Shown here: one piece after another, positions 1 through 64,000 of the stretch
How positions within the stretch are numbered: position 1 is the first letter of the stretch
Layout of the letters: each line of letters opens with the position of its first letter
Assembly (NCBI RefSeq): GCF_000517085.1
Contig: NZ_KI912107.1
Location: 3,965,980 to 4,029,979 of the forward strand
DNA: 64,000 bases
Direction: 5' to 3'
DNA from: Saccharicrinis fermentans DSM 9555 = JCM 21142
GTDB lineage: Bacteria > Bacteroidota > Bacteroidia > Bacteroidales > Marinilabiliaceae
Program-made: the position numbers and the translations under genes
The notes under the pieces: generated by a model
What the model was told of the DNA's origin: nothing
Database searches by the model: none
What the model saw: the letters and a program-made list of their open reading frames with translations, nothing else

Positions 1-351
1 GCTTTTAAAGAAGCGCTTGGAGACAAAAGAGGAATAGAACGCTATGGCTATTGTCTGCCAATGGATGACTGCTTGGCTTTGGTGACACTTGATTTTGGAG
101 GACGACCATGGCTGGTATGGGAGGCCGATTTTAAACGAGAAAAAGTAGGTGACATGCCAAGCGAAATGTTTTTGCATTTTTTTAAGAGCTTTTCAGATGC
201 CTCTTTAAGCAATCTTCAAATACAAGCCAAAGGAGACAACGAACATCATAAAATAGAAGGAATCTTTAAAGCCCTGGCCAGAGCATTGAAAATGGCCATT
301 AAAAAAGATGTCTTTAACAATACCCTACCCAGCACTAAGGGAGCACTTTAA
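1..351 (+). CDS. hisB: Imidazoleglycerol-phosphate dehydratase, C-terminal part (5' end outside window)
   Basis: The reading frame is open from the first base, so this is the 3' end of a gene that starts upstream. The product is the imidazoleglycerol-phosphate dehydratase module of histidine biosynthesis, which converts IGP to imidazole acetol-phosphate in the cytoplasm. Diagnostic pieces are [10 protein letters not shown], the FFKSFSDAS segment, the metal-binding DNEHHKIE motif and the closing LPSTKGAL. The usual HxxE histidine pair for manganese is intact. Whether an N-terminal histidinol-phosphatase domain is fused, as in many Bacteroidota, cannot be seen. Confidence 0.93.
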
Positions 352-438
352 CAAGACACACTTTTTTAAAGCTATTATATTATTCAAGAAATAATTATTA
401 ACTTTCCCAATAAATGTTGTTCTGATTAATTGGTGTAA

Positions 439-1659
439 ATGGCAAGTATAGGTGACAAGTCAAATTTTCCGCTGTATAGCACAGGTTTGATGCCACAGGA
501 AGAAATGTTAGAAGTAAAAAAGACGGGTAAAAAACTCACCATAGGGATGCCTAAGGAGAAATCTAAATTTGAAAATCGTCTTGCGCTGACCCCCCAAGGA
601 ATTGAGTTGTTGGTAGAAAATGGTCATACCGTATTATTTGAGTCCGGAGCTGGTCAGGCAGCGAACTTATCCGATCAGGACTTTGCGGAATGTGGAGCAT
701 GCATTGTCAAAAACAATAGCGAAATATTCAAAGCAGAAATAGTACTTAAAATATCTCCCTTTACTGATGAGGAGCTAGACTTGTTATCTCCTGGGCAAAC
801 GATTATTTCTCTGGTTCAGCTCCATCAACAATCACGCGAGCTCATCAAAAAAATGTTGAGTAAAAAAGTAAACGCCATTGCTTTTGAACTCATCAAAGAC
901 AACAACGGGTACTATCCGGTAACCCGCAGCATGAGCGAGATAGAAGGTGCAGCATCCATTATGATTGCCAGCGAATACCTAAGCAAAGCCCATAACGGGA
1001 AAGGCGTATTATTGGGAGGCATTACAGGGGTATCTCCTGCCGAAGTAGTTATTTTAGGCGCTGGTACCGCGGGCGAGAGTGCCGCACGGGCTGCCTTGGG
1101 TCTCGGTGCTACTGTGAAAGTTTTCGACAATTCCTTTAAGAACTTAAGGGAATTACAACTTCATATAGGGCAACGTATTTTTACCTCGGTATTATACCCC
1201 AAAGCACTTACCAAAGCCTTAAAGTCGGCCGACGCCGTCATTGGAAACCTTCGTTATCTGCAGTCGGGCCTAAGTTATATGGTAACCGAAGACCAGGTAT
1301 CAAAGATGAAACAAGGTTCTGTACTAATTGACCTTAGCATGGGACAAGGAGGATGTTTTGAATCATCCATCTGCACTGACTTCGCTCACCCTGTATTTAT
1401 CAAGCATGGAGTCATCCACTATTGCGTACCCAACGTGGCCTCTCATGTGGCTCGAACAGCAACCATCGCACTAAGTAATATCTTTGCTCCTATGATATTA
1501 CAAATGGCCGAAGCCGGAAATATCAATAATATCATCAAAGAAAATGCGGGCTTTAGTCATGGTATTTACGTGTACAAAGGCATTCTAACCAATCATTATA
1601 TTGGCGAAACATTTTCACTACCATCTAAGGATATTGGCCTATTAATGGCTGCTTTTTAA
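439..1659 (+). CDS. ald: Alanine dehydrogenase
   Basis: A 406-residue cytoplasmic enzyme of the alanine dehydrogenase/transhydrogenase-alpha family, expected to interconvert L-alanine and pyruvate plus ammonia with NAD. The N-terminal catalytic domain carries IGMPKEKSKFENRLALTP and the segment SLVQLHQQ, which supplies the conserved His. A Rossmann segment near residue 203 reads VVILGAGTAGESAARAA. Length fits the Bacteroidota form, which has a roughly 35-residue N-terminal extension compared with Bacillus Ald. The ATG is the first in frame. It stands alone between hisB and a convergent kinase gene. Transhydrogenase alpha is unlikely because no beta subunit follows. Confidence 0.88.
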   Translation: MASIGDKSNFPLYSTGLMPQEEMLEVKKTGKKLTIGMPKEKSKFENRLALTPQGIELLVENGHTVLFESGAGQAANLSDQDFAECGACIVKNNSEIFKAEIVLKISPFTDEELDLLSPGQTIISLVQLHQQSRELIKKMLSKKVNAIAFELIKDNNGYYPVTRSMSEIEGAASIMIASEYLSKAHNGKGVLLGGITGVSPAEVVILGAGTAGESAARAALGLGATVKVFDNSFKNLRELQLHIGQRIFTSVLYPKALTKALKSADAVIGNLRYLQSGLSYMVTEDQVSKMKQGSVLIDLSMGQGGCFESSICTDFAHPVFIKHGVIHYCVPNVASHVARTATIALSNIFAPMILQMAEAGNINNIIKENAGFSHGIYVYKGILTNHYIGETFSLPSKDIGLLMAAF

Positions 1660-1674
1660 GCCGAAAGATACAAC

Positions 1675-3015
1675 TTATTTCATTGGAATAATAAACTTAA
1701 TGAGCGCACCCTCTTTTTGGTTGCACTCGGCCCAAACGCTGCCATCCATAATCTCAACATACTTTTTTACAATGGACAGACCAATGCCGTTACCACCGAA
1801 CTCTCGTGATTTTTCCACATCACCTTGCCTGAATAAATCAAAAATATTCTCCTCCTGTCCTTTCACGATACCCACACCGGTATCCTTCACAAAAAACTCA
1901 TAGCAACCATCCCCCACTGTATAACCAATATATACAGTTCCGTGATGGGTGAACTTGATGGCATTATCTATTAAGTGATCGAATACTTTGCATAAAGCTT
2001 CCTTATGTGTATGCAAGATATCCATACCATCCGCGGCTCCCGGCAGCATCAGTATACGTATATCTTTCCTCATCGCCTTAATTTCCTGACTATAATTCCG
2101 ATGAAGCTCCGAAACCATTTTATTCACACGCACTCTTTGTTTCTGCTCCACATAAACTTTGGCCTGCAGTTTGGAGATATCAATTAAAGCATCCATCACA
2201 CGCATCAATTGATTACCATTTTGGTAAATAATATTCAGATATTCATCTTTCTCTTCAACACTGAGATTATTTGATTTCAAAAGTTCGGTAAACCCAATAA
2301 TGGCGTTCATGGGGGTTCGTATCTCATGACTCAAGTTCGCTAAAAAAGAGGATTTCAATTTATTGCCCTCCTCGGCCTTTAGTGTGACCTTTTTAAGCTC
2401 ATTATTTATCTGATCCAACTCCCTATTCTTACTAATAAGCTCTTCTTTGAACACCAACAATTCCATATTATGCATACGCAGTTCCAGCTGCCTATCGCGG
2501 TGCTCAAGCTCCGATCCAACCTTAGAGGAATACATAAACATCAATGTCTCTATTTTCTTTGCATCTGAAATCTTATGAGAATACAACGTCAATAAAACAC
2601 CAATCGGCTTACGGGAAGCGTTGTACAATGGCACACCACAAAAAGCCTCAGCCTCGCATTCTTTCAACAATTTACTATCGGGGAAAGCCGCTCGAACACT
2701 TTCTTTATAAGTAACAATATTATCTGCAATCACCTGCTTGCATGGCTCATCATCACACTGGAGCACAGAACCCTGAACTATCTCACCCTTATGGCAATTG
2801 GCCAGCATTTCCAACGTTTCCTCTCTTGGATTAATACGTGCAATAAAAGCGTAGTCAGCATTTAAATAAGTGCACATGGACAATGCACTCGCCACAAAAA
2901 AATCATCCCCCAACATGACATTATTGGGGTTAAAGAGCTCATAAATACACGATTCCAAATCATGATCTAACTTTAAATGTTGACTTATAAATTCCTGATA
3001 ACTTTGCTTTGCCAT
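1675..3015 (-). CDS. Soluble sensor histidine kinase with GAF-like input domain
   Basis: 446 residues with no signal peptide or membrane segment, so a cytoplasmic kinase. Residues about 35-190 look like a GAF-type input domain. They are followed by a coiled coil and a HisKA dimerisation helix with the phospho-acceptor motif SHEIRTPMNAIIGF. The HATPase domain has the N box (DNAIKFTHHG), the DTGVGI G1 box and GGNGIGLSIVKKYVE. No response regulator adjoins it, so it is an orphan kinase whose partner lies elsewhere. The ligand is unknown. It converges on ald, leaving 15 bp between the two stop codons. Confidence 0.85.
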   Translation of the reverse strand: MAKQSYQEFISQHLKLDHDLESCIYELFNPNNVMLGDDFFVASALSMCTYLNADYAFIARINPREETLEMLANCHKGEIVQGSVLQCDDEPCKQVIADNIVTYKESVRAAFPDSKLLKECEAEAFCGVPLYNASRKPIGVLLTLYSHKISDAKKIETLMFMYSSKVGSELEHRDRQLELRMHNMELLVFKEELISKNRELDQINNELKKVTLKAEEGNKLKSSFLANLSHEIRTPMNAIIGFTELLKSNNLSVEEKDEYLNIIYQNGNQLMRVMDALIDISKLQAKVYVEQKQRVRVNKMVSELHRNYSQEIKAMRKDIRILMLPGAADGMDILHTHKEALCKVFDHLIDNAIKFTHHGTVYIGYTVGDGCYEFFVKDTGVGIVKGQEENIFDLFRQGDVEKSREFGGNGIGLSIVKKYVEIMDGSVWAECNQKEGALIKFIIPMK

Positions 3016-3219
3016 ACTACTAATTACTAAATCCTTGCTGAATAGTTACCCAAAGAAATGAAAAGCTCCGCTAATGGCTAGAATTTTTTGATAAATAACC
3101 CGTTTCAAACGTTAAAAACAATACATCTTCGAAATATCCAATCTCTACCACATCCTCTTTTAACAATACCCAATTGATAATGAGAACACTACACCCATAA
3201 GGCTAATATATTGCTTCTT

Positions 3220-3253
3220 TTTGAATTCTAATAGGTAGTTTTTTGTAATTTTG
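3220..3253 (+). promoter_or_regulatory. Promoter of cysS
   Basis: TTTG at 3220-3223 and a perfect TAnnTTTG element (TAATTTTG) at 3246-3253, separated by 22 bases, fit the Bacteroidota housekeeping promoter. The element lies 28 bp before the ATG at 3281. It argues against translation from the in-frame TTG at 3251, which would sit inside the -7 box. Confidence 0.6.
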
Positions 3254-3280
3254 AGGTCAAATAATGCAACCATTATTGAA

Positions 3281-4753
3281 ATGAAGAACCAGTTATATAT
3301 TTACAATACACTCTCCAGAGAGAAAGAGATTTTTAAACCACTAATACCTCAGAGAGTAGGCTTATATGTATGTGGACCCACCGTTTACGGCGATCCCCAC
3401 TTGGGACATGCACGTCCGGCCATTACTTTTGACCTACTAACCCGCTTACTGACTCACCTGGAATATAAGGTTAGATATGTGCGGAACATCACAGACGTTG
3501 GTCATTTAGAAAATGATGCTGACGAAGGAGAGGATAAAATTGCAAAAAAAGCCAAGCTTGATGAACTGGAACCAATGGAAGTGGCACAACACTATACCAA
3601 CAGGTACCACGACTACATGAAGATGCTGAACGTAAAAAGTCCCAGCATTGAACCTCAGGCTTCCGGTCATATTATTGAGCAGATCCAGGTGATCCAATCG
3701 ATCATAGACAAAGGTTATGCATACGAAAGCAATGGTTCTGTTTATTTTGATGTGAAAAAATACAATGAAAAGTACCCCTACGGTATATTATCTGGACGAA
3801 AAGTAGAAGACCTGATTAACAATACCAGATCTCTTGACGGACAAAGCGAAAAACGCGATGGTCTTGATTTTGCGTTATGGAAAAAAGCAGCTCCTGAACA
3901 TATAATGAGATGGCCTTCGGAATGGAGCAATGGCTTTCCTGGATGGCATTTGGAATGTTCAGCCATGAGCAAAAAATACTTAGGTCAACAATTTGATATT
4001 CACGGAGGCGGCATGGATCTGCTGTTCCCCCACCATGAATGCGAGATAGCACAAAGCACCGTTGCCAATGGCGTCATCCCCGCCAAGTATTGGATGCACA
4101 ACAATATGATTACCATTGAAGGACAAAAAATGGGTAAGTCACTGGGTAACTTTATTACGCTGGAACAATTTTTCACCGGTAAACATGACAAACTGGAGAA
4201 GGCCTACAGCCCCATGACCATACGCTTTTTTATTTTACAAGCACACTACCGCAGCACACTTGACTTTGGCAATGAGGCCTTGTTGGCTGCCGAAAAAGGA
4301 CTTAACCGCCTAATGGAAGCCATATCCAATCTGGACAAGATAAAAGCTTCCAATAGCTCCAATGTGGATATTGCTTCTCTTAAAGAAAAATGCTACAATG
4401 CCATTCTCGATGACTTAAACAGCCCCATCCTAATAGCTCACTTATTCGACGGTGTTAAAATCATCAATAACCTGCTATCGGGTAACCATACCATATCTCA
4501 GTCCGACTTGAACGAGCTGACTTCCTTTATGCATCTGTTCGTCCATGAAATACTAGGTCTGGAAGTAACATCCTCACAAAACACAGACAATAACGATCAA
4601 CTCAACAACGTTATGCAACTACTATTAACCATGCGTAACGATGCCAAGTCTAATAAAGATTGGGCCATGGCCGATAAGATCCGGGACGAATTAAACAATC
4701 TAGGTTTTATCATTAAAGACAGTAGCGACGGTGCCAGCTGGGAACTAAAATAA
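3281..4753 (+). CDS. cysS: Cysteinyl-tRNA synthetase
   Basis: A 490-residue class I aminoacyl-tRNA synthetase that charges tRNA-Cys. The N-terminal zinc-site Cys is in [11 protein letters not shown] (Cys31), followed by the HIGH-type motif HLGH at 40-43. Further zinc ligands are in WHLECSAMS and HHECEIAQS. The KMSKS loop appears as KMGKS around residue 283. The C-terminal helical anticodon-binding domain is complete. The ATG at 3281 is preferred to an in-frame TTG 30 bp upstream because the latter overlaps the -7 promoter element. The next gene begins 26 bp downstream, so the two may be cotranscribed. Confidence 0.95.
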
Positions 4754-4779
4754 AATATACACTTAATCAATCAGAATTC

Positions 4780-5766
4780 ATGGTCAAACATATACTACTT
4801 ATTTCCATTGTTATTTTTGCCAGTTGCGATTTTTCACCTGCCAAGAACAACGGTAGCAAAAAGAAGAAAACAGTGATTACAACGCCAACATTTGATGCTG
4901 ACTCTGCCTATTTATACATTCAGCATCAAGTTGACTTTGGACCACGTGTTCCAAACACAGAAGCCCATGATTTATGTGCCGAATATCTGGAACAAAAGCT
5001 AAAGAGCTTCGGAGCTGACGTGATCATACAACAAGCAGAGTTAACTGCATTTGATAACACTTTACTAAAGGCTAAGAACATTATCGGACAATATAAACCG
5101 GAGCTCAAAGACCGTGTATTACTCTTTGCGCATTGGGACTCCAGACCCTTTGCTGATCATAACCCCGACGAGAAGCGACGAAATGAACCAATACTAGGAG
5201 CCAACGACGGCGGCAGTGGCGTGGGCGTATTACTGGAGATTGCACGACAGCTAAACAATAACACTTTACCTTTTGGTGTAGACATCATCTTTTTTGACGC
5301 AGAGGACTATGGCAATCCGGATCACATAGAGATTCAAAACCCTCAGCAAGACACTTGGTGTCTAGGATCACAACACTGGGGAAAAAACCCCCATGTGAAA
5401 AATTATTATGCCCGTTATGGTATTCTTTTAGATATGGTAGGTGCATCCAATGCTAAATTTTACCAGGAAATAAACTCTAAATATTTTGCGCCCCGCATTT
5501 TGAAAAAAATGTGGAACACAGCACATAAAATAGGATATGGAAGCTATTTTATTTTTGAAGATGGAGGCGCCATCACCGATGACCATGTGTATGTGAACAA
5601 ACACCTGAACATTCCCTGTATCGATGTAATCCAGTATGACCCATCAACAAATTCAAGCTTTGGCAGTTATTGGCATACACATAACGACAACATGGATATT
5701 ATCGATAAGAACACACTAAAGGCAGTGGGACAAACTGTTCTTGAATTTATTTACAGCGAACAATAA
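4780..5766 (+). CDS. Glutaminyl-peptide cyclotransferase-like M28 family lipoprotein
   Basis: 328 residues. The N-terminus is a lipoprotein signal ending FASC (Cys16), so an envelope lipoprotein is expected. The M28 fold has zinc-ligand segments HWDSRPFADH, GANDGGSGVG, FFDAEDYG and a C-terminal HTHNDNMDII. This pattern matches bacterial glutaminyl cyclases, which form N-terminal pyroglutamate on exported proteins. In T9SS bacteria, exported proteins commonly begin with Gln after signal cleavage, so QC is a plausible partner of secretion. A plain aminopeptidase cannot be excluded. It lies between cysS and rnhB with short gaps. Confidence 0.8.
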   Translation: MVKHILLISIVIFASCDFSPAKNNGSKKKKTVITTPTFDADSAYLYIQHQVDFGPRVPNTEAHDLCAEYLEQKLKSFGADVIIQQAELTAFDNTLLKAKNIIGQYKPELKDRVLLFAHWDSRPFADHNPDEKRRNEPILGANDGGSGVGVLLEIARQLNNNTLPFGVDIIFFDAEDYGNPDHIEIQNPQQDTWCLGSQHWGKNPHVKNYYARYGILLDMVGASNAKFYQEINSKYFAPRILKKMWNTAHKIGYGSYFIFEDGGAITDDHVYVNKHLNIPCIDVIQYDPSTNSSFGSYWHTHNDNMDIIDKNTLKAVGQTVLEFIYSEQ

Positions 5767-5815
5767 CCTGCCTGGACTGATCAACTACCAGCTCAGGAAG
5801 TAAGATCAATAGAAA

Positions 5816-6436
5816 ATGAGTGTTAAACAAAAAAGTAAGCTAAAACCCTATCTGCACAAAGACAAAGTAGAAGCTGGGTGCGACGAGGCAGGCAGAGGTT
5901 GTCTGGCAGGCCCTGTGGTGGCTGCCGCCGTCATACTACCCCAGAACTTTGACCACCCACTACTTAATGACTCCAAACAACTTAGTGAAAAACAAAGGGA
6001 GAAATTACGACCTATCATCGAAAAAGAAGCACTGGCTTGGGCCGTATCAATTGTAGACAACAAGGAAGTTGACGAAATAAATGTGCTCAACGCCTCCATC
6101 ACTGCCATGCAGAGATCCGTTGAACAACTACACATTACCCCGGCGCACCTTCTTATAGATGGCAATAAGTTTAAACCCTATAAAAACATACCACATACAT
6201 GTATCGTAAAAGGTGATGGGAAATATTTATCCATTGCGGCAGCTAGTATCTTGGCCAAAACACATAGAGATGAATTGATGGAGCAATTACATGAGCAATA
6301 CCCCGGATACCAGTGGAGAAAGAACAAGGGATATCCCACCAAAGCACACAGAGCAGGCATTGAGAAACTTGGTATAAGCCCCTATCACCGACTCACATTT
6401 AAGTTACTGGATACCCAATTAAAGCTTAAGCTTTAA
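5816..6436 (+). CDS. rnhB: Ribonuclease HII
   Basis: 206 residues. It removes RNA from RNA-DNA hybrids and incises at single misincorporated ribonucleotides. The N-terminal [20 protein letters not shown] provides the first acidic pair (Asp23, Glu24). LLIDGNKF and [10 protein letters not shown] supply the remaining acidic residues, and the terminal YHRLTFKLL segment is typical. Length is standard. The gene follows the M28 lipoprotein by 50 bp on the same strand. Confidence 0.94.
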
Positions 6437-6464
6437 CCCATCCCAACATATGTAATAATTATCA

Positions 6465-6496
6465 TTGTTTCTATTCTGAATAAATGATTATATTCG
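6465..6496 (+). promoter_or_regulatory. Promoter of the S46 peptidase gene
   Basis: TTG at 6465-6467, a 21-base spacer and TATATTCG at 6489-6496 (7 of 8 to TAnnTTTG). The start codon is about 60 bp downstream. Confidence 0.45.
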
Positions 6497-6558
6497 CCCT
6501 TTAGTTGTAAACCAACTCATTGTCCTGTTGAATTATCAATAACATTAATACATAACGA

Positions 6559-8712
6559 ATGAAAAAACTAACGGTTTTATTCATCGCCTTTGTGATGGCT
6601 TTCGCCGGAACCGCCAAGGCAGATGAAGGAATGTGGCTTCTTCCATTAATCTCGAAGCTAAATATGAACAAGATGAACGACATGGGTCTGAAGCTTACAG
6701 CAGAAGACATCTATAGTGTCAACAACTCAAGCTTAAAAGATGCTATTGTGATTTTTGGCAGAGGTTGTACTGCTGAGATCATTTCAGACCAGGGACTTAT
6801 TTTGACAAACCACCATTGTGGGTATGGTAATATTCAAGCATTAAGTTCTGTGGATCACAACTACCTTAAAGATGGTTTTTGGGCCAAGTCGCTTGACCAG
6901 GAATTACCTGCCGAAGGATTGTCTATCACCTTTCTTAAAAGAATGGAAGATGTTACCGCAAAAGTTTTAGAAGGAATAGATGACAACACCAAAACATCTA
7001 AGCGTAACGAGCTAATAATAAATAATATAGAGGCTATAAAAAAGGAAGCACAAAAAGACAACGATTATTCTATTGAAGTAAAGAGTTACTTTGAAGGCAA
7101 CCAATATTTCCTATTACAGTATGAAAAGTATAACGACATTCGTTTCGTTGGTGCTCCTCCATCCTCTATCGGAAAATTCGGTTTCGATACAGACAACTGG
7201 ATGTGGCCTCGTCACACAGGTGACTTTAGTATGTTTAGGGTATATGCAGACAAGGACGGAAAACCTGCTGCCTACTCAAAGGATAATGTACCTTTAAAAC
7301 CTAAGCACCACCTACCTATTTCATTAAAAGGGGTTCAGCTTAACGACTTCGCCATGACGCTTGGATATCCGGGAAGTACCAACAGATACCTTACATCCTG
7401 GGGCATTGAAGAACGAATGAATATTGTGAACGACGCACGCATTGTTCCTCGCGGACTGAAACAAGACCTTTGGCAAGAAGATATGCTGGCGGATGAAAAA
7501 ATAAATATTCAATACGCTTCTAAATTCAGTCGCAGTTCTAACTACTGGAAAAACAGTATTGGTATGAACCGCGGACTCAAAAAACTGAATGTAGTTGCTC
7601 AAAAAAGGGAAATTGAAAAAGATTTTGCACAATGGGTAGCTGCTTCACCAGAAAGGACTAAACTATATGGTAAAGTATTAGGCAACCTTAAACAAGCCTA
7701 CGCCGAAAGAGCAGGCGACTTAAAAGCCCAAAGTTATTTGATAGAATGCATGCTCAGAGGAACTGAAATCATTTCCTTGGGAAGCAAAACACTTAAACTG
7801 GAAAAAGACTTAGAAGGTGATGACCAAGAGAAAGCGCTTTCAACAGCAAAAAAAATAGCCTCTGAACTAGATGCGTTCTTTAAGGATTACAGTGCACCTA
7901 CAGACCATAAGGTGTTCGCCGCTATGCTCAAGTTGTACTACGACGAGATCAATGAAAAATATCACCCTGACTTTTTTAAAGATGTAGTTGTAAAAAAATA
8001 CAAAGGAGACTTTAAGAAATATGCAGATGTTGTCTTTGCCAAATCGGTGTTTGTGAACCAAGAAAATCTGGAGGCCTTTTTAGCAGCACCCAACCTGAAA
8101 AAGCTACGTAAAGACCCTGTGTTTATCGCAGCCAAATCTACGATTGAAACCTACCGTAAGTTATACGGGAAAGTGATCGCGGCCAATTCGCTGGAAGAAG
8201 AAAACAACAGACTGTTTTTAAAAGGTTTGATGGAAATGAAATCAGACAAAGTATTCTATCCAGACGCTAACTTTACCATGAGATTAAGCTATGGCAAGGT
8301 AGGTAACTACGAACCCAAAGATGCTGTTATCTATAAGCATTACACCACACTTACCGGTGTGATGGAAAAATATCAGCCAGGAAACTTTGAATTTGAAGTG
8401 CCGGCTAAACTAATGGATCTATATGAAAGTAAAGATTATGGCCAATACGCTGATGCGGACGGAACCATGCATGTTTGCTTTACAACAGATAACGACATCA
8501 CAGGTGGTAACTCGGGTAGTCCGGTCATCAACGCCAACGGTGAGCTTTTCGGTTTGGCTTTTGATGGCAACTGGGAAGCCATGAGTGGAGATATTGCTTT
8601 TGAAACGGAATTACAGAAGTGTATTAACGTCGACATCAGGTATGTACTTTTCATCATTGATAAGTACGCGGGAGCAACCAATCTAATAGATGAAATGACG
8701 CTGGTGAAATAA
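6559..8712 (+). CDS. S46 family dipeptidyl peptidase, DPP7 type
   Basis: 717 residues with a cleavable signal peptide (residues 1-21, ending GTAKA), so periplasmic or outer-membrane associated. S46 enzymes release dipeptides from peptide N-termini and feed amino-acid fermenting or peptide-using Bacteroidota. The catalytic His lies in TNHHCGYG (85/86), the Asp in RHTGDFSMF (222) and the Ser in GGNSGSPV (652). The residue 18 positions after the Ser, equivalent to position 673 of the Porphyromonas enzymes, is Gly (670). Gly there is characteristic of DPP7 (hydrophobic preference), while Arg or Ser marks DPP11. It has its own promoter and a strong terminator. Confidence 0.9.
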   Translation: MKKLTVLFIAFVMAFAGTAKADEGMWLLPLISKLNMNKMNDMGLKLTAEDIYSVNNSSLKDAIVIFGRGCTAEIISDQGLILTNHHCGYGNIQALSSVDHNYLKDGFWAKSLDQELPAEGLSITFLKRMEDVTAKVLEGIDDNTKTSKRNELIINNIEAIKKEAQKDNDYSIEVKSYFEGNQYFLLQYEKYNDIRFVGAPPSSIGKFGFDTDNWMWPRHTGDFSMFRVYADKDGKPAAYSKDNVPLKPKHHLPISLKGVQLNDFAMTLGYPGSTNRYLTSWGIEERMNIVNDARIVPRGLKQDLWQEDMLADEKINIQYASKFSRSSNYWKNSIGMNRGLKKLNVVAQKREIEKDFAQWVAASPERTKLYGKVLGNLKQAYAERAGDLKAQSYLIECMLRGTEIISLGSKTLKLEKDLEGDDQEKALSTAKKIASELDAFFKDYSAPTDHKVFAAMLKLYYDEINEKYHPDFFKDVVVKKYKGDFKKYADVVFAKSVFVNQENLEAFLAAPNLKKLRKDPVFIAAKSTIETYRKLYGKVIAANSLEEENNRLFLKGLMEMKSDKVFYPDANFTMRLSYGKVGNYEPKDAVIYKHYTTLTGVMEKYQPGNFEFEVPAKLMDLYESKDYGQYADADGTMHVCFTTDNDITGGNSGSPVINANGELFGLAFDGNWEAMSGDIAFETELQKCINVDIRYVLFIIDKYAGATNLIDEMTLVK

Positions 8713-8733
8713 TCACATCCCAAAAATATTTTT

Positions 8734-8765
8734 AAAGGGGATGTCGTTACATCCCCTTTTTTATT
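8734..8765 (+). terminator. Rho-independent terminator of the S46 peptidase gene
   Basis: An 11-bp perfect stem (8734-8744 with 8749-8759) with a CGTT loop is followed by a T run. It also contains the ATG at 8741, which therefore cannot be the start of the following marC gene. Confidence 0.85.
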
Positions 8766-8806
8766 GTGTACTTTTATTACTTCATTTAAACCTTACAAAT
8801 ACACAA

Positions 8807-9406
8807 ATGAACATTCAGATTTTACAAATTATTTCAGCATTTATCGTACTCTTTGCAGTCATCGATATCCTAGGCTCCATTCCACTGATTATTGATTTAA
8901 AAAAGAAGGGAAACAAAATCAACGCATTTCAAGCTGCGTCAACCTCATTAATCATCCTATTGGTATTCTTTTTTCTTGGAGAACCCTTATTAGGTCTTTT
9001 TGGCGTTGACATATCTTCCTTTGCCATAGCGGGCTCATTTGTACTACTCGTGATGGCCTTTGAAATGATATTTGGCATTCATATCTTCAAACACGATTCT
9101 CCAGCTGGCGCAAGCATTGTACCCATTGCATTCCCCTTGATTGCCGGAGCCGGTTCGTTTACCACCATCCTGTCACTTAGGGCCGAATTTGAATCGATAA
9201 ATATAATTATCGCTTTGCTATTAAATATTGTCATTGTATTTTTCGTTCTAAGATCAACAGGTAGCGTTGAAAAGATAATAGGAGAAGGAGGCGTTTATGT
9301 TCTTCAAAAGTTCTTTGGGATCATTCTTTTGGCCATGTCCATTCGTTTGTTCCTTTCAAACTTTGCTGATCTGTTAACCCAATTTCTTCCAGCTTTAAAA
9401 GGATAG
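8807..9406 (+). CDS. MarC family integral membrane protein
   Basis: 199 residues and six predicted membrane segments, the size of MarC/UPF0056 proteins. Characteristic parts are FAVIDILGSIPLII in the first helix pair, the middle segment SIVPIAFPLIAGAGSFTTIL, and the final helix FGIILLAMSIRLFLSNF. Function in this family is unsettled; the old link to multiple antibiotic resistance was not upheld. The ATG at 8807 was chosen because the longer frame starts inside the upstream terminator. The gene ends 3 bp before the RNase H gene, suggesting one transcript. Confidence 0.85.
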   Translation: MNIQILQIISAFIVLFAVIDILGSIPLIIDLKKKGNKINAFQAASTSLIILLVFFFLGEPLLGLFGVDISSFAIAGSFVLLVMAFEMIFGIHIFKHDSPAGASIVPIAFPLIAGAGSFTTILSLRAEFESINIIIALLLNIVIVFFVLRSTGSVEKIIGEGGVYVLQKFFGIILLAMSIRLFLSNFADLLTQFLPALKG

Positions 9407-9409
9407 CTA

Positions 9410-10039
9410 ATGGCAAAAAAAAACAAATTTTACGTTGTATGGAATGGACACAGCCCAGGCATTTATACCAACTGGACTGAATGTCAAAAAAACATCAGCG
9501 GAGTTAGCAACGTGCGTTACAAAGGCTTCCCTACTTTAGTGGAAGCCGAACAAGCATATGCAGAGACTCCTGATAAATACTGGGGTAATAAAGCACAAAA
9601 AGAAAGCTCCTTTGAGTCTATTGACCAAAACCCAGATATCATTAATAACAGCCTTTCTGTGGATGCAGCCTGTAGTGGAAATCCCGGCGTTATGGAATAT
9701 CAAGGAGTGTATACCGTATCTGGGACGCAAGTGTTTATACAAAAATTCCCACTTGGAACCAACAATATTGGTGAGTTTCTGGCCATTGTTCATGGCTTGG
9801 CTTACCAGCAAAAGCACCAGTTAAACATTCCCATCTATACCGATTCAAAAATTGCCTTGAGCTGGATTAAAGCCAAGAAGTGTCGATCTAAACTTCCATT
9901 AACACAGCAGACGCAGGATTTATTTAAGGTAATAAAAAGAGCCGAAGATTGGTTGAAAAATAATAAATACTCCCAGCCTATTCTAAAATGGGACACCCAA
10001 AAGTGGGGAGAGATACCTGCAGATTTTGGAAGAAAATAG
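9410..10039 (+). CDS. Ribonuclease H1 with N-terminal hybrid-binding (viroplasmin) domain
   Basis: 209 residues. Residues 1-50 form the RNase H hybrid-binding domain (FYVVWNGHSPGIY, then YKGFPTLVEAEQAY). A short linker leads to an RNase H fold with catalytic acids Asp85 (SVDAACSGNPG), Glu122 (NNIGEFLAI), Asp145 (IYTDSKIAL) and the C-terminal Asp in IPADFGRK. It degrades RNA in RNA-DNA hybrids and would complement rnhB in this window. It starts 3 bp after marC. This eukaryote-like two-domain form is common in Bacteroidota. Confidence 0.9.
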   Translation: MAKKNKFYVVWNGHSPGIYTNWTECQKNISGVSNVRYKGFPTLVEAEQAYAETPDKYWGNKAQKESSFESIDQNPDIINNSLSVDAACSGNPGVMEYQGVYTVSGTQVFIQKFPLGTNNIGEFLAIVHGLAYQQKHQLNIPIYTDSKIALSWIKAKKCRSKLPLTQQTQDLFKVIKRAEDWLKNNKYSQPILKWDTQKWGEIPADFGRK

Positions 10040-10157
10040 CAGACTATCCCAACCAACAACTTACTAAGACGAGCCATAGCAGACGCTGTGGTGCGTCGAA
10101 GTAAAAACAAACGACTTATCTTGCAACCAATCACCCACTCAAGGTAAGATAACACGG

Positions 10158-11534
10158 CTAATTTAACTCCCTAAGTGGAATCGTAAATTCAACACGAGTC
10201 CCACTTTTACCATACTTTACCCTATCTTCCACCAATAGAGCCACTCTGTTACCCATATGATTATTATTAATCAGCTTAAGCCTTTCTTTGGTTATTTTCA
10301 GCGCCAAAGACTTATGTTTTTTTGAAGTCACAGTTGCATCTTCTTTGCGTTTAGAGTAGATTCCCACACCATTATCCTCTATTACATAAGACAAACTTTT
10401 CCCCTTTTTCTTGAAGCTAACCAAAATTTTTCCATCATCCCTTTTACAAAGCTCACCATGCTCAAAAGAATTTTCAATAAAAGGCTGGGCCAACATAGGG
10501 GGAATCATAATATTAGACCTATCTAATTCCTCATCTACAATAATTTCATATTTAACCTTATCTCCAAAACGCTTATTTTGCAAATCAATATAAAAATCCA
10601 AAATTTCTCTTTCCTGTGCCAAGGTGATATACTCCTCTTGCGAATAAAGCAAGACCATACGCATTAGACTGGCAAAGTCAGCCAAAAAATCAACAGCATC
10701 CATTACCTTATTTTCAAGAATATAGCACTGTATAGCCGACAATGAATTGAATATAAAATGAGGATTCATTTGCGTACGCAAAACTTTCTGTTCCAAGCGA
10801 AGAAGTCGCTGCTTTTCTCTCATACCTCTGTTTCTACTATAAAAAAACAGAAAAACACCTCCACAAACCACAAAGAAAGCAACACTCAACGAAAAGATGA
10901 TATACAATCTGTTCTTGGCCTTTAATTCTGTAATTTGATTTTTGCTCTTTTGCAACATATACTTATTCTCCAGTTCCAATATTTTATCAAACTGATCCAA
11001 ATTAAATATACTATCCTTGATTACCTGATGCTGTTCAAAAACACGCAAAGCAGACTCCATATCTCCCAGTGCTTTATAGGCTTCATACAAACTAAATAAA
11101 TTCTCTCCCTGTGTATCCAGCAGGCCCACTTCTTTATTTACATGCTCACATTTTTGATACATTTCAACAGCTTTTCTTCTCTCATCCATCGCTGCATATA
11201 AGTCTCCCATTCCGGTGTAAGCCTGGATCAATCCACTTTTCTTATCCAAGGACTTAAAGATCGTTATCCCCATATTAAAATAATCAAAAGCCTTGTCAAA
11301 TTCTTTCACCTTTACCATATAATGCCCCAAATTGGTATATACCGAGGCGATCCTATCGCTATCGTTCAACGCTTCATAGGTCTGCAGCGCCTTTTGATAA
11401 TACGTATACCCCTCATCCAATTCATTCTGTAAAACCATTGAAACTCCAAGATTCAATGCAATATCGGCTACCGAACCCCGATCACCTAACTGCTCATATA
11501 AATCCAATGCCTGTTTATAATATAAGTTTTGCAT
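10158..11534 (-). CDS. LytS-type sensor histidine kinase, C-terminal part of a gene split by an in-frame TGA
   Basis: 458 codons open from an internal ATG. Residues 1-190 are TPR repeats and a membrane helix lies near 209-231. A coiled coil is followed by a His_kinase (PF06580-type) domain with NPHFIFNSLSAIQ, where the phospho-acceptor His sits, and an HATPase domain with EDNGVGI. The frame is the same as that of the upstream ORF ending at 11547. Reading the TGA at 11549-11547 as Trp gives WGKYE, a normal TPR start, and a continuous 632-residue protein from 12056. As it stands, this part lacks the export signal and is probably non-functional. No LytTR regulator adjoins it. Confidence 0.75.
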   Translation of the reverse strand: MQNLYYKQALDLYEQLGDRGSVADIALNLGVSMVLQNELDEGYTYYQKALQTYEALNDSDRIASVYTNLGHYMVKVKEFDKAFDYFNMGITIFKSLDKKSGLIQAYTGMGDLYAAMDERRKAVEMYQKCEHVNKEVGLLDTQGENLFSLYEAYKALGDMESALRVFEQHQVIKDSIFNLDQFDKILELENKYMLQKSKNQITELKAKNRLYIIFSLSVAFFVVCGGVFLFFYSRNRGMREKQRLLRLEQKVLRTQMNPHFIFNSLSAIQCYILENKVMDAVDFLADFASLMRMVLLYSQEEYITLAQEREILDFYIDLQNKRFGDKVKYEIIVDEELDRSNIMIPPMLAQPFIENSFEHGELCKRDDGKILVSFKKKGKSLSYVIEDNGVGIYSKRKEDATVTSKKHKSLALKITKERLKLINNNHMGNRVALLVEDRVKYGKSGTRVEFTIPLRELN

Positions 11535-11546
11535 CTCATATTTTCC

Positions 11547-12056
11547 TCAATGCCCCACTATCAAACCCATATTTTGCAAACTAGTGGCCATACCAACTGT
11601 ATCGTTCATCAGCTTCTCTAATCCGTAACTTTTCTCGTAATACAACAAAGATTTTTTATAGTTGGCCTTATATAAATACATAAGACCCAGATTACTGTAA
11701 TTGGCCGCCATTCGAACACTGTCGCTTACCATCTCAAAATACGGCTCCGCTTTCTTGTAATATTTCAATGCAAGATCATAATGCTCCCTATAATATTCAG
11801 CTTCGCCGAGAATATAGTAACCTAATGCTTTATATTTTACTTGTGATTTTTTTGCCTGAGATAATATTTCGCGCGCTATTTCATCCGCCCTATCAGTTTC
11901 GGTAGATACAATGTCTATGGCCATTTGCTGCATCTGTTCCAACTCATCATCAAACATCGCATCAAAATCACTCATACTTTCATAGTCTTGTTGCGGAAAC
12001 ACCGGCAAGAAAAAAACAAACAAGACTACTATTAAAGTTATAAAACGATCATACAT
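11547..12056 (-). pseudogene. N-terminal fragment (signal peptide and TPRs) of the same split LytS-type kinase
   Basis: 169 codons from the ATG at 12056. A signal peptide (FITLIVVLFVFFLPVFPQ) is followed by an acidic segment and TPR units (ALKYYKKAEPYFE, KSLLYYEKSYGLEK). It stops at TGA 11549-11547 in the middle of a TPR. The downstream ORF continues in the same frame after four codons, so a single G-to-A change in a TGG codon explains the split. A longer frame reaches 12104, but the ATG at 12056 starts the hydrophobic export signal directly. If the fragment is made, it would be a short exported TPR protein without a kinase. Confidence 0.7.
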
Positions 12057-12242
12057 GGGTTTAAATTTGAACTTAAAAGTAAACCAATTATATGAAACAA
12101 CCATGTAAAATTTAATTATTCATTTTTTTACAATGGTGAATAAAATACATCGCGTTCATGAACACCTTTAAATATAAAATTTGGCGAATAATGATTTTCC
12201 ATGAGGGTTCCGCAACAAATAGAAATAATAAACGCAGGAAAT

Positions 12243-12275
12243 AAAAAAAGCCGCTCAAATAGTATGAACGGCTTT
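12243..12275 (-). terminator. Terminator of the small Cys-rich protein gene
   Basis: On the minus strand, AAAGCCG at 12275-12269 pairs with CGGCTTT at 12253-12247. A G-T pair and three more pairs extend the stem, and a T run follows. Confidence 0.75.
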
Positions 12276-12297
12276 CACTAAATTTAGGTAATGTCTA

Positions 12298-12510
12298 TTA
12301 TTTTTTCTTTGTGCATTCTTTTTTGCATTCAGCTTTCTTTTCACCGTTACATTTTTTCTCAGCACAGCATTCTTTTTTACAATCATCACCACATTTTTTA
12401 GCTTTCTTCTCTGTTTTTTGTGGTTCTTGAATAGTATCAGTTGCCATTACTGGAGAAGCAATAGCTAACATAAACATAAAAAGAAACGATACTGCAATTG
12501 ACTTTTTCAT
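12298..12510 (-). CDS. Small exported Cys/Lys-rich (metallothionein-like) protein
   Basis: 70 residues. Residues 1-23 are a signal peptide ending PVMA. The mature part is mostly Lys, Glu and Cys, with seven cysteines in the last 33 residues, including CGDDC, ECC and CKKEC. I do not recognise a named family. The composition suggests metal or thiol chemistry in the periplasm. The ATG at 12510 was chosen because it begins the signal peptide. The gene diverges from an RprXY-like two-component system across an intergenic array of TGTTA repeats, and it has its own terminator. A role as effector of that system is inferred, not shown. Confidence 0.7.
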   Translation of the reverse strand: MKKSIAVSFLFMFMLAIASPVMATDTIQEPQKTEKKAKKCGDDCKKECCAEKKCNGEKKAECKKECTKKK

Positions 12511-12554
12511 AATGCGTTGTTTTTTATTATTAATAATTGATTTTTTTATCATTG

Positions 12555-12656
12555 CAAATATTCAATGAAACAATGGCAATATATGTTATTTACCTGTTAT
12601 AGCATGTTAACAACATGTTAATAAAGTATTCTATTGCTTTTTTATTGGTAACTTTG
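12555..12656. promoter_or_regulatory. Divergent control region with four phased TGTTA repeats
   Basis: TGTTA occurs at 12584, 12595, 12605 and 12616, with starts 11, 10 and 11 bp apart, the helical phasing used by OmpR-family regulators. On the minus side, AATATTTG (12562-12555, 7 of 8 to the -7 consensus) would place the array at about -36 to -72 of the Cys-rich gene. On the plus side, TAACTTTG (12649-12656, perfect) would place it at about -43 to -79 of the kinase operon. Neither -7 box has a clear -33 TTTG partner, which fits activator-dependent promoters. Confidence 0.5.
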
Positions 12657-12807
12657 CATACGATTTTAGCCTGAATTATTCATGGAGTATCGTAATGAGG
12701 ATCAAAAAAACAAAGTAAAAAGACAAAGCGGTATAGGTTCGTAATAGATCATTTATGAATTGCTTAGCTTAGGAGTTTACACGATAAAATTCATTTGAAA
12801 AACCAGC

Positions 12808-14052
12808 ATGGCAAAAAAAATAGATAAACAATCATTACTGGCAAGCATTACCTTTAGCCTACTTCTATGTCTTATTGTCATTCAATTTCTTTTTCTAGCC
12901 AAATCAGCCAAGTTAGAAGAGAAGCATTTTAACCACAGAGTAATACTCGCTTTACGCGAAGCCCGCAATGAAATTGCTCGCGAAGCCAATGCCTGCAACC
13001 ACATGCACAATTATGTATGCGGTAACCAATGCACCAGTGCACAACAACACATCAACTTTCAGATAGCTGACAGCATTATCAAATCGAATCTTGCCATCCA
13101 TAAAATCGAACTGGACTATACCTTTGAATTCATAAACGAACAAAAAGAAGCTCCTAAAAAACAACATTCCACCTGTTATGAGCAATCGCTAAATGGACTC
13201 TTGGCGCAAAATGGTATTAAACTCATTATTGTATTTCCCGAACACAAGCAATTTTTATTGGCACAAGTTGGTATAATATTTTATGTTTCAATTGGTGCCA
13301 TTATTTTTGTAATGATATCCTATGTTATTACCTCACGCCTTTTCCGAAAAGAAAAACGCATTTTAAATAACACCAAAGACTTCATTGACAACATGGTTCA
13401 TGAATTCCAAACGCCCATTGCCAATATTAAACTCGCTTCGAATCTTATTCAAAAAAACACCAACAACGGCATAAGCAGTAAAAAAATCAGTCATTACACA
13501 TCTCTCATTCAAAATGAGAACACGAAGATGGAGAGCCAGGTAAAAGACATACTCAGCGTAGCTGCAATGACAACCAGCAAAACACCTATGCGCAACGTGA
13601 ATATGCATCAGGTCATAGAACAAAGTCTTCTCCTATATAAAGATTCCATCCATGAGCTAGGTGGACGTTTCGATATAAAACTAAATGCCGATAAATATGT
13701 TATTAAAGGAGAGCTTCCATATATAAGTCACGCCATTATTAATTTAATAGACAATGCACTGAAATACACCCCATCACATCCAATTATTAGCATAAAAACC
13801 TATAATGAGAAAAATAAATTTTATCTTTCCATTACAGATAACGGCATAGGTATTGCCCCTGATAATTATCAAAGTATATTTGAAAAATACTACCGGGTTA
13901 GCAATGGAAACATACACAATACCAAAGGCTTTGGCTTAGGTTTAGACTTTGTGAAAAATGTGGTAGAAAACCATCACGGATCCATTAGTTTAGACAGCAA
14001 ACTGGACAAAGGAAGTACGTTTACATTATCATTTAAATACACGAACAGCTAA
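12808..14052 (+). CDS. RprX-like membrane sensor histidine kinase with Cys/His-rich sensor domain
   Basis: 414 residues with membrane helices at about 13-31 and 152-174 flanking a 120-residue periplasmic domain. That domain has a Cys/His cluster (Cys63, His65, His67, Cys71, Cys75) plus Cys123, a possible metal or redox site. HisKA has HEFQTPIANIKLA (His199), followed by DNALKYTP, TDNGIGIAP and GFGLGLDFVKNVV boxes. Its stop codon overlaps the start of the response regulator gene (TAATG), so translation is coupled. Overall architecture resembles Bacteroides RprX. The signal is inferred only. Confidence 0.85.
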   Translation: MAKKIDKQSLLASITFSLLLCLIVIQFLFLAKSAKLEEKHFNHRVILALREARNEIAREANACNHMHNYVCGNQCTSAQQHINFQIADSIIKSNLAIHKIELDYTFEFINEQKEAPKKQHSTCYEQSLNGLLAQNGIKLIIVFPEHKQFLLAQVGIIFYVSIGAIIFVMISYVITSRLFRKEKRILNNTKDFIDNMVHEFQTPIANIKLASNLIQKNTNNGISSKKISHYTSLIQNENTKMESQVKDILSVAAMTTSKTPMRNVNMHQVIEQSLLLYKDSIHELGGRFDIKLNADKYVIKGELPYISHAIINLIDNALKYTPSHPIISIKTYNEKNKFYLSITDNGIGIAPDNYQSIFEKYYRVSNGNIHNTKGFGLGLDFVKNVVENHHGSISLDSKLDKGSTFTLSFKYTNS

Positions 14053-14738
14053 TGAATTCAAAAACCAAAATATTACTGGTAGAGGATGATACCACCATGG
14101 GATTTCTGCTTGTGGATTTCCTAGAGTCAAATGGTTTTGATGTAAAACTTTACAATGATGGACTCCAAGGCATCAATGCCTTTTATCAAAGCGTATATGA
14201 TTTTTGTATATTAGATGTAATGCTTCCCGGATTGGACGGTTTTTCCATAGCTCAACGCATCCGTAAAAAAAACAAAACCATACCCATTGTTTTTTTAACC
14301 GCCAAAACATTAAAAGAAGACAAATTACAAGGCTTCAACATCGGAGTGGATGACTATATTGTAAAACCCTTTGATGAAGACGAATTGCTTTGTAGAATAA
14401 AAGCCATATTAAGCAGATGTGCCACCTACTCTCAAGACCTCAAAACCATTAAAATAGGAGACTTCATTTTCGATCCACAAAACCTATTGCTCACTATTCA
14501 TTCAGAACAAAAGCGTCTTACCCAAAAAGAAAACGAAGTATTAAAAATGTTAGCCAACTCAAAAAACTCGTTGGTTAAACGCAATGATATCTTGATGAGT
14601 CTGTGGGGCGATAATGACTATTTTAACAGCAGAAGTCTGGATGTCTTTATTGCCAAATTGAGAAAATACCTAAAAAAAGATAACCATATTAGCATTGAGA
14701 ACGTACCAAGTGTAGGTTATGTACTGAAAGACATCTAG
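14052..14738 (+). CDS. OmpR-family response regulator (RprY-like)
   Basis: 228 residues. The receiver domain (1-120) has the acidic pocket VEDDT, the phospho-acceptor in FCILDVMLPGLDG and the conserved Lys in DDYIVKPFD. A winged-helix DNA-binding domain (about 130-228) includes RLTQKENEVLKML and SRSLDVFIAKLRKYL. It overlaps the kinase gene by 1 nt and is its cognate partner. OmpR-type regulators bind tandem half-sites spaced 10-11 bp apart. The TGTTA array 1.4 kb upstream, in front of its own operon, is the obvious candidate. Confidence 0.9.
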   Translation: MNSKTKILLVEDDTTMGFLLVDFLESNGFDVKLYNDGLQGINAFYQSVYDFCILDVMLPGLDGFSIAQRIRKKNKTIPIVFLTAKTLKEDKLQGFNIGVDDYIVKPFDEDELLCRIKAILSRCATYSQDLKTIKIGDFIFDPQNLLLTIHSEQKRLTQKENEVLKMLANSKNSLVKRNDILMSLWGDNDYFNSRSLDVFIAKLRKYLKKDNHISIENVPSVGYVLKDI

Positions 14739-14821
14739 TTAACAATAATATTTTTCTCCTATTGTAAGACAATAGAAATTTCACGCCACCATTTAACACC
14801 CATTAAATTAAAAAACAATCA

Positions 14822-16978
14822 ATGAAAAAGACAGTCTCAAAACATCTCTTGTCTTTGCTATGCTTTTGGTTATTTGCACAAGTCACCAATAGTCAATCGT
14901 CACAACATACAAAAAGCAGCCGAAATGCAAAGCTGTTCAGAAATGCTATGTCCATCGCAAATCAAGAAAACTATAAAGAGGCCATCGAAATATTTAAAGT
15001 AATTATTAAAGATGATCCCACAGATCTAGATGCCTTATATAACCTGGGTCTTTCTTACCTAAACACATCCAACGGCGCTGACACCGCCATTGTTTGCTTC
15101 AGCAAAGGACTAGATATGCTCAACGATGAAGAAAAAGAGGGGTATCTGGGAACCGAAATTGGCCTTTCAATGGGAAAAGCCTACCAGGTATTACTGCAAC
15201 CGATGAAGGCCATCACCATTTACGAAGGACTCCTTGCGAATTCCAACCCCAAGAACACCTCCTTAATAAAGGAAATTGAGAGAGAGATTCAAATCTGCCA
15301 CCATGCACAGTTCTTGATAAAGAATCCCATCAACCTAACTATCACAAACATGGGCAGCAAGATTAATTCAAGATACGACGACCATAGTCCGCTCGTTGCT
15401 GTCAATGAAAACCAAATATTTTTCACCTCCCGAAGAAACTGGCTTAGACTAAATCTCCTTAGGGATGGACAATATGCCGAAAAGATATATACTGCCCCCT
15501 TGGGCAGTGATAACTACGAGTCAGCGCGTATGCTTAAAGTCTTTTTTGAACAAAACGAGCACGAAGCAGCATCTTCCATATCTCCGGATGGAAATCAGCT
15601 GATCCTTTTTAGAAATGACCAACAAGGTACTAGTCTGTACCTCAGCAATTACAATGGGGAATCATGGTCTACACCCGAGAGACTTCCATATCCGATCAAC
15701 AGTAATTCGGAAGAAACACACGGATGTATTTCGGCCGATAGAAGCACATTATTTTTCACCAGCGACAGAAAAGGCGGCTATGGAGGTCTGGACATATATA
15801 TGATCAAGAAGCTGCCCAACGGTACTTGGGGTACACCTCGAAATTTAGGACCCGATATCAATACCGAATTTGACGAAGTTACACCCATGATTCACTACGA
15901 CGGAAAAACCTTATATTTTTCTTCAGAAGGCCACAATACCATGGGACGATTAGATGTATTTTACAGTCAGATGGCAACCGATTCCACATGGTCAATTCCC
16001 GTGAATATGGGCTATCCCATCAACACTCCGGACGATGATTTTTTCTTTGTTCCCACCATCAGTAAAAGTCATGCTTATTACGCCTCCTCTAAGTTCACAG
16101 ATAATTACGGTGGATCTGATATTTATCACGTAGAAATCAAGTCCGATACCAATACTGAACTAGCAGTCATTGAAGGAGAAGTAGATAATGCCATGGGCAA
16201 TGACTACACTAAGATACGTATATTGGTAACCCGAACAACAGACAATCACTTAGTAGGGGATTACAGACCAGAGCCTAGCACAGGAAAATATTTAATGTTT
16301 CTTGAAAACGGTCATGAATATCTGGTAAAACAAACAAATACAGCCAAAGCAGAAAAAATATCCTACATCAACGTAACCGACAACATGCGTTATGTAAATT
16401 CCAAACGTGCTGTTAAATTCACCGATGTAGCAATGGATGCTCCATTGGTTAAAACCATTGAAACAGTCATAGACAAGGTACGTAACTCCATTGAAAAGGA
16501 ACTGGAAAAAAAGAAAGAGCAAAACACAACACCCGAAAACACAAATAAAGATTCCAGTTTAAACCAGAATAAAAAAACACCCAATAAAAAGCGCCTTGTC
16601 AGTTCTACATTAAAAACAAATAACAAAACAGAACCTACAAGTGTTCGTATTGAAGAAACAAGACAGTACAACAAAGAAGAAAAAAATAACACACTTAGTC
16701 ATATATCCCCCATTGCCCCAACACAAATCAAAGGCTACACACTTCAGCTTATGGCTCTTAAAGAAGGACCACTACCAGACCTAAGTTATTTCGAAACCCG
16801 GCATATAATAGACATAAATGTATATTATTGTAAAGACAAATACACCCGGTACACCTCCGGCAATTTTATTAGCTACCAAGCCTGTCTGGCAATGAAAAAA
16901 GAGATATTAAAAAACAATGATATCCATGACGTATGGATACGTCCCTCACAAGACTTTGAAAAATTGGCAAAAAAATAG
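14822..16978 (+). CDS. Exported TPR / PD40 beta-propeller / CRD / SPOR-like protein
   Basis: 718 residues. A signal peptide (1-25) is followed by TPR repeats (about 38-150) and PD40 (WD40-like) blades (about 185-440; for example GCISADRSTLFFTSDRKGG and YDGKTLYFSSEGHN). Next come a carboxypeptidase-regulatory-like fold (about 450-530) and a Lys/Thr/Asn-rich linker. The last 80 residues are SPOR-like (GYTLQLMALKEG). T9SS component PorE has TPR, PD40, CRD and a C-terminal OmpA domain; here the peptidoglycan-facing module looks like SPOR instead. It may be an envelope scaffold or a T9SS accessory. It lies 84 bp after the response regulator gene. Confidence 0.7.
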   Translation: MKKTVSKHLLSLLCFWLFAQVTNSQSSQHTKSSRNAKLFRNAMSIANQENYKEAIEIFKVIIKDDPTDLDALYNLGLSYLNTSNGADTAIVCFSKGLDMLNDEEKEGYLGTEIGLSMGKAYQVLLQPMKAITIYEGLLANSNPKNTSLIKEIEREIQICHHAQFLIKNPINLTITNMGSKINSRYDDHSPLVAVNENQIFFTSRRNWLRLNLLRDGQYAEKIYTAPLGSDNYESARMLKVFFEQNEHEAASSISPDGNQLILFRNDQQGTSLYLSNYNGESWSTPERLPYPINSNSEETHGCISADRSTLFFTSDRKGGYGGLDIYMIKKLPNGTWGTPRNLGPDINTEFDEVTPMIHYDGKTLYFSSEGHNTMGRLDVFYSQMATDSTWSIPVNMGYPINTPDDDFFFVPTISKSHAYYASSKFTDNYGGSDIYHVEIKSDTNTELAVIEGEVDNAMGNDYTKIRILVTRTTDNHLVGDYRPEPSTGKYLMFLENGHEYLVKQTNTAKAEKISYINVTDNMRYVNSKRAVKFTDVAMDAPLVKTIETVIDKVRNSIEKELEKKKEQNTTPENTNKDSSLNQNKKTPNKKRLVSSTLKTNNKTEPTSVRIEETRQYNKEEKNNTLSHISPIAPTQIKGYTLQLMALKEGPLPDLSYFETRHIIDINVYYCKDKYTRYTSGNFISYQACLAMKKEILKNNDIHDVWIRPSQDFEKLAKK

Positions 16979-17000
16979 CCTTCTCTTAAAAAGAGAAGGC
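16978..17000 (-). terminator. Hairpin terminator between the TPR/PD40 gene and uraA
   Basis: A perfect 10-bp stem (16978-16987 with 16991-17000) begins at the last base of the TPR/PD40 stop codon. On the minus strand it is followed by TA and a T run, so it suits the convergent uraA transcript. It may act on both strands. Confidence 0.6.
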
Positions 17001-17056
17001 CCTATATTACACTTATAAGGTAAAAGATTATTTGTTCATCCTAATACCCACAGGAT

Positions 17057-18274
17057 TTAATCATCCTCACCTTGCATTTTTACTTCCTTTGATTTTCCTG
17101 GCAATATTAGGTTAAGCAATACACCAACAACCGAAGCCAGGCCAATACCTGCCAGCGAAAATCCTCCAAAATCAATGGATGCGCCCCCAATACCAACGGT
17201 CAATATCACGGAAACAATCACCATATTTCGTGTCTTATGAAAATCAGCCTTCGATTCTATTAAGGTCTTAACACCTACACTGGCAATCATTCCAAACAAC
17301 AACAACATAATACCACCCAGCACTTCAGAAGGGATAGATTTTAAGAAACCACTTACCTTACCAACCAACGAAAATACAATGGCCGTTATGGCAGATATTC
17401 TCAAAACCCGTGGATTAGTCACTTTGGTTAGCTCTATGGCTCCTGTCACTTCCGAATAGGTAGTATTCGGTACACTACCCATCAATCCGGCGAAACCAGT
17501 AGCAACACCGTCGCCCAGCATAGTCTTATTCAATCCCGGATCACTCATAAAATCTTTTTCGGCAACAGCCCCAACAGCATAAATATCGCCCACATGCTCA
17601 ATTAAAGGAGCAATAGCCACAGGAATCATATACAAAACAGCCTCCCAACTAAACGTGGGCAGCGTAAATTCCGGTAACGAAAACCAGGCAGCCTCCTGTA
17701 TGGGTGCAAAATCAACCCTTCCCATGGACAAAGACAACAGATACCCAACCACGATACCAATAAAGACCGGAATAAGCTTAATGATACCTTTAAAATACAC
17801 CACAGCAATGATGGCCGACAACAAAGATGCCCCTGCAATCACCCAATTTCCCTTTGACATGTCAACACCAACCGAAGCCAAGGACAAGCCAATAACCATA
17901 ATAACGGGACCTACAACGACAGAAGGAAAAATACGTTTAATAAACCCAACACCCTTCATTTTCACCAGCACAGACACCAACGAATAAATAACCCCCACCG
18001 CAACAATACCCGACAGGGTACCTGACCAGCCGAACTTTTCAGTGGCAGCCGTAATGGGCGCTATAAAAGCAAAACTACTACCTAGAAAAACAGGCACTTT
18101 ACCCTTGGTTATTAAATGAAAAATTAAGGTACCCACGCCCGCAGAGAAAAGAGCTATAGATGGATTAATACCTACTAGTAACGGAACCAACACAGTAGCG
18201 CCAAAGGCAACAAAAAGAAATTGCACCCCTAACAAGATCTGTTTTGGCTGCGATAATTGATTTTGTGAATTCAT
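17057..18274 (-). CDS. uraA: Uracil permease (NCS2 family)
   Basis: 405 residues with about 12-14 membrane segments. It is expected to import uracil by proton symport across the inner membrane. Family marks are GQ-type helix 1 (GVQFLFVAFGATVLVPLLVG), the substrate-site Glu in PLIEHVGDIYA, and the motif GSVPNTTYSEVTGAIELTKV with a second Glu. The C-terminus is short and charged (KEVKMQGEDD). Xanthine or uric acid carriers of the same superfamily are longer and differ at these motifs. A promoter and a start with a very short leader lie just upstream. Confidence 0.88.
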   Translation of the reverse strand: MNSQNQLSQPKQILLGVQFLFVAFGATVLVPLLVGINPSIALFSAGVGTLIFHLITKGKVPVFLGSSFAFIAPITAATEKFGWSGTLSGIVAVGVIYSLVSVLVKMKGVGFIKRIFPSVVVGPVIMVIGLSLASVGVDMSKGNWVIAGASLLSAIIAVVYFKGIIKLIPVFIGIVVGYLLSLSMGRVDFAPIQEAAWFSLPEFTLPTFSWEAVLYMIPVAIAPLIEHVGDIYAVGAVAEKDFMSDPGLNKTMLGDGVATGFAGLMGSVPNTTYSEVTGAIELTKVTNPRVLRISAITAIVFSLVGKVSGFLKSIPSEVLGGIMLLLFGMIASVGVKTLIESKADFHKTRNMVIVSVILTVGIGGASIDFGGFSLAGIGLASVVGVLLNLILPGKSKEVKMQGEDD

Positions 18275-18297
18275 AAATTACAATTTGGAATTTTGTG

Positions 18298-18328
18298 CGA
18301 AAGTAAAAAAATAAATAAGAGTCCACAA
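18298..18328 (-). promoter_or_regulatory. Promoter of uraA
   Basis: On the minus strand, TTG (18328-18326), a 20-base spacer and TACTTTCG (18305-18298, 7 of 8 to TAnnTTTG). The ATG is at 18274, so the leader would be under 20 nt. Confidence 0.55.
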
Positions 18329-18363
18329 CTCAGGAAAGTTAATATATTAATTTTCACGCCATT

Positions 18364-18399
18364 AAAAAAGCCGGAAAGACACCCCTGACTTTCCGGCTT
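18364..18399 (-). terminator. Orphan terminator upstream of the uraA promoter
   Basis: An 11-bp perfect stem (18368-18378 with 18389-18399) has a 10-nt loop. The T run follows only on the minus strand. No minus-strand gene is recognised upstream in the 18400-18657 interval, so it may end a short unannotated transcript. Nearby, AACCATGATTT is repeated directly at 18489 and 18502. Confidence 0.6.
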
Positions 18400-18628
18400 C
18401 CTCAAAGATTTCTGTGTAATCCAAACCTATTTAGAGTGCCACTAAGATAATAATTTAAAAGCTCACTCTCAATTTTTTAGATTGAAAAAACCATGATTTT
18501 TAACCATGATTTCAGACATCAACACTGAACATAAGATCAAACACAAAGCACACAAAACAGCCCCCAATACAATCCATACACAATATTATAAATAAATTAG
18601 AATAAAGGTGGGGTAATATATTTTTTCC

Positions 18629-18636
18629 TATTTTTG
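18629..18636 (+). promoter_or_regulatory. -7 element of the SLC12-like transporter gene
   Basis: TATTTTTG is a perfect TAnnTTTG match 22 bp before the ATG at 18658. No -33 TTTG is seen at the right distance. It overlaps the in-frame TTG at 18634, which argues for the ATG as start. Confidence 0.4.
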
Positions 18637-18657
18637 AAAATATCAAACAAAACACAT

Positions 18658-20880
18658 ATGCAAAAGACTTTGACAAACCCCAACGCATCCTTTGGATCAA
18701 TGCCTGTTTTTATGACAGCCATTTCAACTATACTTGGGGCAATCCTCTTTTTACGTTTTGGTTGGGCTGTTGGCAACGTTGGATTTTTAGGTGTAATCAC
18801 AATTGTTATAGTAGGTCATTTAGTGACCATACCCACAGCCTTAGCCGTCGCTGAAATTGCCACTAATCAGAAGGTACAAGGAGGCGGCGCATATTTTATA
18901 ATATCCCGATCATTCGGACTCAACATAGGGGGTTCCATAGGGATTGCACTGTATTTGTCACAGGCCATCAGTGTAGCATTTTACATCATTGCTTTTGGAG
19001 AGGCTTTTGATGCCATAACACCATATATACAACTCCCCATTGCACCAGCACTATTCAAAAAAATCATTACACTTATCATGATGGGCTTATTGAGTGCGGT
19101 AGTTTTGATTAGAGGGGCTAACATAGGAATGAAAGCCCTCTATGTAGTGGTAGGTATGTTATTTCTGTCCATCATCTTCTTTTTCATGGGCTCCCCCACC
19201 CACGAAGACCACACCTTTCTCATTAATACAACCACATCCCACCCCAAACCCTTCTTTTATGTTTTTACAATTATTTTTCCTGCATTTACAGGTATTGCAG
19301 CGGGTCTAGGTTTATCAGGCGATCTTAAAGATCCCAAAAGTGCCATCCCTAAAGGCACTTTATGGGCCACACTAATAGGCATGATAATATATGTGGCCAT
19401 TGCATACAAACTAACCATTTCGGCTTCACCCGATGAGCTGGCTGCGGACCAGCTCATCATGCAGCGCATTGCATTTTGGGGACCTATTATACCCATTGGC
19501 CTAGCGGCAGCAACCTTATCCTCTGCCATAGGCTCCATACTGGTAGCACCCCGCACATTGCAGGCCATCGGATTCGACAATATCCTTCCCTATCCGAACC
19601 TGAACAAGTGGCTAGCCAAAGGAAAAGAAAAAGACAATGATCCTGTCAACGGAACAATTGTCACCATCGTAATCGCCTTCTTCTTCGTTGGCATTGGTGA
19701 CGTTAACTTTGTTGCGCAGATCATCTCCATGTTTTTTATGGTGACCTATGGTGTAATCTGCCTCATCAGCTTCCTTGAACATTTTGCTGCAGACCCCTCA
19801 TACCGCCCTACCTTTAAACACAACAGATGGTACTACTCGCTAGCCGGAACCATATTTTCATTTTGGCTGATGTTTCAGATGAACTTAACATACGCCCTTC
19901 TATCACTGAGCATCATGGGCATCATCTACCTAATCATCAGCAAGTACAGACCCGAACGCCGGGGGTTGGAAAAACTATTTAAAGGAGTAGCCTTTCAGTT
20001 AAGCCGACAAATTCAAATCTTTGTTCAACGCGCCAACAAAGAAGAACAGCAATACAACTGGAGACCTTTTGCCGTATGTGTCAGTGCCGATACTTTTGAA
20101 CGACAATCTGCCTTTGATCTCTTGGGCTGGATCTCGCACAAATATGGCTTTGGAACATACATTCATTACATCCAAGGACTCCTCAACTATCAAACTAACC
20201 TAGAGTCAAAGAAGACACTGGAACGACTGATATCCAGAGCCAAAGGTCGAAAAACCAGGGTTTACATAGACACTATCATCAGCCCTTCCTACACCAGTGC
20301 TATAGCACAGGTGATACAGCTTTCTGGTATTTCAGGCAAGGGCAGCAACCTGATTCTATTTGAGTTCCCCAGTGACAACCCCGCATCGTTAAAAAATGCC
20401 TTAGACAACTATGCATTATTCAACTCCTGCAATTTAGATGTCTGCTTCCTAAACACCTCGTTAAAAGGATTCGGCTATAAAAAAGAAATTCATGTTTGGA
20501 TAGGAAGGCACGACTTTTACAATGCCAACCTAATGATACTGTTGGCCTATATTATTTTAGGCCACCCAGAATGGAATAAAGGTTTTATTAAAATATATTC
20601 GCTGGCTCCATCCAAAGACATAGATGGAGAAAAGAAGAAATGGCTCGACCTCATCAAATCAGGTAGGTTACCCATAGCTCCGGGCAATGTAAGAATGGTC
20701 CCATTTAACGAAGGCGCCAACAAAGAGAATATAGTACGCAAACAAAGTCATGATGCAGATCTTACTATCATCGGATTTTCATCAGAAGATATTAAAAATG
20801 GAACAGAAAGATTTACACAATACGATGGCATGGGCAATATTTTGTTTGTAAATGCGTATCGTAAAAAAGAACTAGAATAA
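18658..20880 (+). CDS. SLC12 (cation-chloride cotransporter)-like APC permease
   Basis: 740 residues. About 12 membrane segments (residues 10-440) resemble the SLC12/APC fold (ISTILGAILFLRFGWAVGNVG near the N-terminus). A roughly 300-residue soluble C-terminal domain resembles that of eukaryotic Na-K-Cl and K-Cl cotransporters (PFAVCVSADTFERQSAFDLL; HDADLTIIGFSSEDI). A role in moving K, Na, Cl or amino acids across the inner membrane is inferred; the substrate cannot be read from the sequence. The ATG was preferred to an upstream TTG inside the promoter. A GT-C gene follows after 22 bp. Confidence 0.78.
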   Translation: MQKTLTNPNASFGSMPVFMTAISTILGAILFLRFGWAVGNVGFLGVITIVIVGHLVTIPTALAVAEIATNQKVQGGGAYFIISRSFGLNIGGSIGIALYLSQAISVAFYIIAFGEAFDAITPYIQLPIAPALFKKIITLIMMGLLSAVVLIRGANIGMKALYVVVGMLFLSIIFFFMGSPTHEDHTFLINTTTSHPKPFFYVFTIIFPAFTGIAAGLGLSGDLKDPKSAIPKGTLWATLIGMIIYVAIAYKLTISASPDELAADQLIMQRIAFWGPIIPIGLAAATLSSAIGSILVAPRTLQAIGFDNILPYPNLNKWLAKGKEKDNDPVNGTIVTIVIAFFFVGIGDVNFVAQIISMFFMVTYGVICLISFLEHFAADPSYRPTFKHNRWYYSLAGTIFSFWLMFQMNLTYALLSLSIMGIIYLIISKYRPERRGLEKLFKGVAFQLSRQIQIFVQRANKEEQQYNWRPFAVCVSADTFERQSAFDLLGWISHKYGFGTYIHYIQGLLNYQTNLESKKTLERLISRAKGRKTRVYIDTIISPSYTSAIAQVIQLSGISGKGSNLILFEFPSDNPASLKNALDNYALFNSCNLDVCFLNTSLKGFGYKKEIHVWIGRHDFYNANLMILLAYIILGHPEWNKGFIKIYSLAPSKDIDGEKKKWLDLIKSGRLPIAPGNVRMVPFNEGANKENIVRKQSHDADLTIIGFSSEDIKNGTERFTQYDGMGNILFVNAYRKKELE

Positions 20881-20902
20881 TCTATATAGACAGACTATAT
20901 CA

Positions 20903-22570
20903 ATGCACAACAACTTAGACACCAACTTACTTAAAATAGAAAATTGGTTAAAAAATAAATCCAATTATATATTTTACATCTTATTGTTTTTTTACATGCT
21001 GTTCAGTTTATTATATTTCAATATTAAACCCAGCATTGCAGGTGATGATTCATCCTATATCATACGAGCCATCCATTTTTTAGAATCCGATAAATTCCCA
21101 ACCTACCAAGGCCCGCTTTATCCACTTTTTTTATCCCTGATAATATGGATTACCGGCATGAACCTAGTGATACTAAAACTGACATCAACCGTCTTTATGA
21201 TTGGTTTTATTATCCTCTTTTACAAGAATTTTAAAAACAAGATATCATATATCTCCTTATTCTATACAATTGGCATCTTAAGTACCAGCAACTATTTCTT
21301 GTATTTCTCAAGTCAAACCTATTCCGAAGCATTTTTTATTTTTCTGCAGAGCATCTTTTTTTACCTTGTTTTCAAAGGGATAACACACAAAAGCAGTTCT
21401 TGGAAACCAAACACAAAGGAGGTCTGTCTGATAGTCCTTACCGCCTTGCTCTGTGTAGTTCTATTCCTGACCAGAACAGTTGGCTTTGGCGCGATCTTAG
21501 CCATCACTGTTTTTTATATACTACAAAAACAATATGCCAGAACCTTTTATATTACAGTTGTATTTACAGCTATGCTCGTTTCCTTCTTCACTATCAGAGC
21601 CTCTGCTTGGGATATTCCGGCTAGATCAGGAGAACAATCATTACAATTACTCCAGAAAGATCCATATAACAAATCAAAAGGCAAAGAGGATCTCAAAGGG
21701 TTTCTAATACGCTTCAAGGACAATTCGAACCTTTATCTTTCGAAACATTTAATGCACATTACAGGCCTAACATCAAGCTCAGATAGAAAGACGCGTCCTG
21801 TCCTCACCCTTATTTTATATATTATTTTTGCACTTGGTATTGTTGTTTTTGCACGAAAAAGCAAGCCACTATTCTTCACTGCCATTTATCTGGCCATCAT
21901 GCTAGGCATTACTTTTTTTTCTTTACAAAAAAAATGGGATCAATACCGACTAATCATCCCTTTTGTTCCCATGGCATTACTTATGCTTAGCGAGAGTTTG
22001 ATTTTACCTAAAAAAGGGAGAAAGTGGCAATTTGTTAATAACCTATTTATCACAGTACTCGTCATTTCCTTGGCCTTATCCACGAATCATAGTTTTAAAA
22101 CCGTAGATACTACTACATTACAAAAAAATTTAAAGGGCGACAAGCTGTACGGATATACCCCTGATTGGATCAATTACTTAAAAATGGCCGAATACTGCCA
22201 TAATGAGTTAGACCCCCAAAGTTTTGTTGCATGCAGAAAGCCCAATATGGCCTGTATATATGGCAAGGGGAAAAAGTTCCACGGTATTTATCGCATACCG
22301 TCAAAAGAAGCAGACGAGTTAGTTCAATACCTAAAAAAACGAAATATTAGCCACGTGATGATGGCAAGCCTAAGAAAAAATCCTAAAATGTACACCGGAC
22401 AATCTATCAATACTATACAACGCTTTCTAAGTGTCATCTTAAAGAAATATCCAAACTCAATAAAGGTGGTTAAAAGATTTGGAACACAGGAACCTACCTA
22501 CTTATTTAAAATAAACTACGCAGCAATGCAAGCTGAAAACAATACAACAAACAATGAGCATATACAGTAG
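20903..22570 (+). CDS. GT-C fold membrane glycosyltransferase (GT39/ArnT-like)
   Basis: 555 residues with about 10-12 membrane helices and a C-terminal extramembrane domain. The first periplasmic loop holds an acidic pair (IAGDDSSYIIRA), as in GT-C enzymes that take sugars from polyprenyl-phosphate donors. SSQTYSEAFFIF and QGPLYPLFLSLIIWITG fit the family. It overlaps the next gene by 17 nt. That gene encodes a polyprenyl-phosphate-sugar-synthase-like GT2, so the pair probably makes and uses a lipid-linked sugar. The acceptor is unknown. Confidence 0.65.
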   Translation: MHNNLDTNLLKIENWLKNKSNYIFYILLFFYMLFSLLYFNIKPSIAGDDSSYIIRAIHFLESDKFPTYQGPLYPLFLSLIIWITGMNLVILKLTSTVFMIGFIILFYKNFKNKISYISLFYTIGILSTSNYFLYFSSQTYSEAFFIFLQSIFFYLVFKGITHKSSSWKPNTKEVCLIVLTALLCVVLFLTRTVGFGAILAITVFYILQKQYARTFYITVVFTAMLVSFFTIRASAWDIPARSGEQSLQLLQKDPYNKSKGKEDLKGFLIRFKDNSNLYLSKHLMHITGLTSSSDRKTRPVLTLILYIIFALGIVVFARKSKPLFFTAIYLAIMLGITFFSLQKKWDQYRLIIPFVPMALLMLSESLILPKKGRKWQFVNNLFITVLVISLALSTNHSFKTVDTTTLQKNLKGDKLYGYTPDWINYLKMAEYCHNELDPQSFVACRKPNMACIYGKGKKFHGIYRIPSKEADELVQYLKKRNISHVMMASLRKNPKMYTGQSINTIQRFLSVILKKYPNSIKVVKRFGTQEPTYLFKINYAAMQAENNTTNNEHIQ

Positions 22571-23987
22571 TCGTGAAATAAAAAATTATTGGGATGACTT
22601 TTCGGAAAAATGGATTAAATACCGAAAAAAGAGGTCATACTATTGGAACTCTATTTCCAAATACTGCAATTATTTCATTCATCCCGACTGTTCTATATTA
22701 GAGGTAGGGTGCGGACAAGGCGACCTCCTGGACTCCATCAATGGAAAAGACAAAACAGGCATTGATTTTTCACCTAAGATGATAGAGATAGGGAGAAACA
22801 GGTACCCACACATACAGTTCCATGAAATGGCAGCTGAAAACATCACCTTGGACAAAAAATACGATGTCATTATCCTATCCAACATCATAGGGGTGCTACC
22901 TGATGTAGAATCTGTATTTTTACAACTGGCACATGTCGCCCACGAAAAAACACGCATCATAGTAACCTATTACAACCGTATGTGGGAACCCTTTATCCGC
23001 TTCGCTGAAATCATCGGAGTCAAAAGACGCTCTCCACGACAGAATTGGCTATCGTCCAACGACATACAAAACCTACTCTACCTTTCTGGTTTTGAATCCT
23101 ACAAGGAAAACAGAAGTATGTTACTCCCCTATTACATACCACTGATATCGCCCTTTATGAATCGTTTTTTGAGCCGCTTGCCATTATTTAATAAGATGGG
23201 ACTGAACCAATTTGTTTTTGCCCGTCCTATTCCCCAAACGATCTCCTCCAAAAAACTGGATCAAAAATACACCACAACAGTAGTTATTCCGGCCAGAAAC
23301 GAGACCAAGAATATTGAACACGCCATAGCCCGGATGCCTCAGTTTGGCAAATCCATTGAAATCATATTTGTAGAAGGCAACTCAACCGACGACACGTGGG
23401 AAGCAATTAAAAGCGTTCAGGAGAAATACAAGTCATCGCATAATATCAGAATCATGCAGCAAGACGGCAAAGGTAAGGGCGATGCTGTAAGAAAAGGATT
23501 TGAGCACGCCACCGGAGATATCCTGATGATACTCGATGCCGACCTAACCGTACCACCCGAAGACCTACCTAAGTTTTATAATGCAATCAGTGCGGGCAAA
23601 GGAGAATTCATCAATGGGGTTAGATTGGTATACCCCATGGAGAAACACGCCATGCGCCCCTTAAATACCATTGGCAATCATTTCTTCAGCAAGTTCTTCA
23701 CCTATATATTGGAACGTCCCATCAAAGATACCTTATGCGGAACAAAGGTGATGTTCAGATCCGACTATCAAAAACTAGCTGCCAATAGAAAGTTCTTTGG
23801 TGAATTTGACCCCTTTGGTGATTTTGACCTATTATTTGGAGCCTATAAATTAAACCTAAAGATCATTGACCTTCCCATTCGATACCGCGAAAGAAAATAT
23901 GGAGATACGAACATAAGTCGCTTTAAACATGGCATCATTCTACTCCGCATGGTGACCTTTGCCACATTTAAAATTAAGTTTTGGTAA
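22554..23987 (+). CDS. Fusion of SAM methyltransferase and GT2 (dolichyl-phosphate-sugar synthase-like) glycosyltransferase
   Basis: 477 residues. Residues 1-215 are a class I methyltransferase with SAM motif I ILEVGCGQGDLL and TGIDFSPKM. Residues 228-477 are a GT2 domain (TTVVIPARNETKNIEHAI, GKGDAVRKGFEHATGD, and the metal-binding ILDADLTVPPEDL) most like polyprenyl-phosphate mannose/glucose synthases without a membrane anchor. The two are usually separate proteins. The gene overlaps the GT-C gene, supporting a shared pathway in lipid-linked sugar transfer. The methyl acceptor is unknown. Confidence 0.8.
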   Translation: MSIYSSREIKNYWDDFSEKWIKYRKKRSYYWNSISKYCNYFIHPDCSILEVGCGQGDLLDSINGKDKTGIDFSPKMIEIGRNRYPHIQFHEMAAENITLDKKYDVIILSNIIGVLPDVESVFLQLAHVAHEKTRIIVTYYNRMWEPFIRFAEIIGVKRRSPRQNWLSSNDIQNLLYLSGFESYKENRSMLLPYYIPLISPFMNRFLSRLPLFNKMGLNQFVFARPIPQTISSKKLDQKYTTTVVIPARNETKNIEHAIARMPQFGKSIEIIFVEGNSTDDTWEAIKSVQEKYKSSHNIRIMQQDGKGKGDAVRKGFEHATGDILMILDADLTVPPEDLPKFYNAISAGKGEFINGVRLVYPMEKHAMRPLNTIGNHFFSKFFTYILERPIKDTLCGTKVMFRSDYQKLAANRKFFGEFDPFGDFDLLFGAYKLNLKIIDLPIRYRERKYGDTNISRFKHGIILLRMVTFATFKIKFW

Positions 23988-23994
23988 TTGTGCT

Positions 23995-24019
23995 TTGTGA
24001 AATAAAGGTAATTTCACAA
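23995..24019. repeat. Inverted repeat after the methyltransferase-GT2 gene
   Basis: TTGTGAAAT and ATTTCACAA form a perfect 9-bp stem around a 7-nt loop, 7 bp after the stop codon. No T run follows, so it is either a weak terminator or a binding site. I see no gene in the remaining bases before coaD (24020-24276). Confidence 0.5.
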
Positions 24020-24276
24020 CTTTACGCCCGCTATAAAGAGGCATACTTATTGTATACCCTAGGGCATAATTATATGCAACAAACCATTCAGAAGCCATTC
24101 TCACAGAAGAAAATGACTTTTAAGGAAGGTATTTCGATGACGTTTAAAATAAATTAATTCAAATAAAACGAACCTCTTAAATGCAAGTATCAACAAAATC
24201 GTTGTTTCTTTGCCTTAAATAGGTAAGTTAACCCGAATGTTATTCCGTTTAAAAATAGAAAACTATATTTACAGCC

Positions 24277-24753
24277 ATGAAACGTATAGCAATTTTTCCA
24301 GGTTCGTTTGATCCTTTCACCATTGGTCACGAAAATATTGTACAAAGAGCAGTTGACCTATTTGATGAAATAATTATTGGCATCGGATATAACTCATCCA
24401 AAAGTGACTTTTTTCCCGTGGATACACGTATCGAGTGGGTTGATTATTTATTCAACGACCAACCCAATGTCAAAGTATCCAAATACCAAGGGTTAACCGT
24501 TGACTTTGCCAAAAGCGTCAATGCTGGCTACATACTCAGAGGGATACGTACCGCTGCTGATTTTGAATATGAAAGAGCCATTGCTCAAGTAAACAAGACA
24601 ATGACAGGAATCGAATCTGTATTTCTATTGACAACACCCGAACACACTCCTGTTAATTCATCCATTGTTAGAGATATTATCCGTCATGATGGAGACGCCA
24701 GCCAGTTTATTCCGCAAAAAATTAGACTTAAAGTGGCTCAATACAACCGATAA
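24277..24753 (+). CDS. coaD: Pantetheine-phosphate adenylyltransferase
   Basis: 158 residues. It catalyses the penultimate step of coenzyme A synthesis, joining ATP and 4'-phosphopantetheine to give dephospho-CoA. The nucleotidyltransferase motif is PGSFDPFTIGHENI (residues 8-21), with TxGH-type His18. The LRGIRTAADFEYE segment and the C-terminal VNSSIVRDIIRHDGD are conserved. Length is standard. The following gene starts after 3 bp and is likely cotranscribed. Confidence 0.96.
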   Translation: MKRIAIFPGSFDPFTIGHENIVQRAVDLFDEIIIGIGYNSSKSDFFPVDTRIEWVDYLFNDQPNVKVSKYQGLTVDFAKSVNAGYILRGIRTAADFEYERAIAQVNKTMTGIESVFLLTTPEHTPVNSSIVRDIIRHDGDASQFIPQKIRLKVAQYNR

Positions 24754-24756
24754 GCA

Positions 24757-26214
24757 ATGAGAGGAATTTGGATAGTCATATTATTGATAAACTGGGGTTT
24801 TACCTATGCCCAAAATAACACGGTAACCCTATGGGGCAATGCACCTGGCTATTCTAACATGCATTTGACCATTGAACGTGAAAGCAATTATATCACACGA
24901 AGCTTTCAGGATCTGGCAACTTTCACCGTCGATCCCAAAGGTAACTTTAGTGCTTCCTTTGCGGTTGAAGAAATCACTAAGATATATATTAGCCTGGGTG
25001 AATTAAGAGGCCATCTTTATGTAGAACCCGGCAAAACATATCTGGTTACCTTGCCCTTATACCGACCATTAAAACCGGAGGATAAGCTTAACCCATTCTT
25101 CACACCCGGGTCTGTGGTGCTAGGTGTACAAAACTCTTCGCCACAGGAAATCAACCGTAAGACAACAGCATTTGAAGAGAAATACAATTATCTCTTTAAT
25201 AAAAACATTAAACGAATCATTTTAACCGGTAACAAAAAGGATCTGTTTAAAATTATAGACGAAATAGATGTGGAATTTCCTGCAGAAAACGGGAGTTGGT
25301 TCTATTACTACAAACATTTCAAATACCAGAACCTATACGAATACGCTTATTCTAGCAAACCAAGACGCGCTATACACAATGGTTTTTCCACCATTCCTGT
25401 CCTGTATAACCTTGATACTTACTGGGCCTCATTCAACCGTCAGTTTAATCATTTTTTTCACTATTACTTATCTTCTAAAGAAGGTCAAAGCTTTAAAAAC
25501 ACGTGGAATAAATCAGAATCCTTTAAACTGATAACACGCTCACTATCTCAAGATACCCTCTTCAAAAACAGAGAATTGGCAGAGCTCATCATACTCAAAA
25601 ATCTATATACTGGCTATTTCTCTAACAAGTATTCCAAACTAAAAATCACTAACATCGTTAAAAGTGCAAAAGACAGTTGTGTCAATGATGAAAACAACAG
25701 AATTGCATCTGAAATATTAGACAAAATAACCAAACTAAATATTGGAGAGGCACCTCCTGCCTTTGAACTTGAAAATCTATCCGGATCCAAAACAATCGTA
25801 CTCCAAGATTACAAAGGAAAATTTGTTTATCTGAATTTTGCCAACACAAAAAATTACGCTTGCAAAAAAGACTTTCAGGTACTGGAACAAATGGCTCAAA
25901 CCTACAAGAAAGACATGGAAATTGTGACCATTTTAACCGATGAAGACCCGGATGAAGCGATGGAATATGTTAAAAACAATAAGTTCAGCTGGCATTTTCT
26001 TCATTTTGGACAAAATGCAAAAATACTTTTAGATTATAATATCAAAGCATTACCAACCTATTACTTAATAAATCCCGAAGGAAATATGGTTTTGTCCCCT
26101 GCCCCTTCTCCTGAAGAAAATTTTGCCGAAGTATTTGCAGAGATATATAATAACTTCCGCAGGAAACAACTTAGAAAAAACAAACCTAAAAATAGAACGA
26201 TCTACGACTTGTAG
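24757..26214 (+). CDS. Exported thioredoxin-fold (TlpA-like) protein lacking the nucleophilic Cys
   Basis: 485 residues. A signal peptide (1-18, ending TYA) is followed by an N-terminal beta domain of the type found before Bacteroidota TlpA proteins, a helical middle, and a thioredoxin-like domain (about 335-470; IGEAPPAFELENLSG, KGKFVYLNFANT). The CxxC position reads NYAC, so only the second Cys remains. KALPTYYLINPEG supplies the cis-Pro loop. Disulfide reductase activity is therefore doubtful, and a binding or scaffold role is possible. It lies 3 bp after coaD. Confidence 0.72.
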   Translation: MRGIWIVILLINWGFTYAQNNTVTLWGNAPGYSNMHLTIERESNYITRSFQDLATFTVDPKGNFSASFAVEEITKIYISLGELRGHLYVEPGKTYLVTLPLYRPLKPEDKLNPFFTPGSVVLGVQNSSPQEINRKTTAFEEKYNYLFNKNIKRIILTGNKKDLFKIIDEIDVEFPAENGSWFYYYKHFKYQNLYEYAYSSKPRRAIHNGFSTIPVLYNLDTYWASFNRQFNHFFHYYLSSKEGQSFKNTWNKSESFKLITRSLSQDTLFKNRELAELIILKNLYTGYFSNKYSKLKITNIVKSAKDSCVNDENNRIASEILDKITKLNIGEAPPAFELENLSGSKTIVLQDYKGKFVYLNFANTKNYACKKDFQVLEQMAQTYKKDMEIVTILTDEDPDEAMEYVKNNKFSWHFLHFGQNAKILLDYNIKALPTYYLINPEGNMVLSPAPSPEENFAEVFAEIYNNFRRKQLRKNKPKNRTIYDL

Positions 26215-26265
26215 ACCACATGCCTAATATGGGAGTGAAGTCAAAGCCCCAATAGTCGCTTATTT

Positions 26266-26305
26266 GACAAATGGACTTAATCCATAGACAAATAAACTTA
26301 ATCCA
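26266..26305 (+). repeat. Tandem 19-bp repeat upstream of the T9SS cargo cassette
   Basis: GACAAATGGACTTAATCCA (26266-26284) and GACAAATAAACTTAATCCA (26287-26305) match at 17 of 19 positions with a 21-bp period, two helical turns. A TATTTTTG -7-like element lies at 26341-26348 and another at 26386-26393. The spacing suits a regulator site for the downstream operon. The rest of the 306-bp gap shows nothing else. Confidence 0.45.
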
Positions 26306-26520
26306 AGATCATACATCGCTTTTTCCACAAGAAAAATAGCTATTTTTGTACTATTTGATAACATCCGTCATTTACTCACTCACTATATTTTTGCATTTTC
26401 TTTTTTCATAGAAAAAAAAGAAAATAAAATGACAATAGTAGAACCATTTCACTAAAACATTAGTATATAATGGTATGAATTAAAATCAGACAAATGACCA
26501 TAGTATCTAATATTAAACCA

Positions 26521-28782
26521 ATGAAACCTTTTCTATTTATACTTATATTCATATGTACTCTACTCTCTAACAGCGCTTTTGCTGAAGACCCCCCAAAACC
26601 AACAGCAACCATTACCAGTGAAGATTTATATTTTTGCGAATCGGCAGAGATCATTCTTAAAGTAAAGTTTACAGGAGCCCCTCCTTTTTCTTTTCAGTAC
26701 AAAGTAGGCCCTGCAACGAGTACATCTGCTTCTACAAGTGAATATGAATTTAACTTTCCTTTCTCCAACATTACAGAAAACACCACATTTGAGCTATTAA
26801 AAGTATATGATAAGAATTACCCTACTTCTGGCGAGGGTTCAACGGAGGTGTCCGGCACCCTTAACATCTTTATTGATCAAAAACCAACCATTGAAGCCGG
26901 CGGTGACATTGTTCTCTGCGGATATGAATACACAATGGACGCAAAGGTAACAGGCACTACCACCAAAGTATGGTGGAGCGATCCGGTTTCGGGAGCTGTT
27001 TTTGGAGATAATACTTCACCCACTTCGTCATTTAAGGCCACTACTCCCGGCACTTATACCCTCCGGTTAAATGCAGAAAACCGCGCATGTAATGATGCAT
27101 TATACGATGAGGTACAAGTAACATTGAACGGGCGCCCCAAAGGAACCATTGGTGACATCAGCGATTGGACCTTTTGCTCAAACGATGGAGCCACACACTC
27201 CATTCCTCTGAACTTAAAATTTGAAGGTAATGGTGATTTTAACTACACCCTTAAAAATGATGCAGGCACCACCAAAGGAACTTTTATAACAAGCGAATCA
27301 GAAAGCAATATCACGCTGCCTGTATCTGAATCTGAAACCATACTATTCCAATCCATCGAAGATAGCAATGGCTGCAAGGCCGATGATACAGATATGATAG
27401 GACAACGAAAAGCTATTGATATTAAACCAGACACAAAAGCCGGACCAGATCACATTACTCCACCCAACTGTGGCAGCACCATCACACTGGAAGCTGAACC
27501 CAGTGTGGGAGCAACCGGACAATGGCAAGCGTTGGCTTCAGATGTTGACTTTGCCGACAATACACAAGCCAACACAGTAGCTACAATCAGCTTTGAAGAA
27601 GGAGAAATAGAAAAAACGGCATCCCTACAGTGGACAGAAACAGTAACAACAACCGAAGGTTTTGAGTGTTCCGATTCTGACGAGGTGCAAATCAAATTTA
27701 TAAAAAAACCCACTCTTGCCATCAACTCCACTATGAACCAAGAGATATGCGAAGATAAAACCACCACCATTGATCTTACTTTAAAAGGCCATAGCCCTTT
27801 CAACCTAACATATGAAATAGATGGAAACAAAAAAACAATTCCTTTAACCTCCACTGGTACAAACTTAACGTTCCAACGCCCCGAATTATCCCTTGAAAAC
27901 AACACCATAAATTTCAGTGAAATAGAAGACAACTATGGCTGCATCACCAATATTGATCTATCACAGGACGTATGGGTCTATGAAATGCCTACAGCCAATG
28001 CCGGACCCGACATAGACACATGTGGTTTAAGCGTAGACCTACTCGCTGTGCAACAATACGAAGACAGCAAATGGTTATACAGTCAAGGAACTTTTGATGA
28101 TATACGAAACCCACACGCTCAATTTACGGCTAACAATACCGGAACCTTAGATTTAATATGGAAAGAAACCAACGGAAGCTGTACAGACACCGACACTGTT
28201 AAGGTAAGCTTTTTTGGCACCCCCTATCCGGTCAAGGAAGTGACGGACACTGTTATTTACGCTTCAAAATACATCATTCTGCCAGCCGATAGTCTACAAG
28301 TTGGAACAGGGCAGTGGAGCATTATTGAGCCTGCTGTTAGCGGAGCTATTTTTGAAGACGCCAGTTTATACCGATCAAAATTTTACAATTTCAACACAGG
28401 TGAGTATTATCACCTTCAGTGGAAGGCAACTCTAGCCTCAGCACCAGAAGCATGCCGGGAGAAAACACACAATGTTTATATAAAAACAAATTCACTTTTG
28501 GCACCCACAGGCATATCTCCCAACGATGACGGAGCCAATGATGTATTAAAAATTATGGGAGCCGAAAATATCCCTAACAATAAACTATCCATATTCGACA
28601 AAAACGGCAAACAAGTAATTTCCATCACCAACTACGGAGCATGGGATCAAAGCAAAGGAGAATTCAAACGATGGCCCGACAAGAAGTTTGGGTATGAAAT
28701 TCCAAAGCCGGGAATATATCTTTATGTATTTGAAGGAGATGGCATCTCCACAGTCAAAAACTATATCACAGTCAAATACTAG
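26521..28782 (+). CDS. T9SS type B cargo protein with CHU_C (gliding-motility-associated) C-terminal domain
   Basis: 753 residues. Signal peptide 1-21 (ending NSAFA) precedes repeated Ig/PKD-like beta modules with recurring Cys-containing starts (DLYFCESAEI, DIVLCGYEYTM, NQEICEDKTTTI, GPDIDTCGLSVDL). The last 90 residues are the type B sorting domain: APTGISPNDDGANDVLKI, then YNLxIFD-like KLSIFDKNGKQV, and PGIYLYVFEG near the end. Such proteins cross the outer membrane by T9SS and usually need a PorP/SprF partner, which is the next gene. The ATG at 26521 begins the signal. Adhesin or surface-structure role is inferred. Confidence 0.85.
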   Translation: MKPFLFILIFICTLLSNSAFAEDPPKPTATITSEDLYFCESAEIILKVKFTGAPPFSFQYKVGPATSTSASTSEYEFNFPFSNITENTTFELLKVYDKNYPTSGEGSTEVSGTLNIFIDQKPTIEAGGDIVLCGYEYTMDAKVTGTTTKVWWSDPVSGAVFGDNTSPTSSFKATTPGTYTLRLNAENRACNDALYDEVQVTLNGRPKGTIGDISDWTFCSNDGATHSIPLNLKFEGNGDFNYTLKNDAGTTKGTFITSESESNITLPVSESETILFQSIEDSNGCKADDTDMIGQRKAIDIKPDTKAGPDHITPPNCGSTITLEAEPSVGATGQWQALASDVDFADNTQANTVATISFEEGEIEKTASLQWTETVTTTEGFECSDSDEVQIKFIKKPTLAINSTMNQEICEDKTTTIDLTLKGHSPFNLTYEIDGNKKTIPLTSTGTNLTFQRPELSLENNTINFSEIEDNYGCITNIDLSQDVWVYEMPTANAGPDIDTCGLSVDLLAVQQYEDSKWLYSQGTFDDIRNPHAQFTANNTGTLDLIWKETNGSCTDTDTVKVSFFGTPYPVKEVTDTVIYASKYIILPADSLQVGTGQWSIIEPAVSGAIFEDASLYRSKFYNFNTGEYYHLQWKATLASAPEACREKTHNVYIKTNSLLAPTGISPNDDGANDVLKIMGAENIPNNKLSIFDKNGKQVISITNYGAWDQSKGEFKRWPDKKFGYEIPKPGIYLYVFEGDGISTVKNYITVKY

Positions 28783-28800
28783 ATTTACACAAGCAACACA

Positions 28801-29712
28801 ATGAAACAGATTAGCCTAACAATAATGATCCTGATCACTCTGACAGTTTCAGCAACTGCGCAGAAAGAGCTGATTATGAGTCAATACATGCACAACAAAT
28901 ACAGTATCAACGCGGCTTTTGGAGGATCACACGAGACCCTTTCAGCCTACGCTTCCTATCGAAAAAAATATGCAAGCTTCGAAAATTCACCGTCTGGAGG
29001 ACTTTTTACGGTCAACAGCCCTCTTAAAAATGAAAAGTTAGCTTTAGGATTTCAGTTTTTCAATGATCAATTTATCTCTTCGCAAAATACCGGCTTTAAT
29101 ATTTCATATACCTACCGCATACAGCTCAACAAAGAAACTAAGCTGGGTCTAGGAATATCAGCAGGCATGATCAACTACAAATATGACTGGAACGATGTTC
29201 TGCTAGTCGATAAAGTCGATATAGAATTTAGTCATAGCGAACAAACAATGGCTCCATGGATTGGCTTTGGTGCCGCCATTTATCACGACAAATATTATGC
29301 AGGACTATCAATACCTTCCCTGTTATACTACGACAGGTTTGGAAGCGAAGAAAGCACACTAGAACATACAAAAATAGACTATTTATGGACAGCTGGATAC
29401 ATCTATAAAATAAGTGATCACTTCACCCTGCAGCCATCCATATTCGTCCGATTAAATATGGATGATGAAACTTTTGCCGATATAAGTGCTACCACATTTA
29501 TAATGCGTTCCGTGATATTAGGAGCCTCCTATCGTACCACCCATCAAATCATCGGTGTTGCCGGGGTTCAAATATCCCCGCAATTCAGGTGTACCTACAG
29601 TTACGATTATAACACTGACCCCATTGGCTCCTATAACGGAGGAACACATGAGGTAGCTTTACAATTCAACTTTGGTTTCAAAGTCAACTCACCTGATCCA
29701 AAATTCTTTTAA
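28801..29712 (+). CDS. PorP/SprF family outer-membrane protein
   Basis: 303 residues. A signal peptide (ending TVSATA, mature start QKELIMSQYMHNKYSINAAF) is followed by amphipathic beta strands typical of a 12-14 strand barrel. The N-terminal MSQYMxNxxxINPAxxG-like segment and the closing HEVALQFNFGFK strand are hallmarks of PorP/SprF. Family members assist surface presentation of their neighbouring type B T9SS cargo, here the CHU_C protein 18 bp upstream. The next gene starts 2 bp after its stop. Confidence 0.87.
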   Translation: MKQISLTIMILITLTVSATAQKELIMSQYMHNKYSINAAFGGSHETLSAYASYRKKYASFENSPSGGLFTVNSPLKNEKLALGFQFFNDQFISSQNTGFNISYTYRIQLNKETKLGLGISAGMINYKYDWNDVLLVDKVDIEFSHSEQTMAPWIGFGAAIYHDKYYAGLSIPSLLYYDRFGSEESTLEHTKIDYLWTAGYIYKISDHFTLQPSIFVRLNMDDETFADISATTFIMRSVILGASYRTTHQIIGVAGVQISPQFRCTYSYDYNTDPIGSYNGGTHEVALQFNFGFKVNSPDPKFF

Positions 29713-29714
29713 GC

Positions 29715-31127
29715 ATGCTTACACATAAATCAACATATCTTATCACGCTTGCATTAGTAGCAATACTAAATATTTCGGTCTACTCCCAAGAAATTAACAT
29801 AGTAAACCTAGAAACAAACAGTGCATCAAAAAATGATTTTGCCCCTTTCGTAAAAGATTCCATACTATATTTCACTACAAACAGAAAACACGAACTAATA
29901 AAAACCTACCTCAACCGAGATAATGAGTGGGTTTATCGCTTATACAAATCAGATATTTTACCCAACGAAGCACAAGCGAAGGAGACACCCCTTCAAAACC
30001 CTCAGCTTTCTAAGCTAAATACCGCTTCCATCTGCTGGTCAGCTGATACCTCAACAATTGTAATTACACAAAACCAATACAGCACCGTTAAACGGAGTAA
30101 AGGAAGACAAAATCTTTTGGGCATATTCTTCATCACCAATAAAAAGGGTGAATGGAGCAGACCTTCCGCATTCAAATATAATTCCCGAAGGAACTATTCC
30201 AATGTACACCCCACCATCACACCCGACGGAAAAACCATCTATTTTGTTTCAGACAAACCAGGTGGGATTGGGAAGGCAGATATATATGAATCATCTTTGG
30301 TAAACGGAGAATGGACCGAACCTGTGAATTTGGGCAGAAAAGTCAATACAGAAGGAAACGAAGTTTTTCCCTTTTATCATTCGTCGGGCAAGCTATATTT
30401 TTCTTCAGAAGGGCACAACAGCACGGGCAAGCTAGATATCTTTTACACTTCCAAGAACAATGGCGTCTGGAGTGCACCAATAAAATTGGAATATCCCATC
30501 AACACTGAGAGCAACGATTTTTCATGCTACATCTACGATTCCCAGACCGAAGGCTATTTTGCATCCGACCGCACAGGAAATGCAGATATTTTCAAATTTA
30601 ATGACACCTATCCTAAGTTTCCGGATGCAAGTCCGCAAATTGAAGACAACTTTTGTTTTACCTTATTCGAAAATGGCCCCTACGTTTCAGATACCTTGCC
30701 TTACAAATACAAATGGAATTTTGGAGATGGAGCAACAGCAAACGGGCTCGAAGTGGACCATTGCTTTCCAGGACCCGGAAAATACCTGGTAGAATTAAAC
30801 GTAGTTGACACACTGGCCAACAAAGACCTATACACCGTTGCAAGCTACGAAGTAAACCTAGAACGCACCCCTCAAATATACATTACAGCTCCAGATACGG
30901 TCAATATTGGCACCTCTTTTCAGCTTAGCACAGATATATCAACACTCCAAGATTTCGTTCCTACGCAATATTTTTGGGACTTTGGAGACGGTAATAAAGC
31001 CAAAGGTGTAACTATTCATCATATTTTTCGAAAAAAGGGTATATACACAATTACTTGTGGTGCCATTTCAAAACTTGACCCTACAGATAAACGAAGTTCA
31101 ACACGACAGATTGTTGTCATAGAATAA
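29715..31127 (+). CDS. Exported PD40 beta-propeller protein with two PKD domains
   Basis: 470 residues with a signal peptide (1-24, ending VYS). Residues about 30-290 contain PD40 blades (HPTITPDGKTIYFVSDKPGG; SSGKLYFSSEGHNSTGKLDIFY). Two PKD-like modules follow, with KWNFGDGATANG and YFWDFGDGNKAKG. There is no OmpA or T9SS sorting domain at the C-terminus, so it probably stays in the periplasm or on the inner face of the outer membrane. Its blades resemble those of the 14.8-kb TPR/PD40 protein. It sits inside the T9SS cassette, 2 bp after porP/sprF. Confidence 0.72.
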   Translation: MLTHKSTYLITLALVAILNISVYSQEINIVNLETNSASKNDFAPFVKDSILYFTTNRKHELIKTYLNRDNEWVYRLYKSDILPNEAQAKETPLQNPQLSKLNTASICWSADTSTIVITQNQYSTVKRSKGRQNLLGIFFITNKKGEWSRPSAFKYNSRRNYSNVHPTITPDGKTIYFVSDKPGGIGKADIYESSLVNGEWTEPVNLGRKVNTEGNEVFPFYHSSGKLYFSSEGHNSTGKLDIFYTSKNNGVWSAPIKLEYPINTESNDFSCYIYDSQTEGYFASDRTGNADIFKFNDTYPKFPDASPQIEDNFCFTLFENGPYVSDTLPYKYKWNFGDGATANGLEVDHCFPGPGKYLVELNVVDTLANKDLYTVASYEVNLERTPQIYITAPDTVNIGTSFQLSTDISTLQDFVPTQYFWDFGDGNKAKGVTIHHIFRKKGIYTITCGAISKLDPTDKRSSTRQIVVIE

Positions 31128-31136
31128 TCAATACAC

Positions 31137-32114
31137 ATGCATAAATTAGCTATATTTTATACATTTATAATAATTTCGTTGAGTGCCAATGCCCAACCCG
31201 TACCAGCCATTGACGAGAACATACCCCACCTTGTTACATTTGGAAAAGATGGAGAATCAGCATGGGGCGACAACGATTATTGTCAGGTCATATTTTACTC
31301 CGTTCCGCAAGATCATACGGAACCCATTTTTATCAGGGTATATGACCCCGATACAGGAGGAGAGATAGATGAACAGAAAGGAGAATGGGATACCCGAATG
31401 AAATACAGTATTTATGGCGGAAAAAACGCCTGCTCTGCCAAGGATGCAAAGAATATTAATTTAAGTGGCAACTACAAAAGCGGCACATTATTAGGTACAA
31501 AATCCTTCACTGCCCATCCTAAATATGATCAAAAATGGTATACTTTCGGTCCCATTAACCCCACTGAAGGAGAGTTTTTACCGGACGAATATGGTGGCTA
31601 TGTATTTAAAATAATCATTGAAGGAATATCAGGTGATGACGGAAACCTATACAACTTATCTCTAAGCAACAAACCAACTGAAAACCAACCAGTAGAAGGG
31701 GCTTTTGCTTTTTATTACAAATATAAATTCAGATTACACGATAACGCTAACGAGATTTCCCATATCTATCCATTTATCGACGAAAATGTTCAATCAGTAA
31801 AACAATCCAACTTCGACTGGGATAACGACGGCATTATCAGAATCATCTCTGTGGCCAAAAATGGAGAGTTTATGAAAATTTCTGGCGATGACAACTGGGC
31901 CAATAGTCTGCATCAGGTTCACCCCTCAGAAAAAAACAAGTCGTACGATATTCAAATGATAAAAAAGAAAGGGGCAGATATCAAAAACAACAATGTAGTC
32001 ATATACCTAAAAAATCAATATGACGAACTAATTGAGTTTTACAGTGTTCCTATTGGAGGCATCCCAAAATACAAATACAGCATTGGAATGAAACCGAAAA
32101 CTATACATAACTAG
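31137..32114 (+). CDS. Exported protein of unknown function in the T9SS cassette
   Basis: 325 residues; I do not recognise a family. It has a signal peptide (1-19, ending ANA; mature start QPVPAIDEN). The N-terminal half is beta-rich with VIFYSVPQDHTEPIFIRVYD and acidic turns (DPDTGGEID), which may be a C2-like sandwich. The rest has FDWDNDGIIRIISVAKNGE and NNNVVIYLKNQYDE, again beta-sandwich-like. It lies 9 bp after the PD40-PKD gene and 8 bp before the propeller/SpoIIE gene, so it is surely part of the same operon. Confidence 0.6.
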   Translation: MHKLAIFYTFIIISLSANAQPVPAIDENIPHLVTFGKDGESAWGDNDYCQVIFYSVPQDHTEPIFIRVYDPDTGGEIDEQKGEWDTRMKYSIYGGKNACSAKDAKNINLSGNYKSGTLLGTKSFTAHPKYDQKWYTFGPINPTEGEFLPDEYGGYVFKIIIEGISGDDGNLYNLSLSNKPTENQPVEGAFAFYYKYKFRLHDNANEISHIYPFIDENVQSVKQSNFDWDNDGIIRIISVAKNGEFMKISGDDNWANSLHQVHPSEKNKSYDIQMIKKKGADIKNNNVVIYLKNQYDELIEFYSVPIGGIPKYKYSIGMKPKTIHN

Positions 32115-32122
32115 AGTGGGAT

Positions 32123-32416
32123 ATGACATACAGCGTTAAAAGGTTAACAACCCTACTAATTATCATTGTGCTATACAGTTGCAGCAATCACGCTACAGCT
32201 CAATCATTCAACTTTAAAAATTTTGATTCAGACATGGGTCTGCCGCAAAACTTTGTGTATTGCTTGGCACAGGATCACAATGGCTACCTTTGGATAGGCA
32301 CCGGCGAAGGTTTGGTGAGGTACGACGGTATCCACTTCAAGACCTATACACAAAGAGACTCTTTGTCTTCAGACTTTATTTACTCTTTATTTGTAGACCT
32401 GGATGGAATACTATAG
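32123..32416 (+). pseudogene. N-terminal fragment of the propeller/SpoIIE sensor, cut by an in-frame TAG
   Basis: 97 codons: an export signal (about 1-27, with a YSCSN lipobox-like segment) and the first regulator-propeller repeats (HNGYLWIGTGEGLVRYDG). It ends at TAG 32414-32416. The frame stays open for 36 codons before the next in-frame ATG at 32525. Restoring TGG gives ILWVGHNNG, the normal LWVG repeat motif, so a single G-to-A change explains the break. The whole gene would encode 1064 residues. Confidence 0.72.
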
Positions 32417-32524
32417 GTTGGACACAACAACGGTACATTATCCTACTTACAAGACGGCACCTTCCATAAAATAATACCCACCCCCAAAGCCACCAGTCGC
32501 ATCAACGACATCTGCCAGGATAAC

Positions 32525-35317
32525 ATGGGCAACATATGGGCAACCGTACAAAATAACGGCTTATTAAAGATCAACAAACAAAAGAATGTAACACCATATT
32601 TTCAAGCGGATATATTTGAGGATAAACTCTATTACTCAATAGAGTCCGTTGATCCATTCAACTTTTTAATGGGCACCTCTGAAGGTCTGATGCATTTGAA
32701 ACTGAATCAGAATGCAGAGATCACTTCTGTACATGAAATAGGAAATATTCCACCAGCTAAAATAAATACCATCGTAAAACGAAGAGCCATAGAAGGAGAA
32801 TACTGGATAGCTACCGAGGACGAAGGTTTCTACTTATTTCGCTATGATGAGCAAACAGCCAAACATTATGCCAACAACAACCTATGCATTAAATTTAATA
32901 TAGAATACGAAAATATATTAGATATTTACGAAGAAAAAGATGGCAATCTACTACTTGCCACCTGGGGGAACGGGGTTATCAAATTATTTTTAGATGCTGC
33001 AACACAAAGCTTCACCGAATCATTTAAATTCACCACTGAAAATGGCTTGAACCACGACTTCATTAGGGCCATCATAGGTGACCGAGAAGATAACTATTGG
33101 TTTGCCACCTACGGAGGCGGTGTTTCTGTATTACTCAGCGACTATTTTATCCATTATGACTTGGAGAGTATTGGCTTTAAACAAAGCAAGGCTAAATCAG
33201 TCATGGCCACCCATTCCAACCTATGGATAGGACTGGACAATGGCATATTGCACACCGATCCATTTTGTTTCACGGACCATGAATACTATGACAAAGCACT
33301 GGGAATACCCAACGACGAGATTACTGGCTTTGAATATGATTCAGATAGCACCTTTTGGGTAGCATCCTTTGAATCCGGGTTATACTTCAGAAAAAAAGGA
33401 GATTTAAGATTTAAAAAATATCCATACACCAAAGGAGTGAGCGAGCCAAAGATCAATGATATGGCTATTGTTAACCGAGATATTTTACTGGCAACCACTT
33501 CCGGTTTCTATCGCATAAACCCAACAACACCCAAAACAACCTTGTTAACCACTGAAAATCAACTACCACACAACAATATTAATTTCGTATTCATTGACGA
33601 TCAACAACAAATATGGATAGGACCCAAATCCAGTGGCATCTGCCTACTGGACAGCACAAGCATTGAAGTTCACAGACTTTCTAAATCACCATTGGATGTT
33701 TCAGGTATGACCACAGACTCCAAAGGGAACTTTTGGTTGTCGACCATTGGTAAGGGAGTATTAAAGTACAATCAAGACACTTTGATGGCCATCGATATTT
33801 CAGATGGACTTACCAAAAACTACTGCTACGATATTGTATGTGACAAAAATGACAGACTCTGGATTGCACACCAACCAGGTATCAGTACCATCGACCTAAA
33901 CACAAAACAAATCAGAACCTTTGGCTTTAAAGAAGACATGGGCGGTGATTTTTATGATATATGGAAAGATAAAGAAGAAAACATATGGTTTGCATCCAGT
34001 AATGGTATCATTAAATACTTTCCGGACAGAGACAAGAAAAATACGGTTCCGCCTAAAATTAACCTCAATAAAGCAAATGTATCTGGTATCAATTACCCCT
34101 TGAACAAACCCATTCAGCTGCCATATCCTTACAATAGGAGGTATGCTAAATTCAGATTTGATTTCACTGGCATCAGCTTTAAGGACCCCCTAGGCGTGAG
34201 CTACCAATACAAATTAATTAGAAATGACAACGAGGAATCCCAATGGATCGACCTAGGAACCACTAATTTTAAGGAATACGAATTTTTGCCTGACGGTAAA
34301 TACGACTTAAAAATTCGCGCATTTAATGCCGATGGTGTACCCAACAATAACCCTCTGTCAATTAGAATAGAAATTGCTGAACCCATATGGAAAAAATGGT
34401 GGTTTTACCTCGTTTTAATCTCTCTACTGGGGTTAATATTCTATTGGATTATCAAAATCAGGGAACGAAAGTTAAGGATGCAAAAAGAGGCATTACAACG
34501 AGAAGTAAATTCACAAACCATAGTTCTGCGAGAACAAAAAGATGAAATACAGCGTAAAAATAAAGACATTACAGCTAGCATTAATTACGCCAAGCGTATT
34601 CAAAGCTCTATCCTACCACCGGTGAACGAACTAAAAAATTCCTTTGCTCAATCATTCATATTCTTTGCTCCTAGAGATATTGTAAGTGGTGACTTTTATT
34701 GGTTTAGCAAGAATAAAAATAAATTCTTATTATGCTGCGCTGATTGCACCGGACATGGTGTTCCCGGCGCTTTCATGTCAATGATTGGAACTACCTTACT
34801 CAACGATATTAACAAAACAGAAAAAGTACAATCTCCCGCTGATATTCTTGAAAAACTAGATAGCAACATTAAAGTATTACTTCAAAAAGAAAATAGTGAG
34901 AATGCTAAAGACGGAATGGACATCTCGGTGATTGAGATTGATGTAAACACCCACAAAGTGAGAATCGCCTCTGCCAAGCGACCTGTATTTGTATATATCA
35001 ACAATGAACTATCCATATACAACGGAACAAGGAGAAGCATAGGCGATGATGCACTTACTCAAAAATCTAAATTCTTAAATTACGAATACAATTGTTCCAA
35101 AGGAGACTCCATTTACTTGTTCTCAGATGGCTATACCGACCAATTTGGAGGTCCCAAAGGCAAAAAAATAATGAAGGTAGGTGTCAAGAACCTACTGGAA
35201 GAAATACGTAAAAAACCAATGGACAGTCAAGGTAAAATTATTAAAGAATATTTTAATAATTGGAAAGGAGACCTGGAACAAATAGACGACGTATTATTCA
35301 TGGGGATAAAACTCTAA
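32525..35317 (+). CDS. Two-component-type propeller, Y_Y_Y and SpoIIE (PP2C) phosphatase protein, downstream part
   Basis: 930 codons. Many Reg_prop blades (IWATVQNNGLLKI, WIATEDEGFYLF, IWIGPKSSGICLL) lead to a Y_Y_Y domain (KFRFDFTGISF...YEFLPDGKYDLKIRAFN), one membrane helix (WWFYLVLISLLGLIFYW) and a coiled coil. The SpoIIE-type phosphatase follows, with RDIVSGDFYWF, ADCTGHGVPGAFMSM, FSDGYTDQFGG and the terminal IDDVLFMG. The family senses an extracytoplasmic cue and dephosphorylates a cytoplasmic regulator. With the upstream TAG, it lacks its export signal. It is the last gene of the T9SS cassette, so it may control that cassette. Confidence 0.78.
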   Translation: MGNIWATVQNNGLLKINKQKNVTPYFQADIFEDKLYYSIESVDPFNFLMGTSEGLMHLKLNQNAEITSVHEIGNIPPAKINTIVKRRAIEGEYWIATEDEGFYLFRYDEQTAKHYANNNLCIKFNIEYENILDIYEEKDGNLLLATWGNGVIKLFLDAATQSFTESFKFTTENGLNHDFIRAIIGDREDNYWFATYGGGVSVLLSDYFIHYDLESIGFKQSKAKSVMATHSNLWIGLDNGILHTDPFCFTDHEYYDKALGIPNDEITGFEYDSDSTFWVASFESGLYFRKKGDLRFKKYPYTKGVSEPKINDMAIVNRDILLATTSGFYRINPTTPKTTLLTTENQLPHNNINFVFIDDQQQIWIGPKSSGICLLDSTSIEVHRLSKSPLDVSGMTTDSKGNFWLSTIGKGVLKYNQDTLMAIDISDGLTKNYCYDIVCDKNDRLWIAHQPGISTIDLNTKQIRTFGFKEDMGGDFYDIWKDKEENIWFASSNGIIKYFPDRDKKNTVPPKINLNKANVSGINYPLNKPIQLPYPYNRRYAKFRFDFTGISFKDPLGVSYQYKLIRNDNEESQWIDLGTTNFKEYEFLPDGKYDLKIRAFNADGVPNNNPLSIRIEIAEPIWKKWWFYLVLISLLGLIFYWIIKIRERKLRMQKEALQREVNSQTIVLREQKDEIQRKNKDITASINYAKRIQSSILPPVNELKNSFAQSFIFFAPRDIVSGDFYWFSKNKNKFLLCCADCTGHGVPGAFMSMIGTTLLNDINKTEKVQSPADILEKLDSNIKVLLQKENSENAKDGMDISVIEIDVNTHKVRIASAKRPVFVYINNELSIYNGTRRSIGDDALTQKSKFLNYEYNCSKGDSIYLFSDGYTDQFGGPKGKKIMKVGVKNLLEEIRKKPMDSQGKIIKEYFNNWKGDLEQIDDVLFMGIKL

Positions 35318-35460
35318 ATTCGGCATAAATAAATCCTTTATAAAAAATACAATAGCAATTGAGGCATAGCACCAGCTTTGGTGATTGAAACAAGTTAGCT
35401 GGCATCTCGATTGGCAACAATGTGAATAGGTAATAGATTTTACGAATGCAGTTTTCGGCC

Positions 35461-36033
35461 TTAAGTCCACAAATGAAAAAATAAAAAAACACAGAAAACA
35501 GAGAATACAAAAGGTTTTAATAGGGAAAATAAATGCGCCCTATTCAGGTAGTTTGCAGTGCTTTCTCCATTCACGGAACTGATCATAAAAGAAAGACTTA
35601 AAACAATCCCGAATAGCCACTGAAAAAAAGTAATGAAATAATAAAGGGTAAAATACAACATATCATCTACACTCAACTTAGTCAGAACATCCCCGCCAAA
35701 AAACAGGCCTTCATCATACTTAAATTTCCATATAATAGCCTGATTAAGTGCAAAGGCAAACAACAATACAGACACCAGGGCTAAAATAAGCTTCGCTCTT
35801 CCACCCCTATTTTTACATAGTACATAAGTTCCCAATAATGACAAACAGACTAAGAAAATACTTATTAGGCCTTGCATCAGTCCAAAAAAACCACTAGCCA
35901 TGGCAAAACCAATACCACCCAATGTTTTATAATAGAGAAATAACACAGCCAGACCCCCAAAAAACAAAAAAGCGAAAAAATTAAAAATCCGAACCTTTGT
36001 ATCTAACACCGAACAAATAGAAGAGTTATTCAT
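35461..36033 (-). CDS. Hypothetical multi-pass membrane protein
   Basis: 190 residues, unrecognised. About five hydrophobic segments: IFNFFAFLFFGGLAVLFLYY, a glycine-rich second helix, LILALVSVLLFAFALNQAII, FTLYYFITFFQWLFGIVLSL and FVFSVFCVFLFFHLW at the C-terminus. No catalytic motif is visible. It stands alone between the converging SpoIIE gene and cdsA, with 144 bp and 140 bp gaps that show nothing else. Confidence 0.5.
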   Translation of the reverse strand: MNNSSICSVLDTKVRIFNFFAFLFFGGLAVLFLYYKTLGGIGFAMASGFFGLMQGLISIFLVCLSLLGTYVLCKNRGGRAKLILALVSVLLFAFALNQAIIWKFKYDEGLFFGGDVLTKLSVDDMLYFTLYYFITFFQWLFGIVLSLSFMISSVNGESTANYLNRAHLFSLLKPFVFSVFCVFLFFHLWT

Positions 36034-36173
36034 GTATATATATTTTAAAGAAACGTAATAAAGAAACGCACTTACAAATTCGATAAAATATTACACATTT
36101 GCAATAAAGAGGCAAAAGAACCACCAAATTATTGTGCAAACAGATTAATGCGACGATTGGATGAGCGTATTGT

Positions 36174-36986
36174 TTATCTAACAATCACTTCTATATAGAA
36201 AACGGCCATGGGAATTGCAAATATTACCGCATCAAACCTATCTAGGACACCTCCATGTCCTGGAAAAATATTACCCGAATCTTTAATACCAATACTTCTT
36301 TTAAACAAGGATTCAATAAGATCCCCCAATACCGCCATTATAGAAACAATACCTCCCAACGTAATCCACTGTACCACATTTAAATCTTTCCAAAATAAGG
36401 ATATTACATAACCGCCCATCAATGTAAGCAAAAAACCACCTACGGTTCCTTCCCAGGTTTTTTTAGGAGATATTCTTTCAAAAAACTTATGTTTGCCTAT
36501 GCTCACACCAGACAAGTAAGCCCCCGTGTCGTTTATCCAAACCAGTATAAACACAGCGAGCGGCAATTCAAAATGATATATCCCTTTCACAAAAGCCAAT
36601 GAATTTAACATGGCCAATGGTACACCAATATACACAGCACACAACAAACTAGAGCCAATACGTTCCAATGGCTTATCATCCATATCGAACAATTCCTTGA
36701 TAAAAACCAATAATACAATAGGTATAAGCAAATAAAAGACAGCGAAATCAGATATTCCTGATTGCGTAAGAAAGGTAGCTACATACACAAAAACTCCGAT
36801 GGACAAAGCAGACAAAAAATTGGTTTTTATTTGGGCAGCTTCCAGCAAGCCATTAAGCTCGTATATTCCGGCAATTACAACCAAAAAAAATACAGCAAAA
36901 AAGGAGAATGGATGATAAAAAATTCCACCTGCTACTACAATAACAAAAAGGATACCCGTAAGAACTCGTTGCCAAAAATTATTCAT
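36174..36986 (-). CDS. cdsA: Phosphatidate cytidylyltransferase
   Basis: 270 residues with about eight membrane helices. It makes CDP-diacylglycerol from phosphatidate and CTP at the inner membrane. The C-terminal signature is complete: SLFKRSIGIKDSGNIFPGHG followed by GVLDRFDAV, preceded by SPKKTWEGTVGG. The ATG at 36986 is preferred to one at 37037, because a perfect -7 promoter element (37009-37016) lies between them and the shorter form begins like homologues (MNNFWQRVLTG). Confidence 0.9.
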   Translation of the reverse strand: MNNFWQRVLTGILFVIVVAGGIFYHPFSFFAVFFLVVIAGIYELNGLLEAAQIKTNFLSALSIGVFVYVATFLTQSGISDFAVFYLLIPIVLLVFIKELFDMDDKPLERIGSSLLCAVYIGVPLAMLNSLAFVKGIYHFELPLAVFILVWINDTGAYLSGVSIGKHKFFERISPKKTWEGTVGGFLLTLMGGYVISLFWKDLNVVQWITLGGIVSIMAVLGDLIESLFKRSIGIKDSGNIFPGHGGVLDRFDAVIFAIPMAVFYIEVIVR

Positions 36987-37008
36987 TTGTAATGGATTGA
37001 TACATTTG

Positions 37009-37016
37009 CAAAAATA
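37009..37016 (-). promoter_or_regulatory. -7 element of cdsA
   Basis: TATTTTTG on the minus strand is a perfect TAnnTTTG match 22 bp before the cdsA ATG at 36986. No -33 element is clear. Confidence 0.4.
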
Positions 37017-37033
37017 AGCAGTTAAACCAATTT

Positions 37034-37123
37034 TCATTCATTTTTGGCAATAAAAACAAATAATTCTTTAGATCCATGCGTTTCCATCCCCCATGTTTCT
37101 TTAGCGATACCACAATACTTTGT
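37034..37123 (-). pseudogene. Possible C-terminal tail of a lost gene upstream of cdsA
   Basis: 29 open codons contain CGIAKETWGMETHG and KELFVFIAKNE. They end in a TGA that overlaps the upstream cdsA-frame ATG (ATGA). Codon-like composition and the ATGA overlap suggest the real end of a former ORF. In-frame stops lie just upstream (TAA, TAG, TGA). The final HGxKELxVF pattern recalls LUD-domain proteins, which I recall between ftsH and cdsA in other Bacteroidales, but this identification is weak. Confidence 0.3.
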
Positions 37124-37214
37124 TTATTCTAAGCTCTACCCTACACGCATAGCTGATCACAAGTCCACCAAAAGTCATCCATTCTGCAATAAATCTCCCA
37201 TCAAATTCAAGAAG

Positions 37215-37376
37215 CTAAAAACCAAGGAGTAATCGAGTTTCGCCTTTTGTTTTATAAAAGGAGTAACCCAGAATCTTAATACGGTTGTAGTAAACCACCG
37301 ATGTTTTATCCCTATTTACTTTCAGGTAAAGATGTTTCTCTATAAAGCGAATCACGTTAAATACCATGCACGGCAC
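37215..37376 (-). pseudogene. Remnant of a group II intron reverse transcriptase/maturase
   Basis: About 53 minus-strand codons contain FIEKHLYLKVNRDKT and, shortly after, YNRIKILGYSFYKTKGETRL, ending at a TAG. This is the conserved segment at the end of the finger-palm region of LtrA-type proteins (LxLxVNxxKS...xxFLGYxF). The YADD active site upstream and the maturase and endonuclease domains downstream are missing. The fragment is bounded on the ftsH side by the ftsH terminator. It is a short relic of an intron insertion. Confidence 0.7.
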
Positions 37377-37380
37377 ACTA

Positions 37381-37421
37381 AAAAAAGGAGGAACAGTATC
37401 AATACCATTCCTCCTTTTTTT
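37381..37421 (-). terminator. Terminator of rsfS-ftsH
   Basis: AAAAAAGGAGGAA (37381-37393) pairs with TTCCTCCTTTTTT (37408-37420), giving T runs on both strands. It lies about 50 bp after the ftsH stop. Confidence 0.75.
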
Positions 37422-37469
37422 ATTCTCTAAACTTAAGCCATACGCTCTTCTGCGCTTTTATACCAGACC

Positions 37470-39518
37470 CTACTCCTTCTCACTTTCTGTATCAGGAGAG
37501 GCATCCTTACTTTGATCCGTTTCACTTTTTGGCGCTTCAGAAGACTCATGTCCGTTATCATCTAACTGAACAATATGTTTATTTACCTTTCTTTTCCCAA
37601 AAATAGCTTCTAAATCCTCGCTAAAAATAACCTCACGTTCAAGAAGCAGGTTAGCCAATTGTGCGTGCTTATCTTTATTACTCCTTAAAATATCTTTTGC
37701 GCGTTGATATTGTTCTTCAATGAGCTTAGACACCTCTTGATCAATCACCTGAGCTGTATCTTCACTATAAGGCTTTGTGAACCCATATTCATTTTGTCCA
37801 CTGGAATCAAAATAACTCACATTACCCAATCCCCTACCCATACCATAATAGGCGATCATTGCATAAGCCTGTTTTGTAACTTTTTCAAGATCATTCAGAG
37901 CACCCGTAGATATTTTACCAAACTCAAGTTCTTCAGCTGCTCTACCCGCCAATGCAGAACACATTTCGTCTAACATCTGCTCGGTAGTTGTTAATTGCCT
38001 TTCTTCGGGAAGATACCAGGCTGCACCCAATGCCTTACCTCTTGGAACAATAGTAACCTTAACCAAAGGATGGGCATATTCCAACAACCAACTGGTGGCG
38101 GCATGACCTGCTTCATGATAAGCGATGGCTCTTTTCTCGTCTTTAGATATGATTTTATTTTTCTTTTCAAGGCCACCAACGATTCTATCCACTGCACTTA
38201 AGAAGTCCTCTTTCTCCACTATTGTTTTATCACCACGGGCAGCTATCAACGCCGCTTCATTACATACATTGGCAATGTCGGCTCCAGAAAATCCAGGAGT
38301 CTGCTTGGCCAGAAACTCAGATTTCACCTCTTCGCTCAATTTTAATGGGCGTAAATGCACCTCAAAAATCTGCTTTCTTTCATTTATATCAGGCAGCTCC
38401 ACATGAATTTGACGGTCAAAACGACCCGCTCTCATCAATGCACGATCTAAAATATCGGCACGGTTTGTCGCAGCTAAAATAATCACGCCAGAATTAGTAC
38501 CAAAACCATCCATCTCGGTCAGCAATTGATTAAGTGTATTCTCACGTTCATCATTGGCTCCCATGCTAGGACTTTTACCACGAGCCCGACCTATGGCATC
38601 TATCTCATCGATAAATACAATACAAGGTGCCTTTTCCTTGGCTTTTTTAAACAAGTCTCTCACTCTGGAAGCTCCCACTCCCACAAACATCTCCACAAAA
38701 TCAGAACCCGACATACTAAAGAATGGCACATTAGCTTCTCCGGCCACAGCCTTGGCCAACAAAGTCTTTCCCGTTCCGGGAGGACCTACTAGTAATGCTC
38801 CTTTAGGTATTTTACCGCCGAGGTTGGTATATTTTTCCGGTCTTTTCAAAAAAGACACTATCTCTTCCAACTCCTGCTTGGCCTCAGCCAATCCAGCCAC
38901 ATCCAGAAAATTAACATTAATATTTGATTCCTTATCGAAAACCTTAGCGCGGGATTTACCAACATTAAAAATATTTCCAGCACCACCGCCGCCACCTTGG
39001 GCACCCATTCTTCTGAAAATAAAAACCCAAATAATCAACAATAATATCAGAGGCCAAAGAAAACTCAGCACCTCATTAAAGTAATTGGATCGTTGCTCAT
39101 AACGATTTGGAATAGATATCTGCTGACTCTGTTCAACACGACGCAGATCTTCCACAAAGCTATCCACAGAAGGCACCTTCACTAAAAAATGAGGGCCTCC
39201 TTCCATCAGTGAAGAAAAATTATCTCCAAACTCATCTCTGTAGTTTTCCAGCTTATCACTTTTAATAGTCACTTCCAATGCACTTTCATTGGTAATCACC
39301 GTTAACATTTCTATATCACCTGATGGTAAAACCTGATCCGTAAATTTACTGTAAGGCATTTTCTTCACTACCTCCTCTTGATTAACCATAAAAAAGGAAA
39401 TCATTAGAAGTAAAATAATGCCATATATCCAGTACCCATTGAACTTTGGAAACTTTGGATTTGAATTGTTTCCTCCCTGATTAACAGGTTCGTTCTTTTG
39501 TTTTTGCTCTTCGCTCAT
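37470..39518 (-). CDS. ftsH: ATP-dependent zinc metalloprotease FtsH
   Basis: 682 residues. An N-terminal cytoplasmic tail is followed by a membrane helix ([14 protein letters not shown]), a periplasmic domain and a second helix ([18 protein letters not shown]). The AAA domain has Walker [19 protein letters not shown], Walker [13 protein letters not shown] and the pore loop MFVGVGA. The M41 peptidase domain has the zinc motif HEAGH and the third ligand region LNDLEKVTK. It degrades misfolded membrane proteins and regulators. The acidic Ser-rich C-terminus is Bacteroidota-like. It lies 22 bp after rsfS in the same operon. Confidence 0.96.
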
Positions 39519-39540
39519 TCGCTAAATAATAAATAACTGA

Positions 39541-39915
39541 CTAAAATATGTTTTCTATGTCGGTACGTCGGGCATCCGCCCACAACTCTTCCAGGTTATA
39601 AAAACTACGTATGGGACGCTGAAATATGTGCACTACTACATCCACATAATCTACTAAAACCCATTCTGCATTTTCTTTCCCTTCAATATGATACGGTTTT
39701 TCTCCCAACTTCTCTCTCACCAAATCCTCTACCGAATCACCAATCGCACCAACTTGTGTATTACTGTCCCCGTCACAAATAACAAAAAACTGACAGACAC
39801 TGCCGTCAATTTCACGCATATCTAAAATAGCAATATTTGTGCCTTTTTTATCTTGAATACCTTCAACAACCGCATCTACCAATTGTTCAGCTGCGTTATT
39901 TTCTTTACTTGTCAT
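39541..39915 (-). CDS. rsfS: Ribosome silencing factor RsfS
   Basis: 124 residues. RsfS binds ribosomal protein uL14 and blocks subunit joining in starvation. The family core is present: DMREIDGSVCQFFVICDGDSN, then EGKENAEWVLVDYVDVVVHIF and RSFYNLEELWADA. It is the first gene of rsfS-ftsH, with a perfect -7 element (TATCTTTG, minus strand 39984-39977) about 60 bp upstream. The order rsfS-ftsH-cdsA on one strand is common in Bacteroidota. Confidence 0.93.
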   Translation of the reverse strand: MTSKENNAAEQLVDAVVEGIQDKKGTNIAILDMREIDGSVCQFFVICDGDSNTQVGAIGDSVEDLVREKLGEKPYHIEGKENAEWVLVDYVDVVVHIFQRPIRSFYNLEELWADARRTDIENIF

Positions 39916-39976
39916 TAAATCTATAAGTTTTTTTTGTTATATCGACCTTTAAAGGTGCTAATTTACTAGAAAAACA

Positions 39977-40020
39977 CAAAGATACTATTTTTTTATATTC
40001 GCTTTTACTAACTACTTTTG
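39977..40020. promoter_or_regulatory. Divergent -7 elements of rsfS-ftsH and birA
   Basis: Minus strand TATCTTTG at 39984-39977 serves rsfS, and plus strand TACTTTTG at 40013-40020 serves birA. Both are perfect TAnnTTTG matches, 28 bp apart. Clear -33 TTTG partners are not visible. The plus element excludes the in-frame start at 40018. Confidence 0.45.
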
Positions 40021-40077
40021 TACCTTCATTTAGAATCACCTGCCACGATGACAATTTGGCGCAATTATTTTTATATT

Positions 40078-40821
40078 ATGTCAGTACAAATACCCAATAA
40101 CATATTACATTTCGAGCATTTACTTTCAACCAACACCAAACTGAAGGCATTAAAAGCGAATGTTCCTGAATTCACGATAGTAATTACAGACAAGCAAACA
40201 GCCGGAAAAGGCCAAGCAGGCAATTATTGGGAAAGCGAAGCTAACAAAAACCTCACTTTCAGCCTACTGCTCAAACCTATTTATATTGAAATACAAGATC
40301 AATTTATCATTTCAAAAGCGGTTGCGCTGGGAATTATTCATGTATTTAAGGACTTCTCACAAGACTTTTCGATCAAATGGCCCAACGACATCTATTATCG
40401 CGACAAAAAAATAGGCGGAATCTTAATAGAAAACACCATCTCACGGACTACCATAAGCGATTCCATAGTGGGCATTGGTTTAAACATCAACCAAGAGTAT
40501 TTCACCAGTGATGCTCCCAACCCTATTTCTTTAAAAAACATCAGCGGGCAAGACTTTGAGCTTATTACCATCCTATCAAAGGTAGTACATGCCATCACTG
40601 CGTATGTTAATGACATAAAATGCGGAAACTCAGCAAAGTTAAACCAATTGTACCTGAACAATCTATACCGCAGGCAAGGTTTTCATCTATACAAAGATCA
40701 CCATGGTGAGTTTATGGCACAAATAACCGGCATCAATGAATATGGACATTTACAACTCAAAACCCAAACCGGCGAAAAAAGAACTTACGCTTTTAAAGAA
40801 GTTACATTTATCATTCATTAG
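40078..40821 (+). CDS. birA: Biotin--[acetyl-CoA-carboxylase] ligase
   Basis: 247 residues. It activates biotin as biotinyl-AMP and attaches it to carboxylase BCCP domains. The biotinyl-AMP loop appears as GKGQAGNYWESE, followed by NLTFSLLLKP and the lysine motif KWPNDIYYRDKKIGGILIEN. There is no N-terminal helix-turn-helix, so this is the class I, non-regulatory type. Of several in-frame ATGs (40018, 40048, 40078), the last matches homologue starts and lies well downstream of the promoter element. Confidence 0.88.
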   Translation: MSVQIPNNILHFEHLLSTNTKLKALKANVPEFTIVITDKQTAGKGQAGNYWESEANKNLTFSLLLKPIYIEIQDQFIISKAVALGIIHVFKDFSQDFSIKWPNDIYYRDKKIGGILIENTISRTTISDSIVGIGLNINQEYFTSDAPNPISLKNISGQDFELITILSKVVHAITAYVNDIKCGNSAKLNQLYLNNLYRRQGFHLYKDHHGEFMAQITGINEYGHLQLKTQTGEKRTYAFKEVTFIIH

Positions 40822-40851
40822 ATATCTCAAGAAAACAATACCACTAATACT

Positions 40852-41268
40852 TTAGCAATGACCGTCATAATCATAGCTGGCAATGGCATCACCTAACATA
40901 TTCAGAAATTTATCCACATGCTTACCCACCATCATCTTCATCATCGCATTCAAATCAGCTTTTAGGGTGAGTTTTATGCGCGTATCGTTTTCCGCCACTT
41001 GCTTAAGTTGCACCCATAAATAAAAGTTAAAAGGCACTTTGCCATCGGTTGAATACTTGACCGTTTTCACAGGTTCTTTGTCCACAATCTTAAGACCGGC
41101 TTCACCTATTCCATCCACTTTAAATCGACAAGTATCTTCAGTACTTTGCCAATCCTTAATCTTATCCTGAGGTATCAGATCTTTAAAATTATTAAAATTG
41201 GATATGAAGGAAAAAATTTTCTCTTGGCTATATAATGCTTTTTTAATTTCGCTTTCGAACTTTGTCAT
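40852..41268 (-). CDS. SRPBCC (START-like) family protein
   Basis: 138 residues with the SRPBCC helix-grip layout: VxxSxExIFxFIxNFxNF-like start (KIFSFISNFNNFKDLIP), a central beta sheet (FKVDGIGEAGLKIVDKEP; IKLTLKADLN) and a long C-terminal helix (VDKFLNMLGDAIASYDY). Such small proteins bind hydrophobic ligands. No catalytic role is indicated. It lies 57 bp after pyrE on the same strand and may be cotranscribed with it. Confidence 0.75.
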   Translation of the reverse strand: MTKFESEIKKALYSQEKIFSFISNFNNFKDLIPQDKIKDWQSTEDTCRFKVDGIGEAGLKIVDKEPVKTVKYSTDGKVPFNFYLWVQLKQVAENDTRIKLTLKADLNAMMKMMVGKHVDKFLNMLGDAIASYDYDGHC

Positions 41269-41325
41269 GTCACGTATTCTTTCTTCAAGTTTAAAGTATC
41301 AGTTAGCACTTCTTGTCCCAGCAGG

Positions 41326-41958
41326 TTATTTACCCCAATGTGCAGGGTCATTTCTCCAGTTAGACAATGTTTTCACATCGTCAGACGATACATACCCGCT
41401 TTGTACGGCCACCTCTATCAAAGTTTGATAATCACTCAAGGTATGAAGCGTCACTTCTTTTTCAACGAAATTATCTACCGCAGCCTGAAAGCCATACGTA
41501 AAAATAGCGGCCATCCCCAACACTTGACAACCTTCCTTACGCAATGCATCCACGGCCTTTAGGCTACTTCCTCCAGTGGAAATCAGATCTTCTATAACCA
41601 CTACATTTTTACCTGCAGAAATATCACCTTCAATCAGGTTCTCCATTCCATGCCCCTTCGGAGAAGAGCGCACATAAACAAAAGGTTTATCCAAGGCATC
41701 TGCCACCAAGGCGCCTTGTGCTATTGCTCCAGTAGCTACACCGGCAATAACATCCACCTGAGGATATAATTCATTCACTAAAGCTACAAATCCTGACTTT
41801 ATATAATCCCTCACTTCTGGGTATGACAATGTTTTTCGGTTGTCACAATAAATAGGAGAATTCCATCCCGAAGCCCACGTAAATGGGTTTGCTGGTTGCA
41901 ATTTAATTGCCTTAATTTGCAATAATTGTTTTGCGATAGTTTCTGATACTTTTTTCAT
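41326..41958 (-). CDS. pyrE: Orotate phosphoribosyltransferase
   Basis: 210 residues. It makes orotidine-5'-phosphate from orotate and PRPP in pyrimidine synthesis. The PRPP loop is VVIEDLISTGGSSLKAVDAL, and the flexible loop follows YVRSSPKGHGMENLIEG. The N-terminal FTWASGWNSPIYCDNRK is typical. The ATG at 41958 was chosen over a 37-codon longer frame because it matches homologues and is preceded by a perfect -7 element (minus 41970-41963). Transcription from that element would give an almost leaderless mRNA. Confidence 0.93.
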   Translation of the reverse strand: MKKVSETIAKQLLQIKAIKLQPANPFTWASGWNSPIYCDNRKTLSYPEVRDYIKSGFVALVNELYPQVDVIAGVATGAIAQGALVADALDKPFVYVRSSPKGHGMENLIEGDISAGKNVVVIEDLISTGGSSLKAVDALRKEGCQVLGMAAIFTYGFQAAVDNFVEKEVTLHTLSDYQTLIEVAVQSGYVSSDDVKTLSNWRNDPAHWGK

Positions 41959-41962
41959 GCTG

Positions 41963-41970
41963 CAAATGTA
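41963..41970 (-). promoter_or_regulatory. -7 element of pyrE, overlapping the Nudix gene start
   Basis: TACATTTG on the minus strand is a perfect TAnnTTTG match only 5 bp before the pyrE ATG. It overlaps the divergent Nudix start codon at 41966. Confidence 0.4.
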
Positions 41971-42571
41971 TAAAGTTTTTTTTAAGGATAGAATTGTTTT
42001 TTTAACAGAGGATATTGAAAGGGATCTCAGTCCGGATTTCGATGCAATATTCAAATACTCAAACCACAAGGAGTTACTTGACTTTATTTTAAACTTCGAA
42101 AGAAAACAAGAAATAAAGAAAGCCTATATCTACCACCATGACATCAATGAGCTAATGGAATTATTTTCCGCTTGCTTTAAAAATATAAATGCGGCCGGAG
42201 GTGTGGTATTCAACGACCACAAGGAGATTTTATTTATCCATCGCTTGGGTGTTTGGGATCTACCCAAAGGAAAAGCCGAGAAAGGAGAAACAATGGAAGA
42301 AACAGCACTACGTGAGGTGGAAGAAGAATGTGCGATTAATCCATTAAAGATTACCCGGCCACTATCTCCCACCTACCATACATATACATTAAAAGGACGG
42401 CTCATCCTAAAAAAAACCTATTGGTATGAGATGAAATACAAAGGAAATGCTAGCCCTACACCTCAGCTGGAAGAAGACATCACAAAGGCGCAATGGATCC
42501 GAGCCAATGACATTGAAGAGGTAACACAAAACACTTATCCAAGTATCTTAGAAGTATTGGATGAATTATAA
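41966..42571 (+). CDS. Nudix hydrolase with N-terminal extension
   Basis: 201 residues. The Nudix box GKAEKGETMEETALREVEEE lies around residues 96-115, with the canonical Gly after EE replaced by Ala (EECAI). It is preceded by VWDLPKG. An N-terminal region of about 65 residues (MYKVFFKDRIVFLTEDIE) is shared by a Bacteroidota subgroup and has no assigned role. The substrate is unknown; NTP, sugar-nucleotide or polyphosphate pyrophosphatase are all possible. It diverges from pyrE with start codons only a few bases apart. Confidence 0.82.
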   Translation: MYKVFFKDRIVFLTEDIERDLSPDFDAIFKYSNHKELLDFILNFERKQEIKKAYIYHHDINELMELFSACFKNINAAGGVVFNDHKEILFIHRLGVWDLPKGKAEKGETMEETALREVEEECAINPLKITRPLSPTYHTYTLKGRLILKKTYWYEMKYKGNASPTPQLEEDITKAQWIRANDIEEVTQNTYPSILEVLDEL

Positions 42572-42684
42572 TACATAAAACATCAACTTTTTCAGCTGCT
42601 ATCACTGATTTTACAGGGTTTACACTGTTGTGAAGTTATTTTTTTATATTTTTATGCTAATTTTAATCGTTCAATATAACACAC

Positions 42685-43362
42685 ATGACAGCGCAAGAAT
42701 TAGAATTCGAAAATAAAAAAGACAAGCTACGACTGGAAGCTGTTGACAAAGAGATACAACGTCTCCGAAAAATGAGTCGTAAACAATCAGCAAAAATCAC
42801 AAACCTGCGCAAAGCTTTATATTTTCAAGCCTTCTTTTTCGTGTCCCTATTGGGGGTTTTTCTATTGAGGGGAATGATTAGTTTCTCTGGCAATACTTCA
42901 TCCAAGCAAGAAATAGCATCACTAACAGAGAAGTACGAGGAATTAACCTCAAAGCAAAATTCCCTGCATACCACATTGGCACTATACAAAGACAGTCTAA
43001 ATAAAATCACAAACCTAAACAAAGAGAAACGCAATGAATCAGGTTATAAATACCGTATTCAAATAGGTGCTTTTAAGGAAATTGACTTGAATGACTACTC
43101 AGCCAACCTTGTGGCAATTAATCAGGAAACATACGATAGCATATACCAATATACATTAGGCATCTTTGAGGATTACGAGAAAGCATTGGTATTTTGGCAC
43201 AATATAAAGAAAATGGGTTTCGCTGACTCTTTCATTATGGCAACAAAAGACGGTAGAAGAATTCCTTTAGAACATCTGCCGGAAAACATCAGAAAAGAAA
43301 ACAAATCTATTTCGGCCAAGCACAAAGAAACAAGGTCTGCATCTCAAGTCGCTCAATTTTAG
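42685..43362 (+). CDS. Coiled-coil membrane protein with SPOR-like periplasmic domain
   Basis: 225 residues. A cytoplasmic coiled coil (1-45, rich in Glu/Lys/Arg heptads) precedes a single membrane helix (ALYFQAFFFVSLLGVFLL). A second coiled coil (about 75-110) leads to a SPOR-like module (YRIQIGAFKEIDLNDY; TLGIFEDYEKALVFWHNIKKMGF), ending in a basic tail. SPOR modules bind denuded glycan strands at the septum, so a cell-envelope role is possible. No family name is recognised. It converges on the end of the act operon. Confidence 0.6.
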   Translation: MTAQELEFENKKDKLRLEAVDKEIQRLRKMSRKQSAKITNLRKALYFQAFFFVSLLGVFLLRGMISFSGNTSSKQEIASLTEKYEELTSKQNSLHTTLALYKDSLNKITNLNKEKRNESGYKYRIQIGAFKEIDLNDYSANLVAINQETYDSIYQYTLGIFEDYEKALVFWHNIKKMGFADSFIMATKDGRRIPLEHLPENIRKENKSISAKHKETRSASQVAQF

Positions 43363-43396
43363 CTCCCCCCCTAGAGAGGGCTCAAACAATTCTTCT

Positions 43397-43984
43397 CTAC
43401 TCAGCTAACTCCCCTTCGCCATTGATCAGCACTTCCCTCACATAGGTGGCAATTTTCCATCTATCATCAGGTAAAATTTGTCCTTGATGTGCTCCCATCA
43501 CTCCAAAGCCAACGGAGATCACATGAAAGATTTCCCCATCAGGATTACCAGCCACTTTATCAGCCAGCAAACTTGCAGGAGGATACCCATACTTGCCGCT
43601 GGTATACAAAAAACCTTTACCATCTCCCTTATCGCCATGACAATGCCAGCAATAAATATTGTAAAGACGCTTCCCTTCAATAACGGCATCTCCTTGCATA
43701 GCCGTACCAATATAAGGATTGTGCAATACTTGTCCGGCCAGCTTCCTATTTTCGTCTGTTTTTTCAAATTCATACGGGATTTGGCCACGAGGAACCGTAT
43801 TTTCTACGGGCATCAGATTCGTTACTCCACCTTCTAAAACAGGATTTTCAGAATAAGTCTCATAACTCCTGGACTGCTCCATATCAGGGAAATAACTATA
43901 GCCCGGTTTATTTCGATCATTATCACACGCAACCGCCGTCAAGCTAAATAGCAGAACCAGATATATTTTACTTAATATTTTCAT
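43397..43984 (-). CDS. actE: Alternative complex III subunit ActE, monohaem cytochrome c lipoprotein
   Basis: 195 residues. A lipoprotein signal ends TAVAC (Cys20). One haem-binding CWHCH lies in NIYCWHCHGDKGDGKG, and the likely axial Met is in GVMGAHQGQILPDDRW. It is expected to pass electrons from ActA towards the oxidase at the periplasmic face. Its ATG at 43984 overlaps actF by 17 nt, and a TTG six bases upstream is less likely. It is the last gene of the act operon, whereas actE usually precedes actF. Confidence 0.87.
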   Translation of the reverse strand: MKILSKIYLVLLFSLTAVACDNDRNKPGYSYFPDMEQSRSYETYSENPVLEGGVTNLMPVENTVPRGQIPYEFEKTDENRKLAGQVLHNPYIGTAMQGDAVIEGKRLYNIYCWHCHGDKGDGKGFLYTSGKYGYPPASLLADKVAGNPDGEIFHVISVGFGVMGAHQGQILPDDRWKIATYVREVLINGEGELAE

Positions 43985-45140
43985 AGTCAAAACTTTCTTT
44001 AAAATAGGGATGATTTTCAGGAACCAGATTTCCTTTTGTCAAGGCCTTAAAAACAAACCATGCAAACACCGAAACATACAAAATAGTCAATCCAATTTCA
44101 AAAAGGCCAATATGAGCCTTTTCTGCACCCACTGCGCCCGGCATAATAGCGATAAACAGATCGATCCAGTGGCCCACAAACACAATCAAAGAAACAATCA
44201 ACAGCCAATCCGTACGTCGTTTATTACCTCGGGCCATCAGGGCAAAGAAAGGAGCCACAAAACAAACCAACACATTCACATAAAACAACGTTTCAAACCC
44301 CTTTACACGCGTAACATAATAGGTAGTTTCTTCAGGTATATTACTATACCAAATTAACAGATATTGAGAGATCCACAAATAAGCCCAGAATATACTAAAG
44401 CCAAACAGATACTTCCCCAAATCGTGAAGATGTTCATCATTCACATGATCCATATAACCCATTTTTTGCAACACCACTAAAAAAATAATGATCACAGCTA
44501 TAGAATTCACAAACATACCAATAAAAGTATACCATCCATAAAGCGTACTAAACCAATGTGCATCAATACTCATCAACCAATCCCAGGCTGATGTTGAACT
44601 GGTTATAGCAAAAAAGACGATAAACAGGCCAGATAAAGTACGAAGACGGTTAAAAAGTTTTATGTCAGGATTGTTATCACTCATCAAGGAAACTTTACGG
44701 ATATTATGCAGTAGAAATATCCACCCCCCCAGGTACACGAGCATACGAATTATAAAAAAGGGCATATTCAAATAAGCCTTTTTCATTTGTAATATATGAT
44801 CCAGGTGTTCCGTATGCGACCAATGATATAAAGAATGCACCCCTAAAAGAATAAGAAGCATCATGATAGCACCCAACCAAATTTTACTGGCCATAGCTTC
44901 AGCAATACGCTGTACCGATGTTTGCCAACCCGACTCAGCAATCAAATGAACCGCCACAAAAAATCCAGCCCCCAAACACAGACCAATAATCATAAAGCCA
45001 TTGAGCAAGACATTGGCCCAAAAACGATGACCATCTATTGTTCCTACAAAATACCCCGCCAAAGCCAGCACCAACCCGGCACCAGCACCAGCCATTAGGA
45101 TAGTTTTTAGTTTTTTTGAAAAGACAAACACTTTATTCAT
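43968..45140 (-). CDS. actF: Alternative complex III subunit ActF, quinol-interacting membrane subunit
   Basis: 390 residues with about ten membrane helices and no cofactor motif. It belongs to the group related to ActC/NrfD (WDWLMSIDAHWFSTLYGWYTF and FWAYLWISQYLLIWYSNIPEET are diagnostic). It is the second large membrane subunit of alternative complex III. The ATG at 45140 overlaps the actD stop by 8 nt. A longer frame to 45167 is less likely. The actF gene lies before actE here. Confidence 0.88.
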   Translation of the reverse strand: MNKVFVFSKKLKTILMAGAGAGLVLALAGYFVGTIDGHRFWANVLLNGFMIIGLCLGAGFFVAVHLIAESGWQTSVQRIAEAMASKIWLGAIMMLLILLGVHSLYHWSHTEHLDHILQMKKAYLNMPFFIIRMLVYLGGWIFLLHNIRKVSLMSDNNPDIKLFNRLRTLSGLFIVFFAITSSTSAWDWLMSIDAHWFSTLYGWYTFIGMFVNSIAVIIIFLVVLQKMGYMDHVNDEHLHDLGKYLFGFSIFWAYLWISQYLLIWYSNIPEETTYYVTRVKGFETLFYVNVLVCFVAPFFALMARGNKRRTDWLLIVSLIVFVGHWIDLFIAIMPGAVGAEKAHIGLFEIGLTILYVSVFAWFVFKALTKGNLVPENHPYFKESFDYENIK

Positions 45141-45672
45141 CACTTTGCATTTTAGTAGGTTCAACATGCTTTACTTCCTGCGCACCAACACTCGTCAGAA
45201 CCTCTTGAATCCGCTCCGATCCGTTGTCCTCATCTTCCAATATCACTACCAAAAAAGCATCGTCCGAGGTACGTTCATCAAAGATAATAGTAGGAGCTCC
45301 CGGGCCTATTCCTGAACGAATCAGAAAACCGAAAACCAAAGATATGGCAGCGAACAATACAGCCAACTCAAATGTCACAGGAATAAATGAAGGCACCGAC
45401 AGGTATGGCTTACCTCCAAAGTTGATTGGCCAGCTTTCAGTAAACACCCACATTTGAAACCAAAAAGCAACAATAGCACCTATGGCACCAGCCAAAAAAC
45501 CCAAGCGTGGCAGCCTCGACCTTTTTAGTTTTAGAACATCATCCAAACCGTGCACCGGAAAAGGCGTACGTACATCATAAATGGCAATGCCCTTGCTCTG
45601 AATTTCCTTTATCCCATCTAAGAGATCTTTATCGTCCCAAAATATTCCGGTTACATACTTATTATTTTTCAT
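45133..45672 (-). CDS. actD: Alternative complex III subunit ActD (DUF3341)
   Basis: 179 residues with two membrane helices ([20 protein letters not shown] and [20 protein letters not shown]) between cytoplasmic domains. The N-terminal [17 protein letters not shown] and [15 protein letters not shown] segments are the DUF3341 signature. ActD is a small structural subunit of the complex. It overlaps actC by 11 nt and actF by 8 nt. Confidence 0.92.
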
Positions 45673-47041
45673 CCTGGCCTCCTTTCCTAATAAAGTTTTC
45701 CCCTGAGCTTTTCAACACTCCCTTCACTTCTGCAATAGCTACTACAGGAAAGAATCTGATAAACAAGAAAAACAAGGTAAAAAACAGACCGAAAGTTCCT
45801 ATGTAAACTCCCACTTCCACCCAGGTTGGCGAGTACATAGACCAACTGGAAGGCAGAAAATCACGATGCAATGAAGTCACAATAATCACAAAACGTTCAA
45901 ACCACATACCTATATTTACAAAGATGGATATCACAAAAGTGGCTGCCAAATTACGCCGTATCTTTTTAAACCAAAATAGCTGAGGTGTGATCACATTACA
46001 GGTCATCATTATCCAATAGGCCCACCAATAGGGACCGAAAGCACGATTCACAAATGCATATCGCTCATAGACGACTCCAGAATACCATGCCATAAATAAC
46101 TCCGTGATATAAGCAATTCCCACAATTGAGCCCGTGGCAATGATCACCTTATTCATGGACTCCACATGCCCTACGGTTATGTAATTTTCCAGATTCAAGG
46201 CTTTACGCGTTATGATCATTAATGTTAGCACCATAGCAAAACCTGAAAATACCGCTCCGGAAACAAAGTAAGGCGGAAAAATAGTAGTATGCCATCCAGG
46301 AATAACCGAAGTAGCAAAGTCCATACTTACAATAGAGTGTACCGACAATACCAGTGGAGCAGCCAATCCCGCTAAAATCAAACTCATACTCTCATGTCTA
46401 GACCAATGACGAGCAGACCCGGTCCAACCAAAACTCAACAAGGTATAAATCTTTTTCCTAAGCCCTTCTTTTAATCGATCACGTATGGAAGCAATATCTG
46501 GTATCAAGCCCATATACCAAAACAATAAAGAAACAGTAAAATAAGTGGATATGGCAAACACATCCCAGAGTAATGGAGAATTAAAATTAACCCATAAATC
46601 TCGCGTATTCGGATACGGGAAAACGAAAAAACCCAAGGGCAGACGACCCATATGTAAGAGAGGAAATAATCCAGCACACATCACTGCGAAGATGGTCATG
46701 GCTTCCGCACTACGGTTGATACTTGTCCGCCACTTTTGACGAAAGAGCAATAAGATGGCTGATATAAAAGTACCGGCATGGCCAATACCTACCCACCATA
46801 CAAAATTAGTGATACCCCATCCCCATCCGATGGTTCTATTCAGTCCCCATGTTCCAATACCATCCCACACGGTAACATAAATAGCAAAACCGCCAAATCC
46901 AAGCGCCAGCAAGGCCAAACCTAAACCTGCATACCAAAGTGGCCCAGGCTTTCCTTCCATGGGCTTTATAATATCATCGGTTACCTGCTTATAACTTTTG
47001 GACCCGGTAACCAAAGGCTCCCTTAATGGTGATACATACAT
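45662..47041 (-). CDS. actC: Alternative complex III subunit ActC, NrfD-like membrane subunit
   Basis: 459 residues with ten membrane helices of the NrfD/PsrC type, the site of quinol oxidation. Family segments include [41 protein letters not shown] and [20 protein letters not shown]. Its ATG overlaps the actB stop (TAATG), so the two are translationally coupled. Confidence 0.93.
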
Positions 47042-50025
47042 TAGCTATGCGTTTTATGTTCAGGTTCTGAATTAATTTTTTCTTCAACATTTCTCACTTT
47101 AGTCAGGTATGCAACACTTGGAAGTGTATGCAATTCTTCTAATAAGTGGTATCTTCTAGGGTCTTTCATCATTTTGCTCACTGCACTATTCTTGTCATTC
47201 ATATCGCCAAAGGTGATAGCTTTTGCAGGACAGCCCTGCTCACATGCCGTCTTTATTTCTCCATCACGCAATGGTTCTCCATCTTTCTTTGCTTCCATTT
47301 TTTTTTCCTGGATACGTTGAATACAGAAAGAACATTTTTCGATAACCCCTTTGGCACGAACAGTCACATCCGGATTAAGCACTAACCTTTTTAAGTCGCT
47401 GGACATTCCGGTCACATCCACTCTGTTGAAAGGAATGGAATCAGCTCCATTGTAATCAAACCAATTAAAACGGCGTACTTTATATGGACAGTTATTGTTG
47501 CAATAGCGGGTTCCAATACATCGGTTGTATGCCATCTGATTAATACCTTCTGAGCTATGATTGGTAGCCGCCACTGGACAAACATTTTCACAAGGTGCAT
47601 TATCACAATGTTGACACATGACAGGTTGCCGAACAACTCTCAAGCTACTAGGGTCATCCGGAGCCTGCGTATAATATCTATCAATTCGCAACCAATGCAT
47701 CTCATGCGAACGACGAACCTCATCCCTACCAACAACTGGCACATTGTTTTCCACAGAACAAGCTACCACACAAGCATTACATCCAGTACATGAACTCAGA
47801 TCAATAAACATAGCCCAATGGTGTCCATTATACTCATGTTCCTTATATAAAGAAGTATGCAGCTTTTCTACTTCGGCATGCATTTCATTTCCTGAGGCAG
47901 GATCTTTTAGATACTCACTTAAAGAAGTCTCACGAATCAAAGCTCGTCCCTCCATAGAATGATGCGTTTGGGTGGTGGCCAACTCATAGGTTCCTCCAGT
48001 GCTTTTAACACTACTTACTGGAGCATAATATTTCACAAGTCCTTCACTATTGTTCAAGAGAGGCTTAAGGTCTTTTCCTATTACTTCCGGATTAGGTCCT
48101 TCCATGGTTCGTCCATAACCTAATGCAGCACTAATCACCTGATCGTGGTTACCAGGCTGAATAAATACGGGAAGCTCGATACCAGCAACTGATATAACAT
48201 CTCCCTGACTCCAACCTTTTTCATCTGCTAGCTTTGGCGACACCGAAAAATAATTATCCCAACAGACCCTGGAAACCGGATCGGGCAACTCCTGCAACCA
48301 TGGATTATTAGCCATTCTACCATCTCCAATGGGCACCGATTGATAAGCAATCAACTCTAATCCGTCCATCGTTTTTTCAGAGAGCACGCCTTCAGCACAG
48401 GAACTCAATTCCGGAAGTTGCCATTTTTTCGCTTTCCCCCTACCATCCACTGTCAGTAGGCCAGCACTGAGTGTTTTTTTCCAATTGGAGATAAATGGCT
48501 GATCCTCCGACGCAGGAATAATATGCGTATCCCAATAACGATGAAGATAATCATAAGCACTGGCTTCGTCACCCGACCAACTTAGCAATATCTCACTAAC
48601 GCTCTTGGTATTATAAATCGGTCGAATAACAGGCTGCGTTAGAGTGAACAAACCACTGATTGGTTCTGCGTCACTCCATGATTCCAAAAAATGACTCGCA
48701 GGAAGCACATACTGACACAGCTTACTTGTTTCTTCATTCTGCGAAGTGATATTTACGGTTAAATCAACCTGATCAATAGCCTCCTGAAAGGAGAGGTCAA
48801 CAGGCATATTATATGCGGGGTTTGACTCTACACAAAGCAAAGCACCCACTTTACCTGCCTTACAATTACTTACAAACTCTGCTACTGCATTGTCATCCCC
48901 TTGATAAAGTTTTATCTCATTCTCCATATCGATGGTTGAATCAAAGCTTCCCAACATAGCATTTATAGCAATTACCAGAAGTTGAATATTCTTATCATTG
49001 GAGCCTGAAATTACCAATGAAGACATTTTAGCATTGACCAAGTGTTGCGCCACCTTATTCACTTCATTTTCCAATCCTCCCTTTTTCAGGGTAGGCAAAT
49101 GCATCAAACGGGCCACTTCATTATAAAGAGATAGCACATATCTACCTTCTTCCGATGGTTTCATCACATATCTGTCATCTGCATTAGAACCTGTGAGCGA
49201 CATAAAACCCTCAAAATGAATATGCTTGGATATACTCTTTTGTCCATCATCCAGTTTTCTGTTTTTCACATATTGATTTGTAAAAAATGTAGGCATCAAC
49301 CAGGTACCCAGAAAGTCAGCTCCAAAAGAAACCACCACCTCTGCTTTTTGGAAATGATACATAGGGATGATCGCTTCTCCAACTGCCTCTTTATAGGCTT
49401 CCCGAATTCCTGAATAAGAATATGAATCCAAGGTAAGCTGTCGACTATTGGGATACAATGACAACAAGTTTTCAAACAAAGCTTTCTGAGAAGGACTGAT
49501 AAGCGTTGAAGTTAAAAATACAATTTCCTTGTCGTCACCAACATTTTTTAATCCGGCTGAGATATCTCCAAGTGCCTTTTCCCAGGTGACCTCTTCGCCC
49601 TTAAAACTAGGATTCTTAGGTCGAGACTCATCATATAAATTTAGCAATGAGGCTTGAACCTGGGCTGAAGTTCCACCCTCTGTCATCAAACACAGGTCGT
49701 TTCCCTCTATTTTTATGGGACGTCCATCACGTACTTTTACCAAGATAGGTACAGCCTCGCCTCCATTATAAAACGTGGATGCGTAAAAATTAGCAATACC
49801 CGGACGGACCTCTTCAGGCTGAATCAATAAGGGAATCGCTTTTTTAACAGGCCTTTCGCAACTGGCCAATACGGCAGCCGAAGCCACACTAAATCCAAAA
49901 TACTTCAAAAAATCTCTACGAGAAGCCTTTAAAGCCTCGTCAGCCTGGATTTTATTGGGCAAATGTGCATGATCATCTTGAGCCCCTTGCTTATATTCTT
50001 CTATGCTTTTCCAGTATTTCTTCAT
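47041..50025 (-). CDS. actB: Alternative complex III subunit ActB, iron-sulfur / molybdopterin-oxidoreductase-like
   Basis: 994 residues. A Tat-type twin-Arg motif ([10 protein letters not shown], 35-44) precedes a lipobox ending LASC (Cys56). Residues 60-730 resemble molybdopterin oxidoreductases, but in this complex the domain carries no molybdenum cofactor. The C-terminal ferredoxin-like domain has [35 protein letters not shown] and CSFC...CEQGC. These fit three 4Fe-4S clusters and one 3Fe-4S cluster. It takes electrons from quinol via ActC towards ActA. Confidence 0.94.
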
Positions 50026-50080
50026 TCGAAACGATTTGTATGATGATTTGTTTTAGGCATTGAAAGCAAAAGTGCACTCA

Positions 50081-51220
50081 TCAATAGTGACACTTCATAC
50101 AATCATTGGCACCAATATCAACAGCCTTGATAGAGTCTCTGACTCCCTCAGAAAGCTCGTTATGGTATTTATCGTATATAGAATAATAATCATTCGCAAA
50201 CTGAACATTGGTTCTTCGATGACAGTCGAGACACCACCCCATTGAAAGATCATTCTCCTGCTTAAGAATATGCATCTCATCTACCGCTCCATGACACGCT
50301 GTACAGTCGAGTTTACCAGCATTAACATGTTGTGCATGGCTAAAAAACACATGGTCTGGCAAATTATGAACACGAACCCATTCAATATCACTTCCCTCTT
50401 CAAAATGTTTTACCAGCTTGGCAATTTCAGATTTACCCGAACGGCTTCCCTCGCGTACGATCACATGACAATTCATACACAAACCGGGTCCCGGGATACC
50501 AGCCGATTTTCCATTTTCTGCATTGTAATGACAATACATACAGTCAATTTTATTATCTCCGGCATGAACCTGGTGCGAAAATTTAATCGGTTGATCAGGC
50601 ATATAACCCTGACTGCGACCTAGCTCAGAGGCTTCAGAATAAGCCATCTTAAGATGAACAGTAATACCTGCTAATATAACCAGGATATGAATAGCCCGGT
50701 AACGGATTTTTTTAGTGAACAATAAATCAACAATGGCCAAGGCCATTAACGAACCCACCAAAAGAAATAAGAGCAATTGAGGATAACTCTTTGGTTTTTC
50801 ACCCACCCCCTCTGTTCCCAGACTTTTTAGATAGAGTCGTATCTGGCTTAGCTGCTCGTCATTTAATTGATACCCCTTATGTACTTTTGCTATGAAACCA
50901 TCCGCAGGACTATTGACCGCAGATTTGAACTGCTCTGCCGATAAAGTATCGGCAGCCATCACAATCTCCATCGCCGAAGGATTCCAGTTGATCTTATCGT
51001 CAGTAAATTTAGCATGACACGATATACAAGAAGGATTATCTCCTCCGGTAGAGATCAAACCATGATACAGACGTTCTCCCATCATTAAATGATACTCCTC
51101 CGATTGGTTGAAAGGAAGGTGCTCTTGTGAAGAAGAGGAGTATGGAAAAAAGGAAAACAATAAGCAAAAAATCACTATCAACTTGGCACTAACAGGTTTA
51201 AACGAGGATAATATATTCAT
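50081..51220 (-). CDS. actA: Alternative complex III subunit ActA, multihaem cytochrome c
   Basis: 379 residues with an N-terminal signal or anchor. Six CxxCH motifs are visible: CISCH (65-69), CMYCH, CMNCH, CTACH, CLDCH and CMKCH at the very end. The first is in a separate N-terminal cytochrome domain (ERLYHGLISTGGDNP), and a membrane helix (LLLFLLVGSLMALAIVDLLF) separates it from the other five. The canonical ActA is pentahaem, so the N-terminal haem is extra. It is the first gene of the operon and ends with TGA. Confidence 0.9.
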   Translation of the reverse strand: MNILSSFKPVSAKLIVIFCLLFSFFPYSSSSQEHLPFNQSEEYHLMMGERLYHGLISTGGDNPSCISCHAKFTDDKINWNPSAMEIVMAADTLSAEQFKSAVNSPADGFIAKVHKGYQLNDEQLSQIRLYLKSLGTEGVGEKPKSYPQLLLFLLVGSLMALAIVDLLFTKKIRYRAIHILVILAGITVHLKMAYSEASELGRSQGYMPDQPIKFSHQVHAGDNKIDCMYCHYNAENGKSAGIPGPGLCMNCHVIVREGSRSGKSEIAKLVKHFEEGSDIEWVRVHNLPDHVFFSHAQHVNAGKLDCTACHGAVDEMHILKQENDLSMGWCLDCHRRTNVQFANDYYSIYDKYHNELSEGVRDSIKAVDIGANDCMKCHY

Positions 51221-51297
51221 ATTAAATCAAGGTTTTACAGTTACTCCACCCCCGCCTATTCGATCTCCCTCTACAATTTACAAACAAAATTCAACCT

Positions 51298-51330
51298 AAC
51301 AAATATTTGTTGCTAATGTAATTAAGGAAC
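51298..51330 (-). promoter_or_regulatory. act operon promoter region with palindrome
   Basis: AACAAATATTTGTT (51298-51311) is a perfect 14-bp palindrome. Its minus-strand half contains AATATTTG (7 of 8 to the -7 element), with a TTG 22 bases upstream. The actA start is about 80 bp away. A repressor or activator overlapping RNA polymerase is plausible. Confidence 0.4.
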
Positions 51331-51393
51331 AAGTTAAGATAATGTTCATCATTTATTAAGATTTTTTAGTTTTTATAAACCTTAGGTAACAAA

Positions 51394-52512
51394 TCAATCT
51401 AATTTACCAGTAAGCTTCTTAACCAGATTATATTTTGAGAAAAATTCTTTGGCCACTACCCTAATAATTGTGTACACGGGGATAGCCATAAACATACCAG
51501 CCATTCCTGCCATATATCCTGCCATAATAATCACCAAGAATATTTCCAATGGATGAGCTTTTACGCTGGAAGAAAAAATGGCGGGTTGAAAAACGATATT
51601 ATCCATTAGCTGTACCAACACATATAAAACAAGGATAGCTCCAAAATAAAGAAAAAAAACAGGCGGAGCGGTCATTTGCAGATATACCATCAACGATACT
51701 ATCATCCCAAAAGAAACAGCAATAACAGGTCCCAAATAAGGTATTATATTTATAAAGCCGGAGAATAGCCCAATAATGAGTGCGTGCTTGAATTCCAATC
51801 CGATGGCCAGAAGGCCAATGGTTATCATAGCAGATATCAAAGAGATTTGTATTATAATGCCGATAAAATATCTTCTAAGTAGGCGGTTAATGGACCACAA
51901 CATATGATCAACACCCACATAATATACTTCAGGCACAAATAATTTGATACCCTCCATTAACAACCACTCATCCTTTAAAAGAAAAAAGGTGATAAAGGAA
52001 ATTGAAAACAAAGCTATAAACACACTACCTACAAAATCCACAACAGAAGCCACCATCTCCTGCAGCTTTCCTATATTAAAAATAGACACCCAGAAATCGC
52101 TCATCTGCTCCTTAATCATAGGAAAACCAATGTCGCCCAACATAGATTCCTGCAAAGTTGCCACCACAGGACTAATGGTTTGTTCCAGTCGTTCCAACAT
52201 CAGGTTAAAGTCTACCGTTGACAAGAACTGCATTTCTTCCACGACAAAAGGCACCACATAACTTCCCAGACCCAGAATCAGCATCCACAGAAGCAATACA
52301 GTAGCCAATGCGCTCCAACCTTTTGACAAAGCAAACCTCCACTTTGATTTATCCCGACCCATACCCTGAAAAAAATCGAACAGGGGGCGGGTTACCAACG
52401 ATAAGATGGCAGAAACCAATACAAAGAATACGATCGCTTTAAAATACCAGAGCAAATAAATTCCTATAGCAGCTGCTAGAATACCTAATATATATTTTAA
52501 GTTTTCCTTCAT
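51394..52512 (-). CDS. AI-2E family (TqsA/PerM-like) permease
   Basis: 372 residues with about eight membrane helices and a central soluble helical segment. Family marks are the N-terminal IYLLWYFKAIVFFVLVSAIL, the middle SLISAMITIGLLAIGLE, and the conserved FINIIPYLGPVIAVSFGMI and HPLEIFLVIIMAGYMAG near the C-terminus. Members export small molecules or act as Na/H antiporters; substrate is unknown here. The ATG at 52512 was chosen over an upstream start. The 298-bp gap to the next gene holds only that gene's promoter. Confidence 0.85.
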   Translation of the reverse strand: MKENLKYILGILAAAIGIYLLWYFKAIVFFVLVSAILSLVTRPLFDFFQGMGRDKSKWRFALSKGWSALATVLLLWMLILGLGSYVVPFVVEEMQFLSTVDFNLMLERLEQTISPVVATLQESMLGDIGFPMIKEQMSDFWVSIFNIGKLQEMVASVVDFVGSVFIALFSISFITFFLLKDEWLLMEGIKLFVPEVYYVGVDHMLWSINRLLRRYFIGIIIQISLISAMITIGLLAIGLEFKHALIIGLFSGFINIIPYLGPVIAVSFGMIVSLMVYLQMTAPPVFFLYFGAILVLYVLVQLMDNIVFQPAIFSSSVKAHPLEIFLVIIMAGYMAGMAGMFMAIPVYTIIRVVAKEFFSKYNLVKKLTGKLD

Positions 52513-52732
52513 AGTCGAATGCACAAACAAATGAACCCACAAACAATCAGCAATCCCTCCTTATTATTTCTGATTAAAATAACTCCCCCAACAATGCATC
52601 AAAACGCTAACTCCTACCGAATCAACAGCCAATTCCTCTTCTTAAATATACCTAAAAACACCATCAAAAACAACGTCTTCAACGAAAAAACAACGATCAA
52701 CACCTTTATAATTATTAATATTCTTTAACATT

Positions 52733-52766
52733 TTTGTTAAATATTAAGATAAAAGGGGTAAATTTA
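52733..52766 (+). promoter_or_regulatory. Promoter of the ADP-ribosylglycohydrolase-like gene
   Basis: TTTG (52733-52736), a 22-base spacer and TAAATTTA (52759-52766, 7 of 8 to consensus) lie 45 bp before the ATG. Confidence 0.4.
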
Positions 52767-52810
52767 CAGAAACCATAATAACATATTTATTAACCAAAAA
52801 CCGTCAAACA

Positions 52811-53617
52811 ATGAAAGGAGCTATTATCGGGGACATCATCGGATCGGCATTTGTTAACAACAAGAAGACCCCCACCGACTTCCAGTTATTCAAACCCATC
52901 TCTTCATTTACCCAAGACACTGTTTTAACGATGGCAACAGCTGAAGCAATCTCTAACGAGTTATCGTTTGAAGACTGCCTAAAGAAATGGGTTAAAAAAT
53001 ACCCATACGCAGGCTATCAACGCAATTTCAAAGAATGGGTAGACTCCAATACACCTAGACGCTTTATTGGTAATGGTGACGGAGCTGCACGAAGGATCAG
53101 CCCCATTGGACTGGCAGCAAATAGTTTAGAAGAAGCCTTGGCAAAGGCAGAAGAAGTAACGACCCTAACACACAACCAAGCAGTAAAAATAAAAGCTTCC
53201 AAAGCAGTTACGGCATCCATATATTTGGCAAAAATCGGAAAAAATAAAAGTTATATAAAAAAATATATTGAAAAGGCCTTCGGATACAACTTAGAAAACA
53301 GTCTTGAAAAGTTACACCAGGAAGTAACCAGTAAAAACCTTCCCACACCAGCACCTGCTGCCATCACTATTTTCTTATGGTCAGACAATTACGAAAATGC
53401 CATCCGTAAAGCCGTATCTATTGGCGGTCCCAGCAATACTATTGCTGGCATTACCGGAGCTATCGCACAAGCTTATTACAAACACATTCCCCGAAGTATT
53501 ATCCGCAGAGCGTTAAATCGCTTAACGCCCGAAATGGAAAGATTAATAAATGCTTTTGAGGAAAAACATTTGAAGATACTGATGGGAAAAAAGGAGATAT
53601 CTATTAATCTACATTAA
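52811..53617 (+). CDS. ADP-ribosylglycohydrolase-fold protein with degenerate metal site
   Basis: 268 residues of the DraG/ARH fold (GAIIGDIIGSAF at the start). The usual metal and substrate motifs are altered. FTDDT reads FTQDT (33-37), THNHPEG reads THNQAVK (120-126), and the GGDSDT dimetal motif reads GGPSNT (205-210). The overall fold, including GNGDGAARRISPIG and IAGITGAIAQAYY, is retained. It is therefore probably a non-catalytic binder of ADP-ribose-like ligands, or has changed chemistry. It stands alone with its own promoter. Confidence 0.8.
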   Translation: MKGAIIGDIIGSAFVNNKKTPTDFQLFKPISSFTQDTVLTMATAEAISNELSFEDCLKKWVKKYPYAGYQRNFKEWVDSNTPRRFIGNGDGAARRISPIGLAANSLEEALAKAEEVTTLTHNQAVKIKASKAVTASIYLAKIGKNKSYIKKYIEKAFGYNLENSLEKLHQEVTSKNLPTPAPAAITIFLWSDNYENAIRKAVSIGGPSNTIAGITGAIAQAYYKHIPRSIIRRALNRLTPEMERLINAFEEKHLKILMGKKEISINLH

Positions 53618-53688
53618 ATGCGAAAAGTGCTTTAGAAAATCTATTGAAGTTTACATACATCATAAGGGTTAAATATAGACTATCCCCT

Positions 53689-53729
53689 AAAAAAAACACC
53701 CCGGCTCCAAGATATGAAGCGGGGGTGTT
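53689..53729 (-). terminator. Terminator of lon
   Basis: On the minus strand, AACACCCC pairs with GGGGTGTT. One mismatch and three more pairs extend the stem (53718-53729 with 53695-53706), and a T run follows. It lies 40 bp after the lon stop. Confidence 0.8.
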
Positions 53730-53768
53730 ACGTATATTTTAGCGATGTACTAAAAGATTGCCTTCCTA

Positions 53769-56192
53769 TTATACAATGGCCACATCCAACACCTCTTTAA
53801 TGCTATTTACATAATGAAATTCCAAGCCTTCCACATAAACATCCTTAATTTCACCCACATCTTTCATATTATCTTTGGAAAGAATAATCTCCTTAATTCC
53901 AGCTCTTTTTGCTGCTAATATTTTCTCCTTAATACCACCAACAGGGAGCACCTTTCCTCTTAAGGTAATCTCTCCGGTCATGGCAATACGTTTTTTCACT
54001 TTCTTTCCGGAGAAAGATGATACAAGAGCAGTTGCCATTGTAATTCCGGCCGATGGTCCATCTTTAGGTATCGCACCTTCCGGAACATGCACATGAATAT
54101 TATTCTCCTCAAACATTTTGGCTTCAATTCCAAAAACTTTACAATTTGATTTGATATACTCCAGGGCTAATACGGCCGATTCCTTCATGACATCACCCAG
54201 GTTACCGGTTAATGTAAGCTTCCCATTACCCTTGGACAGACTAGATTCTATATACAAAATCTCTCCTCCTACCGCAGTCCATGCCAAACCGGTAACCACT
54301 CCTGGAACATGCGTATCCTGCCATTTCTCTTTAGAGAAACGTTGCACCCCTAGATTCTCCTTAATATCATCCACCGATATCGTCTTTTTAAACTCCTTAT
54401 TGGTAGCAATTTTAAGGGCATACTTACGTGCCAGTTTAGCCAAGACCTTATTCAATTCCCGCACGCCAGATTCACGTGTATAGTTCTCAATCACAAAGGC
54501 CATTACTTTTTTAGATAATGAGACTTTACTTTTTGCGATACCATGATTTTCAAGCTGATTAGGCCAAAGGTGCCGTTTAGCGATCTCAGTTTTCTCATCC
54601 AAAATATATCCACTCACTTCGATCAGTTCCATCCTATCCAACAATGGTTGAGATATGGTACTCAAGGTATTGGCTGTAGCGATAAAGATAACCTTAGACA
54701 AGTCAAAATCCACTTCCAGAAAGTTATCATGAAAATTTTCATTTTGCTCGGGGTCTAAGACCTCCAATAAAGCGGCAGCCGGATCACCATGGGCACTACT
54801 TCCAATCTTATCGATCTCATCCAGAATAAAAACAGGATTTGCACTCCCTGTTTTTTTAATATTCTGAATAATACGTCCGGGCATAGCCCCAATATAGGTT
54901 TTTCGATGCCCTCTGATCTCTGACTCGTCATGCACGCCACCAAGTGACATTCTGGCATATTTTCGACCCAAAGCAGCAGCTACCGATTTTCCTAAAGATG
55001 TTTTTCCAACCCCCGGAGGGCCATACAGACATATAATAGGAGACTTTAGGTCACCCCTCAGTTTAAGCACTGCCAGATGTTCCAGTATACGTTCCTTCAC
55101 CCCATCCAGGCCAAAATGATCCCTATCCAGGATTTTTTCTGCGGAATCCATGTCAAACTTATCCTTGGTATATTCATTCCACGGAATATCCAATAATGTT
55201 TGCAGGTAATTATATTGAACCGAGTATTCACCCGTAGCAGGATTTAAACGCTCCAGCTTATCAAGCTCTTTGTAAAACAATTCGGACACCTCTTTTCCCC
55301 ACTTCTTTTTCTTGGCCTTTTCTTTGAGTTCTCTCACCTCCTGCTCAATAGGACTGGAACCCAACTCATCCTGAATTGTCTTCATCTGTTGATGAAGCAT
55401 ATATTCACGTTGTTGCTGATCAATATCCAACTTCACTTTACTTTGGATATCATTTTTAAGTTCCAATAGTTGCACCTCACGAGTCAGGTGTTCCAGCAAC
55501 TTCATTCCTCTATCTCTCAACTCATCAATCCCTAAAAGTCCTTGCTTATCCTTAACCGATATTTCGGTATTAGAACAAATAAAGTTGATTAAGAAAGATG
55601 AGTTTTCTATGTTTTTCACGGCAAAAGATGCCTCTGGCGGGATATTGGCCGAATACTTTATAATCCTCAATGACAAATCTTTCAATGAACCTACCAGCGC
55701 TTCATAATCACGAGATTTATCATCTTCGGGTGTCACATCTTGCAGTTGCGACACCTTAGCTTTAAGATAAGGTTCTGTGGTCACAAATTCTTCCACTTTA
55801 AAACGAACCTTTCCCTGGATAATAGCCGATGTAGAACCATCAGGCATTTCCAGCACTTTTATAACCTTAGCTACCGTACCTATTTTATACAGATCCTCTT
55901 CCTTAGGATCTTCCACTTCGACCTCTTTTTGAGCCACGGCACCAAAAACGCCGCCATTACGCTGCACTTCCTTTACCAGCTTCATCGATTTCTCACGCCC
56001 TAAAGAAATGGGAACAATGACACCCGGGAACAACACCGTATTTCGTAACGGCAAGATAGCCATGGTATCAGGCATCTCGAAATCAGTCACATCCCCCTCA
56101 TCCTCATCGGAAACAATAGGAATAAATTCCGCATCCGACTCATAATCCTCATTTAATCCTAAATTATCTATTGAGATTTTAATTTCATTCAT
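53769..56192 (-). CDS. lon: ATP-dependent protease Lon
   Basis: 807 residues, cytoplasmic. The N-terminal substrate-binding domain (about 35-240; AILPLRNTVLFPGVIVPISLG) is followed by a coiled coil. The AAA domain has Walker A GPPGVGKTSLGKSVAAALG and Walker B VFILDEIDKIG. The S16 peptidase domain has the catalytic Ser in PKDGPSAGITMATAL and the Lys in VGGIKEKILAAKRAGI. It degrades damaged and regulatory proteins. The ATG at 56192 matches the family start. Upstream, TATTGGCAA is repeated directly at 56233 and 56260. Confidence 0.96.
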   Translation of the reverse strand: MNEIKISIDNLGLNEDYESDAEFIPIVSDEDEGDVTDFEMPDTMAILPLRNTVLFPGVIVPISLGREKSMKLVKEVQRNGGVFGAVAQKEVEVEDPKEEDLYKIGTVAKVIKVLEMPDGSTSAIIQGKVRFKVEEFVTTEPYLKAKVSQLQDVTPEDDKSRDYEALVGSLKDLSLRIIKYSANIPPEASFAVKNIENSSFLINFICSNTEISVKDKQGLLGIDELRDRGMKLLEHLTREVQLLELKNDIQSKVKLDIDQQQREYMLHQQMKTIQDELGSSPIEQEVRELKEKAKKKKWGKEVSELFYKELDKLERLNPATGEYSVQYNYLQTLLDIPWNEYTKDKFDMDSAEKILDRDHFGLDGVKERILEHLAVLKLRGDLKSPIICLYGPPGVGKTSLGKSVAAALGRKYARMSLGGVHDESEIRGHRKTYIGAMPGRIIQNIKKTGSANPVFILDEIDKIGSSAHGDPAAALLEVLDPEQNENFHDNFLEVDFDLSKVIFIATANTLSTISQPLLDRMELIEVSGYILDEKTEIAKRHLWPNQLENHGIAKSKVSLSKKVMAFVIENYTRESGVRELNKVLAKLARKYALKIATNKEFKKTISVDDIKENLGVQRFSKEKWQDTHVPGVVTGLAWTAVGGEILYIESSLSKGNGKLTLTGNLGDVMKESAVLALEYIKSNCKVFGIEAKMFEENNIHVHVPEGAIPKDGPSAGITMATALVSSFSGKKVKKRIAMTGEITLRGKVLPVGGIKEKILAAKRAGIKEIILSKDNMKDVGEIKDVYVEGLEFHYVNSIKEVLDVAIV

Positions 56193-56350
56193 AATATTGC
56201 AATATGTCTTGAACAGTGTCATGTTGTCACACTATTGGCAACTTCAACACAGTTCGTTGTATTGGCAATAGGTATGCCAAAATAATTTTTCGCAGTTCCA
56301 CACACCAATTTAATGTTACAAAAAGAAGATCATACCAGAATGATAGGTAT

Positions 56351-56378
56351 AAAAAAAGCTTCGGTTATACCGAAGCTT
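56351..56378 (-). terminator. Terminator of rpmE2
   Basis: A perfect 9-bp stem (56356-56364 with 56370-56378) with a TTATA loop is followed by seven T on the minus strand, 25 bp after rpmE2. Confidence 0.85.
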
Positions 56379-56402
56379 CAAGAAAGTCAAGCTATAATAA
56401 GC

Positions 56403-56666
56403 CTATTTTTTTTTGCTATCCATGTGTTTTTGATATCTGTTTCTAAACTTATCAACACGTCCTGCTGTATCAACAAGTTTCATCTTACCAGTGTAAAAAG
56501 GGTGAGATGTATTAGAGATCTCAAGTTTCACCAATGGATACTCTACTCCGTCAATTTCAATTGTATCTTTGGCGTTTGCTGTAGAACGAGTAATAAAAGT
56601 TTCCTCGTTTGACATATCTTTGAAAGCAACCAAGCGATAATTATCCGGATGAATTTCCTTTTTCAT
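56403..56666 (-). CDS. rpmE2: 50S ribosomal protein L31 type B
   Basis: 87 residues. MKKEIHPDNYRLVAFKDMSN and the C-terminal HPFYTGKMKLVDTAGRVDKF identify bL31. The zinc-binding cysteines are absent, so this is the Cys-minus (YkgM-type) form that does not need zinc. It has its own strong promoter and terminator and stands alone. Confidence 0.95.
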   Translation of the reverse strand: MKKEIHPDNYRLVAFKDMSNEETFITRSTANAKDTIEIDGVEYPLVKLEISNTSHPFYTGKMKLVDTAGRVDKFRNRYQKHMDSKKK

Positions 56667-56705
56667 TTTCTTAACTCTTTAATATTCAAAAAACTTAACG
56701 GACTG

Positions 56706-56736
56706 CAAAGGTAAATATTAAAATCTAACCTGCAAA
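56706..56736 (-). promoter_or_regulatory. Promoter of rpmE2
   Basis: Minus strand TTTG (56736-56733), a 19-base spacer and TACCTTTG (56713-56706) match both Bacteroidota promoter boxes exactly. Confidence 0.7.
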
Positions 56737-56812
56737 AGAAAAAGCAAATATTTACAAAGAATTGCCTGATTTGCCTTTAGCCCAATAAAGACGCAGCACT
56801 CACAGCCAATTA

Positions 56813-58009
56813 TTACACCTTAGACCGAACCACCCGTTCCTTGGCATCGCGAGGAATGGCTGATGCTCTGACATTTTTTCTTTTGCTTGGATCAAATATT
56901 AAACGATAGGTGATATGCTTTTTTGAAAACTCAGCACCCATTGAATCCTGTAGGGCCCTCATCTTTGGGTTAAAGTCCCCTACCCACGACAATTCCATCT
57001 CATCATACCAAGTCCTGGAAAAAACGGGCTTACGCAAATGATAAAACAACCCGGACTCCACGCCCGACTTTTGAAATTTGGTTTTTACACCAAGAATAAC
57101 GACCCGTAATCGGGTCATTGTATTTTTACGCTTTAGCCATAAAAACCTCAGTTTATTTAATAAATTCAGCTTTCCATTAAAACGTTTAAAAATCTGATTG
57201 ACATCAGGATACATCAATATGAAACCAATAGGTTCATTTTTGTAATATGCAAACCACAACAATTCCTCCAAGGCAATGGGCTTGGCTTTATCAAATGAAG
57301 GCTGTACCTTTTCCTTGGTTAAGGGGGTAAAATTTTCATGAAATTTCCAGGCATCATTATATATCTCAATCATATCTTCGATATATTTATCCTTCTGATT
57401 CCAGGTTAAGTGCCTGAATTCATAATCTGGCTTTTTACCTATCCATTCGGCTATCTTCCAGAATCTTTCCGGAAACGGTTTTTTCAAATCCAGTCTATTG
57501 GTCACCTGCTCAAAGTAATTTACAAAGCCATAGGCTTCATAAAAAGCTTTATAATAGGGAGGATTATATTGCATTCCATAGGTAGGATCTGTAAATCCTT
57601 CCACCAGTAAACCCCAAAAATTATCGTTCTCTCCAAAGTTAATGGGACCATCCGCAGCTTCCATACCTTGCGACTTTAGCCATTCCACCCCCGCATCAAA
57701 CAATGTAAAAGCTGCTTTCTGATCATTTACACATTCAAAAAAACCCAATCCTCCTGTAGGCTGTTCATACCCGTAGGCTTTTTTTTCATTTACAAAAGCC
57801 GCTATTCGTCCAATCACCTCACCTTTATCCTTAAGTATAAAACGAATCGCAGAACCTTGTTTAAAAAAGACATTTACCTTTGGGTTAAAAATATTTTCAA
57901 TGTCGGAATTTAAGGGTCTCACATAATGTTTATCCCCCTTATATATTTTCTCAACCACATTTAAAAAACCAGCTCTTGTGGCCTTATCTTCAACAACTAA
58001 AATCTGCAT
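56813..58009 (-). CDS. GNAT-like N-acetyltransferase-fold protein (YghO-like)
   Basis: 398 residues, cytoplasmic. Residues about 50-150 and 250-390 have two GNAT-like halves (IRFILKDKGEVIGRIAAFVNEK; LLWFAYYKNEPIGFILMYPDVN). Conserved text such as DGPINFGENDNFWGLLVEGF and YNPPYYKAFYEAYGFV is typical of a Bacteroidota family often labelled GNAT or YghO-like. No substrate is known. The ATG at 58009 (MQILVVEDK) was chosen over a start 17 codons upstream with a Cys-rich leader unlike homologues. The 196-bp gap to the next gene shows nothing clear. Confidence 0.6.
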   Translation of the reverse strand: MQILVVEDKATRAGFLNVVEKIYKGDKHYVRPLNSDIENIFNPKVNVFFKQGSAIRFILKDKGEVIGRIAAFVNEKKAYGYEQPTGGLGFFECVNDQKAAFTLFDAGVEWLKSQGMEAADGPINFGENDNFWGLLVEGFTDPTYGMQYNPPYYKAFYEAYGFVNYFEQVTNRLDLKKPFPERFWKIAEWIGKKPDYEFRHLTWNQKDKYIEDMIEIYNDAWKFHENFTPLTKEKVQPSFDKAKPIALEELLWFAYYKNEPIGFILMYPDVNQIFKRFNGKLNLLNKLRFLWLKRKNTMTRLRVVILGVKTKFQKSGVESGLFYHLRKPVFSRTWYDEMELSWVGDFNPKMRALQDSMGAEFSKKHITYRLIFDPSKRKNVRASAIPRDAKERVVRSKV

Positions 58010-58205
58010 ATTGAAACTAAATTTATTTTTACAACAAGAGCTAAATAACCACAAAGCCAATTATAAAGACAAATACTACATATCAAAATGCTTAGATTTG
58101 TTACTCTGAAAAGATATATTTGAAAGATAATTGGCAGGCATCACCCCTTGAGCGCATAAAGCTATAAAAATTGTACCTCCTACAAAAACATGTAACCCGC
58201 AAAAC

Positions 58206-59675
58206 TTAGAATTTATACCACGAATTATAACTCGATGGAAATTTAAGCTGTATTCCTTTATGAAAATATTCATTTTTTGCAGCAACGTATTCATAATTAC
58301 GCTCCCATTCTAGCGCATTATGAGCCACCTGCTTAACGGCCTCAATTATATAGTCTATTTCTTCTTCTGAGGTAGTTGGATGCACCGACAAACGAACCCA
58401 ACCAGGCTTTTCAGACAAATCTCCTTTATTAATTTTACTGGTAATTTTATTTGAGGTATAATAATTCACGTGGAGCAAATAATGCCCATAAGTACCCGCA
58501 CAGGAACATCCCCCACGCACCTGAATCCCAAAATAATCATTCAACAAGCGAACCACCAGATTAAAATGCAAACCTTCGAGGTAAAAAGATATGGCGGCAA
58601 TACGCTCATCCATATTATCCGCGAGAATGTGCATTCCGGGAATTTCACGGAAGGCCTTCAATATCCTGGCCACCTGAGCTTCTTCCCGTTCACGCATTTT
58701 CTGACAGTTCATCTCTTCCTTCAGTTTAATACTCAAGGCAGCTTTAATGGATTGCAAAAAACCGGGCGTACCTCCATCTTCACGTGCCTCAATATCATCC
58801 ACATACCTGTATTTACCCCAACGATTTGTCCAATCCACAGTACCACCGCCAGAATTATCTGGTGCATGATTGTGATAAATAGAACTATTGAATACCAGCA
58901 CTCCTGAGCTACCAGGTCCTCCCAAAAATTTATGCGGTGAAAAATAAATAGCATCAAGCCCCATCATCGGGTTTTCAGGATGCATATTAATATCCACATA
59001 TGGTGCTGAAGCTGCAAAATCCACGAAACAAAATCCACCATGCTCATGCATTATCTGTGCTAATTCAAAATAGGGCACCTCAATACCAGTCACATTAGAA
59101 CAGGCCGAGAACGCTCCTATCTTCAATGTTCTGTTTTCGTATTTTACGATTTCCTTCCTTAGAGATTCCGGGTTAACCAATAATTCTTTATTAGGTTCCA
59201 ACACCACCACATCGGCATTTGATTCCAACCAGGAGGTATGATTAGAATGATGTTCCATATGCGTAATGAACACCACCGGACGATGCTCGGGAGGAATACT
59301 GTAATAACGCTGTGCCTGTTCAGGAACGCGCATTCCCAGAATACGTTGCAATTTATTAACAACGGATGTCATACCCGAACCCGCAGTAATGATAATATCA
59401 TCGTCATTGGCATTTACATGTTGTTTGATGATATGATGCGATTGCTTATAGATATTAGTCATTATCATACCCGTATCGCTGGATTCGGAATGGGTATTGG
59501 CCACCATCGGCCCTATCTTATCCCTCAGAATATTTTCAATGGGCAGATAGAGTCTTCCACTGGCAATCCAATCGGCATACAAAAGAGGCTTCATACCCAA
59601 AGGCGTTTCGATTTGGGCATCATAACCAATCGTATTTTCTCGATACTTCTTAAAATGCGCTTCGTGCTTCAGCAT
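58206..59675 (-). CDS. Class V PLP aminotransferase (cysteine desulfurase-like)
   Basis: 489 residues. The PLP Lys is in YFSPHKFLGGPGSSGVLVF. The cofactor-binding His and Asp are in HMEHHSNHTSW and CFVDFAASAPYVDI, and a desulfurase-like Cys lies in VRGGCSCAGTYGHYLL. It is longer than SufS (about 410 residues), with an extra N-terminal part and a C-terminal extension. No suf or isc genes are nearby, so Fe-S assembly is not implied; sulfur transfer or another lyase reaction is possible. It begins just after a short gap from the AlkD-like gene. Confidence 0.72.
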   Translation of the reverse strand: MLKHEAHFKKYRENTIGYDAQIETPLGMKPLLYADWIASGRLYLPIENILRDKIGPMVANTHSESSDTGMIMTNIYKQSHHIIKQHVNANDDDIIITAGSGMTSVVNKLQRILGMRVPEQAQRYYSIPPEHRPVVFITHMEHHSNHTSWLESNADVVVLEPNKELLVNPESLRKEIVKYENRTLKIGAFSACSNVTGIEVPYFELAQIMHEHGGFCFVDFAASAPYVDINMHPENPMMGLDAIYFSPHKFLGGPGSSGVLVFNSSIYHNHAPDNSGGGTVDWTNRWGKYRYVDDIEAREDGGTPGFLQSIKAALSIKLKEEMNCQKMREREEAQVARILKAFREIPGMHILADNMDERIAAISFYLEGLHFNLVVRLLNDYFGIQVRGGCSCAGTYGHYLLHVNYYTSNKITSKINKGDLSEKPGWVRLSVHPTTSEEEIDYIIEAVKQVAHNALEWERNYEYVAAKNEYFHKGIQLKFPSSYNSWYKF

Positions 59676-59767
59676 AAGTTAAATATTTTGCCTTAAAGAT
59701 AGACATGCTAACTGGAAAAATTACTGATTTTTATTATGATCTCGACATTCTAATACTACACACCCTC

Positions 59768-60448
59768 TTATATTCCACCACTTTTCACAAAAGCTATTTC
59801 GGTCTTCACATCCTCAATAAGCCATGCTCCATTTACAGGATGCGACAATCCTGTAACAAAATCTTCGACCCGGGTCATGCACAAAGCAGATTTCCTGCAT
59901 ACCTGCCTTAAAAATCGCCCTTGAACTCTCTGAGTAAATCGATTACTAGAAGAAAGACGCTGCTCTATCAAACCTATGTACTTATTCACCTCCATCAAGT
60001 CCATCCCTCCTCCTCGTTGCAAAAAGACAGCTAAGCCTACCCAAACCGAGTCCATCAAAAATGCATGATCACCCTTCAACCAATCTTCTGCCAAGATTTT
60101 CAAATCGGGCAGCCGCCATAACAAATTAGAACCCAACTGTTCTGCAATTTCGCCATGGTGCAAAAGCAATGCCCATTCTTCCATCCATTTTTTATTATCG
60201 GGTAACGGATCTGCGATCATAGTGGCCAGGATCATGGTTTCCCTAACCTCTCTACTCCAAAGACGATCTGCCAATTTATTGTCACCACCATATTCTTTGG
60301 CCACCTTTCTAAGCCATAAAATACTGGCCCCGTAATTTAGCTGATAATCCAACCCCCGCTCCTTCATCTGTGAAGAAACATCTCCATCCATAAGCTTTTT
60401 CAAGCGCCGTATTATCTCGTCCACTTTATTGGATGTATCATCCTGCAT
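59768..60448 (-). CDS. AlkD-like HEAT-repeat protein (DNA alkylation repair family)
   Basis: 226 residues from the ATG at 60448 (a second ATG at 60460 is possible). All helical, with repeats matching the AlkD/HEAT-like superfamily: an N-terminal QLNYGASILWLRKVAKEYG, then RLWSREVRETMILATMIAD, a segment typical of these proteins. Known relatives excise alkylated bases or only bind DNA. The catalytic Asp and Trp of AlkD cannot be placed with certainty, so activity is uncertain. Confidence 0.6.
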   Translation of the reverse strand: MQDDTSNKVDEIIRRLKKLMDGDVSSQMKERGLDYQLNYGASILWLRKVAKEYGGDNKLADRLWSREVRETMILATMIADPLPDNKKWMEEWALLLHHGEIAEQLGSNLLWRLPDLKILAEDWLKGDHAFLMDSVWVGLAVFLQRGGGMDLMEVNKYIGLIEQRLSSSNRFTQRVQGRFLRQVCRKSALCMTRVEDFVTGLSHPVNGAWLIEDVKTEIAFVKSGGI

Positions 60449-60596
60449 ATAAAATCTCATTCTTCTAATATGTTATAATTAACTAAAATTCAAGCACAAA
60501 TAGCACCAGACACAATTTTATTGATTTTTTTTAAAGAAAACACTTGCAAATCTAGCAATTTTAATATTATCTTTGCATCGCTTTTAGCAAAAGATG

Positions 60597-60670
60597 GTGA
60601 TTGTAGCTCAGTTGGTTAGAGCGCTGGATTGTGGTTCCAGAGGTCGCCGGTTCGAGACCGGTCTTTCACC
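60597..60670 (+). tRNA. tRNA-His (GTG anticodon)
   Basis: A full cloverleaf: D arm AGCTCAGTTGGTTAGAGC, anticodon arm CTGGA-TTGTGGT-TCCAG with anticodon GTG, and T arm GCCGG-TTCGAGA-CCGGT. A G precedes position 1 (60596), as the G-1 of tRNA-His, and C73 is present. CCA is not encoded. The acceptor strands GTGATTG and CTTTCAC leave two adjacent T-T mismatches at 5-68 and 6-67. A strong terminator follows. Confidence 0.93.
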
Positions 60671-60680
60671 CAAAAACAAA

Positions 60681-60719
60681 AAAACGCAGTTTTCGAATCA
60701 GAAAGCTGCGTTTTTTGTT
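60681..60719 (+). terminator. Terminator of the tRNA-His gene
   Basis: A stem from AAAACGCAG (60681-60689) and CTGCGTTTT (60706-60714) continues inward through a T-G pair and TTTC/GAAA to a 6-nt loop. It is followed by TTTTTTG and T. Confidence 0.85.
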
Positions 60720-60748
60720 TTTATTTGTCCAATATACGAAGCAGTTCC

Positions 60749-60779
60749 TTGACTTCGTCAAAAATACACCATACATTTG
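60749..60779 (+). promoter_or_regulatory. Promoter of a candidate small RNA
   Basis: TTG (60749-60751), a 20-base spacer and TACATTTG (60772-60779), a perfect -7 element. The next gene starts at 60948, beyond an intervening terminator. Confidence 0.55.
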
Positions 60780-60785
60780 CTTAAG

Positions 60786-60862
60786 GACGAGAAAATCGGC
60801 ATTGATTACACACCTCCTTGGCAAAATAACAAAGGTAGCTTTACCGGCTACCTTTTTTTTAT
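60786..60862 (+). ncRNA. Candidate small RNA of about 75 nt
   Basis: Bounded by a consensus promoter and by a terminator: AAAGGTAGC (60831-60839) pairs with GCTACCTTT (60847-60855), followed by a T run. No plausible ORF lies inside. The body carries CACCTCCTT (60811-60819), identical to the anti-Shine-Dalgarno end of 16S rRNA. The same bases could pair with an AAGGA segment at 60783-60787. Alternatively, this is a leader or attenuator of the gene at 60948. Confidence 0.4.
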
Positions 60863-60947
60863 TTTGCTCAAAACACGATTCTTTTTGAACAAATAAGAGC
60901 ATATCAGATTTTTATTTATATTGTTCAAGCTAAATTGAAAGTACCAC

Positions 60948-62411
60948 ATGAGAGCCATCCTATACCATGCCAGCATTTGCCTTCTAACACTAACACTGAA
61001 CACGCTGGCAAAAGCACAGAATGTCCTGGATAAAATATCGAAACTCGAAGAAGCGGTATTTACCATAACCTCTTACGATAAAAACGCCCATGAAATCAGA
61101 TCTCGCACAGGATTTTTCATCAGCAACGATGGTATTGCCTTGGCACCTTCCAGCATCTTTTTAGATACAGACTCCATATCACTTACCCTCCGAAATGGCA
61201 GGACCTACAGAATTGCACAAATGATATCCTCCCACGAGATGGCTAATCTAAGCATGTTTAAGGTCTTTGATCATAGAGGGAAGGGTTTTGATTACATCAT
61301 TCCCTCCCAAAGTACTGAAAACGAGAACAACGAGGTTCTAATATTCAGCGATCCCAAAGAAGCCCAAGGTGGGGTAAGTCTGGGAGTTGTTTCCCAGGTT
61401 TTTCAAGCACCCTACCTGAACCGTCTGGTAAAAATAGATTCCGACTATGGAGAGCGCTCTTCGGGAGCTCCGGTAATCAACGACACTGGCGAACTCATAG
61501 GCATCGCCCACTTCTTAAAGAAAGGCAACATGCACCTATTTGCGAGCACCCATATTTTAAACGACACCCTTTGGGCAAACCATACCACAACAAAGAACTG
61601 GAAGACGTTAAAAAGACAAAAAGACATTGAGTTACACTCCTACATGCTGGATGGCATTTCCCATTTCATCCATTTGCAATGGGTGGATGCTGCCAGAGAC
61701 TTCACATCCTATCTCAAAAACGACAGCACCAATGTAGCAGCCCACATACTCAGAGGCGAAGCCCGAAGGCGTTATGAAAATTTCATTGGCATGCGATTAG
61801 ATTATGACTACGTCAAGCACCTACATCCAGATCACTTTCTAATGCACTATTATGAAGCCCTGGACCATATAAGAAACAAAAACGACAAAGAAGCGTTTGT
61901 CAGTCTCATAGCCAGCATCGAAAATTATGAGTATTTTTCGCCCGCTCTGGTTGAATTTGGACTATTGGTTATTAAACTAAGAAATGACATTGAAACAGCC
62001 ATGAAATGCTACGACCAGGCCATCAAAACCACCCCTTTATATGCAAATGGCTTTTACGAAAGGTCCCGTTTGAAGATACAATACTTCGACGACAAAGAAA
62101 CCGCAATGGAAGACATTAGCCGAGCCATACAGCTAAACCGTCGTTTACCCGGAGCCTTTACCATCAGAGGAACCCTACAAATACAATCTGAAAATTATTT
62201 GGAAGCCATCACCGATCTGGACAAGGCTCTTAACATTGATCCAAGCGACACCCATGCACTTTTTAACAGAGGCCTGGCCTATTATAACTTAGGCATGAAA
62301 CAAAAGAGCTGTAAAGACTGGGATACAGCAGGACAATTGGGCCACTACAAGTCCACCAAATACCTATCCAGATACTGCAATAAAACCCCCATCAGAAGGA
62401 GTCAGCGCTAA
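60948..62411 (+). CDS. Exported trypsin-fold pseudoprotease fused to TPR repeats
   Basis: 487 residues. Signal peptide 1-23 (ending AKA). Residues 25-215 follow a trypsin-like/HtrA fold: TGFFISNDGIALAPSSIF matches the strand that normally carries the catalytic His, but no His is present. EMANLSMFKV has Asn in place of the catalytic Asp. GERSSGAPVIND keeps a Ser at the nucleophile position. Residues 235-470 are TPRs (AMKCYDQAIKTTP; AITDLDKALNIDP). A binding or scaffold role in the periplasm is more likely than proteolysis. Confidence 0.75.
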   Translation: MRAILYHASICLLTLTLNTLAKAQNVLDKISKLEEAVFTITSYDKNAHEIRSRTGFFISNDGIALAPSSIFLDTDSISLTLRNGRTYRIAQMISSHEMANLSMFKVFDHRGKGFDYIIPSQSTENENNEVLIFSDPKEAQGGVSLGVVSQVFQAPYLNRLVKIDSDYGERSSGAPVINDTGELIGIAHFLKKGNMHLFASTHILNDTLWANHTTTKNWKTLKRQKDIELHSYMLDGISHFIHLQWVDAARDFTSYLKNDSTNVAAHILRGEARRRYENFIGMRLDYDYVKHLHPDHFLMHYYEALDHIRNKNDKEAFVSLIASIENYEYFSPALVEFGLLVIKLRNDIETAMKCYDQAIKTTPLYANGFYERSRLKIQYFDDKETAMEDISRAIQLNRRLPGAFTIRGTLQIQSENYLEAITDLDKALNIDPSDTHALFNRGLAYYNLGMKQKSCKDWDTAGQLGHYKSTKYLSRYCNKTPIRRSQR

Positions 62412-62437
62412 GTATTCTTTTAGCTAAAAAAAAAGAC

Positions 62438-62445
62438 TAAATTTG
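62438..62445 (+). promoter_or_regulatory. -7 element of prfB
   Basis: TAAATTTG is a perfect TAnnTTTG match, 15 bp before the prfB ATG. No -33 TTG is seen at the proper distance. Confidence 0.4.
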
Positions 62446-62460
62446 CCAAAAAACAATATA

Positions 62461-63559
62461 ATGACAACTATTGAACAGCTAAAAGATTTAGCGGGACGCC
62501 AGCTGGCGTTAAGGAGGTATCTTTGACATCGACCGCAAAAAAATTGAGATAGAAGAAGAGGAGATGCGTTCGCAGGCTCCTGATTTCTGGAATGATGCAA
62601 AGTCTGCAGAAACCCATATGCGGATGCTCCGCGAGCTCAAGGCATGGGTTAAAGACTACGAGGAAATCGAAACACAAATAGAAGATCTTCATGTGCTATT
62701 CGACTTTTTAAAGGAAGGAGAAGCCGGGCAGGAAGATATAGATACCCTATTTGTTGACACTTTAGAAAAAACGGAGGCCTTAGAACTTAAAAACATGCTT
62801 CGTCGAGAGGAGGATAAGTTAGGTGCTGTTTTAAAAATCAATGCAGGTGCTGGAGGCACAGAAAGTCAGGACTGGGCTGAGATGCTCATGCGAATGTATA
62901 TTCGTTGGGGGGAAAAACACAAATACAAAGTAAAGGAAGTAAATTATCAAGCAGGTGACGATGCAGGTATTAAAACGGTCACGCTACAATTTGAAGGAGA
63001 TTTTGCCTATGGCTATTTAAAGAGCGAAAATGGGGTACACCGACTTGTTCGCCTATCACCATTTAATGCTGCCAATAAGAGGATGACCTCCTTTTCTTCA
63101 GTCTTCATCACTCCTTTGATCGATGACACCATTGAAATTGAAATTAATCCCTCGGATATTTCTTGGGAGACATTTCGATCAGGAGGTGCCGGTGGTCAAA
63201 ATGTAAACAAAGTAGAAACAGGCGTACGCTTACGCCATGCGCCAACAGGAATCACCATTGAGAACACCGAATCGCGCTCTCAACTGGGCAATAAGGAAAA
63301 TGCCATGCGACTTTTAAAGTCCCAGCTTTACGAGATGGAGCTACGTAAACGGATGGAAGAGCAAAATAAAGTTGAGAGCAACAAGATGAAGATAGAATGG
63401 GGTTCACAAATCCGATCCTATGTTTTTCAACCGTACAAAATGGTAAAGGATCTACGCACCAATGTAGAAACATCCAATGTACAAGCTGTGATGGATGGCG
63501 ATATCGACTTATTTACAAAAGCCTATTTAATGGAATTTAGCGGCAAAAAGGAAGAATAA
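62461..63559 (+). CDS. prfB: Peptide chain release factor 2 with programmed +1 frameshift
   Basis: Release factor 2 for UGA and UAA stop codons. Translation starts at ATG 62461 and runs 21 codons to CTT, where TGA (62524-62526) is in frame. A +1 shift at CTT-TGA-C restores the main frame at GAC 62525, giving join(62461..62523, 62525..63559) and a 365-residue protein, the same length as E. coli RF2. The codon-recognition motif SPF ([14 protein letters not shown]) and GGQ loop ([10 protein letters not shown]) are present. The ATG at 62564 is internal and would lack domain 1 residues. Confidence 0.95.
62511..62527 (+). promoter_or_regulatory. prfB frameshift signal
   Basis: The elements are AAGGAGGT (62511-62518), then TAT overlap, the slippery CTT (62521-62523) and the TGA (62524-62526) followed by C. 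The internal Shine-Dalgarno core AGGAGG ends 3 nt before CTT, as in E. coli. RF2 scarcity at UGA promotes the shift and gives autoregulation. Confidence 0.93.
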
Positions 63560-63603
63560 GCTTATTTATCAAAACATATTCTAATAACTTTAAAACACAT
63601 CAG

Positions 63604-63945
63604 ATGATAACAATGCTTCATAACCCTCGGTGTTCCAAAAGTCGTATGGGACTGGAATACCTAAAAGAAAAAGGCATTACGCCCATCATAGTAAAATACC
63701 TTGACACACCCTTAAACTACGAAGAGCTAAAACAGATATTGCAAAAGCTCGATATGAAACCTCTGGAACTAATCAGAACCAATGAAGATTATTTCAAGAA
63801 AGAGATCAAGGGGAAAGACTTTTCTGACGAAGAGTTGATTCATGCCATGGTTGAACATCCTAAACTCATAGAACGCCCTATTGTCATCAATGGCTCCAAA
63901 GCTGTTGTAGGCAGACCCACCGAAAAGATAGAAGAAGTAATATAA
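63604..63945 (+). CDS. arsC: ArsC-family (glutaredoxin-type) arsenate reductase
   Basis: 113 residues of the ArsC/YffB thioredoxin-like family. The nucleophile Cys10 is in MLHNPRCSKSR. The three Arg positions that bind arsenate are kept (LIRTNE, IERPIVING, VGRPTEK). It reduces arsenate to arsenite with glutaredoxin and glutathione in proteobacteria. In Bacteroidota, family members are widespread without an ars operon, and none is seen here, so arsenate activity is likely but unproven. It follows prfB by 44 bp. Confidence 0.85.
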   Translation: MITMLHNPRCSKSRMGLEYLKEKGITPIIVKYLDTPLNYEELKQILQKLDMKPLELIRTNEDYFKKEIKGKDFSDEELIHAMVEHPKLIERPIVINGSKAVVGRPTEKIEEVI

Positions 63946-64000
63946 AATAATTCCATGCAGTGAACAAAGGCACCAATAAGTACAACTTTGTTTCACTGCA

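Follow-up and report, generated by a model that had tools for sequence, protein, structure and literature searches.

The window analysed here, a stretch of 64,000 nucleotides from Saccharicrinis fermentans DSM 9555 = JCM 21142, contains five same-strand genes (g1 to g5, plus strand) that fill positions 26521-35317 with gaps of 18, 2, 9 and 8 bp, and our reading of the open reading frames confirms the positions and the 2-18 bp spacing given in the original prediction. The domains named there were matched in Pfam as well, namely CHU_C in g1, PorP_SprF in g2, PD40 and two PKD domains in g3, and Reg_prop, Y_Y_Y and SpoIIE in g5, with nothing for g4. The first gene, g1 (26521..28782; alternative in-frame ATG at 26494, 27 bp upstream), encodes a type B T9SS cargo of 753 aa with Ig-like repeats and a C-terminal CHU_C domain at residues 662-750 (PF13585, 50.2 bits, cut-off 27); against the NCBIfam type B model TIGR04131 it scores 30.2 bits, under the cut-off of 35. 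Directly downstream, across the 18-bp gap, lies g2 (28801..29712), a PorP/SprF-family outer-membrane shuttle or anchor of 303 aa (PF11751, 186.8 bits; TIGR03519, 215.2 bits, cut-off 90.55), and judged by sequence the two appear to be a standard cargo/shuttle pair. The 5.98-Mb genome around the window (G000:C3) has the SprA translocon (TIGR04189, 2694.9 bits), which is uninformative, being present in 38 of 38 g4-positive and 240 of 257 g4-negative genomes (p 0.14). A second pair of PorP and PD40-PKD genes (725-aa frame, 480 bits) lies outside the window at G000:C3:263163-265479, and the window copy of g4 is the sole match of this genome in a protein search. Within the window, two genes at 20903-23987, read from the sequence as a large membrane protein and a methyltransferase/glycosyltransferase-like protein, form a pair that also precedes the cassette in 10 to 11 loci among the best 80 of at least 408 g4 matches.

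The third gene, g3 (29715..31127), encodes an exported protein of 470 aa with a PD40 beta-propeller followed by two PKD domains and without an OmpA domain (Pfam). Its AlphaFold model (pLDDT 88.2, pTM 0.68) has its best Foldseek match in 1l0q, a propeller plus PKD, and by analogy g3 seems to fit the place of PorE, propeller first. We rejected g3 as a true PorE on scores below the NCBIfam cut-offs (146.4 against 600 bits for NF052230, PorE; 194 of the 620 bits needed for NF053607, CHU_0125_OmpA) and on the OmpA peptidoglycan-binding C-terminus, which Pfam did not find in the window protein. A C-terminal OmpA domain is carried by g3 relatives in four loci (L138, L146, L180 and L202) and ties g3 to PorE-like anchors. 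According to two reports (PMC9143113, PMC12618676), the type B cargo PG1035 of P. gingivalis is held by PorP, to which PorE binds, and in five F. johnsoniae operons a cargo gene is combined with an SprF-like and a PorE-like gene, an arrangement proposed to be static. Both arrangements resemble the cassette in combining a type B cargo, a dedicated PorP-family barrel and a propeller protein, and differ from it in that window g3 has PKD domains instead of TPR, CRD and OmpA and that g4 and g5 are extra.

A type B cargo with a PorP/SprF-family shuttle directly downstream is also the arrangement of SprB and SprF, a pair of the same class as g1 and g2, and the locus could on that ground be a gliding adhesin unit. 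According to PMC12635249, twin cysteines in the C-terminal tail of SprF link it to GldK. Unlike SprF, window g2 has a C-terminal tail without this motif, indeed without any cysteine, and the paired-cysteine motif is found in 0 of 67 g2 ortholog tails; four of the tails contain one or two cysteines within their final 45 residues. A role in gliding is therefore unlikely. The next gene of the cassette, moreover, encodes a propeller protein of PorE-like type, whereas mobile substrates have no PorE-like neighbour according to PMC12618676. We rejected the gliding unit on the missing twin-cysteine tail and regard it as highly improbable.

What kind of protein is g4? The gene (31137..32114) encodes an exported protein of 325 aa with a signal-like N-terminus, as read from the sequence. 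The original prediction had described it as an unknown beta-rich exported protein. Neither Pfam nor NCBIfam nor the PDB sequences gave a match, and the structural model (pLDDT 88.5, pTM 0.85) shows beta structure throughout except for short helices. Family members were aligned in two sets, A1 (39 rows) and A3 (81 rows), and a scan of 81 members gave scattered matches only (best E 0.012); a T9SS C-terminal signal was not found on g4. We read the model as two probable tandem sandwiches, at residues about 19-180 and 190-300. Foldseek returned a best E of 7e-5 but a TM below 0.3, no strong fold match, and the VIA search a best Z of 5.7 over 110 residues at an rmsd of 3.0, likewise weak. The rows concerned include PNGase F(-like) proteins, SIDT, the DeCLIC N-terminal domain, and CBM-like and collagen-binding modules; as matches of a predicted model, they would neither assign g4 a function nor show a new fold. 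The protein is the best-conserved member of the cassette, at 44-75% to the window over the order, with a best named match, among the matches listed, in Labilibacter marinus (80%), while the cargo g1 varies, at 21-40% to the window in matched parts.

The fifth gene was taken by the original prediction as a single gene, but it is not one open frame: a TAG at 32414-32416, which had been overlooked, splits the frame 32123-35317. The 5' piece (32123..32416; 97 codons) holds the signal sequence, read from the sequence, and the start of the first propeller. The 3' piece (32417..35317; 966 codons, first ATG at 32525), in which no signal sequence can be read, holds the remaining propellers, Y_Y_Y, a hydrophobic segment read as transmembrane and a SpoIIE-type phosphatase domain; the domains matched are Reg_prop, Y_Y_Y and SpoIIE (PF07228, 56.3 bits, cut-off 25). 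The phosphatase motifs GDFYW, AD.TGHG, DGMD, SDGY.DQFGG and EQIDD are present, and we take the conserved acidic motifs of this domain to be its metal site. A Pfam search of a 930-aa piece of g5 at E 0.1 gave no match to HisKA, receiver or HTH domains.

The stop raises a side question that stands apart from the mechanism, namely whether the sensor is a pseudogene in this strain and the unit may be decaying, which we consider possible at somewhat under an even chance. The TAG separates the signal sequence from the phosphatase part, and it is a genuine terminator elsewhere in the cassette; a reading as pyrrolysine was rejected, as no PylS match was found in the genome and TAG terminates g1 and g4. 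Of the 38 best g5 rows from 295 genomes of the order, the window's alone has an internal stop. Among the named relatives (the best 80 of at least 408 g4 matches), 71 offered enough sequence, and in 69 of these the g5 frame reaches at least 1000 aa; a residue is aligned at the TAG position in all 69 intact ones. The g5 frames of the other two, L109 and L117, are shortened, so that the window is not alone with a damaged g5, a point that again favours a pseudogene. Against it stand the 966 further codons that remain open, the retained catalytic motifs and an identity of 76% to Labilibacter marinus over 965 aligned codons, near the value for g4; dS in this comparison was saturated, precluding a dN/dS estimate. 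As far as its sequence indicates, the remainder of g5 shows no decay, and the stop would be either a recent loss or an assembly error, the latter also speaking against a pseudogene. One relative (L105:2793-6881; 1363 aa) has a g5 with extra PAS domains ahead of SpoIIE.

In its ectodomain g5 has a counterpart in the hybrid two-component sensors of Bacteroides (BT4663 type), which combine Reg_prop propellers and a Y_Y_Y sensor part with a kinase, receiver and AraC output. The Reg_prop and Y_Y_Y domains are shared with g5, whose output is a phosphatase instead. That PP2C/SpoIIE output domain is in turn shared with the SpoIIE/RsbU partner-switch phosphatases (PMC11418112) and SiaA (PMC7647112); the former paper describes bacterial SpoIIE/RsbU-class phosphatases as acting on STAS proteins. 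Unlike SiaA and RsbU, g5 has periplasmic propellers as its sensor and no STAS gene nearby, and it scores far below the cut-off of the NCBIfam SiaA model (192.3 against 700 bits). Six SpoIIE and four STAS matches were found in the genome around the window, and no link joins any of them to g5; two of the four STAS matches lie in frames of 112 and 118 aa, these small proteins being located at G000:C3 1518892 and 1631350, and none is near g5.

How far does the arrangement extend beyond this strain? A protein search found g4 in 38 of 295 genomes of the order, from 25 of 183 genera, in 44 rows, 38 of which were fetched as loci (left out were the window's own row, G007:C80, G168:C57, G279, G043:C68 and G043:C64). 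A g5 match adjoins g4 in all 38 fetched loci; g3 was found in 35 of them and g2 in 32, several of the missing g2 and g3 being accounted for by contig ends; the g5 matches of L061 (26%) and L064 (23%) are strongly diverged. Among the named relatives, for which the best 80 of at least 408 g4 matches were kept, the five-gene count covers the 58 loci whose sequence extends 6 kb or more upstream of g4 and 3.3 kb or more downstream of it. All five genes stand in order in 46 of these by tblastn, and in a further five a Pfam CHU_C cargo is in place (L119, L121, L122, L138 and L146; L138 had also failed the distance rule, its frames overlapping). The original prediction had proposed a unit with a built-in sensor, which a lack of synteny between the last two genes and the first three in relatives would contradict; the five occur in order in 51 of 58 loci, and the proposal is supported to that extent. 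The remaining seven comprise five loci with g4 and g5 only (L084, L089, L130, L144, L145) and two with g1 to g4 and another protein (L100, L106). In the same set of 80, g5 directly follows g4 in 71 of the 74 loci with enough flank, and L135, which has no g5, falls outside this flank limit. Median gaps among the relatives are 0, 4.5, 17.5 and 7.5 bp. The culturable relatives whose cassette is intact include Marinilabilia salmonicolor (L077) and Labilibacter marinus (L071).

We rejected mere background synteny as an explanation, since the flanking genes differ between groups; that the five-gene order recurs in many families with different flanks indicates more than chance. A coaD gene and a thioredoxin-like gene, for instance, lie upstream in 13 of the best 80 loci (of at least 408 matches). 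In 15 of the same 80 (L102, L111, L112, L114, L116, L120, L123, L124, L126, L127, L136, L141, L147, L148 and L149), a same-strand gene of 592-979 aa lies 62-671 bp upstream of g1; the seven of these genes that were scanned all encode a histidine kinase, and a kinase-type gene is a possible sixth member. One locus (L057) has two cargo/PorP pairs in the order g1 g2 g3 g1 g2 g4 g5. In three loci from metagenome-assembled genomes of horse faeces, an OMP_b-brl_3 barrel-type gene replaces g5 after g4 (L100:10700-13708, L106:10720-13647 and L110:1481-4420, the last outside the 58-locus count).

Co-occurrence across genomes was examined with profile searches, which scored two candidates per genome for g5 and five for g3. 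The g3 profile marks 37 of the 295 genomes at E 1e-85 or better, so that cassette-type g3 is present in 36 of 38 g4-positive and 1 of 257 g4-negative genomes (Fisher p 1e-42, kinship ignored); the g4-negative one is G270, and the g4-positive genomes without a g3 match are G131, in which g3 is cut by a contig end, and G279. For g5, 38 rows of 985-1562 bits occur in 35 of 38 g4-positive and 0 of 257 g4-negative genomes; the latter reach 879 bits at most, and the cassette g5 of G279 scores 829 bits, within the paralog range. Both profiles were built from cassettes, and the rank of cassette genes is therefore partly by construction, yet three cassettes outside the g5 profile build (G007:C80, G043:C68 and G168:C57) also rank on top. 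In seven genomes (G1009, G1010, G1011, G1012, G168 = G1013, G261 and G063), a g4-g5 pair lies by itself and g1, g2 and g3 are kept elsewhere, as triads with a PKD-type g3 (loci L195-L201); two copies of g4 are present in G168 and likewise in G1011, and for several g4 loci of the split genomes the contig reaches only 1.6-3.4 kb upstream. In two other genomes the set is different: G1015 has g1, g2 and a PD40-PKD-OmpA protein, and G1014 has g2 together with a CHU_C frame and a TPR/PD40/OmpA protein. The retention of all five genes even where they are physically split speaks most strongly for a joint function.

These distributions bear on the proposal that g4 serves the surface complex as a structural component or chaperone and that g5 is a general envelope sensor simply co-expressed in the operon. 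The four loci in which g4 occurs without an adjacent g5 (L100, L106, L110 and L135) would suit such a division of roles, but high-scoring g5 is restricted to g4-positive genomes among the 295 searched, and g4 and g5 stay together when they part from g1-g3; we consider this alternative quite unlikely.

Beyond the order, g4 was found in 49 of 395 genomes of a class sample and in 15 of 392 genomes of a phylum sample, 13 of the 15 being outside the class. In these 13 genomes it belongs to a long frame, roughly 990-1650 aa in length, nine of the matches being strong and four weak (E 2e-5 to 5e-4). PKD repeats follow the g4 head in all 14 fetched loci (L168-L179, L181 and L182), and a repeated search recovered the g4 part in 12 of them; the exceptions are L175, in which the analysed frame began too late, and L181, a weak match. 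The vicinity of the 14 fusions includes FecR-type proteins in seven loci (one of these scoring under the Pfam cut-off), histidine kinases in seven (that of L175 being a propeller kinase on the other strand) and receiver-SpoIIE phosphatases in four, these counts coming from 24 chosen proteins, none of them in L173, L174 or L176, and standing without a frequency control. Cyclase genes also lie near some of the fusions, and the scanned neighbours include unrelated proteins, a metal ATPase (L179) and a beta-lactamase-fold protein (L177). As PKD and SpoIIE domains are common, we treat the FecR, kinase and SpoIIE company of the fusions as a lead.

It is conceivable that g4 and g5 sense a ligand from outside or from the cell wall, with g4 as a binding protein, and only set the amount of g1, g2 and g3 without any physical chain between them. 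The g5 ectodomain, with Reg_prop and Y_Y_Y, has a plan that we liken to that of ligand-sensing hybrid two-component sensors, glycan- and collagen-binding modules appear among the weak structure rows of g4, and the two genes can sit apart from g1-g3. The strong conservation of g4 beside a varying cargo would, on the other hand, be odd for a ligand-specific sensor, and the fusion of g4 to PKD repeats favours a structural link. We regard this main alternative as unlikely, though less so than a structural or chaperone role of g4.

Our best explanation, to which we give a little less than an even chance, is a five-gene trans-envelope unit in which a static surface complex like that of PorE, PorP and PG1035 has g4 as its periplasmic adaptor and g5 as its dedicated sensor phosphatase in the inner membrane. 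From gene content and order, co-occurrence, retention after splitting, domain make-up and the open frames in relatives, we infer the following contacts, the localisation of g3 and g4, the phosphatase substrate and the direction of signalling. The cargo g1 would leave via the T9SS, and g2, the PorP-type shuttle that belongs to it, would hold it at the cell surface. The propeller of g3 would bind the periplasmic face of g2, as proposed for PorE, giving a static complex. As a soluble protein of the periplasm, g4 would connect the PKD modules of g3 with the propellers that g5 exposes there. The cytoplasmic PP2C/SpoIIE domain of g5 would dephosphorylate a partner, most likely a STAS-type protein, and in this way g5 would make gene expression depend on the condition of the surface complex. 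The original prediction's notion of a regulated surface assembly goes further, in that g5 would control g1 and g2, as opposed to reporting on them. With the sensor gene interrupted, the chain may be incomplete in this strain. We count several observations against this explanation: g4 can exist without an adjacent g5, as in the three loci with a barrel-type gene in its place and in L135; G270 has g3 without g4; the g5 of G279, L061 and L064 is diverged; the window has its stop; and none of the SpoIIE and STAS matches of the genome is tied to g5.

What is new in this arrangement? The original prediction, which took cargo and PorP/SprF pairs as known, had held the combination with the last two genes to be undescribed. 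The triad of cargo, PorP/SprF and PorE-like protein has been published (PMC9143113, PMC12618676); for the addition of g4 and g5, no description was found in the open-access literature searched. That literature yielded neither a T9SS or CHU_C-type cargo together with SpoIIE or a regulator propeller, nor the combination of a two-component regulator propeller with SpoIIE, and what would be new is g4 and the propeller-SpoIIE sensor as a fixed addition to a known triad. A precedent for surface-to-gene signalling by a CTD protein exists in P. gingivalis PorA, a CTD surface protein proposed to relay a surface signal to PorXY-SigP (PMC7712824). PorA resembles the proposed cassette as a CTD-bearing surface protein feeding a cytoplasmic regulator, and differs in acting via the PorXY two-component system, where the cassette encodes a SpoIIE phosphatase and an extra putative periplasmic protein with the cargo.

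We speculate, as a possibility that we ourselves rate as rather doubtful, that this is an undescribed form of trans-envelope signalling, in which a T9SS surface protein, a barrel, a propeller-PKD protein and a new adaptor family, g4, report the state of the complex to an inner-membrane propeller phosphatase, and which, with the second, PKD-joined form of g4, would make a g4-based surface-to-phosphatase pathway phylum-wide. Irrespective of its mechanism, g4 defines a strongly conserved protein family without an entry in the libraries searched. The literature examined contained no account of the monitoring of type B T9SS cargo after export; if our proposal is true, such post-export monitoring would be testable in culturable Marinilabiliaceae, and SpoIIE-type phosphatases would gain a role in T9SS surface biology.
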